From positions 1-50,054 of the forward strand of contig DSAP01000106.1 in the NCBI GenBank assembly GCA_011046415.1: a DNA stretch of 50,054 nucleotides, in the 5' to 3' direction. Shown piece by piece: positions 1 to 50,054 of this stretch. Positions within the stretch are counted from its first letter, which is position 1; each line of letters starts with the position of its first letter. This DNA comes from a bacterium. GTDB taxonomy: Bacteria > Zhuqueibacterota > QNDG01 > JABMRT01. The notes under the pieces are model-generated. The model saw only the letters and a program-made list of their open reading frames with translations. It was not told the origin of the DNA and did not search any database. A program made the position numbers and the translations under genes.

Positions 1-1278
1 ATCAACCTGATTGTTCTCCACCGTGATAATATGGGTCGACATTTTCTTATTGTTGTCTTCATCGCTCTCGGTCACCACTCTTCCGGCATCCACAAATGCA
101 CCGATCGAATACGTCCCGCTCGGTAAATCTATTGGTATTGATACACTCTGAGTAATTGTTTCCGTTTGACCAGGAGACAGTATGCCGAAAGTCAAATTAT
201 CTGAATCAAGCTTCCAATCCGTATCTTCATCAATAATCTGATCGGTCGAAAGATAAAGCTGGGTCGTATGATTGACTGTGGTTGCAGTTTGCCCCTGATT
301 TGTTTCAGTCAAACGAACCGTCACATCCGGCCCGCCGACCGTCCACTGGGTCGTCGAAACCTCAAGATGCGTCCAAACCAGATCGGGATCACCGGGGCGA
401 ACTTCCACCTGAACGGTCGGACCGGTCGTATTGTTCCCCTCGTCGGTTTCTTCAACTTCCCCGTCGATATCCACGATCGCACCGACATAACCAAACCCCT
501 CCGGAAGTCCCGTTGTCACGGTAAAGGTTTGGGTGAGTGTTTGAGAAGAAAGCGCGCCGATTTCACTGAACGAGATTGGGATGATTCCCAGAGGATCGTC
601 TCCGGGATCGATCGTCTGATCGGCGGAGAGATAAAGACGCGTTCTATGGCTCGCGGCCGGCACACGGCCCTGGTTCGTTACCGTGACCGTGGCCGTGACC
701 TCGTTGCCTTTCACCCAGTCTGTTGTCGAAAGCGTGAGGCCGGTCAGCACGAGATCCGGCAGACCGCTTCGGACCGTGACCGGGAAAGGCCCACCCTGAA
801 TGGTCACAAAACCTTTATTGTTGTCTTCGAGTATCGCATATCCATCGACATCTTCATCGACATCGTCCTGACTGTCCACCCACGCCCCGATATAATAGTT
901 ACCATCCGGGACTTTCGGGACTCTCACCGTCTTTTCAAAAGAAATTGTTGTATCTCGGGGGAAATCCACATCACAATAAATGGCCGGTGAAAGCAAAGAA
1001 TCCGTATCGGTATTCAGATTCAGGTCACTGGAGAGATAAAGCTGGACCCAAAATGGCGTACCGATAATATCCACCGTACCCTGATTTTTTATATCGACCC
1101 TCACCGTCACATTGCCGCCGACCACCCAGTCATCTCCCGGCGAAGACAACATTTCAAAATCATACCAGACCAGATCCGGCCCGGTTTCTGTCGGGGGGGA
1201 TTGTGCGTGAACCCGATTGATGGTTACTCCGTTCATCCCTATCAGGAAAACGGACCACAGAATCAGTATTTTCTTCAT
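1..1278 (-). CDS. Exported CARDB-repeat protein (C-terminus beyond the window)
   Basis: Reading the minus strand from ATG at 1278 gives 426 uninterrupted codons to the window edge, so the stop lies outside. A GGAGA ribosome site sits 7 bases before the ATG. Residues 1-25 form a signal peptide (lysines, hydrophobic stretch, VHA-Q cleavage site). Three similar repeats follow at about 34-160, 173-291 and 297-420. Each opens with PDLVW/PDLVL, has a central LYLS(S/A/T)D strand and closes with a GA(W/I/F)VD strand and an acidic E(D/G)NN turn. This matches the CARDB family (cell-adhesion-related domain found in bacteria). The Asp/Asn-rich turns suggest calcium binding, which is inference. Such proteins are usually surface or secreted adhesive stalks and may carry a sorting domain at the missing C-terminus. 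No enzymatic domain is visible in the part present. Confidence 0.85.
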   Translation of the reverse strand, partial: MKKILILWSVFLIGMNGVTINRVHAQSPPTETGPDLVWYDFEMLSSPGDDWVVGGNVTVRVDIKNQGTVDIIGTPFWVQLYLSSDLNLNTDTDSLLSPAIYCDVDFPRDTTISFEKTVRVPKVPDGNYYIGAWVDSQDDVDEDVDGYAILEDNNKGFVTIQGGPFPVTVRSGLPDLVLTGLTLSTTDWVKGNEVTATVTVTNQGRVPAASHRTRLYLSADQTIDPGDDPLGIIPISFSEIGALSSQTLTQTFTVTTGLPEGFGYVGAIVDIDGEVEETDEGNNTTGPTVQVEVRPGDPDLVWTHLEVSTTQWTVGGPDVTVRLTETNQGQTATTVNHTTQLYLSTDQIIDEDTDWKLDSDNLTFGILSPGQTETITQSVSIPIDLPSGTYSIGAFVDAGRVVTESDEDNNKKMSTHIITVENNQVD

Positions 1279-1620
1279 GGGAATTCTCCAATCCGGATCT
1301 ACCCAAAATTGACAAACCGATTCATGCAAATATCGAACCAAATCAATTATTTATTTGATTCCAGAACATGAGATATGGCGTCCGATATGGCGTTTGCGTA
1401 ATGAATATAACAATTTATACAGATTTTGTAAATATTTTTATGTTGAATTTTTTCCGGAAGATGCGTAAACTCTATACGCCCTGCCATTTCAAAATTGAAA
1501 CAACAGGGACAGATTTTCCCCCCGTCTCCCCAAACCGGCTTTTGAGCATCCGCCGGATTTTCCGGGCGGTGCGGAAAATGGAGGATGGACGCCCGAATTC
1601 CTGCAACCATGGAGGCTGTT
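1279..1620. other. Divergent intergenic region
   Basis: This stretch separates the minus-strand CARDB gene from the plus-strand gene starting at 1621. It is AT-rich around 1330-1460 and should hold the CARDB promoter, but I see no convincing -35/-10 pair. GATATGGCGT occurs twice at 1372-1381 and 1384-1393 (12-base period), a possible small regulator site or chance. No RNA gene is evident. Confidence 0.5.
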
Positions 1621-2565
1621 TTGAAATTCGTTCACTCCCTGAAAACACTGATGATCCTCTCCCCGTTCCTCTGCATCCCCCCCGTATCCGGCGCGGAACT
1701 CCGCGTCTCCGACCCGGAACGGGCCGGGCTGATCACCCATCCCGAACTCACCGAAATCAGCGGGCTGGCCGTCTCCCTGAAACAGCCCGACATCCTCTGG
1801 GTCATCAACGACAGCGGAAACAGCCCGACCCTCTACGCCGTCACCACGTCCGGGGAATTCCGGGCCGCATTCCCCGTGTCATCCGCCGTGAACCGGGACT
1901 GGGAAGACCTTTCCTCCTTCCTGTGGGACGGGAAACCCTGCCTCCTGATCGCGGATGTGGGCGACAACGACGCGGTGCGGAAGACCTGCGCCCTGTATTT
2001 CGTGGAGGAACCGGATCTCGACCATTCCGGCGACGCAGGCGGACCCGTCGTTCCGTTCCGCACCCTCACCTTCCGGTACGAAGACGGTCCCCGGGACTGC
2101 GAAGCCGTGGCCGTGGATGTGGAAAACCGCCGGATCCTGCTCCTGAGCAAGCGCACGGACTTCCCCGGGCTCTATGTCCTCCCCCTGGACGGGACGGATC
2201 CGGGCGTGCGGACGGCGAAAAAAGTTGCGGATCTGACGAACGTCCCCCGGTTCACCGAAGAACAGAAATCCCGGAACCCGCTGCTTCGTTTCGCCGGCAT
2301 GCCCACGGCCATGGATCTTTCCGGGACATCCGGCCTGGCCGTCGTCCTCACCTACACCGAAATCTGGATTTTCGTCAACACCACGTCAGGCTGGATCGGG
2401 ACCCTGCGGCAGCGCCCGGTCACCGCCTCCCTGCCCCTGCTCCGCCAGGCCGAAAGCGTCTGTTTCGACGGGACGGGACGCACGATTTACATCACCTCCG
2501 AACGGCTGCCCGCCCCCCTGATCCGGTTCCGCATCGGGCTCGGGGAAGAAAACGGGTTGAGATAA
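1621..2565 (+). CDS. Exported protein of unknown function, probable beta-propeller
   Basis: I place the start at TTG 1621 because GGAGG at 1611-1615 lies 5 bases upstream. The in-frame ATGs at 1609 and 1585 have no properly spaced ribosome site. The product is about 314 residues. A signal peptide (hydrophobic segment, then VSGAE) is followed by ISGLAVS, WVINDSG, a DWEDL motif and an ADVGDND motif. This pattern occurs in a widespread family of uncharacterised secreted proteins resembling SdiA-regulated or esterase-like propellers. The repeated short hydrophobic strands fit a beta-propeller. The acidic WED and DVGDN motifs could bind metal (inference). The gene ends just before the kinase gene, so co-transcription is possible, but no functional link is visible. 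Confidence 0.65.
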   Translation: MKFVHSLKTLMILSPFLCIPPVSGAELRVSDPERAGLITHPELTEISGLAVSLKQPDILWVINDSGNSPTLYAVTTSGEFRAAFPVSSAVNRDWEDLSSFLWDGKPCLLIADVGDNDAVRKTCALYFVEEPDLDHSGDAGGPVVPFRTLTFRYEDGPRDCEAVAVDVENRRILLLSKRTDFPGLYVLPLDGTDPGVRTAKKVADLTNVPRFTEEQKSRNPLLRFAGMPTAMDLSGTSGLAVVLTYTEIWIFVNTTSGWIGTLRQRPVTASLPLLRQAESVCFDGTGRTIYITSERLPAPLIRFRIGLGEENGLR

Positions 2566-2622
2566 ATCAATCCGTTGCGTATATTGCATCCGTCACAGAA
2601 TCCGAGCGGGACACGCATTCCC

Positions 2623-4065
2623 ATGAACCCATCCATGACCGGAAAAAAACGGAAGACAACAGCCCCCCCGGAGAAAGCCGTCAGGATCCTCCTCATCGAG
2701 GACAACCCCTCCGACGTGGAGAACGTGCGCCGCATCCTACCGGATGCGTTTTCCCTCTCCGTCTGCGGGCGCCTGGATGAGGGCATGTCCTTCCTCCGCT
2801 CGAATCCCGTGGATCTGATTTTGCTCGATCTGTCCCTGCCGGACGGCCACGGCCTGGACGTCCTGCTCCGGTTGAACGCCCGCTCCTATTCGATCCCCAT
2901 CCTCGTCCTCACCTCCACGGACGACCGGCTCGTCGCCAGCATCGCGATCAAACAGGGTGCGCAGGACTATATCCTCAAAGAAACACTGAATGCGGATCTG
3001 TTCGTCCGCGCGATTCAGTATGCGCTGGACCGCAAACACGTCGAATTGGAACTGGAAACCCAGCGGCAGAATTTCCACAGCATCGTGGAACAAAGCGATG
3101 AAGGCATCGTGGTGGTCGACGCTTACGGCATGGTCCGGTATTTCAATCAGGCCGCCGAAGAATTTCTCGGCGTGCCCGGAGAAACGCTGCTCGGCCGTTC
3201 GCTCGGCCCCCGGATTCTGAGTGCGGGCACTTCGGAAATCGACATCCGCCTGAAAAACGGAGAAAATGGACTGGGCGAATACCGGGTGCTCCCCACGTCA
3301 TGGCGGGGCGAGGCCGCATCTCTCATCCTCATCCGGGACATCACCGAACAGAAAGCCGCCGAGAAAATGCGGGATGATTTCATCCAGACCGTTTCACATG
3401 AACTCCGCACCCCGCTGACCGCGATCCGGGAATCCGTCTCCCAGCTTCTGGACGGCATTCCGGGAACGGTCAATCCGGATCAGAAAAAAAATCTGTCCCT
3501 CTGTCTCCGCAACACCGATCATCTGAAACGGATCGTGGACAACCTGCTGGACCTCTCCAAATACGAATCCGGCCGGGCTGAGCTCCGGATCGCCCGGTTC
3601 GACATGGCCGAACTGGCCGTTTCCATTCTGGATTCCTTCCGCCCGCGCGCGCAAAGAAACGGAATCATCCTGGAATTCGATCTCCCTGAGACGCCCGTAT
3701 TCGTCCGTGCGGACAGGCAGAAAATCACCCAGGTCTGGATGAACCTGATCGACAATGCCCTGAAGTTTACCCGTAAAGGATTCGTCCGTATCGAAATCCG
3801 GGAGGAAAAAGAGATGATCATCTGTTCTGTGTCCGATTCCGGCAGGGGGATCGCAGCGGACTCCCTGGCCCGGATTTTCGAGAAATTCGAACAGTTCGGT
3901 AAAATGTCCCCGCACGAAGAGAAAGGCACCGGCCTCGGCCTGACCATTTCAAAAAATATCATCGAACTGCACGGCGGAGCCATCCGGGCGGAGAGCGAAC
4001 CCGAACGGGGCAGCCGTTTTTTGTTTACCCTGCCGCAGAATGAATCCATATCGCAAGGAGATTGA
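2623..4065 (+). CDS. Receiver-PAS-histidine kinase (N-terminal REC domain)
   Basis: Domains in order, numbered from ATG 2623: CheY-like receiver at about 20-130 (IEDN acidic pair, phosphoacceptor Asp69 in LLDLSLPDG, Lys119), PAS at about 150-245, HisKA dimerisation helix with His259 in SHELRTP, and HATPase_c with N-box NLIDNALKFT, G1 DSGRGI and G2 GTGLGL. There is no transmembrane segment, so the protein is cytosolic. The receiver comes first, so it probably takes a phosphoryl group from another kinase, or modulates its own kinase module. Start choice is weak: a TTG at 2575 and ATGs at 2623 and 2635 all lack a clear ribosome site. The single-domain regulator starting 4 bases after the stop is the obvious phosphotransfer partner. 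Confidence 0.9.
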   Translation: MNPSMTGKKRKTTAPPEKAVRILLIEDNPSDVENVRRILPDAFSLSVCGRLDEGMSFLRSNPVDLILLDLSLPDGHGLDVLLRLNARSYSIPILVLTSTDDRLVASIAIKQGAQDYILKETLNADLFVRAIQYALDRKHVELELETQRQNFHSIVEQSDEGIVVVDAYGMVRYFNQAAEEFLGVPGETLLGRSLGPRILSAGTSEIDIRLKNGENGLGEYRVLPTSWRGEAASLILIRDITEQKAAEKMRDDFIQTVSHELRTPLTAIRESVSQLLDGIPGTVNPDQKKNLSLCLRNTDHLKRIVDNLLDLSKYESGRAELRIARFDMAELAVSILDSFRPRAQRNGIILEFDLPETPVFVRADRQKITQVWMNLIDNALKFTRKGFVRIEIREEKEMIICSVSDSGRGIAADSLARIFEKFEQFGKMSPHEEKGTGLGLTISKNIIELHGGAIRAESEPERGSRFLFTLPQNESISQGD

Positions 4066-4069
4066 AACC

Positions 4070-4432
4070 ATGAAGAAAATCCTCGTCGCCGACGACAATC
4101 CCGATATCGTCGATCTCTTGAGTTCCCGTCTCAGGGCGAACCAGTATGAAGTGGTCACCGCGGATTCCGGGGTCAACACGCTGCTCCGGACCATCGAGGA
4201 AAAACCCGATCTGCTCATCCTCGATATCAAGATGCCGTCCGGAACCGGAATCGGCGTGTATGAGAATCTGAAACGGAACAGCAAGACCAAAGACATCCCG
4301 GTGATCTTCATCACCGCGTATGCGAGCCGGGAAATCGAAGAGCAGGTAAGCCGGATGGGCGCCGAAGGATTTGTCGCCAAGCCGTTCGACGCGAACATCC
4401 TGATGGAGATGATCCAGAAAACGATCGGGTGA
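4070..4432 (+). CDS. Single-domain CheY-like response regulator
   Basis: The product is 120 residues and consists only of a receiver domain. It has the acidic pair in VADDN, phosphoacceptor Asp52 in LILDIKMPSG, a switch Thr in ITAYAS and the conserved Lys in VAKPFD. ATG 4070 is chosen over the in-frame ATG at 4040 because AGGAG lies 9 bases upstream and the 4040 start would overlap the kinase gene. With no output domain it probably works by protein-protein contact or as a phosphorelay intermediate fed by the upstream kinase. Two hairpins follow within 100 bases, marking the end of the operon. Confidence 0.9.
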   Translation: MKKILVADDNPDIVDLLSSRLRANQYEVVTADSGVNTLLRTIEEKPDLLILDIKMPSGTGIGVYENLKRNSKTKDIPVIFITAYASREIEEQVSRMGAEGFVAKPFDANILMEMIQKTIG

Positions 4433-4454
4433 AGTACCGGGAAATATCAGTTTG

Positions 4455-4491
4455 AGTGTGGACCGATCACGCAGTATGATCGGTCCACACT
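4455..4491. repeat. Perfect 15-bp inverted repeat between convergent genes
   Basis: Arms at 4455-4469 and 4477-4491 are exactly complementary (AGTGTGGACCGATCA) around a 7-base loop. It lies between the convergent response regulator and adenosine-kinase genes. There is no T-tract on either side, so it could be a weak bidirectional terminator or 3'-end stabiliser. Confidence 0.75.
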
Positions 4492-4502
4492 TCCCCTCCC
4501 GG

Positions 4503-4530
4503 ATTCCCGCCTTCGCGGGAATGATTTTTT
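4503..4530 (+). terminator. REP-like hairpin acting as terminator
   Basis: ATTCCCGC (4503-4510), loop CTTC and GCGGGAAT (4515-4522) form a perfect 8-bp stem, followed by GATTTTTT. Read on the plus strand this is an intrinsic terminator for the regulator gene. The core strongly resembles a short palindromic repeat scattered through many Gram-negative genomes, so it may be a REP-type element put to use as a terminator. Confidence 0.7.
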
Positions 4531-4563
4531 CCTAAGAATATGCCAAAACCGGGCGGGTGTGAT

Positions 4564-5049
4564 TCAACCCAGCTTGTACCCGATCTTCCTCAGGAAATCC
4601 TTACGCCTCCGGATGTCCTCTTCGCCCTCGACACCGACCGGACTCTCGCCGTCGATCACGCCGAGCACGCCGCTGCCCTGTTCGGTCCGGGCCACGATCA
4701 CCTCGACCGGATTGGCCGTGGCGCAGTAAAACCGGCAGATTTCCGGGACGTTTCGAAGCGCGGGAAGCACATTGATCGGGAAGGCGTTTTTCAGGAAAAT
4801 GATGAGCAGGTGGCCCGCGCCGATATTTTCCGCATTCTTCTGGGCGAGCAGGCAAAGCACCTCATCCGTGCCGCTGGTCCGGATAAGCCGCGCCCCGGAG
4901 GCTTCGCAAAAAGCCAGCCCGAACTGAATCCCCGGAACGGTGTTGACCAGTGCCTCGTGAACATCCTCGACCGTCTTGATAAAATGAGATTGCCCGAGAA
5001 TCACGTTGAAACCGTTGGGATTCTCAATCGGAACCGCGTTCATTTCCAT
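4564..5049 (-). CDS. Adenosine-specific kinase (DUF355 family)
   Basis: The protein is 161 residues, the full length of the Adenosine_kin family. Family landmarks are visible: the N-terminal GQSHFIKTVEDVHEAL segment, GIQFGLAFCEASG, and a C-terminal VEVIVARTEQGSGVLGVIDG stretch ending in EEDIRRRKDFLRKIGYKLG. The family was described from hyperthermophilic archaea as phosphorylating adenosine, with a fold unrelated to ribokinases. The activity here is inferred from family membership only. The start is supported by AGGAGG 8 bases before ATG 5049. It is the last gene of the minus-strand run after gatA, with a 104-bp gap, so co-transcription is uncertain. Confidence 0.85.
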   Translation of the reverse strand: MEMNAVPIENPNGFNVILGQSHFIKTVEDVHEALVNTVPGIQFGLAFCEASGARLIRTSGTDEVLCLLAQKNAENIGAGHLLIIFLKNAFPINVLPALRNVPEICRFYCATANPVEVIVARTEQGSGVLGVIDGESPVGVEGEEDIRRRKDFLRKIGYKLG

Positions 5050-5153
5050 GCGTTCCCTCCTGGCTGATTCTTCCTGTCCACAGAATAAACATTTTTACCA
5101 GAATATGCCGGACAATCAAGAGAAACTAATCCATCCGGTGATCCTGTCCGGTC

Positions 5154-6602
5154 TCAAGCCGGTTGACAACAGCCCGTCTGCCGGATACGCACTTGTTCGA
5201 TCCAGTATCCGGCGCGTAGCAGGTTTTCTTCCTGAAAGGCCCTGCCCGTCAGCTGCAGGCCGATCGGAAGTCCCCGGCTGTCCAGGCCCGCCGGGATGGA
5301 AATCGCAGGCAGACCGGCCAGGGGGGCGGTGACCGTATAGATGTCTGAGAGATACATGGCCATGGGATCTTCCGATTTCTCCCCGAGTCGGAATGCCGTG
5401 GTCGGAGAAGTCGGGCCGATCAGTACGTCGCATTCCCGGAAGGCGTTTTCGAAATCCCGGCGGATGAGCGTCCGGACGCGCTGGGCCTTGAGATAATAGG
5501 CGTCGTAATAGCCTGCCGAAAGCACATACGTACCCAGCATGATGCGCCGCTTCACCTCGCTTCCGAATCCTTCGTGCCGCGTCTCCTCGATCATTCGCCG
5601 GAGATCCCCCTCCGGGTCGATGCGCAGACCGAATTTGACGCCGTCATACCGGGCCAGATTGGAGGACGCCTCGGCCGTACAGATCAGATAATAGGTCGCG
5701 ATGCCGTAATCCGTCAGCGGCAGGGAAATTTCCCGGATCTCGCCCCCGGATTCCCGGATCAGGGAAACGACGGCATGGATTGCCTCTCCGACTTCCGGAG
5801 ACAGGCCTTCTCCGTAATATTCCCGGGGGAGCCCGAATGTGAGGCCCCGGACGGAAGAACGGAGGGCTTCGGCGTAATCGGGAACCGGCAGCAAACTGGA
5901 GGTCGCATCCCGCGGGTCACGGCCCGCGAGTGCCTGAAGCAGAATCGCACAATCGGTCACATCCGACGAGAAGATGCCGACCGTATCGAGCGACGAGGCG
6001 AAGGCGATCAGTCCGTAACGGGATATCCGGCCGTAAGTCGGACGCAGGCCGACCACACCGGTCAGCGCCGCAGGCTGCCTGACGGATCCGCCGGTGTCCG
6101 AGCCGATGGCCGTCATCGCGAGTCCCGCGGCCACGGCCGCGGCGGAACCGCCGCTCGACCCGCCGGGAGTGCGTCCTGGATCCCGGGGATTCAGGACGGG
6201 ACCGTATGCCGAGTTCTCGCTGGAAGACCCCATGCCGAACTCATCCATGTTGGTCTTGCCGATCACGATCGCGTCTTCTTCTTCCAGCCTGCCGACCACG
6301 GCCGAGTCGTAGGGTGAATGATACCGTTCGAGAATCCGCGATCCGCACGTGGTCCTGACATGTTTCATCGCAAACAGATCCTTCACCGCCACCACCATAC
6401 CGGCCAGGCTGCCCGCCCCGCCCTGCGCCAGTTTCCGGTCGATCTCGCGTGCCTTTTCAAGGGCCCGGTCTTCCAGAACCGTCACGAATGCGTTCAGCGA
6501 TTCATGCGCCCGGATCTGCGCCAGGAAGGAAACGACGGTTGTCTCGCAGGTTGATTCGCCGTCTTCGAGCTGTTTTCTGAATCGATGGTAAGGAACGGTC
6601 AA
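5154..6602 (-). CDS. gatA: Glutamyl-tRNA(Gln)/aspartyl-tRNA(Asn) amidotransferase subunit A
   Basis: Amidase-signature enzyme that releases ammonia from glutamine for transamidation of mischarged tRNA. Numbered from the proposed TTG start at 6602, the Ser-cisSer-Lys triad is Lys74 (VAVKDLF), Ser149 (in GGSSGGSA) and Ser173 (in SDTGGSVRQPA), with the same spacing as characterised GatA proteins. TTG 6602 has GGAG 6 bases upstream and gives about 482 residues, the normal family size. A longer in-frame start at 6671 would run into the TatA-like gene. Downstream regions such as LGTYVLSAGYYDAYYLKAQRVR and GPTSPTTAF are typical of GatA rather than a generic amidase. gatB and gatC are not in the window, so they must lie elsewhere. 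Confidence 0.93.
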   Translation of the reverse strand: MTVPYHRFRKQLEDGESTCETTVVSFLAQIRAHESLNAFVTVLEDRALEKAREIDRKLAQGGAGSLAGMVVAVKDLFAMKHVRTTCGSRILERYHSPYDSAVVGRLEEEDAIVIGKTNMDEFGMGSSSENSAYGPVLNPRDPGRTPGGSSGGSAAAVAAGLAMTAIGSDTGGSVRQPAALTGVVGLRPTYGRISRYGLIAFASSLDTVGIFSSDVTDCAILLQALAGRDPRDATSSLLPVPDYAEALRSSVRGLTFGLPREYYGEGLSPEVGEAIHAVVSLIRESGGEIREISLPLTDYGIATYYLICTAEASSNLARYDGVKFGLRIDPEGDLRRMIEETRHEGFGSEVKRRIMLGTYVLSAGYYDAYYLKAQRVRTLIRRDFENAFRECDVLIGPTSPTTAFRLGEKSEDPMAMYLSDIYTVTAPLAGLPAISIPAGLDSRGLPIGLQLTGRAFQEENLLRAGYWIEQVRIRQTGCCQPA

Positions 6603-6624
6603 AGGGGTCTCCGGGTGATGAGAT

Positions 6625-6834
6625 TCATTCGGCCTTTTTCCCCTCTGCGTCTTTTTTCTTCTCGTTTTCATCCAGTTTCTTCATTTCGTCGTCGGCCTGC
6701 CTGATGCCGTCCTTGAACTCACGAATCCCGCGGCCGAGGCCGCGCGCGAGTTCGGGGATTTTCTTCCCGCCGAATAGCAACAGAATCACCAGCACGATGA
6801 TCAGGATTTCCGTGTGCCCGGGCATGCTGAACAT
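6625..6834 (-). CDS. tatA: Sec-independent translocase TatA/E-type protein (copy 1)
   Basis: The protein is 69 residues: a short N-terminus, one transmembrane helix ([13 protein letters not shown]), the FG hinge, an amphipathic helix ([21 protein letters not shown]) and a highly charged tail. This is the complete TatA/E layout. TatA multimers form the pore element of the twin-arginine pathway in the inner membrane. GGAGG lies 8 bases before ATG 6834. The stop is 22 bases from the proposed gatA start, so the two are likely co-transcribed. No tatC is present in the window. Confidence 0.9.
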
Positions 6835-7119
6835 ACTGTTTTTCCTCCGTCATGACTGTAAGGGTGACCTTTGATTGAATCCTGGTGATCCCTGCGCAAG
6901 GAATCAGAAATTTACGCCCCGATCCGGAATTCTTCCGGGTCACGTGAACCAATCGACAATCCGGAAGACCGGGTCCGTGCAGCCTCTCCCGAATCCCTTC
7001 ACCTGAGCTATTCATAAACTTGCGTGATCTCTTCCACCCGGCCTGAATTTGGGGGAATGCGATGGCCCGATCGCCTGTTGCCGGCCGCGAAAAGTTTCGG
7101 ATCTTGAATCCACTATCCC

Positions 7120-7320
7120 TCAACCCTTCTTTTCTTCATCCCGGCCGTCATCCTCGATCATCCGGGTGATCTCGTTGCGTGCGCTTTGCGTGGCGCGTTG
7201 AAAGTCCCGGATGCCCTTGCCGATGTGTTTCGCCATCTGGGGCAACTGCCTGCTTCCGAACAGCATCAGCACCACCAGCATTATGATCAGGATTTCGAAT
7301 GAACCGATCGAACCGAACAT
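7120..7320 (-). CDS. Sec-independent translocase TatA/B-type protein (copy 2)
   Basis: The protein is 66 residues, starting at ATG 7320 with AGGAG 8 bases upstream; a longer in-frame start at 7389 would intrude into pssA. One helix (FEILIIMLVVLMLF) is followed by the FG hinge, then SRQLPQMAKHIGKGIRDFQRATQSARNEI. Compared with copy 1 it has LPQMAKHIGKG in place of [11 protein letters not shown], and a longer helix, which could make it the TatB-like partner. The short tail cannot settle TatA versus TatB. About 285 bp separate it from copy 1, with no convincing gene between. Confidence 0.85.
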   Translation of the reverse strand: MFGSIGSFEILIIMLVVLMLFGSRQLPQMAKHIGKGIRDFQRATQSARNEITRMIEDDGRDEEKKG

Positions 7321-7331
7321 CTCCACCGCTC

Positions 7332-8066
7332 CTACAAAGACTTTATGGGATGGAACAAGTCTCCGGCCGAGACATCGCCGCGAATACACGCGGCGACCGC
7401 CCGTATGATTCCCTGAATGATATAAAGCGACAGAACCGGGAACAGCACCACACCGGGGATCACCGCCATCAGAATCACACCGGCAAGCAGGAGTACGGAC
7501 CCGATGCGCTCAAGCGTGGAACCGTGAAAGTTCAGTCGCGGCCAGTCATACCGGATGCCGCTGACCATGATAAGCGCAAACACCGTACAGAGAACGACCG
7601 CGGCCGGGGCCGGATTCCCCGGATCGAAACGGTCATGAAATAAATAAAATCCTGAAAAACCCATCGCGGCGACCGGTATGGGCAGCCCGAGATACCCGTG
7701 GGTCCGGTCACCGTTCTGGATCACATTGAACCGCGTGAGCCGGTAGACGCCGGCCATAAGATAGAAAAAAACGATGAAAAAACCAAACACGCGCAAATCC
7801 TGAAAAACCCAACGGTAACACAAAATCGCCGGCGCGACTCCGAATGAGACCACGTCGCAGAGTGAATCCAGTTCGAAGCCGAACCGGGTCTCCGTATGGG
7901 TCAGCCGGGCCAGCTTGCCGTCCATGCCGTCGCACAACACGGCGAGGATGATGAACCAGGCGGCCGCGAAAAACTGCCCCTCCATGCTCTGGACGATGGA
8001 CAGCATCCCGCAGAAGAGGTTGAGGGCCGTAAACAGACCCGGCACGTATTTTTTATCGATTTCCAT
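7332..8066 (-). CDS. pssA: CDP-diacylglycerol-serine O-phosphatidyltransferase
   Basis: Membrane enzyme making phosphatidylserine from CDP-diacylglycerol and serine. The CDP-alcohol phosphatidyltransferase signature is complete: CDGMDGKLAR, then 8 residues, then G-F-E-L-D-S-L-C-D, giving DxxDGxxAR(x)8GxxxDxxxD. The remainder is a string of hydrophobic helices. The product is 244 residues, normal for the type II PssA of Gram-positives and many FCB bacteria. The start overlaps the end of the decarboxylase gene by 14 bp, implying translational coupling of the two steps to phosphatidylethanolamine. Confidence 0.92.
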   Translation of the reverse strand: MEIDKKYVPGLFTALNLFCGMLSIVQSMEGQFFAAAWFIILAVLCDGMDGKLARLTHTETRFGFELDSLCDVVSFGVAPAILCYRWVFQDLRVFGFFIVFFYLMAGVYRLTRFNVIQNGDRTHGYLGLPIPVAAMGFSGFYLFHDRFDPGNPAPAAVVLCTVFALIMVSGIRYDWPRLNFHGSTLERIGSVLLLAGVILMAVIPGVVLFPVLSLYIIQGIIRAVAACIRGDVSAGDLFHPIKSL

Positions 8067-8691
8067 GTGTCATCAATCCGATACGTGTCTCCCCCGCCTT
8101 TACCCGGTCGCCTTCTTTGATCATGAGTTGGACGCTTCCCGGCAATTCCAGTTCCACCCGTGATCCCAGCTTGATCATGCCGAATACGTCTCCACGGCGG
8201 ACCTCCTGCCCCTCTTCGAGCCGGCAGACGATGCGCCGCGCGATCATGCCCGCCACCTGAGTGACCGTGACTTCACCGAACGCGGTTTCGATGACGATCC
8301 GCATCCGTTCGTTCTCGCTTCCCGCCCGGTCGGAGAATGCCGGACGGAATTGTCCCGGGACATGACGAATCGACACGATCCGGCCGTCGCAGGGTATGCG
8401 GTTCACATGCACATCCAGCAAAGAAAGAAAAATGGCGACCCGGGTCAGCGAATCGGCCTGCTGGACGGCCGTGATCCGTCCGTCCGCGGGCGCGAGGATG
8501 TGACCGCCGTCCGGGATGATCCGTTCCGGGTTGCGGACGAAAAACAGCAGGAACAGGATCAGCGCACACGACAAACCCGCTGCCGCGCGCCCCGTCTTAC
8601 GATGGCGGCGTGACAGGATGAGGCCGAATATCAGAAACGCGGCGCACAGGATGAGCGGCGTCTGGATTTCACCGGTCAAAACTCCCTCCAT
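8053..8691 (-). CDS. psd: Phosphatidylserine decarboxylase proenzyme (short type)
   Basis: The protein is 212 residues, the compact PSD-A-like class. It converts phosphatidylserine to phosphatidylethanolamine. Two N-terminal hydrophobic helices (about 11-27 and 37-51) anchor it. Recognisable segments are VRNPERIIP, ILAPADGRI, FLSLLDVHVNRIP and, near the C-terminus, KLGSRVELELP. The Ser of GSR is the expected self-cleavage site that yields the pyruvoyl prosthetic group. It precedes and overlaps pssA. Order and overlap make a two-gene phospholipid unit. Confidence 0.9.
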   Translation of the reverse strand: MEGVLTGEIQTPLILCAAFLIFGLILSRRHRKTGRAAAGLSCALILFLLFFVRNPERIIPDGGHILAPADGRITAVQQADSLTRVAIFLSLLDVHVNRIPCDGRIVSIRHVPGQFRPAFSDRAGSENERMRIVIETAFGEVTVTQVAGMIARRIVCRLEEGQEVRRGDVFGMIKLGSRVELELPGSVQLMIKEGDRVKAGETRIGLMTHGNR

Positions 8692-8765
8692 CCGCCATGT
8701 GCGGCAAGGACGCGGACATCACAACCGCAAGATGAGTCTGACATGCAACACACATTTTCCCCGAT

Positions 8766-9476
8766 TCAGGACAATATCTGCCCGCAGAGCCGTGCATAGA
8801 CGGCGTCCCTGTCTTCTCCGGTCAGCCTGAATCTGGCCTTCGAAGGTGAATCCGCCTGTTCTCCGTCCCAAAAGAGGCAGGTCTCGGGCGTGATTTCATC
8901 GCCCAAAACGACCCTGTCCTCCTTCCTGCCGAATTCGAGACGCGTGGAAACCAGTTTCAGACGCCGACGTTCGAAATAGGATTTCAGGACCGCATTAATT
9001 TTACGGATCATGCGGTCGATGGCCGCCGTTTCATTTGGTGCGGCGATATCGAAGGCATGCAGGTGATCCATCGATACCATGGGATATTTGAGGGCCTCGT
9101 CCTTGAGATAGCACTCGAGGATCGGATAACTCAGATCGGTTCCCTCCTTGATTCCGAAACGCCTGGACAGGCTTCCGGATGCCGTATTCCAGATCACAAA
9201 CTCCGCGGGGATCATGTTGAGCCGCTCGGCCACCATCTCTCCCGGTTCACCGGACTGGACGAAATGGGTCGGGATATGATAGCTCGCCACATATTTCATG
9301 AGCAGGGCGGAGATCTCGCAGGCCCATTTTTTCCGGTTCCGGATCCTCAACGGTTGTCCGGACTCAAAAGGGGCCGACTCATCCATGAAGACGAGAATGA
9401 TGTGTTCCGGATCTCCGGTTGCATAGACTTTCTTGCTTCTGCCCTGGAAAAGCCGTTTCTCTTTTTTCAACTCCAA
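8766..9476 (-). CDS. purC: Phosphoribosylaminoimidazole-succinocarboxamide synthase
   Basis: Catalyses the ATP-dependent condensation of CAIR with aspartate to SAICAR in purine synthesis. The 236-residue protein has the family's N-terminal KKEKRLFQGRSKKVYAT strand-loop, a FMDESAPFESG segment, the PAEFVIWNTASGSLSRR segment (family: EVVVRN), LVSTRLEFGRK (the LVDFKLEFG motif) and LGDEITPETCLFWDG (LADEISPD motif). The start is TTG 9476 with GGGAGG 5 bases upstream. It lies 68 bp after purB on the same strand, so the two purine steps are probably one unit. Confidence 0.92.
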   Translation of the reverse strand: MELKKEKRLFQGRSKKVYATGDPEHIILVFMDESAPFESGQPLRIRNRKKWACEISALLMKYVASYHIPTHFVQSGEPGEMVAERLNMIPAEFVIWNTASGSLSRRFGIKEGTDLSYPILECYLKDEALKYPMVSMDHLHAFDIAAPNETAAIDRMIRKINAVLKSYFERRRLKLVSTRLEFGRKEDRVVLGDEITPETCLFWDGEQADSPSKARFRLTGEDRDAVYARLCGQILS

Positions 9477-9544
9477 GACCGCCTCCCGTGTTTGTTCGAA
9501 AGGAGAAACGGAGACGACCGGATAGATCGTCCCCTGAAATCATG

Positions 9545-10843
9545 TCATGTGCCGAGTCCGACCCGTTTGAAGATGGCGTCCACGTTGCGCAATTGCACAT
9601 CGAGGTTGAAACAGGCACGGATTTCATCCTTCGACAGGATTTTCCGGGTCTCCGGATCATTCAAAATCACGTTTTCGAATGGCTCGCCCGACTCCCAGCA
9701 GGCCATGGACGGCGTCTGAACCCGTTCATACGCCTCCTCCCGCGTCAGCCCCTTCCTGACCAGCGCAAGCATTACCGCCTGTGAAAAGATGAGTCCGTTC
9801 GTGCGTCCCAGATTCGCTTTCATGTGTTCCGGATACACCACCAGTCTGTCGATCAGCCGGACGGTCTTCCGGAGCATGTAATCGGTCAGGATCGTGCTGT
9901 CCGGCAGGATGACACGCTCGACGGATGAATGGGAGATGTCCCGTTCGTGCCACAGCGCCACGTTTTCGAAACCGGCCATTGCATTGGAACGCAGCAGACG
10001 CGCCAGGCCCGCGATCTGCTCGCAGGTCACCGGATTGCGCTTGTGCGGCATGGCGGACGATCCTTTCTGTCCTTTACTGAAATACTCCTCCGCCTCGAGC
10101 ACCTCGGTGCGCTGGAGATGGCGGATCTCGACCGCGATCTTTTCGAGGGACGCGCCGATCAACGCCAGCACGGCGAGATAATGGGCGTACCGGTCGCGCT
10201 GCACGATCTGGGTCGATACGGGATCGGGACGGAGTCCGAGTTTCTCGCAGGTCCGCTCTTCAACCACGGGATCGAGATGGGCGAAGGTGCCCACCGCGCC
10301 GGATATTTTCCCGACCCTCACATCCTCGGCAGCCTCCCTGAACCGGGCGATATTCCGCGCATTCTCCGCGTACCAGAGCGCGAGTTTGAGTCCGAATGTC
10401 GTGGGTTCGGCGTGGATGCCGTGGCTGCGTCCGATGCAGACCGTATCTTTGAACTCCCGCGCCCGCCGCGCCAGGACGCGGCCGAGTTCCTCCAGATCTT
10501 CCAGAATGAGGGCTCCGGCTTCCTTGAACTGGAGCGCCGTGGCCGTGTCGAGCATGTCGGACGAGGTCATGCCCAGATGGATATAGCGGGAATCGGGCCC
10601 GACGTACTCCGCCACGCTGGTCAGGAAGGCGATCACGTCATGACGGACTCCGGCCTCGATCTCGTCGATGCGGCGGACATCGAAATCCGCCTTCTCGCGG
10701 ATCGTCCGCCATGCATCTTCCGGTATCACTCCGAGTTCGGTCTGCACTTCACAGACAGCCAACTCCACGTCGAGCCATTTTCGGTACTTGTTTTCCTGGC
10801 TCCAAATCTTACCCATTTCAGGACGGGTGTAGCGCTCGATCAA
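9545..10843 (-). CDS. purB: Adenylosuccinate lyase
   Basis: Fumarase/aspartase-superfamily enzyme releasing fumarate from SAICAR and adenylosuccinate. The superfamily signature GSSAMPHKRNPV is present, with TSSDMLDTATALQ and the GRSHGIHAEPTTFGLK catalytic histidine region. The 432-residue length from TTG 10843 is normal for the short bacterial class. TTG 10843 has AGGGAG 7 bases upstream. An upstream in-frame TTG at 10864 has none, but overlaps the stop of a tiny open frame. The N-terminal IERYTRPEMGKIW is typical of PurB, which supports the short start. Confidence 0.94.
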   Translation of the reverse strand: MIERYTRPEMGKIWSQENKYRKWLDVELAVCEVQTELGVIPEDAWRTIREKADFDVRRIDEIEAGVRHDVIAFLTSVAEYVGPDSRYIHLGMTSSDMLDTATALQFKEAGALILEDLEELGRVLARRAREFKDTVCIGRSHGIHAEPTTFGLKLALWYAENARNIARFREAAEDVRVGKISGAVGTFAHLDPVVEERTCEKLGLRPDPVSTQIVQRDRYAHYLAVLALIGASLEKIAVEIRHLQRTEVLEAEEYFSKGQKGSSAMPHKRNPVTCEQIAGLARLLRSNAMAGFENVALWHERDISHSSVERVILPDSTILTDYMLRKTVRLIDRLVVYPEHMKANLGRTNGLIFSQAVMLALVRKGLTREEAYERVQTPSMACWESGEPFENVILNDPETRKILSKDEIRACFNLDVQLRNVDAIFKRVGLGT

Positions 10844-10860
10844 ATGGTTTCTCCCTGGTT

Positions 10861-10938
10861 TCAAAGTGGATTTTGTGGACGGGGTGGACTGTCCACTCCG
10901 TCCATATCTTCAATAATGATTAAATCGGTCACGATCAT
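10861..10938 (-). CDS. Possible 25-residue leader peptide before purB
   Basis: A short frame opens at ATG 10938 (or GTG 10932, which has AGGAG 6 bases upstream) and ends at the TGA at 10861-10863. That stop overlaps an alternative TTG start of purB (TTGA overlap). It contains the inverted repeat at 10877-10903. I do not recognise the peptide (IIIEDMDGVDSPPRPQNPL). It could be a translated leader coupling translation to purB, or chance. Confidence 0.2.
   Translation of the reverse strand: MIVTDLIIIEDMDGVDSPPRPQNPL
10877..10903. repeat. Near-perfect inverted repeat upstream of purB
   Basis: GGACGGGGTGGAC (10877-10889) pairs with GTCCACTCCGTCC (10891-10903), with one G-T wobble. It is just upstream of purB and lacks a T-tract, so a regulator operator or attenuator-type stem is at least as likely as a terminator. 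Confidence 0.6.
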
Positions 10939-10949
10939 CTCCTGAACTT

Positions 10950-10986
10950 AAAGTTGAAGTCCAACCCGGTGTCGGGCTCCAACTTT
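10950..10986 (-). terminator. Probable terminator after the HtrA-like gene
   Basis: On the minus strand AAAGTTGGAG pairs with CTTCAACTTT (one G-U) and an inner CCCG/CGGG closes the tip. It begins 6 bases after the protease stop. The following T-tract is weak, so termination may be partial. Confidence 0.5.
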
Positions 10987-10992
10987 TAACGA

Positions 10993-12174
10993 TCACCTCA
11001 AACTCATCGTCGTGTCGTACAGCCGGCCGCCGCGGTACACGCGCAGGGCGATCCGGTCTTTTTTCTCCTTCGAAAACACCTGATTCAGTTTGCGGACATC
11101 GGCCGTGGACCGGACGCGGTATCCGTCCATGGCCACGATCACATCCCCGACGGCAAGACCCGCCTCGTCGGCCGCACTGGCCGGTTCGACACGTGTCACG
11201 ATCACCCCGCTCCGTTCGGAGATTCCCAGCATGCGGGCGACCAGCCAGTTGATATTGTCCACCGCAAGTCCGATCGTGACCGGACGCTCGACGTCCCGGA
11301 TTTGTTTCAGGTCGGGCAGGATTCTTTTCACCCGGTTGATCGGGATGGCGAAACCGATGCCCACCGAGGTCGATGAAAACTGGCTTCCCGAGATGATGAA
11401 CGCGTTGATCCCGACGCATTGTCCCAGGCTGTTGACCAGCGGTCCGCCGCTGTTCCCCCCGTTGATCGAGGCATCCGTCTGGATCATTTCGTTGTACGTG
11501 CGGCCCTCAACCTGGCCGAAATTCATCCCCACGGCGCTGATCACGCCCACCGTCACGGTCGGCTTGGAATTCACGTCGAACAGACCGAAGGGGTTGCCCA
11601 GCGCGATCACCCACTCGCCGATGATGATTTCATCCGAATCGCCGAGGGGAATATAGGGAAAATCATCGCCTTCGATCTTGAGGAGGGCGACATCGAACTC
11701 CTCGCTCTTCCCGACCAACACGGCCTGATGATGTGTGCCGTCCGTCGCCGTGACCACGATCTGCTCCGCTTCGTGGACCACGTGTTCATTAGTCAGAATA
11801 TAGCCGTCGGACGAAATCAGGAAACCGGACCCCAGGCTCTTGACCCGTTCACGCTGGGCATGCGGCGGGAAAAAATGCCTGAAAAATGGATCTTCCGAAA
11901 ACGGCGACCGGTATACGCGTGTACGCACCTGGGTCACATTGATTCCGACCACCGCCGGGCTGATGTCTGAAACGGCGCGCGTGATCGCATTCTGCCGCGA
12001 CTGGAAAACTTCATCCTGAAGCAGCCTTTGATCGTGTTCGGGCGGCCGTGCGGCGGAATCCAGGAGTCCGGAAAGCGATTCCGTCCCGGGAGTCCGGTTT
12101 TGACCGGAACACTGCACCGATCCCGTGGACAACAGGATCCAGCCGATCAGAAGGAAAAATCGGAATTTCATCAT
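10993..12174 (-). CDS. HtrA/DegP-like exported serine protease with one PDZ domain
   Basis: S1C-family envelope protease/chaperone. From ATG 12174 (GGAG 5 bases upstream) there is an N-terminal hydrophobic export signal (about 5-20), then the trypsin-like domain with His131 (TNEHVV), Asp161 (EFDVALLK) and Ser242 (GGNSGGPL). A single C-terminal PDZ domain begins near 290 and carries GVIVTRVEPASAADEAGLAVGDVIVAMDG. One PDZ and about 393 residues resemble DegS/HhoA more than the two-PDZ DegP. Cys22 near the signal end is preceded by Gln, so a lipobox is unlikely. The gene follows truA by about 15 bp and probably shares its transcript. Confidence 0.92.
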   Translation of the reverse strand: MMKFRFFLLIGWILLSTGSVQCSGQNRTPGTESLSGLLDSAARPPEHDQRLLQDEVFQSRQNAITRAVSDISPAVVGINVTQVRTRVYRSPFSEDPFFRHFFPPHAQRERVKSLGSGFLISSDGYILTNEHVVHEAEQIVVTATDGTHHQAVLVGKSEEFDVALLKIEGDDFPYIPLGDSDEIIIGEWVIALGNPFGLFDVNSKPTVTVGVISAVGMNFGQVEGRTYNEMIQTDASINGGNSGGPLVNSLGQCVGINAFIISGSQFSSTSVGIGFAIPINRVKRILPDLKQIRDVERPVTIGLAVDNINWLVARMLGISERSGVIVTRVEPASAADEAGLAVGDVIVAMDGYRVRSTADVRKLNQVFSKEKKDRIALRVYRGGRLYDTTMSLR

Positions 12175-12189
12175 CCACACTCCGGTTGA

Positions 12190-12921
12190 TCAATCATAAT
12201 CCACGCGGACGAGGCAAAGCCCCTGCGGCGGAACGGTCGGTCCGGCCAGATTCCGGTTACGTGCCTCCATGATCCGGACGATATCCCCCGGATCGATCCT
12301 GCCCCGGCCCACCTCGAGCATCGTCCCCACCATGATACGCACCATGTTGTGGAAAAAACCGGAAGCCGAAATCTCGAAACTGCATTCATCCACGGTTTCA
12401 AGCCACACCGCCCGCCGTACTTCAGAGACGGGGTGCGTGATTTTAGGATTTTGTCGCGAGAAGGACGTCCAGTCATGTTTTCCAATGAAAAACTCGGACC
12501 CATCCCGCATCCGCTCGAGCGAAAAAGGATAATTTGGATGCCATCCATACTGACGTCCGATGGCCATCTCCCGTTTGTACAAACGGTACAGATAGGTGCG
12601 CCCGGTGGCGGATCGCCGGGCGTCGAATCCTTCCGGAGCTTCCTCCGCTTTTCGGATACAAATATCCGAGGGCGTCAGGGCGTCGAGCCCCCTGTCGAAC
12701 GCGGAGAGCGGCAGCGCATTCTTGCATCGGAAGCTGACCACCTGTCCGAGTGCATGGACGCCTGCGTCGGTGCGTCCGGCTCCGGTCACACGAATCGTCT
12801 CTCCCGTCAGGGCATGGAGTGCTTTCTCGATTTCTCCCTGAACCGTGCGTTGATCCGGTTGCACCTGCCATCCGGCAAAGCGGATGCCGTCATATTCCAC
12901 GATCAGCCTGAGAGTCTTCAG
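12190..12921 (-). CDS. truA: tRNA pseudouridine(38-40) synthase
   Basis: Isomerises uridines 38-40 in the tRNA anticodon arm. The catalytic GRTDAGVHA motif puts the nucleophile at Asp52 when counted from 12921. Other landmarks are [26 protein letters not shown] and [18 protein letters not shown]. The start is unusual. The first codon consistent with homology and a ribosome site (CCGGAG, 5 bases upstream) is CTG at 12921, overlapping the TGA stop of ecfT as CTGA. This gives 243 residues, the normal size. The longer frame to 13080 would add over 50 residues inside ecfT without family similarity. Confidence 0.92.
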
Positions 12922-13763
12922 AACGGCTCCGGGGATATGTTTCCGCCTGCATGAAGTACGTTGTACTGTAAAAAAAGGACAACGCAGACCAGCATCAACA
13001 CGGCGGCGCATGCCCATCCGTCCGCCCGTCCGAACCGAAGGATTTGGAAATGCGTCCGGCTTTCCCCGCCGCGATAGCACCGGGCATCCATGGCCAGAGC
13101 GAGGTCGTTGGCCTTTCGAAATGTCGAAACGAAAAGTGGAATCAAAATCGGAATCATGGCTTTCAGTTTCCGGATGAGGCCGCCGTCAAACCGCGCGCCG
13201 CGTGACATCTGCGCCCTTTGGATCCGCTCGGACTCTTCGAGGAGTATCGGGATGAACCGCATGGAAATGGACATCATCATGGCCAGTTCATGGGCCGGAA
13301 TGCCGAATCGCTGGAACGGTTTGAGCAATTTTTCGATGCCGTCCGTGAGTGCCATGGGAGACGTGGTCAGCGTGAGCAGATTCGCGGTCACGATCAGCAG
13401 GATGATCCGAAACCCGTAAAATAATCCGTTCATCAACCCTTCCAGAGTGAATCCGGCCCGGACCAGAGGCAGGCTGAAAAGTATCCGTCCTTCGGTGAGA
13501 AAGCCGTGAAGAAAAACCGTAAACAACAAAAGCCACATGAAAGGACGGATGCTTCCGAATGCCAGCCTCGCGGACAAACCCGAAAGGGGATAGATCAGTA
13601 AAACCGGAACCGTATACAAGATCAGAAGATCCGCCCGCCTGATCAAAAAGGTCAGTCCCATGAGAAAGCAAAGCGCGATCATTTTCGTACGCGGATCGAG
13701 ACTGTGTACCCGGGAATCACGCGGCGCATACCGCCCCAAAATCAATGTCTTACCCGTGATCAT
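12918..13763 (-). CDS. Energy-coupling factor transporter transmembrane protein EcfT
   Basis: The 281-residue protein has a cytoplasmic N-terminus carrying [12 protein letters not shown] (the family D-P-R-x-K start), several hydrophobic helices and the two coupling helices. These end in [10 protein letters not shown] and [11 protein letters not shown], corresponding to the Ala-Arg-Gly-type motifs that contact the ATPase subunits. EcfT links vitamin- or metal-binding S components to EcfA ATPases. No ATPase or S component is in the window, so its substrate is unknown. The last helix near the C-terminus may be an extra membrane span. ecfT next to truA is a known arrangement in other phyla. Confidence 0.88.
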
Positions 13764-13816
13764 AAACTTTCTATCATATTAAATCTAAATATTTTAACGC
13801 GACAGATCAATATTCA

Positions 13817-13844
13817 AATATACATTTTTTTATATAAAAGTCAA
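13817..13844 (-). promoter_or_regulatory. Candidate sigma-70 promoter for the ecfT operon
   Basis: On the minus strand TTGACT (13839-13844), a 16-base spacer and TATATT (13817-13822) precede ecfT by about 50 bases. The surroundings are very AT-rich. Confidence 0.55.
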
Positions 13845-13885
13845 ATGGTTAATTCCCGTCATCGGTGTCGTACGTGAAAATACAC

Positions 13886-13914
13886 TTGACTTTTAACCAA
13901 AATCACTTTATGTT
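13886..13914 (+). promoter_or_regulatory. Candidate sigma-70 promoter for the OPT transporter
   Basis: TTGACT (13886-13891), a 17-base spacer and TATGTT (13909-13914) lie 65 bases before ATG 13980. The element TTGACTTTTA here also occurs inverted at 13835-13844 in the divergent promoter. Confidence 0.55.
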
Positions 13915-13979
13915 GAATCCGATTGTTGCCCGGTCATCATGGTGCTGAAAACCTCATCGATTAACCCAGGGAGTTTTCT

Positions 13980-15986
13980 ATGGCAGAGCAAAAAGACGTG
14001 TCGAAAGAGTCAAACACATTCAAACCTTTTGTGCCCGCGAACACGACAATGAAGGAGTTCACTTTGCGGGCGCTTTTTTTTGGTGCCGTTCTCTCCGTCA
14101 TCCTGGGGGCGGCCAACGCCTATATCGGCCTGAAAGTCGGACTCACCGTCGCGGCCACATTTCCCGCGGCCGTCATGGCGATGGCGATCCTGCGGATGTT
14201 CAAGGGATCGATACTCGAAGAAAACACCTGCCGGACCACGGCCGCCGTGGGTGAAGCCCTGGCAGCCGGCGCCATATTCACCATCCCGGCGCTTCTCATC
14301 GCCAAGAATCCGGAAACCGGGAAACCGATATGGGAAAACATCCGCTATATGGAAAGCACGGTACTCATGATCACCGGCGGCATCCTCGGCGTCCTTTTCG
14401 TGATCTTCCTGAGACGGATTCTCATCGAAGACAAGACCCTGCGTTTCCCTGAAAGCCTGGCATGCGCCGAGATGGTCAAGGCCGGTCAGGGCAAACAGAC
14501 CGGCGCGAAATATGTTTTCGGGGCTATGGCCCTTTCGGCTTTGTTCGAGTTGTTCAAAAACCGGCGTGGCCTCCTGGCCGTCCGTGAATCGGTTCAGGGA
14601 TTTTTCCCGATCCGGGTGAATAATTTCAAGCTCAACATCGGCGGTGAGCCCCTGACGTCCGATCCGACCGGTGGCGTGTTCGTCGAAACACCGGGCGCAT
14701 CGGGCATGCTGATGGGCGTCGGTTTCATCATCGGCCCGAAGCTCGCCTCCATCACATTCGCCGGCGGTATTTTCGGTCATCTGGTGATGGTCCCCCTCTT
14801 CATGTTCGTTTTCGGGGGATACGCATCCTACCTCGGGGGGGAGATCGGCTGGACCAGCATCGCAAACGGTGTCTTTGCCAATCAGGTCCGGCCCTTTGCC
14901 GTGGGCACCATGCTGGTCGGCGCCGTCTCGACCCTGTTCAAGATGCGCCGTTCACTCGGCAACGGCATCGCGCGCGCCGTGCGTGACTTGAAACAGATCG
15001 GCAAGGCCAAACTGGAAGAAAAGAACCGGCTCGACCGCGACATCCCCTATGCGATCACGACCATCGGGATTTTCATCCTCGTCATTCCGATCGCGATCAT
15101 CTACTATCTGCTCTGCCAGGATCTGATCGGCGCCATCGTGGCGGCTTTGGTGATGACGGTCACCGGGTTTCTGTTCGCGGCGGTGGCCGGATATCTGGTG
15201 GGTACAATCGGATCGTCCAACAATCCGATCTCGGGTCTCACCCTGTCCACCCTGATCATCGCCGCATTCCTGATGATGGCCGTCGGCGTGACCGGCGCGC
15301 CCGGAATCGCGGCCGTGCTGGGAGTCGCCGCCGTGGTCTGCTGTTCATCCGGAGTCGCCGGCGACATCATGCAGGATCTGAAAGTCGGCCATATCCTGGG
15401 AGGCACTCCCAAATACATGGAATACGCCGTTATGATCGGCGTGGTGGCTTCCGCCCTGGTCATGGGCATCGCCCTGCAGCTGCTTCACTCCGCTTACGGC
15501 GGCATCGGCAGCATCGATCTGCCTGCCCCGCAGGCCAGTCTGATGGCCGCCCTGTCCGAAGGGATCATCGGCGGCGCCATGGCATGGCCTCTCGTGATCA
15601 TGGGCATCCTTTTCGGCATCGGACTGTTCATCATCGGGGCGCCCTCGATCATGCTCATCGCCGTGGGTATGTATCTTCCGCTTTATGTCACGGCCGGTAT
15701 TTTCGTCGGCGGGGTCATCAAATCGATCGTGGACGGTATCGTCGCCCGGAAAAAACTGGACGCGGAGAAAGCCGAGAACACCGGCATCCTGCTTTCTTCG
15801 GGGCTGATCGCGGGTGAAGCCATCATGGCCCTGATCATCGCGGGTACCGTGCTGGCGGGTCAGGGGACCGCGATTCTGCCCAGGCTGATCCAGGACGGCA
15901 ATCCATGGCTGGGACTGATCATCTTTGCCGTTATCACCTATCTGTTGATTGCGATACCGCTGAAAAGTGTCAAAAAGAACGCCTAA
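13980..15986 (+). CDS. OPT-family oligopeptide transporter
   Basis: The protein has 668 residues and many hydrophobic helices (roughly 14-16). The N-terminal FTLRALFFGAVLSVILGAANAYIGLKVGLTVAATFPAAV segment is the hallmark of prokaryotic OPT proteins. A cytoplasmic loop near 320-350 is rich in charged residues. OPT members import small peptides or metal chelates by proton coupling. Substrate cannot be read from sequence, but the peptidases around it favour peptides. AGGGAG lies 6 bases before the ATG and a good promoter is upstream. The PqqD-like gene starts one base after the stop. Confidence 0.93.
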   Translation: MAEQKDVSKESNTFKPFVPANTTMKEFTLRALFFGAVLSVILGAANAYIGLKVGLTVAATFPAAVMAMAILRMFKGSILEENTCRTTAAVGEALAAGAIFTIPALLIAKNPETGKPIWENIRYMESTVLMITGGILGVLFVIFLRRILIEDKTLRFPESLACAEMVKAGQGKQTGAKYVFGAMALSALFELFKNRRGLLAVRESVQGFFPIRVNNFKLNIGGEPLTSDPTGGVFVETPGASGMLMGVGFIIGPKLASITFAGGIFGHLVMVPLFMFVFGGYASYLGGEIGWTSIANGVFANQVRPFAVGTMLVGAVSTLFKMRRSLGNGIARAVRDLKQIGKAKLEEKNRLDRDIPYAITTIGIFILVIPIAIIYYLLCQDLIGAIVAALVMTVTGFLFAAVAGYLVGTIGSSNNPISGLTLSTLIIAAFLMMAVGVTGAPGIAAVLGVAAVVCCSSGVAGDIMQDLKVGHILGGTPKYMEYAVMIGVVASALVMGIALQLLHSAYGGIGSIDLPAPQASLMAALSEGIIGGAMAWPLVIMGILFGIGLFIIGAPSIMLIAVGMYLPLYVTAGIFVGGVIKSIVDGIVARKKLDAEKAENTGILLSSGLIAGEAIMALIIAGTVLAGQGTAILPRLIQDGNPWLGLIIFAVITYLLIAIPLKSVKKNA

Positions 15987-15987
15987 C

Positions 15988-16308
15988 ATGATGGAGTGGG
16001 TTCCGGTCCGCAACGCGGACTGGGAGCATTCTTCGGACGGATCCGTCACGCTCAGAAAACCCAAATCCGGAAACTGGCTGATCAACCTGATAATCCGCAA
16101 AACGGGTGTATCCCCCACCTGCCGGATCCGGCTCGACGCCTACGGAAGCGCCGTATGGGAATGGTGTGACGGCAAGCGGACGGCCTTCGAGATCGCGGAA
16201 CAACTCCGGCGGCGTTTCCGGGAAATCGAAGACACCGTCTACGACCGGGTGGGACAGTTTCTCGGCGATCTGGCGCGACATCAGTGTATTACGTTCAGGG
16301 ATTTGTAA
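15988..16308 (+). CDS. Solitary PqqD-like (RRE-fold) protein
   Basis: The protein is 106 residues from ATG 15988. The order of elements fits the PqqD family: a beta hairpin (SVTLRKPKSGNW), a LDAYGSAVWEWCDGKRTAFEIAEQLRRRF core (family pattern: Asn/Asp-x-x-G-x-x-hydrophobic-W, then a recognition helix), and a C-terminal helix (VYDRVGQFLGDLARHQCI). Proteins of this fold bind leader peptides of ribosomally made peptides and hand them to modifying enzymes. None of those enzymes, nor a precursor peptide, is visible nearby. It is translated one base after the OPT stop, implying tight coupling to the transporter. The function is unknown. Confidence 0.8.
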   Translation: MMEWVPVRNADWEHSSDGSVTLRKPKSGNWLINLIIRKTGVSPTCRIRLDAYGSAVWEWCDGKRTAFEIAEQLRRRFREIEDTVYDRVGQFLGDLARHQCITFRDL

Positions 16309-16327
16309 CATTTCCTTGATTCTATAA

Positions 16328-16358
16328 AAACCGGCCCCTGATCACCGGAGGCCGGTTT
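16328..16358 (+). terminator. Hairpin after the OPT-PqqD unit
   Basis: AAACCGGCC (16328-16336) pairs perfectly with GGCCGGTTT (16350-16358) around a 13-base loop, 20 bases after the PqqD-like stop. The following sequence is only moderately T-rich (CGCTTTCTC), so it may be a partial terminator before the peptidase gene. Confidence 0.55.
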
Positions 16359-16396
16359 CGCTTTCTCAACGGACATCATTGTGGATTGCATCGAGC

Positions 16397-17365
16397 ATGT
16401 CACAGGCGACCCCGTGTGAAATCAGGGCGGTGATCCGTGCCGTCCTGCGCAACGCACTCAACCTCCACCCGTCGGAATCGGTTTTGATCCTGGCCGATGA
16501 ACCCATGCAAGAAATGGCACTCGCTTTTTTCAGGGAAGCCAGGTATTTTTCAAGGAAAAGTTTTCTTCTCGTCTTGCCTGAGATCGAGCGGGCACACAAA
16601 GAACCGCCCCGTTCAGTCACGGCGTTGATGATGGAAAGCCGTGTCGTGATTCTTCTGACCAGCCGGTCCCTCTCTCATACCACATCCAGACGGAAAGCCA
16701 TAAAAAACGGTGCCCGCATCGCCGGTCTGCCGGGAGTCACGGCAGAGACGCTCATACGCTGTCTGAACGGGGACCAGAAGAAAATAGCGGCACGCAGTCG
16801 CAAACTGGCGGACATCCTCACCATCGGACGGTCCGCCCAGTTGACCACGCCGGCTGGAACGGAGCTGACTCTTTCGATTTCACGGATGCGCGGTTATGCG
16901 GATACGGGTATCATCCACGAACCGGGACAATTTTCAAATCTGCCCGCGGGAGAGGGATGCGTCGGCCCGGTACACGGATCGGCGCAGGGCAGGATCGTGG
17001 TGGACGGCTCCTTCCCGGGAATCGGTAAGATTGAGACACCGTTTGAAATGCGTGTCAGAGACGGATATGTGAGCCGGATCACGGGATCGGAAACAGCGGA
17101 ACGGGTCCGGAAACTGATCCAGCCCTACGGGCATCAGGGCAGAAATATCGCCGAATTGGGCATCGGCACCAATCCCCGGGCAAAACTCATGGGCCTCACG
17201 CTGGAAGACGAGAAAACCGAGGGCACCGTGCATGTCGCACTGGGAAACAACGTGTCTTTCGACGGGAAGGTCCGTGTTCCATGCCATTTCGACGCCGTAC
17301 TCCTCAATCCGACACTCTTGATCGACGGAAATCCGATCATCAGAGACGGTGTGATCCTGGTTTAA
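16397..17365 (+). CDS. M29-like aminopeptidase family protein
   Basis: The protein is about 322 residues. The C-terminal half matches the thermophilic aminopeptidase (aminopeptidase T) / NicX-like fold. NLPAGEGCVGPVHGSAQGRIVVDGSFPGIG is followed by ELGIGTNPRAK (Glu ligand), EGTVHVALGNN (His ligand) and PCHFDAVLLNP (His/Asp ligands). These are the expected metal residues. The N-terminal half has the family's sugar-isomerase-like strands. The start is uncertain: ATG 16397 or an upstream TTG at 16379, neither with a strong ribosome site. With the neighbouring transporters it probably trims imported peptides, although some family members are ring-opening dioxygenases. Confidence 0.85.
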   Translation: MSQATPCEIRAVIRAVLRNALNLHPSESVLILADEPMQEMALAFFREARYFSRKSFLLVLPEIERAHKEPPRSVTALMMESRVVILLTSRSLSHTTSRRKAIKNGARIAGLPGVTAETLIRCLNGDQKKIAARSRKLADILTIGRSAQLTTPAGTELTLSISRMRGYADTGIIHEPGQFSNLPAGEGCVGPVHGSAQGRIVVDGSFPGIGKIETPFEMRVRDGYVSRITGSETAERVRKLIQPYGHQGRNIAELGIGTNPRAKLMGLTLEDEKTEGTVHVALGNNVSFDGKVRVPCHFDAVLLNPTLLIDGNPIIRDGVILV

Positions 17366-17557
17366 CATCTGACCGGATACCGGAAGATGTCACGCCGTGT
17401 AAACCTCCGACAGGTTCTGGAATCCATCCATCTGCCGCATGCTTCCCCGTTTTTGACGACGGCATCGCCGTGTTTAATCCCCTTATCCGCACGCAAATCG
17501 CGTCAGGTTGGCTGAAATTCATCCTTCGGAAGATTATTTTAAGCCTGAGGAATCCGT

Positions 17558-18847
17558 CTATTCTTCCTGTTCTACAAATTCACCCATCAGCTTCGTAAAG
17601 CCCCAAATCATGAACATGCCCAGCAGGGTGTGGACAGCCATCATATACCAGATGTATTCAGGATGTGCGATCTTTCCAAAATGACCGTACAGTGTGGTAT
17701 AGGTCACGCCGCTGAGAGCACCGCCCAGCCCGATCGCCAGAAAATTGGAACCCATGTAGAGACCGGCCTTCTCTTTGGGTGCGATCCAGGTGATATACTC
17801 CTGAATCCGCGGGGAAGAGACCATTTCTCCGACTGCAAACAGTAAAATCCCCAGGAAAACCCAGGCAGGCGTGTGAGTCCTGGCCAATCCGATGAAAGCG
17901 AAACCGGCCGTGGCCACAATCAGTCCGCTCAGAAAGGCGGGCATGGCCTTGAATTTCTCCGCAATCCGTGACACCAGAATCTGGAATATCATGATGACGA
18001 ATCCGGTATGGGCGATGGTCTCGCCGAGGAGTCTGCGCGTTCCGGTTTCATCGACGCGGGAAAGGAAATCGGCCACACCGGTTCCGAGGGCACTCCGGAT
18101 ATTCATATAAAGTCTGGCCGTATCGAGATTGCCGTCGATATACACGGCAAGCAGGTTGAAAAAAGCCCAGAAGGGCAGCCAGAAGAAAACACCAAGCAGG
18201 ATAAGAAAAACGGCGAATTTAATATCCGAGAGTGCCGTGCCCATGTCCTGAAATTTCTGTTTGAGCGTCACGCCCTCCATTTCACGCTCGGGTTCCTTGT
18301 AAAACAGCAGGGTAATCACGAACATGAGAGCGACGGCCCCAGCCGCGGTCATGAATGCGGTGTTCCACGAGACGGCACGCAGCCGGCCTGCCACGATCGG
18401 TCCGAAAGAAGCGCCCACATTCACCATGGCATAAAAAATTCCGAATCCAAGGGTTTTGTTGGTCTTGTCGGTCGTGACACGCACCGTACCTGAAATCAGG
18501 GGTTTAAAAATGCCCGCGGCGAGTCCGATGCTGAGCATGGTCAGTGCGATTCCCGAAAAAGATTTGGTGAGAATCAAAAGCAAAATGGAAGGCAGATAGG
18601 CCAGATAGGAAACGATGAGGACCTTCTTGAATCCGTAACGGTCCGCAAACGTACCCGAGAAAACCGGGACCACATAGGAAAAAAGCAGAAAAATACTCTG
18701 CACCACCCCGAGCTGGCCGCGGGTGTAGCCGAGGTATTCCATATAAATCCCGAATCCCATATAGATACCGTAATAGGCGAACCGTTCCAGGATCTCGACC
18801 ATGTTCGCGATCCAGAAAACAAACGGAAATGGCGTGCGCTTGGACAT
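17558..18847 (-). CDS. MFS transporter related to the POT/PTR peptide symporters
   Basis: The protein has about 429 residues and 12 likely membrane helices. Helix 1 carries EILERFAYYGIY, i.e. the ExxERFxYYG proton-coupling motif of POT peptide transporters (Glu18, Glu21, Arg22). The MFS loop GTFADRYGFKK follows helix 2. A hydrophilic insert near 250-280 lies between the two halves. Substrate is likely di- or tripeptides by family and context, which is inference. ATG 18847 is chosen (GAGG 5 bases upstream) over the in-frame GTG at 18853. It converges with the M29-like gene and diverges from the M3 peptidase gene. Confidence 0.85.
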   Translation of the reverse strand: MSKRTPFPFVFWIANMVEILERFAYYGIYMGFGIYMEYLGYTRGQLGVVQSIFLLFSYVVPVFSGTFADRYGFKKVLIVSYLAYLPSILLLILTKSFSGIALTMLSIGLAAGIFKPLISGTVRVTTDKTNKTLGFGIFYAMVNVGASFGPIVAGRLRAVSWNTAFMTAAGAVALMFVITLLFYKEPEREMEGVTLKQKFQDMGTALSDIKFAVFLILLGVFFWLPFWAFFNLLAVYIDGNLDTARLYMNIRSALGTGVADFLSRVDETGTRRLLGETIAHTGFVIMIFQILVSRIAEKFKAMPAFLSGLIVATAGFAFIGLARTHTPAWVFLGILLFAVGEMVSSPRIQEYITWIAPKEKAGLYMGSNFLAIGLGGALSGVTYTTLYGHFGKIAHPEYIWYMMAVHTLLGMFMIWGFTKLMGEFVEQEE

Positions 18848-19077
18848 TTTCACCTCGCTGGTTTGATTTGGGCTTCTCTCTCGACCCGGATGGCCGGTTA
18901 TCTCTTAAATCAAAAACAAAATAATTTACTACCCCGCAGATTGAATTCAAAGGCTTTTTCGGGAACCAGCCCGCCGAATCATTCAAACCCGGAAAAATTC
19001 AAAAAAGAAGTGGCATTTCTGACCCGGTTTTTTTAATATGAGTTAACTGAATACACGGAATAGGAAAGGAAACCATC

Positions 19078-21174
19078 ATGAAACTCTTCTGGATCTTCTT
19101 CTGCCTGTCGCTGGTATGCGCCACATCTTGCGCACTGATCGAACGGAATCCGTTTGATGAATCCTGGGAGACCCCCTTCGGCGCACCGCCTTTCGAGCGC
19201 ATCAAGACGACCCATTATCTTCCCGCTTTCAAGAAAGGCATGGCGCTCGAGAAAAAAGAAATCGCGGCCATCGCCGGAAATTCCGAAATACCGACATTTG
19301 CCAACACCGTTTCCGCCCTCGATTATACGGGCGAGTATCTGACCCGGGTCGATAACGTGTTCCGCAACATGACCCTGGCCAATACCGACGACGCCTTGCA
19401 GGATATCGCGAAAACGGTTTCCCCCCTGCTCTCGAAACACCGGGACGACATACGCCTCGACGACAAACTCTTTGCCCGTATCAAGTCGGTATGGAATCAG
19501 AGGGAGTCCCTGGATTTGACATCCGAACAGGTCCGGCTTCTCGAAGAGACCTATAAGGGGTTTGTGCGGAGCGGCGCCTTGCTGGATGCGGAGAAGAAAG
19601 AACGACTCCGTAAAATCAACGAAAACCTCTCCCTTCTTTCCCTGAAGTTCGGCGAGAACGTCCTCAAGGAAGACAACCGGTTCGAACTCGTGATCGAGGA
19701 TGCGGCGGATCTGGCGGGTTTGCCGGATGCCGTGGTTTCCGCTGCGGCCGAGGCGGCCGCAGCACGCGGTCATGGAGGGAAATGGGTGTTCACATTGCAT
19801 CAACCCAGCCGGATTCCTTTCCTGCAGTATGCGGAGAACCGGACGCTGCGGGAGAAAATATTTACGGCCTACATCATGCGCGGCGATCAGGAGGACGAAC
19901 TGGACAATAAGGAAATCCTCTCCGAGATGGCGGTCCTTCGGGTTGAGAAAGCCCGGTTGCTGGGATACGAAACCCACGCCCATTATGTCCTCGAAGAGAA
20001 TATGGCCAAAACACCTGAACAGGTCTATGCGTTTCTCGATCAGCTCTGGGCGCCCGCCCTGCGTCGCGCCCGGGCCGAAGCGGAAGCGTTTCAGAAATTG
20101 ATCATCCGGGAAGGCCATGATTTCAGGCTGATGCCTTGGGACTGGTGGTACTATGCCGAGAAACTCAAGCTGATCCGGTATGATCTGGATGAAGAAATGC
20201 TACGCCCCTACTTCGTCCTCGAAAATGTGCGGCAGGGCGTATTTGATCTGGCCGGACTTCTCTGGGGAGTCACCTTCGAGAAACGCGAAGACATTCCGCG
20301 TTACCATGAGGAAGTCGAAGTCTTTGAGCTAAAAGACAGGGACGGATCGCATTTGGGACTGTTCTATACCGATTATTTTCCGCGCGCCGGCAAACGGGGC
20401 GGTGCCTGGATGAGCAGTTACCGGCGGCAGTCGCGGAAAAACGGCGAGGATATCCGTCCGCACGTTTGCAACGTCGGCAATTTTTCCAGGCCGACAGGAG
20501 AGAAACCCGCCCTGCTCAGCCCGGAAGAGGTCGAGACCCTGTTTCATGAATTCGGCCATGCGTTACATGGTCTGTTCTCGAAGACTGAATATCCGTCCTT
20601 ATCCGGCACCAACGTCGCCCGCGACTTCGTGGAACTGCCCTCCCAGATCATGGAAAACTGGGCGATGGAACCCGCAGTGCTCAAATCCTATGCATTGCAC
20701 TACCAGACCGGCGAGCCGATTCCGGATGCGCTGATCGAGAAAATCCGTAACGCGAGTCTATTTAACCAGGGATTCGCCACGACGGAATACCTGGCTGCCT
20801 CCTATCTCGACATGGACTGGCATACATTGACCGAACAGGAAAAATTGGATCCCCGGACATTTGAACTGAACTCGCTCGAACGGATCGGTTTAATTCCGGA
20901 GATTGTGGTGAGATACCGCAGCCCCTATTTCCGTCATATCTTCTCCGGCGGTTATTCTTCCGGATACTACAGTTACATCTGGGCGGAAGTCCTGGATGCC
21001 GATGCATTCCAGGCGTTCAAGGAAGCCGGGCTCTTCGATCGGGAGACCGCGGGAAAATTCCGCGATCATGTCCTTTCCGCCGGAAACACCGACGATCCGA
21101 TGGTCCTGTATCAACGTTTCCGGGGAGCAGCGCCGGACATCAAACCGCTCCTGGAACGGCGCGGTTTGAAATAG
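19078..21174 (+). CDS. Exported M3-family oligopeptidase (Dcp/OpdA-like)
   Basis: The 698-residue zinc metallopeptidase has HEFGHALHG at 490-498 (His490 and His494 ligands, Glu491 base), with a downstream Glu ligand in ARDFVELPSQ. The long helical N-terminal half of this family is present (FDNKEI-like region and KARLLGYETHAHYVLEENMAKTP). Residues 1-20 are an export signal with a lipobox-like CATSC, so the enzyme is probably a periplasmic or lipid-anchored form rather than the cytosolic OpdA. AAAGGAAA lies 5 bases before the ATG. It would cut larger peptides into fragments for the nearby OPT and POT carriers. Confidence 0.92.
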   Translation: MKLFWIFFCLSLVCATSCALIERNPFDESWETPFGAPPFERIKTTHYLPAFKKGMALEKKEIAAIAGNSEIPTFANTVSALDYTGEYLTRVDNVFRNMTLANTDDALQDIAKTVSPLLSKHRDDIRLDDKLFARIKSVWNQRESLDLTSEQVRLLEETYKGFVRSGALLDAEKKERLRKINENLSLLSLKFGENVLKEDNRFELVIEDAADLAGLPDAVVSAAAEAAAARGHGGKWVFTLHQPSRIPFLQYAENRTLREKIFTAYIMRGDQEDELDNKEILSEMAVLRVEKARLLGYETHAHYVLEENMAKTPEQVYAFLDQLWAPALRRARAEAEAFQKLIIREGHDFRLMPWDWWYYAEKLKLIRYDLDEEMLRPYFVLENVRQGVFDLAGLLWGVTFEKREDIPRYHEEVEVFELKDRDGSHLGLFYTDYFPRAGKRGGAWMSSYRRQSRKNGEDIRPHVCNVGNFSRPTGEKPALLSPEEVETLFHEFGHALHGLFSKTEYPSLSGTNVARDFVELPSQIMENWAMEPAVLKSYALHYQTGEPIPDALIEKIRNASLFNQGFATTEYLAASYLDMDWHTLTEQEKLDPRTFELNSLERIGLIPEIVVRYRSPYFRHIFSGGYSSGYYSYIWAEVLDADAFQAFKEAGLFDRETAGKFRDHVLSAGNTDDPMVLYQRFRGAAPDIKPLLERRGLK

Positions 21175-21187
21175 AGAACCCTGGGGC

Positions 21188-21228
21188 GGGAATCGTTTGC
21201 GTTGGTCGAAACGATTTCCGTTCCTTTT
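21188..21228 (+). terminator. Terminator of the M3 peptidase gene
   Basis: GGGAATCGTTT (21188-21198) pairs with AAACGATTTCC (21209-21219), 11 bp with one G-T, followed by GTTCCTTTTAT. It starts 13 bases after the stop. Confidence 0.75.
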
Positions 21229-21331
21229 ATCGGGTTGTCGATGACCGGACGGTCGGAATCGCCGTCGGATTTGGTGGGGCAACGTATCGACGACCACACA
21301 GGCCGATGCGGATTCATTCAGGCGGATATCG

Positions 21332-21362
21332 AAAAACCCCGGATGCTGAAATGCATCCGGGG
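21332..21362 (-). terminator. Strong terminator of the V/A-ATPase operon
   Basis: On the minus strand CCCCGGATGC (21362-21353) and GCATCCGGGG (21346-21337) form a perfect 10-bp stem with a 6-base loop, followed immediately by TTTTT. It lies 55 bases after the last gene of the operon. Confidence 0.88.
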
Positions 21363-21417
21363 TGGAGAATCGGATTCACGGATTATAATCGCGTGAGGCG
21401 TAAGGAACGACCCGGCG

Positions 21418-21873
21418 TCACTTTTCCGCTTTGCGAATGATCTCCAGCGCCTCTTTCGGCGATTGCGCCTTTTTCAGCATTTCACAAAACTCCGGATTCC
21501 CGGTGAGACGGGCGATTTGGGCAAGGGCCTGAATATTCGGGGCAGCCGCCGCGACGGGCGCGAGGAGCAAAAAGAAAAGATGGGAAGGTTTTCCGTCTGC
21601 CGACGCGAAATCCACGCCCTCTCTCGAAATCCCCAGGGTCAGAACCAGGTCTTTGACGGTTCCCGTCTTTGCATGGGGAACCGCCACGCCTTTCTCCAGG
21701 CCTGTGCTCATGAGTCTCTCACGCTCCATGACAGCCTTTAACGCCGTTTCCTTGTCCTGAATCCTGCCGCTCCCCGAAGCCAGATCGATCAATGTCCGGA
21801 TCACATTTTCTTTCGTGGTATCTTCGAATGAAACGGTTATCATCGCATCATTCAACAAATCGGATATACGCAT
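21418..21873 (-). CDS. PTS EIIA-Ntr/fructose-type domain protein
   Basis: The protein is 151 residues and is a single EIIA type-2 domain. The phosphorylatable histidine is His67 in KGVAVPHAKT. Other family elements are the RERLMSTGLEKG segment before it and DFASADGKPSHLFFLLLAP after it. It has no sugar-permease domain or partner, so a regulatory (PtsN-like) role is more likely than transport. It closes the ATPase operon, 21 bp after the Usp gene, and is followed by the operon terminator. No HPr or EI gene is in the window. Confidence 0.9.
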   Translation of the reverse strand: MRISDLLNDAMITVSFEDTTKENVIRTLIDLASGSGRIQDKETALKAVMERERLMSTGLEKGVAVPHAKTGTVKDLVLTLGISREGVDFASADGKPSHLFFLLLAPVAAAAPNIQALAQIARLTGNPEFCEMLKKAQSPKEALEIIRKAEK

Positions 21874-21894
21874 GATGACAAACCTCCTGCCTTT

Positions 21895-22389
21895 CTATTC
21901 CATTAATTCAAAAATCCGTTCGACCCGTTCCGGATCTTTCACCACCAAAACCGAACAACCGGCCTTTCTGAATGTAATTTCAGCCTCGTCGTGAAAGGTC
22001 TCGCTCCGCGAATGGATCTGCTCGAGTTCACCCATCACCAGCAGATCAATTTCGAGTTCGTCAATTTTCTTCACCACCTCTTTATTGACAATCCCTTTGA
22101 CCAGTTCGGTTCGGATTTCCACCCCCTTCGAGCGGGCCATTTCCGAGATATAATGCAGGTAACGCTTGCCGTCCTGCTCGAGATCCTGTTGATAGTCCAT
22201 TTCTTCTATCTTAATGAATATCCTGGCTTTGACCAGCTCTTCAAGCAGGCTGATATTCACGATATAGAGGGCCGTGAGTCTGGCGCCGAAAGATTTGGCC
22301 AGGACGATGGCGTATTGGGCGGCGGCGATACACTCTTCAGAACCGTCGATATAGACAAGGATTTTCTTGATGGGACCGTTCGGTAACAT
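21895..22389 (-). CDS. Universal stress protein family protein
   Basis: The protein is 164 residues with the Usp alpha/beta fold: KKILVYIDGSEECIAAAQYAIVLAKSFGARLTALYIV at the start and DLLVMGELEQIHSR...GCSVLVVKD at the end. The ATP-binding signature GxxGx9GS/T normally found after the M-G strand is not preserved, so it may belong to the class that does not bind ATP. A longer, charged middle (KIEEMDYQQDLEQDGKRYLHYI) replaces the usual helix. It lies 3 bp after V/A-ATPase subunit D and is surely co-transcribed with it. Confidence 0.85.
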   Translation of the reverse strand: MLPNGPIKKILVYIDGSEECIAAAQYAIVLAKSFGARLTALYIVNISLLEELVKARIFIKIEEMDYQQDLEQDGKRYLHYISEMARSKGVEIRTELVKGIVNKEVVKKIDELEIDLLVMGELEQIHSRSETFHDEAEITFRKAGCSVLVVKDPERVERIFELME

Positions 22390-22392
22390 GGC

Positions 22393-23022
22393 TTACCCCT
22401 TCCTTTTCTCCAATCGCTCCTTGACGAGCTTTAAAGTCGCGAAAGTATCCCGTTCAATTTCCTCGAGTGTGTCTTCGATGTATTTGATGGATTCCCGGTA
22501 ATCCGGTATGGCGATCTTTTCGAGTGCGTTGACGCGTCTCACCGTCTTCTGGACTTCCTGGGAGAGGCGCATCAGTGAAATACGGAGCTCCGCCAGACTG
22601 CCCAGATCCACAAGGATTCCCCTGAACCGGGATATGGTTTCATCGACCCAGATCGAGGTCTCACCGAGACTGAAATACGGCGGATTGTCCTTGACATTGA
22701 TTTCGACTTTCGGGATATTGACCCCCATGATCCGTCTGAAACCGATCTCGATTTCCGCATTCAGGTTCACCGCCGGCGCCAGTTCGGAAAGACCCTGCCG
22801 CCCCATCGCCATGACGGCCTTCTTCAGGGCTTCAAATGCCTCGGCCAGCTCGCTTTCGACCTTCTCCTGGGCATCCGCGGTCTTGTCGATCAGTCCCATC
22901 AGTTCCACGACCAGAATCTGTCGTTTCTGTTCGAGAAGTGAATACCCCTCATCCGCGAAACCCAGGTCCCGCTTCAATCGGGACAGATTGGTTTTGGTGG
23001 GCACAACCCGATAACGCGCCAT
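22393..23022 (-). CDS. atpD: V/A-type ATP synthase subunit D
   Basis: This is the central stalk subunit that turns with the ring and drives the catalytic head. The product is 209 residues, mostly two long coiled-coil helices. The start (RYRVVPTKTNLSRLKRDLGFADEGYSLLEQKRQILVVELM) is the family signature. The C-terminus (RRVNALEKIAIPDYRESIKYIEDTLEEIERDTFATLKLVKERLEKRK) also matches. It is separated from subunit B by the subtilase gene, an unusual order, and is followed by Usp after 3 bp. Confidence 0.94.
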   Translation of the reverse strand: MARYRVVPTKTNLSRLKRDLGFADEGYSLLEQKRQILVVELMGLIDKTADAQEKVESELAEAFEALKKAVMAMGRQGLSELAPAVNLNAEIEIGFRRIMGVNIPKVEINVKDNPPYFSLGETSIWVDETISRFRGILVDLGSLAELRISLMRLSQEVQKTVRRVNALEKIAIPDYRESIKYIEDTLEEIERDTFATLKLVKERLEKRKG

Positions 23023-23090
23023 CGATCAGCAACCCTGTTTCCGTATCAAAATATCACCCCTGTCGTTTCCGGGACCGGAAGGCGGAGGGT

Positions 23091-25955
23091 TCATCGCACC
23101 AGCAGAATTTTCCGGGATCGGGACCGGTTCCCGGCGGTCAGACGCATCAGATAGACACCACTCGGAACGGGTCCATTCCGCGATTTTCCGTTCCAGGTGA
23201 CTTCATGCGACCCGGCCTCCTGATAGCCGTCGATGAGACGGGTGACTTCCCGTCCCATCAGGTCATAGATGGTGAGTGTCGTCATCGTCCATTCGGACAG
23301 CCAAAAATGAATGACGGTCTCAGCCCGGTTTGGATTGAAAGGATTTGGAAAATTCACCGACAGGGAAAACGGATCCCGCGCATACGGATCCGGCTCGTCC
23401 GGGAAAAGCGTATTCCAGCGGTCCCGGGCATGTTGCGCATTCCGCCTGAGTGCGCCGAGGTCTTCACCGCCGATCACGGCGAATCCGATCCGGACCGGAC
23501 GATCGGGAAAAAGGGTGACCGGCCCCACGGACAACACGTGAGAATAATCATTCCGGGTCCGGGGTATGGTGTTCCGGATTCCTCCGGAAAGGTGACTCCA
23601 CTTTTCCTGTTTGGTATACCCGTCATAGATCTCGGCGGGATTGTTCACGAGCGCATAGGATGTGGCGCCGCCCCGGCTGACCACCGCGAGGCCGCCGTGA
23701 ATGTTGTCATTCGGGTCGTAGATATAACCGAGATCCAGAGCCGGATCGAATCCGGCGAGATTATCAGACGCATCGGCGATATCCCAATCCATGAACAATC
23801 CGGCCCGGAGGTCCCGGATCGGATGGTCTTTCATATTGGCAAGCTCATAGGAAATGAGGACGAATTGTTCCGATTCGGAATCATGAAATGCGACCACCGT
23901 CTGGCTTACCTCCAGGCCCATCGGGACGGAAGCATCCTCATCGGAGAACACGGCATGGGCTTCTTCATCACCGTAATCACCGGACCGGATGAAAAACACT
24001 TCCGTGCCGGATAGCGGGGAGAAATCGTCGTTCTGTGTGGTCTGATCCGCGCCGCGTGCCACGTCAGACAGGGTATCGGGACCGATACCGGCCATGAAGG
24101 CGCCTTCGAAGAGGAGATTGCCCGCATCCGTGAACACAAATCCTTCACCGATAAAATTTTCGGGATAGTCGATGAATCCGAGCCGTCCGTCAGAAGAAAC
24201 ACTCAGTCTCACGCCACCGGTTCCGACCGTCACATAGGGCGGCGCAATCTGCAGCCTAATCCAGTCCCGGTCATAATATTCCGCCCCGTCCCATATGTCC
24301 ACACGGAAAAAGATTTCATCGCCACGTGCGGCCTCGTCGGCAATCGTCACGAGTACCGGATTGTGTGTGTTTTGCCAGGTTGCACCGGTCTGCATGGCCG
24401 GCAGAGCCATCTGATTGTTTTGGAGTCGGATATGGGGTCTGTCATCCTGGACCGCGATCCGGATTTCACCGCCTGAGAAGGAAGCCAAATAATTGGTGAC
24501 CGTAAAGGTCAGCGTGAGTGTCTCGCCCGGTTCGGCGATTCCGTTTGCATTTCCCCCGTCGCTGTCGTCAAATCCGAAGTCTGAAATGCGTATCGCGGGC
24601 ACGACCTCGGTCAAAGCCCGGTAGACATTGATCCGGCCGCTTCCCATCAGGGCGGCAAAGGCCGGATTCAGCGCATCGACCGGATCGGCCGTGACGCGGA
24701 TCTGTTCGGCAATTTGCCTGGCCGTCCAGCCTGCATGGTATTGCTTCAGGAGGCCGGCCGCCCCGGCGGTCAGCGGCGAAGAAAAAGAAGTTCCCGATAC
24801 ATACAGATAATTCTCGTTTCCCCAGGGTGCATACATCCTCCTCCCCGGTGCGGCGACATCGACTCGGACCCCCCAGTTGGAAAATGAGGCTTTCAGATCA
24901 TTTTCATCCGTCGCGGCGACCGAGAGTACGCCGGAATAACTGCCCGGATAAAACGGTTTGTCGTTGCTTTCGTTTCCAGCCGCCGCCACAATCAGGACAT
25001 CGTGATCCAGGGCATACTGGATGACGGCCAGTTCTGCGTTGCTCGCGCCCGCACCTCCGAAACTCAGGTTGATGAGGTCGGCACCCTGGTCGATGGCATA
25101 AACGATTCCCGCGTATCCGCCCCGGATCCGTTGTTCCGAATCGTCAGAGGAACTCGCTTTCACCGGCAGTATCCGCGCATTGAGAAGCGGTGAGGCGAGG
25201 CCGATCTGATTGTCCGTCATCGCGGCGGCCACAGCCGCCACCGCCGTGCCGTGCCAGGCATCGTCGAATTCGGATGCAGGGTTGGGATCGTTGTTGTTGT
25301 CCCCAAAATCCCATCCATGTACATCATCCACATACCCGTTTCCGTCATCGTCCAGCCCGTTCCCAGGAATCTCGCCCGGATTCGTCCAGATCCGTTCACG
25401 CAGATCGGGATGATCGAGCAGGACACCTGTGTCCACGATGCCGATCAGCACCGGTTCTCCCCGGTCCGGACGGGCGGTCAAAAAGACGTCCCAGGCCGAT
25501 TCCATCATGATCTTCGGGAGATACCATTGCTGTGGATAATCCGGATCATCCGGCACATACGCAGGCCGCCGAACATAGACCGGTTCAGCCCAGAGGACAC
25601 CCGGCTGGCGTGCCGCCTCTTCCGCGGCGTCGGCCGGATCGATACCCGGTGCGATCCGCGCCTGATGGATGCCGGCGAGTGAGTGATGACGGCCCGTTGC
25701 GGATTTCACGAGCGGTGTGAGATCCGTCACACCGAATGCGGAAAGGGTTCGCCGTACCGGAACCATGGCTTTTTCCGCTCCGGCATTTCCGATGCAGACG
25801 AAGATTTCGCCCGGAAAATATTCCGCCGAAGGGTCTACGGGAAACACGGATTGGGACATATTTCCCGTCCCTGAATCCCCTCCGGTCCCCGCCTGCAGCG
25901 AGAATACAAGTCCCGTTATCAATACAGAAACAAACTTGAACGCACTTCTTTTCAT
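23091..25955 (-). CDS. Secreted S8 subtilase with T9SS-type C-terminal domain
   Basis: The protein has 954 residues. A signal peptide (1-22) and a propeptide-like region (to about 130) are followed by the subtilisin domain with Asp175 (GIVDTG), His235 (WHGTAVA), Asn328 (AAGNES) and Ser390 (SGTSFSSP). Asp/Asn-rich loops near 200-225 look like calcium sites. Beta-rich regions follow (CARDB-like start, LTFTVTNY, near 470). The final 85 residues carry FPNPFNPNRAETVIHF, YDLMGREV and SGVYLMRL, a FlgD-like sorting domain of T9SS substrates. AGAGG lies 7 bases before the ATG. It lies in the V/A-ATPase operon, 63 bp after subunit B and 68 bp before subunit D, on the same strand. No terminator or promoter is obvious in the flanking gaps. 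Confidence 0.93.
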   Translation of the reverse strand: MKRSAFKFVSVLITGLVFSLQAGTGGDSGTGNMSQSVFPVDPSAEYFPGEIFVCIGNAGAEKAMVPVRRTLSAFGVTDLTPLVKSATGRHHSLAGIHQARIAPGIDPADAAEEAARQPGVLWAEPVYVRRPAYVPDDPDYPQQWYLPKIMMESAWDVFLTARPDRGEPVLIGIVDTGVLLDHPDLRERIWTNPGEIPGNGLDDDGNGYVDDVHGWDFGDNNNDPNPASEFDDAWHGTAVAAVAAAMTDNQIGLASPLLNARILPVKASSSDDSEQRIRGGYAGIVYAIDQGADLINLSFGGAGASNAELAVIQYALDHDVLIVAAAGNESNDKPFYPGSYSGVLSVAATDENDLKASFSNWGVRVDVAAPGRRMYAPWGNENYLYVSGTSFSSPLTAGAAGLLKQYHAGWTARQIAEQIRVTADPVDALNPAFAALMGSGRINVYRALTEVVPAIRISDFGFDDSDGGNANGIAEPGETLTLTFTVTNYLASFSGGEIRIAVQDDRPHIRLQNNQMALPAMQTGATWQNTHNPVLVTIADEAARGDEIFFRVDIWDGAEYYDRDWIRLQIAPPYVTVGTGGVRLSVSSDGRLGFIDYPENFIGEGFVFTDAGNLLFEGAFMAGIGPDTLSDVARGADQTTQNDDFSPLSGTEVFFIRSGDYGDEEAHAVFSDEDASVPMGLEVSQTVVAFHDSESEQFVLISYELANMKDHPIRDLRAGLFMDWDIADASDNLAGFDPALDLGYIYDPNDNIHGGLAVVSRGGATSYALVNNPAEIYDGYTKQEKWSHLSGGIRNTIPRTRNDYSHVLSVGPVTLFPDRPVRIGFAVIGGEDLGALRRNAQHARDRWNTLFPDEPDPYARDPFSLSVNFPNPFNPNRAETVIHFWLSEWTMTTLTIYDLMGREVTRLIDGYQEAGSHEVTWNGKSRNGPVPSGVYLMRLTAGNRSRSRKILLVR

Positions 25956-26018
25956 AATCCGTCCTCTCGGACAATCACCATACGGAACATCCTCTTCTCT
26001 TGCCTCTTGCCGCCTATA

Positions 26019-27416
26019 TTATTTCCCGTAAAACTTTGAAATCTCCTCCTCACTCACGCGATGCAGCTCTTCGCGGGGAAGGATCGAGACCACCTTCCAT
26101 CCCAGATCGAGCGTCTGTTCGATGGAACGGTCTTCGTCGTCACGCTGTGAAAGAAAATCTCTCTCAAATGCCTCTCCGAACTTGAGGTAATGATGATCGA
26201 GCGGTGTGAGTTCTTCTTCTCCGATCACCGAGGCGAGGGCGCGTACATCCTTGACCCTGGCGTAGGCCGCGAACAACTGACTGGCGATGTGCGCATGGTC
26301 ATCGCGGGTCATCCCCGGCCCGATTCCGTCTTTCATGAGACGTGAAAGCGAAGGAAGCCCGGCGATCGGCGGATAGATGCCGCGCTGGAACAATTCGCGT
26401 TCCAGCACGATCTGTCCTTCCGTGATGTATCCGGTGAGATCCGGAACCGGATGCGATATATCGTCGTTGGGCATGGTCAGAATCGGCACCTGTGTGATGG
26501 AACCGGTCGAATCCGCGACCAGTCCGGCCCGTTCATAGAGAGAGGCGAGATCGGAATACAGATATCCCGGATAGCTTTTCCGCGAGGGAATCTCTCCGCG
26601 GACGGTCGAGACCTCCCTCAGCGCCTCACAGTAATTCGTCATGTCGGTCAGGATCACGAGGACATGCATGTTTTCGCGGAACGCGAGATATTCGGCCATG
26701 GTCAGGGCGGTGCGCGGGGTGATCAGCCGCACCACGGAAGGCGCGTCTGCCAGGGAGAGAAAAAGGACCACATTCTCGAGTACGCCCGTCTCTTCGAAAT
26801 TCCGGATAAAATAACGCGCGACATCGTGTTTGACGCCCATGGCCGCGAACACGATGGCGAATGACACATCTTCTCCCACGATCTTGGCCTGACGGACGAT
26901 CTGTGCCGTGACCTTGTTGTGGGGCAGCCCCGAACCGGAGAAAACGGGAAGCTTCTGTCCCCGCACCAGCGTGTTCATGCCGTCGATCGCCGAGATGCCG
27001 GTCTGAATGAACCGGGTGGGATACTGCCGCGCCGTCGGATTCACCGGCTGGCCGTTCACATCCCAGCGGTCTTCGGCGATCGGCACGGGACCGCCGTCGA
27101 TGGGACGGCCGAGTCCGTCGAACACGCGACCCAGCATCTCGCGCGAGACCGATAAACGCAGGGGAGCGCCGCGAAAACAGACTGCCGTATCCGGCAGGGA
27201 GAGTCCGGAAGTCCCTTCGAAGACCTGGACGACCGCCGCCCCCTCATTCGCCTCGATCACCATGCCGAGCCGTTCCGATCCGTCCGGACATCGGATCTCG
27301 ACCAGCTCGTTGTACCCCACATTGTGGATGTTCTCGACCATGATCAGCGGACCGAGGACCTGCTGAATACCCTGATACTCCCGTGAATCCAGAAGACGTT
27401 GCTCAGAAACTGGCAT
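26019..27416 (-). CDS. atpB: V/A-type ATP synthase subunit B
   Basis: Non-catalytic nucleotide-binding subunit of the A3B3 head, 465 residues from ATG 27416 (GGGAG 6 bases upstream). The in-frame extension to 27467 lacks a ribosome site and family similarity. Family motifs are [33 protein letters not shown], the degenerate P-loop [27 protein letters not shown] and [30 protein letters not shown]. The start overlaps the end of subunit A by 14 bp, so the two head subunits are translationally coupled. Confidence 0.95.
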
Positions 27417-29175
27417 AGATTTCTCCCAGCCGCCGCATCTCGCGTTCGAGCCGCTCCTGGATCGCATCGAGCTTCTCGATCTCGTCGTTGGAAATTCTGA
27501 ATTTCATCCGGGCGATGTCCGGGATCACCTTGAGGCGTCTCAGCTTGATCAGGGTCGCCCCTTCCTGGATCGCCTTCATCCCGAGCCGGTAAAAGGTCAC
27601 GATGATGCGGAGCATCTTGACCTGTTTCTGCACCGTGGCATACATATCGATCCGGTCGAAAGCCGACTGCTGCAGGAAGGTATTCTTGAAAAGGGTGCAA
27701 ACCTCGAGAATCAGACGCTGCGAATCGGGTAGCACGTCCGCGCCGACCAGTTTGACCACCTGTTGCAGCCTCGCCTCGCGCTGGAGCAATTCCAGGATTT
27801 CGTTACGCAGGTCGCCCCATTCAGGATCTCCGTTCTGTTTCCACCACCCGGAGAGATCTTCGGTATATTCGGAGTATGAATCGAGCCAGGAAATCGCCGG
27901 ATAGTGCCGCGCGTTGGCCAGATCCCGGTCGAGCGCCCAGAATGCCCGGATGAACCGTTTGGTATGCTGTGTCACCGGCTCGGAGAAATCGCCGCCGGGT
28001 GGCGAAACCGCGCCCACGATGGTCACGGATCCGGTCTCCCCTGAAAGTGTCTCGACCAGTCCGGCGCGCTCATAGAATTCGGCCAGCCGGGTTGCCAGAT
28101 AGGCCGGGAATCCCTCTTCGGCCGGCATTTCTTCCATGCGGCCCGAAAGTTCCCTGAGCGCCTCGGCCCAGCGTGACGTCGAATCGGCCATGACGGCCAC
28201 ATGATATCCCTGATCCCGATAATACTCGGCGATCGTGATGCCGGTATAGATCGAGGCCTCGCGCGCGGCTACCGGCATGTTCGAGGTATTGGCGATCAGC
28301 ACGGTGCGTTCCATCAGGGGGCGGTTGGTACGCGGATCCACCAGTTTCGGAAAATCATTGAGCACGTCCGTCATCTCGTTCCCGCGTTCGCCGCAGCCGA
28401 TATACACCACCACGTCCGCATCGGACCACTTGGCCACCTGATGCTCGACCATGGTCTTACCCGTACCGAATCCGCCGGGCACGGCCACCGTACCCCCCTT
28501 CGGGATCGGGAAGAGGGTGTCGATCACACGCTGTCCGGTGATGAGCGGTATCGTCGAATGCATGCGCGAAGCGATGGGACGGGCGCGCCGGACGGGCCAG
28601 CGCTGTATCAGCGTCAATTTCTCGTCACCGGCCGGTGTCCGGACGACGCAGACGACGGATTCGACCGGATAGGTTCCCTCCTTCACGACGGACCGGACGG
28701 TTCCGGATACGCCGGGCGGGACCAGTATGCGATGCAGGATCCGCGCGGTTTCAGGTACCGTTCCGATCACCTGTCCGGGACTCACCCTTTCCCCCGCTTC
28801 GACGCAGGGTGAAAACGGCCAGGCGACATCGCGTTGAAGCGAGGCGGCCTGCACCCCGCGCGGAATAAACTGACCCGTCAGTTTCCTGATTTCTTCGAGC
28901 GGACGCTGCACCCCGTCGTAAATGGACCCGATCAATCCCGGTCCCAGTTCCACGGAGAGCGGCATTCCGGATCCATAAACGGGCGCGCCCGGAGCGACTC
29001 CCGTGGTATCTTCATAGACCTGGATGATGATGTTATCACCCGAAAGACGCATGATTTCGCCGATGAGCCGGTGCTCTCCCACCTCCACCAGTTCCAGCAT
29101 CCGGGCGTTTTTGACCCCGCGAGCGTGAACGACCGGTCCGAGAACCCGGCTCACCTGTCCGATAACCCCGTACAA
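27403..29175 (-). CDS. atpA: V/A-type ATP synthase catalytic subunit A
   Basis: Catalytic subunit of the rotary ATPase, 590 residues. The Walker A motif GGFGTGKT is at 234-241. Other landmarks are [58 protein letters not shown] and the family's extra non-homologous region (about 100-180, [21 protein letters not shown]). The start is TTG 29175, supported by AAAGGAG 6 bases upstream. It can work in either direction. Synthesis versus hydrolysis cannot be told from sequence. Confidence 0.96.
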
Positions 29176-29234
29176 AAAATCTCCTTTAAGACTTCAAATC
29201 ATCTCTTTTCGATCGCGCTTGTGTGCACACCATC

Positions 29235-29873
29235 TCAAGATTCTTGCTGATCCTCTAGGGCCTTGATTATCGCAAGACGCAAGGCCTGTTCCTTGCGCCG
29301 TATGCGCGCGGAGAAACGATTGTCAAAACGCATCCTGCCATCCGCGGATACGACGAGTACTCCGCCTTCTTCTTCGGTCGCGTCATCCAATTCGAGACGG
29401 CAGGATCTTCCCAGTTTTGCCAGGGCGTCCCGAACGGTCCGGAGAAACGCGGGTTTCAGGATCTTTCTTTCCATCGTTCCGCAAATCAGTTTCAGGTCGT
29501 CCTGATCGACGGCCATGCCCCCCTCGAGTATGCACGTGTGGAGAAAATCGGCATACCCCGGACGGGTCCGGAATTCCTGAAGCTTGTTCCGGACTTCCGC
29601 GAAGATACGTTCGATCATCTCCTCGCGACTCCGCAGTCTCTGTTTTTTGATCTCAAGCTGGACGCCGGAAAGCACGCGTTTCCGTTCGGTGTCGGCCTGC
29701 ATCCTGGCCCCGGCCAGGACTTTTTCGCGGTCCGATGCCGCATCCCCGGCAGCCTGTTTCAGGATGCGCTCCGCATCCTGCCGCGCCTGATCGAGAATAC
29801 CGGCCGCCTCTTCTTCCGACTGCGCCTCGATTTCACGGCGAAGAATATCCGATGAACTCGCGTAATCCGTCAT
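29235..29873 (-). CDS. atpE: V/A-type ATP synthase subunit E
   Basis: Peripheral stalk subunit, 212 residues from ATG 29873 (AAAGG 6 bases upstream). A long N-terminal charged helix (EEEAAGILDQARQDAERILKQAAGDA...) is followed by a compact C-terminal domain ending LRLAIIKALE, which docks on subunit B. The layout and position between F and A fit the family even though sequence identity is low, as usual for this subunit. Confidence 0.88.
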   Translation of the reverse strand: MTDYASSSDILRREIEAQSEEEAAGILDQARQDAERILKQAAGDAASDREKVLAGARMQADTERKRVLSGVQLEIKKQRLRSREEMIERIFAEVRNKLQEFRTRPGYADFLHTCILEGGMAVDQDDLKLICGTMERKILKPAFLRTVRDALAKLGRSCRLELDDATEEEGGVLVVSADGRMRFDNRFSARIRRKEQALRLAIIKALEDQQES

Positions 29874-29883
29874 ATTGAGCCTT

Positions 29884-30189
29884 TTACAGATGCACACCCA
29901 CGGCCGACCGGATCATGTCCCGGATGGATCTGCGCCCTTTCAGGGGACCCAGGCGATCCGGAATCTCGATGATCAACGGAAAACGCGTGGTGTATAAATA
30001 CCGGTTCACCTCGGATCGGACCGGTTCGGCGACCCGTTCTGTCAGGATGATGATACCCAGCCCCTCCGTCCGGAACGCATCGCTCAGCGCCTCACGGGTT
30101 TCATCCGGCGTCGCGACGACCCTGCCCCGGATCCCCACCAGACTGAAACCGAGGACGGTCTCCGCATCGCCGATCACGAAAAACCGCAA
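29884..30189 (-). CDS. atpF: V/A-type ATP synthase subunit F
   Basis: Small central-stalk regulator, 101 residues. It starts with FFVIGDAETVLGFSLVGIRG, the family signature, followed by GLGIIILTERVAEPVRSEVNRYL and FPLIIEIPD. The start is TTG 30189. It lies 10 bp before subunit E and 12 bp after subunit K. Confidence 0.9.
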   Translation of the reverse strand: MRFFVIGDAETVLGFSLVGIRGRVVATPDETREALSDAFRTEGLGIIILTERVAEPVRSEVNRYLYTTRFPLIIEIPDRLGPLKGRRSIRDMIRSAVGVHL

Positions 30190-30201
30190 CGGCCTTTCTC
30201 C

Positions 30202-30633
<432 letters not shown>

Positions 30634-30668
30634 TTAATTTTTGGTTTGGATTTCCCATTCATGGATGA

Positions 30669-32639
30669 TTAGGGTCTCGTCATTCCGCAGCCCGTCTCGA
30701 CATGCACCGGATGATAGAGGACCGTCCCTTCCTTGAAAAACCGGCCGAAGAATTCGTAGAATTCGAGCCGCATCACCTGAATAGTCACGATCATGCCTTC
30801 GAGCAGGATGATCACGATGTTTCCGAATAAATGGATCAACACCGAGCCGACCCCCCCGACCATGTCGGACAGCGAGAAAACCGCCATCAGCAATCCGGTG
30901 TGGGCTAGGCCGAAGGCTGCCACGCGGATGAAAGACACGGTATTGGTCAGAAATCCCAGGACAATTTCCAGAACTTCCATGAGGCCGCCGATGATCCCTG
31001 TCGCCACCCCGTCGGGATAAAGTTTCTTCCTGCCTTCCGCGAGATGCAGAATCGGTTCGCGAAGGAATAGAAGGGTCATGGCGGACGCCAGGAGAATGAT
31101 GATGAGAATCGGCGTCTTTCCCCGGATGGACGGATCGGCGGACAATATTCGCGTCACGATGACGATGCCGGACCAATAGAGGACCGCGGCGACGAGTCCG
31201 GCCTTGTCGAGCAGGACATGGATCAAATCGCGCCGCATCAGTCCGTTGATGACATTGATGGCGATCGATACGCAGATCATCCCGATCCCGAAATAGATCG
31301 CCGTCTTGAACAGCCGGGAGATCGAATCCATGGGCCGGACCCAGATCGACGGCAGCCAGTGTTCGATCCCGAAGACGCTCCCGAAGAGAAAGCCGAAGAG
31401 GATACTCGACAATCCGGCATAGATCAGGATGCCCCCCGCCTGACCCGTGGTACGACTGCGAGAACCGAAAGACAGCAGAAATCCTAGGAGGAGCAGGACG
31501 GCGCCATGACCCACATCCCCGAACATCATGCCGAACATCAACAGGAAACTGATCGCCACGACGGGCGTGGGATCGATGGTTTGGTAGGCGGGAACGCCAT
31601 AGGCGGAGGTGATCAGTTCGAAGGGCCTGAATATCTTCGGATTCCTGAGCCGTACCGGGACCTCGGTGCGTCCCGCGCGGACCGATTCGACATTCTCCGC
31701 CGGCATGGTCTCGATGACACACCGGTTCCCGGTTGCGTGTTTGAGTTCAGCGATCAGGGGGTTGAGGCTGGTACGGGGCAGCCATCCCGACAGCAGAAAG
31801 GTCTGTTCCGTCTTCCTGAAAAACCGGATGATTTGCGTCTTGAGGGATTCATGACGGATCCGAAACAGGGTCCGGCGCAAGAAATCATCGTGTTTCCGTG
31901 CGATGACATCCAGCCTGGACTGAATCTTTTCGATCCGTCCCTGAATCTCTTCGATCTGCCGATCCGCATCCTTCAATACGCCTGGAGAGACGGCCGTCGC
32001 CGTGTGATCGGGGGCGATCCGCTGAAATCCGGCCTCCTGGAGGGCTGCGTCGAGTCTGCCCTTGTCCCGGCGGAGCGTGATGACAATCAGCGTCGTGAAC
32101 CCGCCCAGCGTATTGAGCGGGGTCAAAACATGGAGCACGTCCTCCAGATGCCGCCTGAGCAGATCGAGATTGGAATCGGCCACCCGTCCGGTTTCGATGG
32201 CCAGATAACTATAGGCATCCCGGTTCTCGACCTGGATATTATGAAGAGGCGCTTCGCCGATTCTTCGCCTGAGCTCGCGTAACCGGTCATACTCCTGTTC
32301 ACAGCGGTCACGCAGGGCCTGTTCGTCCCGGACCTGTCGCACGATGGAGTCGAGTTTGACGTCGATCGATTCCCAGTCATCCGGTTCAAATTCGATTTTC
32401 TCAAGAGAATCGTTCAATCTGAGATCACGAATCAGGGTTTCGACCCGTTCACGTCGCAGCCGGAGCGCCTCGGATTCTTCACCGGTTCCGGCCTTTTCGA
32501 GCGTCCCGGCCCAAGACTCCAGCTCGACGGAATCGACCACCTGTAGCGTTCCGAGACGGACGATCACCTCTGCGACCGGATCGATGTCGCGATTCGAAAA
32601 AACAACATGGATTTGTTGCATTTGCTCGGGCGTAAACAT
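30669..32639 (-). CDS. atpI: V/A-type ATP synthase subunit I (a-subunit)
   Basis: Membrane stator and ion channel, 656 residues. The soluble N-terminal half is helical (about 1-330). The membrane half begins with PTPVVAISFLLMFGMMFGDVGHGAVLLLLG, the family hallmark, followed by about seven helices. VSFIRVAAFGLAHTGLL contains the essential Arg of the ion path, and HLFGNIVIILLEGMIVTIQVMRLEFYEFFGRFFKEG is the conserved C-terminal segment. It lies 7 bp after subunit C. Confidence 0.95.
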   Translation of the reverse strand: MFTPEQMQQIHVVFSNRDIDPVAEVIVRLGTLQVVDSVELESWAGTLEKAGTGEESEALRLRRERVETLIRDLRLNDSLEKIEFEPDDWESIDVKLDSIVRQVRDEQALRDRCEQEYDRLRELRRRIGEAPLHNIQVENRDAYSYLAIETGRVADSNLDLLRRHLEDVLHVLTPLNTLGGFTTLIVITLRRDKGRLDAALQEAGFQRIAPDHTATAVSPGVLKDADRQIEEIQGRIEKIQSRLDVIARKHDDFLRRTLFRIRHESLKTQIIRFFRKTEQTFLLSGWLPRTSLNPLIAELKHATGNRCVIETMPAENVESVRAGRTEVPVRLRNPKIFRPFELITSAYGVPAYQTIDPTPVVAISFLLMFGMMFGDVGHGAVLLLLGFLLSFGSRSRTTGQAGGILIYAGLSSILFGFLFGSVFGIEHWLPSIWVRPMDSISRLFKTAIYFGIGMICVSIAINVINGLMRRDLIHVLLDKAGLVAAVLYWSGIVIVTRILSADPSIRGKTPILIIILLASAMTLLFLREPILHLAEGRKKLYPDGVATGIIGGLMEVLEIVLGFLTNTVSFIRVAAFGLAHTGLLMAVFSLSDMVGGVGSVLIHLFGNIVIILLEGMIVTIQVMRLEFYEFFGRFFKEGTVLYHPVHVETGCGMTRP

Positions 32640-32646
32640 GCCGTCC

Positions 32647-33678
32647 TCAGAATATGAGCACCGATTCGGTCTCTTCTTCTGTCAGTCCCAATTGCCTGGC
32701 TTCGACCAGGAACCGGATATTCCGGCTCTCGATGCGGATGAGATAATAATAGCCCAGAACCGAGCCGATCGAAAACGGGAATTCTCCGAAAGCCCGACCG
32801 GCCTCCCGGAACAGGATGCGGTAGATAAATGTTTCAAGGCTCTCGAGAGCGACGCGATCTTCAATATTTTCCGGGAGCAGGTTGCGGATTTCCGGGCTGA
32901 GCGCCAGTATCACGGATACATATTGACCTTCCGCGACCATCCGGCGAATCTTTGCGGTATTCAGCCGATACCCCCAGGGGAGCAGATTCCGGACGACTTC
33001 GGCGGAAGACATTTTATAATAGGTTTTGAATCGTCCGGCCCAGCTCAGATTCCTCAGATCGATCTCGATCCCCATCAGCTGCCGGATGATGCGCCGGTCT
33101 GTGCGATCCGTATCCCGGAGGTAATCCGTGAGTCGTTCGATTCCCATCCGGTCGATCGCCAGTTCGAGGGGAAAGACGGATTGGTGTTTCTGAAATGCAT
33201 CGGCCGCCCCGGTAAGCGGACCGGCATACGGCGCCCCCCCGAGCAGGCCGATGAAATCCTTCAAACTTTTCGAGGAAAGCAGGGCATCGACCGGGAATTC
33301 GTGAAGAACGGGTTCAGGGTCAATCTGTTCGAGACCCGATCCCTCGTTGAACCAGACGCGTAGGATTACCTTCAACGATTCGGATTCATACCGTTCGAGA
33401 AGCAACCGGGCAAACGTTTTCAGATGCCCTGAACTGAATTTTTCGATATGACGAATCCGGTCAATCTCTTCCCGAATCAGCGCCCTCTCGAGTCCGGCCG
33501 GATGGTGATACCCCACCCGGTCCACCATTTCCCCGTAACCCAGGCCGGCCAGTTGGACGAGCAGGTCACGATATGAACCGGCGGCCAGGAGTGTCCGATA
33601 TGCTCGTTCATCCAGCAGCAGCGACCGCATCGCCCGCACCTTCGCGTTGATCAGGGCATATGTACCGATCCGTCCCAA
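32647..33678 (-). CDS. atpC: V/A-type ATP synthase subunit C (AC39/d family)
   Basis: Adaptor joining the central stalk to the membrane ring, 343 residues, mainly helical. The N-terminal YALINAKVRAMRSLLLDERAYRTLLAAG and LRNLSWAGRFKTYYKMS segments are characteristic, as is the C-terminal GSVLGYYYLIRIESRNIRFLVEARQLGL. The start is TTG 33678 with AGGAG 9 bases upstream, the ribosome site lying inside the end of the preceding gene. Confidence 0.92.
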   Translation of the reverse strand: MGRIGTYALINAKVRAMRSLLLDERAYRTLLAAGSYRDLLVQLAGLGYGEMVDRVGYHHPAGLERALIREEIDRIRHIEKFSSGHLKTFARLLLERYESESLKVILRVWFNEGSGLEQIDPEPVLHEFPVDALLSSKSLKDFIGLLGGAPYAGPLTGAADAFQKHQSVFPLELAIDRMGIERLTDYLRDTDRTDRRIIRQLMGIEIDLRNLSWAGRFKTYYKMSSAEVVRNLLPWGYRLNTAKIRRMVAEGQYVSVILALSPEIRNLLPENIEDRVALESLETFIYRILFREAGRAFGEFPFSIGSVLGYYYLIRIESRNIRFLVEARQLGLTEEETESVLIF

Positions 33679-33681
33679 TGA

Positions 33682-33999
33682 TCAGGGCTCCTGTCCGAGA
33701 ATATGGTGAAAAAGCGTCTCTGCGATTCGTGCGATCTCATCCGGTGTCCGGCTCATCAGGGATGCCGTGGCTTCTCCGGAGACATTCAGCATCTTCTCTT
33801 TCTCTTTCCTCGCTTCTGCTTCCGCATTGTCAAGGAGTGTCTTGGCCTCTACCAAAGCCGCTTCATGGGCCTCCTGACGGAGTTTGGCTGCTTCCGATTC
33901 GGCGGAAACCACCATTTCCCGGGCTTGCTTCCGGGCCTCCTCGACACGGTTGCGGCCCTCTCTTTCGGTATCGAGTATCTCTTCGATCACTTTCTTCAA
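33682..33999 (-). CDS. V/A-type ATP synthase subunit G/H (peripheral stalk)
   Basis: The protein is about 105 residues, almost entirely one charged coiled coil (ILDTEREGRNRVEEARKQAREMVVSAESEAAKL...), as in the subunit that pairs with E in the stator stalk. I favour TTG 33999, which has GGAG 6 bases upstream. The ATG at 34005 has GGAG directly abutting it and a TTG at 34017 has nothing. It is the first ATPase gene of the operon, 3 bp before subunit C. Confidence 0.85.
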   Translation of the reverse strand: MKKVIEEILDTEREGRNRVEEARKQAREMVVSAESEAAKLRQEAHEAALVEAKTLLDNAEAEARKEKEKMLNVSGEATASLMSRTPDEIARIAETLFHHILGQEP

Positions 34000-34041
34000 T
34001 GTCATCTCCGAAAACAACGGATGGTCGGCTGTTTGACGGAT

Positions 34042-35148
34042 TCAGGGCAACTCGACATCTTCAATATCGGTCTTTTCTTGTGAATGCGTCACATGGTCTT
34101 CCATCATCTTGCGGAAGTTTTCATCCCTGCCGAACTCATGCACCGTATAAAAACCGCCGATGATGATCGGGATGTAACTCAGGAGGAGACGCCAGATCAG
34201 CACCGAGATACCGATCAGGCTGTGAGGCATATACAGCGAGAAAAAACCGAGATAGGAGAGTTCCCAGATTCCGACACCGCCGGGCGTGGGAGCCAGATAG
34301 ATAATCGGACGGATCAACATTTGCACGGCGATCGCACGCCAGAACAGGGGATAATATCCGAATCCCCAGATGATCGCGACGGCAACCAGATAATCCACAA
34401 AGAACGCCAGGAAGATCCAGAAAGTAGCGTGAATCAACACCCCCTTGCGTTCTTTCAGGTACATCCAGAAGATGTTGCTGAAATGATCGATTTCCCGGAA
34501 GACCCGTTGTTCGAGTGCAAGGAGCTTTTCTTCACCATGTTTGAATCTTTTTATTTTTCCGAACCAGCGCACCAGTACCGTGGCGCCGCGTTTCATGTGG
34601 TTCGGGCAAAAAAGGGCGATAATGAAAAACACCACGCTGATGGCAATGGGCGGGGACACGACTTCGATCAGCTGCGTAAAAAACTTCGAACTCCCGGATT
34701 CGTTTCGAAACAGAAACAGAATCGGGATATTGAAGAGAAACAGAAAAATGGGCAGTATGGCCCTGAGAACCGTCATGGCCACACTTTCACTGACCTTAAA
34801 GCGTTCTTTGTGAAGAAGATAGGCGTGCATGGCAAACGTGCCGACGAGGATGGGGATGACGGCGGACAGCACCGTACCCTCGAGACGGATGATCGTCGAC
34901 CGGTTCAGGGATATGGAGGACTTGTGTCCGTGTTTGGCCAGAATGACGAAGAACATGCCGTCCATATACCAGCGGATCACGCTGAGAATGATCAGCAGCG
35001 GGACGAAACCTAGTCTGAAATTCCGCATCTGGAGCCAGGTGTCCCGGTCGGTGGTCCAGAACAGGATGCCCACCATGAGGGCCACGGAAACCAGGATGAA
35101 AATCACAAACCCGTTCCGCAGATGTGATTCTTTAACACCCAAACTCAT
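34042..35148 (-). CDS. LPG-synthase-TM/UPF0104-type integral membrane protein
   Basis: The 368-residue protein has about eight hydrophobic helices and matches the lysylphosphatidylglycerol synthetase transmembrane family (flippase-like, YbhN type). The best landmark is APTPGGVGIWELSYLGFF near 290, the family's P-x-PGG-x-G-x-x-E motif. An early VLSAVIPILVGTFAMHAYLLHKERFK segment also fits. Relatives flip or anchor lipids or glycolipids, but its substrate is unknown. It begins right after a good promoter and ends 24-42 bp before the first ATPase gene, so it is probably the operon's first gene. Confidence 0.82.
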   Translation of the reverse strand: MSLGVKESHLRNGFVIFILVSVALMVGILFWTTDRDTWLQMRNFRLGFVPLLIILSVIRWYMDGMFFVILAKHGHKSSISLNRSTIIRLEGTVLSAVIPILVGTFAMHAYLLHKERFKVSESVAMTVLRAILPIFLFLFNIPILFLFRNESGSSKFFTQLIEVVSPPIAISVVFFIIALFCPNHMKRGATVLVRWFGKIKRFKHGEEKLLALEQRVFREIDHFSNIFWMYLKERKGVLIHATFWIFLAFFVDYLVAVAIIWGFGYYPLFWRAIAVQMLIRPIIYLAPTPGGVGIWELSYLGFFSLYMPHSLIGISVLIWRLLLSYIPIIIGGFYTVHEFGRDENFRKMMEDHVTHSQEKTDIEDVELP

Positions 35149-35196
35149 AATCAGAGGATTCGTTTTTCCTTCAGATGATCACGGTAAAACACGATA

Positions 35197-35225
35197 AACA
35201 TACTCATTTTCTTGTTCTTTTTCAA
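35197..35225 (-). promoter_or_regulatory. Candidate promoter of the flippase-V/A-ATPase operon
   Basis: On the minus strand TTGAAA (35220-35225), a 17-base spacer and TATGTT (35197-35202) lie 48 bases before ATG 35148. The -10 hexamer is the same as that of the OPT transporter promoter. Confidence 0.6.
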
Positions 35226-35232
35226 GTTATTT

Positions 35233-36444
35233 CTACAGATAATTTCGAATCACATCCGCCAGCCGTCTGATTCCTTCGACGATATCGGATTCGGATGGAT
35301 AGGAAAAATTGAGCCGCATGGCATGATGTCCGCCGTCATACGCATAGAAACAGGTACCGACTACATAGGCGACTTTCGCGGCGATGGCGTCATGAAACAT
35401 GATTTCCACATCGACCGATTCGGGAAGACAGAGCCAGAGGAAGAGGCCGCCTTCGGGCCGGGTCCACCGGATTTCGGGATGATCCGGCATGAAACGTTCC
35501 AGCGCCTCAAGCATCACCTTCCTTTTTTCCCGGTACAGGACGATGTTGTCCTGAATGTGTCCGTCCAGAAGTCCCCGCCTGCAGTATTCCAGTGCGATGG
35601 CCTGGGTCAGCCCGGGGCTGCAGAGATCCATCGCCTGTTTCGCCATGACGAACCGGTCGATCATGGCAGGACCGGCCAGAATCCATCCGAGCCGCAGACC
35701 CGGGAAGAGAATTTTGGAAAATGTGTGGAGGGAGATCACGAAGCCCTCTCCCCCGTCGAGTTCATAAAGGGACGGAACCGGTGAGCCCACATACCGGAGC
35801 GCCCGGTACGGGCTGTCCTCGATGATCGGGAAACGATGTTCCCGGGCAATGGAGAGCAGCTCCTTCCTGCGTTTCAGGGAGAGGGTCACACCGGATGGAT
35901 TCTGGAAATCGGGGACGACATAGACGAATTTGGGCGGATTCCCTTCCAGGCGCAGCGCCTCGACCTGCTCCCTGACGCGGTCTGTCCTCATCCCCTCTTC
36001 ATCCAGTTCCACTTCGCTGAACAACGCGCCCGTACTCCGGAAGGCGCTCAGGGCGCCGAGATAGGTCGGTCTGCCCACGATAATCCGGTTTCGCCGGTTG
36101 AGGAAAACACGGCTCACCAGATCGAGCCCCTGCTGGGAGGCGCTGGTGATCAGGATGTTCTCGGGTCCGGCCTTCATGCCGTCTTTGGCGATGTGGCGGA
36201 TGATTTCCTCTTTCAATCCCGGAACGCCTTCCGTCGGGCCGTATTGAAGCGCCCATGCGCCTTCCTTCAAAATCACCTCCCTGGACAGTTCGGCGATTTC
36301 CCGGACGGGAAAGGTTTCGGGAGACGGCAGGCCGCCCGCGAACGAGATGATACCGGGTTGCTGGGTCAGCTTGAGAAGTTCCCGGATGACCGAACGTCTG
36401 GCGCCTGTCGCACTCATCGAAAAACGGCTGAGCAGCCAGTACAT
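35233..36444 (-). CDS. PLP-dependent class I/II aminotransferase (LysN/AAT-like)
   Basis: The protein is 403 residues, fold-type I. Landmarks are ISFAGGLPSPETFP, LQYGPTEGVPGLKEEI, ITSASQQGLDLVSRVFL, VYVVPDFQNPSGVTLSLKRRKELL (cofactor Asn and Asp region), LHTFSKILFPGLRLGW (PLP-binding Lys) and a C-terminal MRLNFSYPSESDIVEGIRRL with the substrate Arg. This pattern is that of 2-aminoadipate/multi-substrate aminotransferases related to the MocR C-terminal domain, but without a DNA-binding domain. AAGGGG precedes ATG 36444. It fits amino-acid breakdown with glutamate as the amino acceptor product. Confidence 0.9.
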   Translation of the reverse strand: MYWLLSRFSMSATGARRSVIRELLKLTQQPGIISFAGGLPSPETFPVREIAELSREVILKEGAWALQYGPTEGVPGLKEEIIRHIAKDGMKAGPENILITSASQQGLDLVSRVFLNRRNRIIVGRPTYLGALSAFRSTGALFSEVELDEEGMRTDRVREQVEALRLEGNPPKFVYVVPDFQNPSGVTLSLKRRKELLSIAREHRFPIIEDSPYRALRYVGSPVPSLYELDGGEGFVISLHTFSKILFPGLRLGWILAGPAMIDRFVMAKQAMDLCSPGLTQAIALEYCRRGLLDGHIQDNIVLYREKRKVMLEALERFMPDHPEIRWTRPEGGLFLWLCLPESVDVEIMFHDAIAAKVAYVVGTCFYAYDGGHHAMRLNFSYPSESDIVEGIRRLADVIRNYL

Positions 36445-36505
36445 GACCGACCCCTTTTTTCAATTTTTTTTCTGTTTTTCCGGAAACTTTTTCGGGTGCA
36501 AAGAC

Positions 36506-36523
36506 GTTATTCTTTTGAATAAC
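36506..36523. repeat. Small perfect hairpin upstream of the aminotransferase gene
   Basis: GTTATTC (36506-36512), loop TTTT and GAATAAC (36517-36523). The 7-bp stem lies about 60 bases before the aminotransferase start. Confidence 0.5.
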
Positions 36524-36558
36524 AAAACATCTCTCATTGGTTCTCTTTTCTCCCTCCC

Positions 36559-36592
36559 AGCCCCTGGCTCTGAAATTCTGGAGCCGGGGGCT
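36559..36592. repeat. 12-bp GC-rich hairpin in the aminotransferase leader
   Basis: AGCCCCTGGCTC (36559-36570) pairs with GAGCCGGGGGCT (36581-36592), one T-G wobble, 10-base loop. It is followed by CCTCTTTT on the plus strand. On the minus strand no T-tract follows. It could be a plus-strand terminator or a leader stem. Confidence 0.55.
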
Positions 36593-36833
36593 CCTCTTTT
36601 GGGGATCCCTCCTGAAGGCATGGACGATTCGAATCCGGAATACAAAATGTTAGCCCTTCCGGATGAAAAAAGCAACATATATTTATTGATTTGAAACGAC
36701 CGGGGGGACGGACTGAGGCGCGGTCGTTACGCCGAAAGAGGCTGCATCAAGAATCCTGCGCTCAACCCGGCGATCTTTTGGCCGGCATCTTATTCGAAGC
36801 GCGCTTCTTCTCGTTGGCAAGTCAAACCCGCTC

Positions 36834-36881
36834 AAAACAAAAAGAAATCGGATCGGGAGGATTCGGACACCCTCCCGATCC
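36834..36881 (-). terminator. Terminator of the Ig-repeat protein gene
   Basis: GGATCGGGAGG (36850-36860) pairs perfectly with CCTCCCGATCC (36871-36881). On the minus strand it is followed by a T-rich tract (TTTCTTTTTGTTTTG), 18 bases after the stop. Confidence 0.82.
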
Positions 36882-36898
36882 AAAGAGAAACAACCGTT

Positions 36899-38695
36899 TT
36901 ATTGCAAGAGAACCATCCGGCGCGTCAGGCGAACCGATCCGGATTCCAGCCGGTAGAGATATACACCCGACGCCACCCGGTTGCCCGACCCGTCCCGTCC
37001 GTCCCAGCGGACCGCATGTCGACCCGGCGTATAGTCGGCATCCGTCAGCATTCGAATTCGGCGGCCGAGGAGGTCATAAACCGTCAGCTTCACGCGCTGA
37101 TCGGAAGATCCTGCGATATTGAAGCGGATTTCCGTCTCGGGATTGAAAGGATTCGGATAGTTGGCATACAGCATGTAACGGTCCGGCTGCGCCGCGCCGT
37201 CCCGGGAAACCGACGTCGGCAGCAGGAGCGACCGGTCCCCCAGTATCACCTGCGAGAAATGCGCGATCTCGGCGTAGACCTTATTTTCCGTGGTGTCCAC
37301 CACGATGTTGAAGATCCCTTCCTCTTCAAATGTTCCGTCTTCATTGTAGAAGAAAACGGCGAGGTCTTCGAGGGTGAGGCCCAGTTTATCCATCAGCTCG
37401 GGTTTGTAGGGCAGGACGATCTGAACCGGCGTTTCAAATACATAGGGACTGACTTTCTCTCCATCCACATAGACGTCGAAGGAAAAGCCGTTGAGCACCG
37501 CCTCGGTAAACGAGACGCTGTCCCCGCGTATCACGGCCAGGTCCGGGAGTGAAATTTCGATGGTGATCCCTTCGCTGAGACTGCCGGGAGGCAGGATCAG
37601 CTCGCCGCCGTTCAGGATGCTGAGGGGAAAAGGCAGGCCGGAGATTTTGAGGATGTCGGATTCGGCGATCCGATGAATGTTGCCGACCTGGATCCCGTCG
37701 CGGTCGCGCAGACGGATCTGAACGGGTTCCTTCTCAACCAAATCCTGCTCCGAAAGGACCATGACGCGCGCCACGGCGGAATAGTTTTCCACACGGGCCT
37801 GAATCAAAGCGACTCCGCGGGATTCCGCCGTAAAGAACCCGGTCTCGGACAATTCGCCGACCCCTTGGCCGCGCTGTACCCAGGTGACGTCCTTTTCGGT
37901 GCGGTTGCCGTTGCTGTCTTCCAGGAAGGCCTCGAACTGGAATGCCGCGCCGATCAGAACCGTGGTATCCGGCGGGTCGATGACCAGCTTGTACAGGTTG
38001 CGCCCGCCTTTCCGGGCCGGCTCATTATCGGATGAATCGGGTTTGTCGCGGACGAGGATATGTGCCTTCCCGCTCAACTCGCCGATCGAGGCGTAGACGA
38101 ATCCCCTGCCCGCCTCAAAGGCTTCCAGAAATCCTTCTTCGGTGACGGCCGCGAACTCCCCGTCGACGCTCCAGGAGAACGTCGTGTCGATCACGGATCC
38201 GTTCGAATCCGTGCAGACCGCCGAGAAAGTGATGGTGTCTCCGACCGCCAGGACCACCGCGTCGGGTTCGATCTCGATTGTCATCCCCGTTTTCCCGGGA
38301 TTCTTCCGGGGCGGATCTCCGTTGATCCGGACCAGCGCCCTCCCGGACACCCGGCCCACAGTCGCCACCACGTGGGTCGTGCCGCGTTCGAGTGCGGTAA
38401 AGACCCCTTCCTCCGAGAGCGTCCCGAGTTCCCTGCCGGCGAGGCTCCATGCGAACGCGGTGTCTTTCTGCGCGCCGGAGGATTTTTCCTCAAGATATGC
38501 ACGGAAGGCCTGAACCTCTCCGATTCCGAGATTCACCGAATCGGGTTCGACGATCACCCGGTATTCGGATTGGATCGGTTTTCCCGGATCGACCGGACGC
38601 CCCCCCCCCGGCTGTGCAAACAGAAGGGCCGGGATGAAACAGAACGTGAGAAACACAATCATCCCGTTGTTCCTCTTGATCTTCATGGATCTCAT
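36899..38695 (-). CDS. Secreted Ig-like-repeat protein with T9SS-type sorting domain
   Basis: About 598 residues from ATG 38695 (AGGGGG 7 bases upstream; the in-frame 38731 start has none). A signal peptide ends near ALLFAQ. Three BIG2-like repeats follow, each with YRVIVEPDSVNLGIGE / IEIEPDAVVLAVGDTI / LVIDPPDTTVLIGAAF and ending in GxFTAxxRG. A beta-rich middle (IHRIAESDILKISG, PYKPELMDKLGLTLEDLAVFFYNEDGTFEEEG) resembles a ZU5-like region. The last 80 residues (YANYPNPFNPETEIRFN, YDLLGRRI, SGVYLYRLESG) form the FlgD-like T9SS sorting domain. A surface or secreted structural or adhesive role is likely; no catalytic residues are seen. Confidence 0.88.
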   Translation of the reverse strand: MRSMKIKRNNGMIVFLTFCFIPALLFAQPGGGRPVDPGKPIQSEYRVIVEPDSVNLGIGEVQAFRAYLEEKSSGAQKDTAFAWSLAGRELGTLSEEGVFTALERGTTHVVATVGRVSGRALVRINGDPPRKNPGKTGMTIEIEPDAVVLAVGDTITFSAVCTDSNGSVIDTTFSWSVDGEFAAVTEEGFLEAFEAGRGFVYASIGELSGKAHILVRDKPDSSDNEPARKGGRNLYKLVIDPPDTTVLIGAAFQFEAFLEDSNGNRTEKDVTWVQRGQGVGELSETGFFTAESRGVALIQARVENYSAVARVMVLSEQDLVEKEPVQIRLRDRDGIQVGNIHRIAESDILKISGLPFPLSILNGGELILPPGSLSEGITIEISLPDLAVIRGDSVSFTEAVLNGFSFDVYVDGEKVSPYVFETPVQIVLPYKPELMDKLGLTLEDLAVFFYNEDGTFEEEGIFNIVVDTTENKVYAEIAHFSQVILGDRSLLLPTSVSRDGAAQPDRYMLYANYPNPFNPETEIRFNIAGSSDQRVKLTVYDLLGRRIRMLTDADYTPGRHAVRWDGRDGSGNRVASGVYLYRLESGSVRLTRRMVLLQ

Positions 38696-39130
38696 GATAA
38701 CCCCCTTAAGAAATGGATTCAAACCGGTCACTCCCGTGATTCTTCAGGCCGGTGATCCGACATCATGCGGCCGTTTTGTGCCGGAGGAACATGCATGATC
38801 ACGGAACCCTCAAAATGCAGCAATTCACATACCGTTTCGGCCCAATCATCCGATTCACTCTTTTTTCAGGATTTACAAGGCTTTCTGCGATCGGAATCGA
38901 ACCGCCTGCCCGGGATTCAACGGCTCAATCGGAAAATTCCCGCCACCCGGGTATGAAATATTTACCGGTATTCCTAAGATTGCTCAATTCATCTGCCCCC
39001 CCAAAAAACGGTGGGATAGAATCCCACCCTGCTTTTTATCCGGGAGGATGCTTAACTCCCGGACCGGTCAATCCGCAGCCTCATAATCTGCGGCGGCGCA
39101 CTCACCACGGGCAGAGCGTCTGGCCACCGT
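38696..39130. other. Gene-free stretch
   Basis: I see no gene here except the terminator at 39003-39037. It should also carry the promoter of the Ig-repeat gene, which I cannot locate. A TTCGATT-like loop near 38890 looks tRNA-like, but no cloverleaf can be drawn around it. Confidence 0.5.
39003..39037. terminator. Bidirectional-looking terminator
   Basis: GGTGGGAT (39010-39017), loop AGA and ATCCCACC (39021-39028). On the minus strand the stem is followed by GTTTTTTGG, ending the glutamate dehydrogenase/PPDK_N operon. On the plus strand it is followed by CTGCTTTTT. Confidence 0.8.
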
Positions 39131-41899
39131 TTATCCGGTCTTTCTCAAATAACCCACGGCTTTTTCGACTTCTCCATTCATCAGGATACTCAGGACCATG
39201 CCGTTCGCAGTCCCGGGGACATCGATCACATGGATGGTATCAGATAACCTGGCATATTGCGGCAATATCTCGGGAAGCATGTTTGGGGATTCCAACAAAA
39301 ACCTCTCATTGAAAATCACCGACTCCTCGTCCGGGTAGAGCGGAAGATACCGAATGGACGACTCGACCATATCCTGAAAAAAGTGGGTCCCGAAAGACAG
39401 CTCCGGCACATAATCGCCCTTCTTGTTGGCGATTTCGATCAGCATCGCCGTATTGTTGATGTCCGAATATGTGACACTGACCCCGAGTTTGATATCGCCT
39501 CTGCTGCCCCATCGGCCGGGTCCGATCAGGATAAACTGCCGCCTGGGAAGAATCATATTGAGCCGGCCTACGGCCTGTCCCACGGCCTGATATTCTGAAA
39601 GGTCGGTCATCCGGCAGTAGGCTTTCGGATCCACATAAACGATCGTCGAAATGTCCGGAACCTGACCGTTAGAAATATACCGGTTGGCAGAAAAGATGAT
39701 ATTCTCTTCAGGAATATCATCCGGTATCGAAGCAGGCTTAAACGCCTGCGAGTGACTCTGGGGACGGCATTGAAGCAAATAGAGATTCGTCCCGTCATGG
39801 GCAAATTCGATATCCACCGGTGACCCGATTTCTTTTTCAAGAATCGCCAGGATGGTTTCGATCTGGCTGATGAACCGGGTATCCCTGACGAGGCCTTCGA
39901 AGGTGACAATCAGGTTGTCTTTGGCAAAATTCAGCTGGAGAGTGTTCGTGGGTGTGTGCAGATGATTCTCTTCACAGACGGACAGCAGATAATGGATTCC
40001 GGGAATATCATTTCCGAATTCTTTCAGCATCCGGGAGATTTCCAGGGTTTCAAAACGATTTCCGGACAGGTTGATCACGTCGATCATCTTGGGCGAATAA
40101 TGCAGAATTTGATCCGGGGTTACATTCACACGGAGTTCCGGATTGCCCGGCGCGATCAGTACAGGATAATCATTGGACACACGATCCACGGCCCGTGTAC
40201 CCAATCCCGGTACCAGCCGGACCAGGCCGTCTTCACGACGGATCCGGGAAGACCAGCGGAATTCATTGCAGCTGAACGCCACACCGGCGAAGGTCGGCAG
40301 AAAATAATCACCGATCTGTGTCCCGACAACCTCCTGGATCATGATGCCCATTTCTTCATGGAAATCGAGCAGGCCGCGCTCCGTCCGGTACAGGATGGCG
40401 TCCGGAGAAAACGTGGAAGCATACACCTCCGCGATCGCATCCATCAGGGCTTCGAGCCTTTCCTCCTTGCTGCCCTGATTCGCGAGGAACAGGCTCTTGT
40501 ACTTCCCTGAGAAAGCGGCGCCGAGCCGGTCTTCAAGGAGGCTCGAACTCCGGACGATGATCGGACGATTACCGAAATCATCGATCACGCTGGATAATCC
40601 TTTCACGATTTCCGGGGCGAAGTGGGAATTCTTGAAAATCTGGACGATATTTGGATACTCGAAAGCGATCTCATCGATTTCCTTGTATTTTTGATCGTTC
40701 ATTTCCTCATAATTGTTGTCATGCATGAAATTGATGAGACTGTCCGAAGTGATGAACCACGTTTTCGGCACCCTCAGATCGCCGAACTGTCCGGTATATT
40801 CAGGGGATTTCGCCAGAATCCGGCTGGCCAGGATCAGGCCCGCGGTCTTCCCTCCGAGTTTTCCCCGGCTGTTCGCGGGATAAATGATCCGGTTGACAAG
40901 CTGATAATAATCACGGATCCCGATATGCTTTTTCGCAATTTTAATGAACTCAAGCTGTTCTGATAAAAAACGCCGTATCAGAGAGACGCGCAACCCTTTC
41001 TCGATGGAAGCGGACAGTTCAGCTCCTTCGGCCTCGATATACTGAAACCGGGTGATGGCGTGGATGATCTCATTCAGCGACGAACCCGGATTGTCGATGG
41101 TTTTGATGAAAAAGCGGAGTTTGTCCTGCTGTAGCCACCGGTGAATAAATGAGAGAATTTGTTTCCCGCTCAGATTCCGCGAGGCGATCCGGAACACTTC
41201 TTCACTCATGTTCAGGATGTCATCACTGGTCTGCTTCAGCGTCGGACGATTGATTTCAGTGCGGGTTCCGAGGCCGTCTTTTCCCTTTTCGGTTGCGGGC
41301 TGATCCATGAGCCGGTTGGCTTCATCGACACCCCGCCAGCAGAGATGCTGCAGCATTTTCTGTGATATATAGAGATAGGCGTGTTTGTCGGTCCGCCGCA
41401 ACATATTCACGATGACATGCCATTCTTCCGTACCCGTTTTTGAAAATTCTTCCTTGGCCACTTCCCACTCTTCATAAATCTGTTTCATCGTCTTGTGAAT
41501 AATCGTATAACTGATCCGGTCGGCGATGGTGTTGATCAGCTTGATTTCTTCCTTGAGAAATAATCCCCAGTTCACGGAAGGCACTTCCTTGATATAAAAC
41601 ACCGAAATCCGGCCGACGTTTCTCCCCTGCACTTTAATGTCTGCGCACAATTCCCGGGACGAGGCCTGAAAATCCTCGGCTTGATAGATTTTATTGTTAT
41701 AAACCACCCGGGCCCTGCATACATCCGGAAACTGAAATCCCGAAGGCAATACGCGGGCGACCTTGATCAAGAGGTCTTCCAGGGGTATCACACTGTCGAG
41801 AAGCAGTTCTTCGATCTGATAGAGACAGGTCAGTTCTTTCGTCCTCTCCTGAAGGTTGTTCATCAGCTTGAGTATCTGTTTACTTTTCTGCTGTTTCAC
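39131..41899 (-). CDS. GAF-like plus PEP/pyruvate-binding (PPDK_N) protein, no swivel domain
   Basis: The protein has 922 residues. The first 140 resemble a GAF sensor (ELTCLYQIEELLLDS opening, as in GAF-containing kinases). A helical linker spans about 150-320. The ATP-grasp PPDK_N region follows: RGKLGGKTAGLILA, VPKTWFITSDSL, PIIVRSSSLLEDRLGAAFSGKYKS, IMIQEVVG and LLQCRPQS. A C-terminal part shared with the next protein upstream has GPGRWGSRGDIKLGV and THFFQDMVESSIRYLPLY. The phosphohistidine (TSCR/TCHA) and PEP-binding TIM barrel domains of PPDK/PEP synthase are absent, so it cannot carry out the full reaction alone. It starts in an ATGA overlap with its paralogue. Confidence 0.85.
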   Translation of the reverse strand: MKQQKSKQILKLMNNLQERTKELTCLYQIEELLLDSVIPLEDLLIKVARVLPSGFQFPDVCRARVVYNNKIYQAEDFQASSRELCADIKVQGRNVGRISVFYIKEVPSVNWGLFLKEEIKLINTIADRISYTIIHKTMKQIYEEWEVAKEEFSKTGTEEWHVIVNMLRRTDKHAYLYISQKMLQHLCWRGVDEANRLMDQPATEKGKDGLGTRTEINRPTLKQTSDDILNMSEEVFRIASRNLSGKQILSFIHRWLQQDKLRFFIKTIDNPGSSLNEIIHAITRFQYIEAEGAELSASIEKGLRVSLIRRFLSEQLEFIKIAKKHIGIRDYYQLVNRIIYPANSRGKLGGKTAGLILASRILAKSPEYTGQFGDLRVPKTWFITSDSLINFMHDNNYEEMNDQKYKEIDEIAFEYPNIVQIFKNSHFAPEIVKGLSSVIDDFGNRPIIVRSSSLLEDRLGAAFSGKYKSLFLANQGSKEERLEALMDAIAEVYASTFSPDAILYRTERGLLDFHEEMGIMIQEVVGTQIGDYFLPTFAGVAFSCNEFRWSSRIRREDGLVRLVPGLGTRAVDRVSNDYPVLIAPGNPELRVNVTPDQILHYSPKMIDVINLSGNRFETLEISRMLKEFGNDIPGIHYLLSVCEENHLHTPTNTLQLNFAKDNLIVTFEGLVRDTRFISQIETILAILEKEIGSPVDIEFAHDGTNLYLLQCRPQSHSQAFKPASIPDDIPEENIIFSANRYISNGQVPDISTIVYVDPKAYCRMTDLSEYQAVGQAVGRLNMILPRRQFILIGPGRWGSRGDIKLGVSVTYSDINNTAMLIEIANKKGDYVPELSFGTHFFQDMVESSIRYLPLYPDEESVIFNERFLLESPNMLPEILPQYARLSDTIHVIDVPGTANGMVLSILMNGEVEKAVGYLRKTG

Positions 41900-43653
41900 G
41901 TGAGAATCACCCCCATTTTTTTACCCGCATCCAGGATGACCCGGATGCACGATCCGGATTGCACATGCCTCACAAACCGTGTTTCCGAAACAGGGCGCTG
42001 TTTGTCCAGCCAGTCCCAGTCGATCCGGTACGGATCGGTGTGCTTCAGTGAAAAATATCCGATTCCCAGGCTGGAGATATTATGAAAAAAATGATATCCC
42101 TGGCTCAAATCGATCTCTTTTTCAGGCAGGGTCGCTTCGACAATGACCCGGGCGCCGGAAATCTGCCCCCAGTTCACCGGAATGCCCAGCCAGGCCTCTG
42201 TGGAACCCCATCTTCCGAAACCGATCAGCAGATAGCGTCTCCCTGCTTTGACGAGCCGGGAATTGACAATTTCGATTTCTTCTGCGATCTCTCTGGAATA
42301 TCGGATATCGAAATTTTCCGGGCGGATATAGACTATATCCTTCAGGGAATCGATCACGCCATAGCCGAGGACGCGTTCCGAAGCCAGCAGCACATTCTCT
42401 CCCGAAAGATCCTTCTTTTGGATAACCGTGGATTCCCGGTTCAAGACGATGGGCCTGACCTGCAGAAGGCTGAAGGCCGCGTGCAATTCGGGTCTGCGTT
42501 CAAAATTTACGGCAAATTCGATCTCGACTTTTTCCCCGACGGCTTCCTCGCATTGTTTGACGACGGATGAAAGCACGTCGTTGAAGGGGATGACAGGCGT
42601 CTGGCGAAGGGGCGAAAAAGTAAGGATCCGGGGACCGGGAGTGCCTGTTCCGATCTTGATCATGTCGTTTTCGGCATCATACGTGGAGGCGATGAGGGAT
42701 AAGGTGTTGTCGTATTCCGCATCCGTAAGGCTGCATTGGATCAGATATTCGGTTTCCCTGATCGGATCAAACGCCGGGGGTTTTCCCATGTTCACCGCCC
42801 AGAAATACTTCTGGGTCTGCTTCAGCAAATCTCCGGTTGTGCTGAACGGCGGATCCGTGCCGGGGGAAGCCGGCGAATACGACCAGACACGATTTCCGTC
42901 CATAATGGTCTTTCCCAGTCCGAGCGCAAGATTGACGATTCCGTCTTCCACCGCGGCATGACCGAACGGAAAGAAATTGAAGGAACGCGCGACTCCGGAC
43001 ACGTTCGGATAAAACCGGTCTCCGTGCCGCTGCCCTGCGATTTCCTGTATGATCACCGCCATCTTTTCGTTCTCGGATTTCTGATTCACGGATGCCCTGT
43101 AGGCTTTTGCGTTCCGGAAGAAGGTCGAAGCCCAGACGAATTTGACGGCTTCGACCAGCCTGTTGAAACGACTGTCCGGATCCGGTTGATTGTTGGGAAT
43201 CATCTTGGTTTCATACACGCCGGCAAAGGGCGAATGCGCCTGATCTTCCAAAAGGCTCGATGAGCGGACAGCAAGCGGACTGTGGATTATCGAGTTGAAC
43301 GCCCTCAGATCACCGACCAGGTCTGATGGCAGTTCCGCCTTCTGAAACCGGTGGGCGATGCGGTCGTCACCCCGGCCGGACAGGGCGATCTCATACAGAT
43401 CATTGTTTTTAAGGAACAGATCGAAAAAATGGGTGGTGATCACCAGCAATTTGGGCACATACACGGTAATGGACGGAAACGGATGATCGCGGAAAAACGG
43501 AATGATGCTCTCCTGGATCAGCGCAAGGCCCTGCGCCTTGCCCCCCCGTTCTCCGTCTCCGAGATAGGTAAAGGTTTCCGTTCCACCGAACGTGTCGCGG
43601 TTGAAACGGAAAATGTTTTCATGGACGGACAGGTTCTTCCTCTCCGGCATCAA
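41896..43653 (-). CDS. Second PEP/pyruvate-binding (PPDK_N) protein, no swivel domain
   Basis: A 585-residue paralogue of the downstream protein without the GAF region. Shared elements in the same order are LGDGERGGKAQGLALIQ, VPKLLVITTHFF, PLAVRSSSLLEDQAHSPFAGVYETK, AVIIQEIAG, LLQVRPIV, IGFGRWGSTEAWLGIPV and YHFFHNISS. The ATP-grasp basic and acidic residues are kept, so it probably still binds ATP. No phosphohistidine motif is seen. It lies 49 bp after glutamate dehydrogenase and overlaps the larger paralogue by 4 bp, implying the two are made in equal amounts and may form a complex. Confidence 0.83.
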   Translation of the reverse strand: MMPERKNLSVHENIFRFNRDTFGGTETFTYLGDGERGGKAQGLALIQESIIPFFRDHPFPSITVYVPKLLVITTHFFDLFLKNNDLYEIALSGRGDDRIAHRFQKAELPSDLVGDLRAFNSIIHSPLAVRSSSLLEDQAHSPFAGVYETKMIPNNQPDPDSRFNRLVEAVKFVWASTFFRNAKAYRASVNQKSENEKMAVIIQEIAGQRHGDRFYPNVSGVARSFNFFPFGHAAVEDGIVNLALGLGKTIMDGNRVWSYSPASPGTDPPFSTTGDLLKQTQKYFWAVNMGKPPAFDPIRETEYLIQCSLTDAEYDNTLSLIASTYDAENDMIKIGTGTPGPRILTFSPLRQTPVIPFNDVLSSVVKQCEEAVGEKVEIEFAVNFERRPELHAAFSLLQVRPIVLNRESTVIQKKDLSGENVLLASERVLGYGVIDSLKDIVYIRPENFDIRYSREIAEEIEIVNSRLVKAGRRYLLIGFGRWGSTEAWLGIPVNWGQISGARVIVEATLPEKEIDLSQGYHFFHNISSLGIGYFSLKHTDPYRIDWDWLDKQRPVSETRFVRHVQSGSCIRVILDAGKKMGVILT

Positions 43654-43702
43654 CGCATTTCTGAAGTCTTACCGCTTCGCGGGCGTCCCCCGTCAAAACG
43701 GC

Positions 43703-44986
43703 CTATACCCATCCCCTGTATCTTGCGGCCTTTGCAACCCGGTCGATGGCGATGACATAGGCGGCATCCCGCATGTAGAGTTTCTTCTCCCTGGCCAGGT
43801 CACTGACTGCGATGAAGGCCGATGTCATTTTTTCATCGAGTTTGCCCAGGGTTTCCTCTTTCGTCCAGTAATAGTTCATGTTGCACTGCACCTGTTCAAA
43901 ATAACTGCAGGTCACGCCGCCGGCGTTCGCCAGAAAATCGGGGATGAGGAATATGTTGCGTTTTTTGATCGTCTCGTCCGCCTCGATAGTCGTCGGCCCG
44001 TTGGCTCCTTCCGCGATCAGCTTGACCCGTTGACTCATCTTTGAAACCGTTTCGGCATTGATCTGGTTTTCCAGAGCCGCGGGAATGAGGATATCGGCCT
44101 CCTGCTCGATCCAGGCGGATCCGTCCAGGACTGTGTATCCCAGATCGCTCGCTTTATTCTTATCGATGCTTCCGAAACTGTCCGTGATGGTGAGAAGTTC
44201 ATCCAAACTGACGCCGTCTGTTTTCCGGAAGGTGTATGAGGTATTGTCTTTCTGATCCCAGCAGGAAACGGCGATGACCCCGCCGCCGATCTGCTGATAA
44301 AGCTCGATGGCATGCCTGGCGACGTTTCCGAATCCCTGAACGCTCGCGATGGTGTCTTCCGGACGGACACCCATCTCTTTCAATGCCTCCCGGACGGTAA
44401 AAATCACTCCGTAGCCCGTGGCCTCTTTCCTGCCCAGGGACCCGCCCATGCCGACCGGTTTGCCGGTGATGAATCCCGGATATTTCGCGCCGTGAATCGT
44501 TTCATATTCATCCAGCATCCACAGCATGTGCTGGGCGTTGGTCATGACATCCGGGGCGGGCACATCCGACAGAGGGCCCACGTTTTTGGATATCTGACGC
44601 ACCCACCCGCGGCAGAGCAGTTCCTGTTCCCGGCTGCTCAGATTATGCGGATCGCAGATCACGCCGCCTTTGCCGCCGCCCAGGGGGATGTCGACCACCG
44701 CACATTTCCAGGTCATCCACATGGCCAGTGCCCGCACCGTATCGATCGTCTCCTGCGGATGAAACCGGATCCCGCCCTTACCGGGACCCCGCGCATCATT
44801 GTGAAGCACCCTGAAACCCCTGAACACCTCCACGCTCCCGTCGTCCATGCGCACCGGGATAAGAAAATGATATTCTCTCATCGAGTTTCGAAGCATCTTC
44901 TTCATGGCCTGATCGAGATTCAGCATTTCCGCCACTTTGTCGAACTGTTCCTGCGCGGTTGTGAACGGATTGTACGTCTTGTCCAT
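43703..44986 (-). CDS. gdhA: Glu/Leu/Phe/Val dehydrogenase, probable glutamate dehydrogenase
   Basis: The product is about 427 residues, typical of the hexameric catabolic class. Substrate-domain motifs are RGFRVLHNDARGPGKGGIRFHP, VVDIPLGGGKGGV (catalytic Lys region) and VPAPDVMTNAQ (catalytic Asp). The Rossmann fingerprint is VQGFGNVARHA. The PLAN-like NAGGVTCSYFEQVQ segment follows. It interconverts glutamate and 2-oxoglutarate with ammonia; NAD versus NADP use cannot be decided. ATG 44986 has GGGAG 9 bases upstream and is preferred to the TTG at 44992. It heads an operon with two PPDK_N proteins. Confidence 0.93.
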   Translation of the reverse strand: MDKTYNPFTTAQEQFDKVAEMLNLDQAMKKMLRNSMREYHFLIPVRMDDGSVEVFRGFRVLHNDARGPGKGGIRFHPQETIDTVRALAMWMTWKCAVVDIPLGGGKGGVICDPHNLSSREQELLCRGWVRQISKNVGPLSDVPAPDVMTNAQHMLWMLDEYETIHGAKYPGFITGKPVGMGGSLGRKEATGYGVIFTVREALKEMGVRPEDTIASVQGFGNVARHAIELYQQIGGGVIAVSCWDQKDNTSYTFRKTDGVSLDELLTITDSFGSIDKNKASDLGYTVLDGSAWIEQEADILIPAALENQINAETVSKMSQRVKLIAEGANGPTTIEADETIKKRNIFLIPDFLANAGGVTCSYFEQVQCNMNYYWTKEETLGKLDEKMTSAFIAVSDLAREKKLYMRDAAYVIAIDRVAKAARYRGWV

Positions 44987-45182
44987 TTTCAACGGCTCCC
45001 ATATTTGTTAAGATGATCACATTGATTTAAGTAGTCGAATAATGTTCCGGTAATTCATAGTTTTTTATATCTTTACAGGATTTATCACGGGTAATAATGC
45101 GGATGATGTCATCGAAGAGTGGACCCAAGTAATCAAATCTCAGGATGACAGGACGAATTTCTGCCGCGAGTCGTTGAAGGTT

Positions 45183-46184
45183 TTACCTGTTCAGTTCCGC
45201 GATCGCTCTTTCCAGAATCTCATCCTTGGTCAAATCCGTCCAGTCAAACTCGGCATGAATATCCGGCGGCACACCATTTTCAGCATAATTTGTGCCCTGC
45301 AAATCCAGAAGCTGAGAGACGCTGAAACGGTAAGTCCAGCCGTTGGGAAGCTGTCCGCCGTTGGGCAGTCCTCCTCCGCCGCCGGTTGTGTCTCCCAGCA
45401 GAACCACGTGAGGCAATGCCTTTGTCAGGAGAGAAAAGAATGTGGTCGCGCTGTAGGAACCCCTGTCGATTAACACCATCACCGGTTTTTCGTAGGTTAA
45501 CCCGTCGTGTTTCCCGACATACAAAGGCACCCTGGCTCCGAAATCATTTCTCCCGGGGCCGTTCCGTGTGATGGAGTATGCGGCCAGCACACGCTCTCGT
45601 GAAAATCTTTCCAGAATGTTATGGATATTGATGATCCGACCTCCGAAATTCTCCCTCAAATCGAGAATCAGCCCTTTCGTATTCCGATACCGTAAGAGGA
45701 GATAATCCAGAGACCCTTTATCGGCCGTGTATGCAAAGCTGGCATAGCGGATGTAGCCGATTTCACCGTCCTCGAGAAAGTCATGGACAAACGGGCCGGT
45801 GATTCTGAAATCGGGAATATAGAATTCTTCCACCGTTCTATCATGATAGTTCTTGGGATGTCTGAGATGGACGTTATACACGGATATGTTGAATGGAGAC
45901 ACCAGATTGACATGATCGTCTCTCAGTTCATTCAGCATGTCCGCCAGGACCTCAAAAAGGGCCTCTTCATGCATCGGGACCGACAGCTTCTCCCTGTAGG
46001 CGATGCGGATCCGGTCCCAGTCGATCTCTTTCAGCTCGAAATAGCTGTATTTCCTGTCCGCTTCATTCCACAGATAATCGAAATTATCATAGGGATTGCC
46101 GCTCGCCAGGTCTTTTTCAAAAAGAATTTTCTCGCAGGAGACCGCGAGAAGACACGCCGCTAGAAAAAAGACCCGTTTTTTCAT
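45183..46184 (-). CDS. S41-family (tail-specific protease-like) lipoprotein
   Basis: The protein is 333 residues. The N-terminus has a signal peptide with a lipobox-like LAVSC (Cys17). A helical domain (DYLWNEADRKYSYFELKEIDWDRI) typical of S41/TSP N-termini is followed by the core: GEIGYIRYASF, KGLILDLRENFGGRI, PVMVLIDRGSYSATTFFSLLTKALPHVVLLGDTTGGGG. The Ser of GSYSAT matches the catalytic serine. The usual Lys/Gln helper residues are not placed with certainty and no PDZ domain is apparent, so activity is likely but unproven. It starts 4 bp after its upstream neighbour ends, and probably works on the envelope. Confidence 0.85.
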   Translation of the reverse strand: MKKRVFFLAACLLAVSCEKILFEKDLASGNPYDNFDYLWNEADRKYSYFELKEIDWDRIRIAYREKLSVPMHEEALFEVLADMLNELRDDHVNLVSPFNISVYNVHLRHPKNYHDRTVEEFYIPDFRITGPFVHDFLEDGEIGYIRYASFAYTADKGSLDYLLLRYRNTKGLILDLRENFGGRIINIHNILERFSRERVLAAYSITRNGPGRNDFGARVPLYVGKHDGLTYEKPVMVLIDRGSYSATTFFSLLTKALPHVVLLGDTTGGGGGLPNGGQLPNGWTYRFSVSQLLDLQGTNYAENGVPPDIHAEFDWTDLTKDEILERAIAELNR

Positions 46185-46188
46185 CTTC

Positions 46189-47079
46189 TCAATCTTTATT
46201 GTTGTTGAACATCATCGTGTACCGGATTTGATGGGAAGCCATCTGAAACGGTTCAAACTTTCCCGGCGCATGAACCGCATTCCACAGATAGGCCCATTTG
46301 ACCGCGTTGCCGTTCGGCCTGTACACGACAAACTCGATCCTCGCCCCCAATCTCCATCCATTCAGGGACCACCTGTACCCGGGGCTGATCCATTCCAGAT
46401 CGGATGCGTCGATTTCGAGAACATCGACAAACGTGTATCCCGGCCGTCTGTTGAAATTCAAAATGCCTGTATGCATCGTGAATGTCAGATCCCTCTTGAC
46501 GGGCCTGAACTCTTTCTTGAAAAATAAAAATCTGAAAGATTTGCTTTCTGTCCGAGAGATATCACGCGTTACATTGCCAACCGCCAAGACATGAAAAAGA
46601 GTTTCAAAACCCGCCACCGCGTTGCCCAACCCGGCATTGATCCGGATATTCTGCGTCGCCTCGACGCCTCCGCCGAACCGGATCTGTGTCCGGCCGGATG
46701 AGAACCTGTCGATTTTCCGCAGATAATGATAATACCCGTTGAAACCGAGCAGATAGGCTTCAGCCGAGGGCTGGAAGTATCTGCTCTTGGGAGGATGATC
46801 CTTGAGCTGATTCGCGGTGAATTCAATTTCTATGAGATGATCTCTTTTCGGGCTCCTGAACAGTCCGCCGCCGGCCATGCTCATGCCGATACCCTGATAA
46901 AAGAGAGGCGAAGTCGCGAAGTCTCTGAAGAGGGGCCTGTGAAAGCCTGATGCGATCAGTATATACTGGTTTCTTTTGCCGGGCATTTTCTCCTGCCCGG
47001 CAAAAACGGGATGAATACACATCAAAAAGAACGCAACCAAGAATGTCCGCAAGAGTCCCGCCGCGAATCCGGTTTTCAT
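46189..47079 (-). CDS. Exported protein of unknown function, possible outer-membrane barrel
   Basis: About 296 residues from ATG 47079. A clear signal peptide (KTGFAAGLLRTFLVAFFLMCIHPVFA-G) is followed by many short alternating beta-strand-like segments (YLLGFNGYYHYLRKI, TQIRFGGGVEAT, RLGARIEFVVY, QIRYTMMFN) with aromatic residues at strand ends. That layout suggests an outer-membrane beta-barrel, but no family is recognised. It is the first gene after a strong promoter and shares it with the S41-like lipoprotein. An alternative start at 47109 also lacks a clear ribosome site. Confidence 0.65.
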   Translation of the reverse strand: MKTGFAAGLLRTFLVAFFLMCIHPVFAGQEKMPGKRNQYILIASGFHRPLFRDFATSPLFYQGIGMSMAGGGLFRSPKRDHLIEIEFTANQLKDHPPKSRYFQPSAEAYLLGFNGYYHYLRKIDRFSSGRTQIRFGGGVEATQNIRINAGLGNAVAGFETLFHVLAVGNVTRDISRTESKSFRFLFFKKEFRPVKRDLTFTMHTGILNFNRRPGYTFVDVLEIDASDLEWISPGYRWSLNGWRLGARIEFVVYRPNGNAVKWAYLWNAVHAPGKFEPFQMASHQIRYTMMFNNNKD

Positions 47080-47199
47080 GATTTGCCGTTTCTTGACATC
47101 GATTTGCATTCAATCGGCAGAAGCGGTCGCCGAATCAATCATCTCTTCAGATTCACCCAAAGACAGCATCATCCATGGGTTTTGCACAAAGAACAGCAA

Positions 47200-47228
47200 A
47201 ATGTAGATAATGAAAAGTAAAGTGTCAA
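47200..47228 (-). promoter_or_regulatory. Near-consensus sigma-70 promoter for the 47079-45183 pair
   Basis: On the minus strand a consensus -35 TTGACA (47223-47228), an exact 17-base spacer and TACATT (47200-47205) lie about 120 bases before ATG 47079. It is the best match to a sigma-70 promoter in the window. Confidence 0.7.
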
Positions 47229-47293
47229 GCGAAAGTTTCAGATCCGGACAATCGCAATGATATTGGACGTACCGATATAAAGCGCAACGGGCT

Positions 47294-47932
47294 TCAGCGA
47301 TGCATGTCCGCCAGCGCCCCGGCGATGGCCTTGCTGAAGGCCGGCAGATCTTTCGGTACGCGGGATGTGATCAGGTTGCCGTCGACGACCAGCTCCTCAT
47401 CCAAATAGGTCGCACCGGCCGCCTCCAGCTCATTCCGGATCGATCCGACTCCGGTCGACGACCGTTCCCCGAGCACTCCCGCCGTGATCAACACCTGCGG
47501 TCCGTGGCAGATCGCGGCCACCGGCCTGCCGGACTCGAAAAACCGCTTCACAAAAGACACGGCCGCCTCGTTTTCCCGCAGCACGCCGGGACCTCTCCCG
47601 CCGGGCAGGATCAGGGCGTCGAACTCCTCGGGGCTGACTTCCGTCACGGACCGGTTCACGACCATGCGCAGGGGGCTGTTGTAAGCCTGCAGCAGCCCGG
47701 TCTCGATCCCGATTACGGTCACCTCTGCGCCCCGGTTGACCAGGTAGCCGATGGGATACACGGTTTCGCCATCATGAAATCCCTCGCCGATCAGCACGGC
47801 CACCTTGAGGCCCTTGAGATCGAAATCGGAGGAACGGGCCACCGACGCGGTCAGGACGAGGCACAACGCCAACCCGATCGTCAGGACGAACGGGTGGCCG
47901 GGTTTCATGAAGGTGTGGATGGCATGATGCAT
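47294..47932 (-). CDS. Exported DJ-1/PfpI-family protein
   Basis: The protein is 212 residues from ATG 47932 (AAAGGAG 6 bases upstream). The first 34 residues are a hydrophobic export signal (FVLTIGLALCLVLTASVARSS), unusual since most DJ-1/PfpI proteins are cytosolic. The core is complete: LKVAVLIGEGFHDGETVYPIGYLVNRGAEVTVIG, FDALILPGGRGPGVLREN, and nucleophile Cys142 in VAAICHGPQVL. The Glu of the GFHDGE segment is placed as in PfpI proteases and deglycases. It might be a periplasmic glyoxalase/deglycase or chaperone; function is not decidable. It is encoded alone. Confidence 0.9.
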   Translation of the reverse strand: MHHAIHTFMKPGHPFVLTIGLALCLVLTASVARSSDFDLKGLKVAVLIGEGFHDGETVYPIGYLVNRGAEVTVIGIETGLLQAYNSPLRMVVNRSVTEVSPEEFDALILPGGRGPGVLRENEAAVSFVKRFFESGRPVAAICHGPQVLITAGVLGERSSTGVGSIRNELEAAGATYLDEELVVDGNLITSRVPKDLPAFSKAIAGALADMHR

Positions 47933-48123
47933 ATCGTGCTCCTTTCTCATCTGGGTTTTACGGGAATCCGGCATTCCCCGTCCGGATTCGACGCGGCCGT
48001 TTGGGGGACGCATGCCCGTCCTGCTCCGCTTCGGCCCTCCCCGACCTCGGCCGCGTGTTCTTTTTTTTTAATGGAAAGGGACGGGATTTGTTCCCCGGAC
48101 GGGCGGGTGGAAACATCCCTCTA

Positions 48124-48200
48124 CCCCGGCTCCGCTCCGCGGACCCGGGGATCTCCCTTCGAAGGGAGATTTGCCCATTTCCCCCTTCCAAGGGGAAAAA
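48124..48200. repeat. Cluster of three adjacent palindromes
   Basis: CCCCGG (48124-48129) pairs with CCGGGG (48145-48150). A perfect 20-base palindrome centred on TTCGAA follows at 48151-48170. A CCCCTT/AAGGGG hairpin sits at 48182-48195, ending in AAAAA. They fill the gap between the DJ-1 and hydrolase genes. On the minus strand the AT-rich parts are not T-tracts placed for termination, so a mobile or repetitive palindromic element is plausible. Confidence 0.65.
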
Positions 48201-48215
48201 ACTCTTTGTAATGTT

Positions 48216-50054
48216 TCATTTTGCACCTGTTTCACTGACTGCTTCTTTTGAGATTTCAATATCCGCAGCGACTTCATCCCGAATGAGAGCCCAATGGAAT
48301 AAATTATTGTCGTTGGCGTCAAAGGAATTATGGTTGTAGTGCGTCAGCCGCATGTCGCGGTAAAGCAGACGCGTGATTTTGATCACCTCATCCCAATACT
48401 CCAGCGCCCGCTGTAAATGCTCGATTGCTTCCTGTTTGTTCCTTTCGCCGCCAGCCAGACGATAGGTGTGCAAGGCCATCGCTCCCCTCAGCTTTTCGGC
48501 GAGGTGTAATCCGAGATATGCCCACGCTCTTACATCCGCCACTTCGTAAAGGAGCGATGCGTTCCCGGCGGTATCGATATGCTCTACCAGGCGCAGGGCC
48601 TCCCGATTGTCACGCTCGAGCATGTCGATGAGAATGGGCGGTGTGACGCGACCGGCGCTGAACGCCCCCCCATCCATGAGTTTCTCCACGTACTCAGCCA
48701 CCGAAACGTATTCAGAGGCCATCGTGGGTTGACTGATGAGGCGGTCGACGGAGATGTAGCTCGTAGAGTCACCCTGCAGGGCAAGAAAGCCTTCACTATA
48801 AAGCGTGAAGTCCCACTTTGATTCATAGAGCGACGCCAGGCGCAGTTGCGTGGACGAGGCTAAAGAAAAGGCCTGCAGCAAATTTTTAGCTTTTACGCCA
48901 TAGCGCCGATTGAACTCAGCTTGAAAGACTTCATCCGGGGTCTGGGAATCATAGAGCAATCTCCCCCAAAGTTTGTAGAACAACCACTGGCGTTCAAACG
49001 CCCAGGTCCAGTCAACCGGCTCTTTGATCGCGGTGAAGTAATCCAGGGCCGGAATATAGGTTTCGGAGCCAATAAAATATCCGCCAACGTAACTGGCTCG
49101 GCCATTGAGTGCAATGTGTTGCCGGATGAAATCGGGCACGCCCCAACGCAAGGCAAAAAAATCCTCGTTGCGTATCTGCCAGACTATCTTGTAGTTTTTC
49201 GGTTCGGGCACGAAATAGGTGTCGCCGAGTTTACCACCATGCACCTTCTCCAGCTTAGGGGTAGAATGGCCGTGCGACCAGTTAAATTTTACCTCTACCC
49301 AGATTGGGCCGTCGAAGCTGTCTTCCAAACGCTCCATGGCTTCGCGCGTCACTTGTTCCACATTCTTGCTCACCCCGGGCTCGGATGATGTTCCGGATGA
49401 GAAGGGAACCCGGTGAATCAGCTTAACGGGACGGTCGGCCGCGAGCATACCGGCGATGATCACGTCATCCATCCATTGCTGACGTTCGAGCGGCGTCATA
49501 TCAGCCATGCCTTCGCCGTGAGAGATGCCGATGCCGTCCAGCGACGGGTATTCTTCCAACACCTGCCTTACACTTTCTCGCAAATAGCGGCGCACGATTT
49601 CCGAGGTATCGCCGGGCACGTAGTAGTGTGGGTAAAAATTCACTTTTGCCACATTGTGCGCCCCGGAAAATTCCCGGCTCACGAAAATGCTCCAATGAAC
49701 AATATAGGTGTCCAGTGCGCGCTCTTTCGCCATGCAAAAGATTTCGTTATAGAGATGGCGCCATTCAGCGAATTCCTTTGCCGACCACGGGCTCGCCTCG
49801 GGAAAATTTCTCGGCTGTACCATGAAGGTGTAGGGATGCATGTTCCATAAGCTGATGACATTGAAACGGTTTTCCACCATCATATCCAGAAACGCTTCCC
49901 AGTATTTCAAATCACGCGCAGTCTCGTCATGTTGGTCAAGTGCGGAACTGGGGCGGTAGGTTTCCCAGGGCAGGTTGTATTTGATGCCACGGAATGCAAG
50001 GTCCGGCTTCTGCTCTACCGGCGAGACCTGTTCCAGGGGTGTCCCGTTCCGAAC
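48216..50054 (-). CDS. Glycoside-hydrolase-like protein (N-terminus beyond the window)
   Basis: The frame continues upstream of the first TTG at 49910 without a stop to base 50054, so the true start is outside; 612 codons are visible. The visible start (PDLAFRGIKYNLPWETYRPS, WNMHPYTFM) has the look of a large sugar-acting enzyme with a TIM barrel (LDGIGISHGEGMADM, ALDTYIVHWSIFVS, IWVEVKFNWSHGHS). It most resembles GH67/GH20-like uncharacterised families. The C-terminal third is helical (ALRLVEHIDTAGNASLLYEVADVRAWAYLGLHLAEKLRGA). Candidate catalytic acids are E of GEGM and of WVEVKF, but I cannot assign a family. Confidence 0.7.
   Translation of the reverse strand, partial: VRNGTPLEQVSPVEQKPDLAFRGIKYNLPWETYRPSSALDQHDETARDLKYWEAFLDMMVENRFNVISLWNMHPYTFMVQPRNFPEASPWSAKEFAEWRHLYNEIFCMAKERALDTYIVHWSIFVSREFSGAHNVAKVNFYPHYYVPGDTSEIVRRYLRESVRQVLEEYPSLDGIGISHGEGMADMTPLERQQWMDDVIIAGMLAADRPVKLIHRVPFSSGTSSEPGVSKNVEQVTREAMERLEDSFDGPIWVEVKFNWSHGHSTPKLEKVHGGKLGDTYFVPEPKNYKIVWQIRNEDFFALRWGVPDFIRQHIALNGRASYVGGYFIGSETYIPALDYFTAIKEPVDWTWAFERQWLFYKLWGRLLYDSQTPDEVFQAEFNRRYGVKAKNLLQAFSLASSTQLRLASLYESKWDFTLYSEGFLALQGDSTSYISVDRLISQPTMASEYVSVAEYVEKLMDGGAFSAGRVTPPILIDMLERDNREALRLVEHIDTAGNASLLYEVADVRAWAYLGLHLAEKLRGAMALHTYRLAGGERNKQEAIEHLQRALEYWDEVIKITRLLYRDMRLTHYNHNSFDANDNNLFHWALIRDEVAADIEISKEAVSETGAK

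Follow-up and report, generated by a model that had tools for sequence, protein, structure and literature searches.

The window, that is, the whole 50,054-nucleotide stretch of DNA analysed here, carries on its minus strand a glutamate dehydrogenase (GDH) gene followed by two genes for paralogous proteins, called S and B below (Table 1). The gap between GDH and S is 49 bp, and S and B overlap by 4 bp; these distances, as well as the protein lengths of 585 and 922 residues, had been given correctly in the earlier note. S may start at a TTG, which yields the 585 aa product, or at the ATG one codon further on (584 aa), while B starts with GTG. From their arrangement in the sequence, the three genes are predicted to form a tight operon, the end of which is marked by a strong intrinsic terminator. 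S and B share 27% identity over 537 aa.

Table 1. Genes, protein domains, and terminator of the GDH–S–B locus in the window.
Feature	Position	Strand	Remarks
Glutamate dehydrogenase (GDH), 429 aa	43703..44992	-	Pfam PF00208 2.6e-66, PF02812 1.1e-52
S protein, 585 aa	41896..43653	-	ATP-grasp core and C-terminal GRWGS/HFF domain
S PPDK_N ATP-grasp domain	42412..43545	-	K39, R130, E379, Q398, R400
S C-terminal domain, uncharacterised	41899..42396	-	GRWGS 480-484, E506, SQGYH521FF
B protein, 922 aa	39131..41899	-	N-terminal input region, ATP-grasp core, C-terminal GRWGS/HFF domain
B N-terminal region	40910..41899	-	Residues ~1-330
B PPDK_N ATP-grasp domain	39707..40861	-	
B C-terminal domain, uncharacterised	39134..39697	-	GRWGS 795-799, GTH839FF
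Intrinsic terminator downstream of B	39010..39028	-	GGTGGGATTCTATCCCACC then GTTTTTT

ATP-grasp core and C-terminal domain

Pfam searches showed that both paralogues contain a PPDK_N domain (E-values 2.5e-61 and 1.6e-34). The residues with which PPDK acts on ATP are invariant or nearly so in the family made up of S, B, and a third type of protein, R (described below), where they lie in the motifs GGK, VRSS, ED, EIEF, and LQxR. The invariant ATP-site motifs in a 38-sequence alignment are GGK39, R130SS, E136D, E379, and Q398xR400 (S numbering). The PDB holds PPDK mutants K22A and R337A, and the equivalent sites in S, B, and R were matched by motif. S was modelled with AlphaFold (pLDDT 87), and a Foldseek search of the model matched structures of rifampin phosphotransferase and HpeI (5hv1, the rifampin phosphotransferase, E 2.4e-14; 9goj, 9.5e-11), PEP synthase, and PPDK. 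On the basis of sequence, S and B have a complete PPDK-type ATP-grasp site, and the invariance of its residues argues for real ATP use. The earlier note had also stated that the proteins keep this core with neither swivel nor PEP barrel, and indeed no PEP-utilizers (PF00391) or PEP-barrel domain was detected by Pfam in S or B, both of which end right after their C-terminal domain. Likewise, the curated cut-offs for PPDK and PEP synthase were missed by far, the NCBIfam PEP synthase model giving 59.7 bits against a cut-off of 598. PPDK and PEP synthase are like S and B in their PPDK_N domain with its catalytic Lys, Arg, Glu, Gln, and Arg, but they also have a swivel and a TIM-barrel PEP domain, to neither of which S or B has a match.

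The C-terminal domain of S and B (~165-190 aa) follows PPDK_N. The earlier note had assigned the RSS...ED, GRWGS, and HFF motifs alike to the ATP-grasp core; the first does lie in the ATP site, whereas the other two belong to this separate domain. Modelled alone, the domain of S reached a pLDDT of 95.8. Its sequence matched no Pfam family and no PDB chain, and a Foldseek search of the model against the PDB gave nothing significant (best E 0.11, TM < 0.3). A phosphate-loop-like GxGRWGS and His/Glu residues are conserved in it. The architecture that defines the family, an ATP-grasp core followed by a GRWGS...SxGxHFF domain, was found in 152 non-redundant members, and the HFF histidine is kept in 151 of them (SxGxHF in 150, SQASHF in one, and SFGTYF in one). 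This near-invariant histidine is a candidate phospho-acceptor, as judged from sequence conservation. The sole member with Tyr in its place is a B (L045:1390-4251) of genome G003, in which no S or R match was found.

A diverged swivel was also considered for this domain, as the histidine of SxGxHFF begins a helix like that of TSHAA in PPDK. This idea was not supported by an HMM-HMM comparison with the PPDK/EI swivel profile (hhalign Prob 0.2) or by any Foldseek match. A loose full-length HMM alignment extends into the swivel and places the YHFF segment over the GGMTSH site of PPDK, with a Prob of only 6.7.

Input modules of the three architectures

The sequences sort the family into three architectures that appear to differ in their input modules. 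S consists of the core only and has no input domain; B has ~330 aa ahead of the core; and R (1010 aa, L007:4544-7576), which is 40% identical to S, combines two receiver-like stretches with the core. In R, the Pfam receiver match covers the first stretch only (residues 72-133), where the acceptor Asp is absent by reading, while the second stretch was recognised by motif reading (IED, SDINFP, FSS, and LKG at 186-312).

Residues ~6-150 of B show homology to the input part at the N-terminus of histidine kinases found in relatives. In two relatives, a histidine kinase with such a B-like N-terminus is encoded upstream of GDH–S–B, and in one of the two, G006, genes for a sigma-54 activator and a receiver accompany it. 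The larger protein had been credited with a GAF-like sensor, but no Pfam GAF match was obtained, even at E<=1, in the N-terminus of the window's B or its relatives, and the region is of the kinase type instead. Many B relatives carry a fused C-terminal nucleotidyltransferase of the Pol-beta type (PF01909), which is absent from the window's B and was found nowhere else in its genome. As a part of the core, this domain was ruled out by its absence in G000, G001, G003, G014, G022, G026, G138, and G140; on sequence grounds it is taken to be accessory. In G022 (L187:6777-9125), B is frameshifted or stopped before the C-terminal domain, and its second piece has an in-frame TGA.

Genomic linkage to glutamate dehydrogenase

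For an unbiased test of co-occurrence, 69 genomes of the phylum were compared. The results showed that full-length B and the B-linked GDH clade (70-100% identity) are present in exactly the same 15 of the 69 genomes (p 1.8e-15 in a naive hypergeometric test that ignores kinship), and that GDH abuts S or B in 14/14 of the co-occurrence genomes where contigs allow. The GDH–B unit is patchy, being found in only some genomes within families f12, f13, f16, and f20, which suggests that the unit moves together. Among 59 related genomes, every S–B pair is abutted by GDH, and where S is missing, B is abutted. S is absent in several genomes (G003, G014, G022, G026, G138, and G140). From these comparisons, B appears to accompany this GDH clade constantly, and S to be optional. 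The GDH-coupled, ATP-dependent system suspected in the earlier note finds strong support in the genomic data: the note had named a lack of conservation of the gdh linkage as a refutation, and the linkage proved to be conserved across genomes. S and B are not an obligate tandem pair, with S missing in several genomes.

The linkage was also examined in public loci (n = 80) from archaea and bacteria of more than ten phyla. GDH was located within 3 kb of S in 21 of 24 cases, the other three S genes lying at contig ends. For R cores, GDH was within 3 kb in 38/69, while 17/69 were at contig ends and 12/69 had full flanks without GDH; in the 59 related genomes, GDH was within about 3 kb in 23 of the 28 R loci. 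The family is, by its sequences, larger than the pair first noticed and includes the receiver-type R beside other GDHs. In the window's own genome, R lies between two other GDH genes (L007, G000:C29), the second of which (L007:7745-8991) has an apparent frameshift in the assembly at ~8330-8455 with two overlapping open frames. In a Methanomassiliicoccales archaeon (L124), a single cluster holds GDH, S, B with the nucleotidyltransferase, a second GDH, and R, an arrangement that points to transfer of these genes between archaea and bacteria.

In a GDH tree, the GDHs linked to B or S form their own clade with 100% local support, to which none of the phylum's unlinked GDHs belongs. Most linked rows of this tree were included for lying by S or B, and the 69-genome co-occurrence is therefore the unbiased test. 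His116 is invariant in the linked GDHs (29/29), where unlinked GDHs have Thr, Lys, or Arg, and other clade-specific residues are a one-residue insertion Trp245, Trp294, and Asn371. These residues are possible interface or target sites, as far as the alignment tells.

Not all of the family is linked to GDH, since about six B relatives of ~770 aa, without the full N-terminal region, lie away from it (L188-L192). Neighbours in L190-L192, read from their N-termini only, resemble AccD, a PorX-like response regulator, and TsaB/TsaE. A distant family member of 872 aa (35% identical; L194:5427-8042, G008:C72), with an N-terminal domain of a different kind, is found in a cluster with the order amt, PII, glnA, SPFH, the PPDK_N + GRWGS/HFF protein itself, glnA, gltB, and a gltD-like gene.

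R was found in 48 of the 51 Bacteroides-group genomes sampled, with GDH within 5 kb in 19/25; its place is between gdhA and gdhB or next to them. In G065, a close relative of B. thetaiotaomicron, the order is malic enzyme, gdhA, catalase, R (opposite strand), gdhB, and peptidase. BT_1971 of B. thetaiotaomicron was rejected as R, as it is a catalase (PMC12596196, PMC4595636) and the catalase of G065 sits exactly between gdhA and R. From the gene order in G065, we infer that the R of B. thetaiotaomicron is BT_1972. In E. coli, its gdhA is reportedly transcribed yet inactive unless a downstream segment of ~3 kb is supplied. R is ~3 kb long and placed downstream of gdhA as such a factor would be, the catalase being the other gene in reach. 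According to the title of the 1996 paper, the activity of B. thetaiotaomicron GdhA is dependent on one or more unidentified trans-acting genes located downstream of gdhA (Baggio & Morrison 1996); as far as a title allows the comparison, the factor is encoded near gdhA and R occupies the same neighbourhood in close Bacteroides. By its position, R could be this factor, although the identity is not proven because the catalase lies between gdhA and R. Our literature search on the GDH link of S, B, and R returned nothing beyond this title.

Possible mechanism and alternative readings

ATP-grasp domains related to that of PPDK phosphorylate a histidine. The nearest characterised relative of S, B, and R is VadK (Rv1127c) of M. 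tuberculosis, which is derived from PPDK and has no PEP domain; it phosphorylates itself on His422 and interacts with enzymes of the methylcitrate cycle (PMC13400623). VadK and the S/B/R proteins are alike in their PPDK origin, the retained ATP-grasp domain, and the absence of a PEP/pyruvate domain, and S, B, and R may, like VadK, be tied to the control of metabolic enzymes. In contrast, the His422 of VadK lies in a swivel phosphohistidine domain, whereas S, B, and R end in a different C-terminal domain and are set apart by their input modules and the GDH link. HpeHI and rifampin phosphotransferase share the ATP-grasp fold with S (Foldseek), but neither their swivel with its catalytic His nor their domain for a small-molecule substrate was detected in S, B, or R. 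GlnE and GlnD control nitrogen enzymes by nucleotidyltransferase activity, and the nucleotidyltransferase fused to many B homologues also stands beside a nitrogen enzyme; the window's B differs in having none.

We lean towards the reading that S, B, and R are dedicated ATP-using post-translational regulators or activators of GDH, which we think somewhat probable. It is supported by the co-occurrence of B with its GDH clade, the adjacency of S, B, and R to GDH across phyla, the separate clade of linked GDHs together with the presence of R beside other GDH types, and the location of the 35%-identical member with amt, PII, two glnA, and gltB/gltD-type genes. The title from 1996, the precedent of VadK, and the invariant ATP-site residues argue in the same direction. 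On the contrary, the 12/69 R loci and the ~770 aa B relatives that are not near GDH weaken it. In such a system, B, helped by S, would bind the GDH of its own operon, and a response of its input domain would lead to the use of ATP for switching GDH activity. By analogy with PPDK and VadK, the switching would most likely be a phosphotransfer, with the C-terminal histidine of S, B, and R as a possible phosphate carrier or GDH itself as the direct target. Where B is fused to a nucleotidyltransferase, as in many relatives, that domain may place or adjust a covalent modification. The favoured reading is also weakened by the failure of fold and profile searches to find a phosphohistidine domain and by the Tyr in the B of L045. 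In the fullest version, a new system found across phyla would covalently switch GDH on and off through PPDK-derived ATP-grasp proteins that have swappable inputs and, at the C-terminus, a new phosphocarrier-like domain (acceptor His521/His839). Such a system would be the GDH counterpart of the control of glutamine synthetase by GlnE and would include the GdhA factor of 1996; this version is tentative, and we hold it to be doubtful.

The genomic evidence for the GDH link would apply equally if the ATP-grasp domain only bound ATP, ADP, or AMP, making these proteins a non-catalytic energy sensor that serves as an allosteric subunit or assembly factor of GDH with no phosphotransfer, and the absence of a detectable phospho-acceptor domain (hhalign, Foldseek) fits this. 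Nevertheless, the PPDK catalytic set, including the phosphate-near Glu and the Gln/Arg, is invariant or nearly so in 48 diverse members, a conservation that exceeds the needs of simple nucleotide sensing and makes this explanation rather unlikely. Ligation or phosphorylation of carboxylates is common among ATP-grasp enzymes, and S, B, and R might accordingly be ligases or dikinases whose substrate is glutamate, 2-oxoglutarate, or a derivative; their C-terminal domain, which has the conserved phosphate-loop-like GxGRWGS and His/Glu residues, would then be the substrate domain. We consider this quite improbable, since a regulatory role is suggested by the receiver in R, by the kinase-like part of B, and by the existence of three types with different wiring next to different GDHs, and the distant member is accompanied by PII, amt, glnA, and gltBD with no biosynthetic path. 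It is very improbable that S and B supply the ATP-grasp part of a PEP-synthase-like dikinase divided in two, as in HpeHI, where ATP-grasp and swivel are on separate proteins and HpeI is the ATP-grasp domain alone (PMC12167813): S does match HpeI in Foldseek, but both S and B carry an extra C-terminal domain without counterpart there, and the separate swivel/PEP partner that the earlier note had asked about was found neither nearby nor elsewhere in the window's genome, where the only proteins with PF00391 are PPDK and a PTS enzyme I-like protein of ~640 aa, neither of them encoded on the window's contig.

The favoured reading, a dedicated ATP-using regulation of GDH, concerns an enzyme that joins carbon and nitrogen metabolism. 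To our knowledge, no general post-translational switch of such a type has been described for bacterial GDH. Because the family adjoins GDHs across many phyla and in archaea, it is the leading candidate for a hidden GDH control system. R is a concrete candidate for the trans-acting GDH factor that has been outstanding since 1996.
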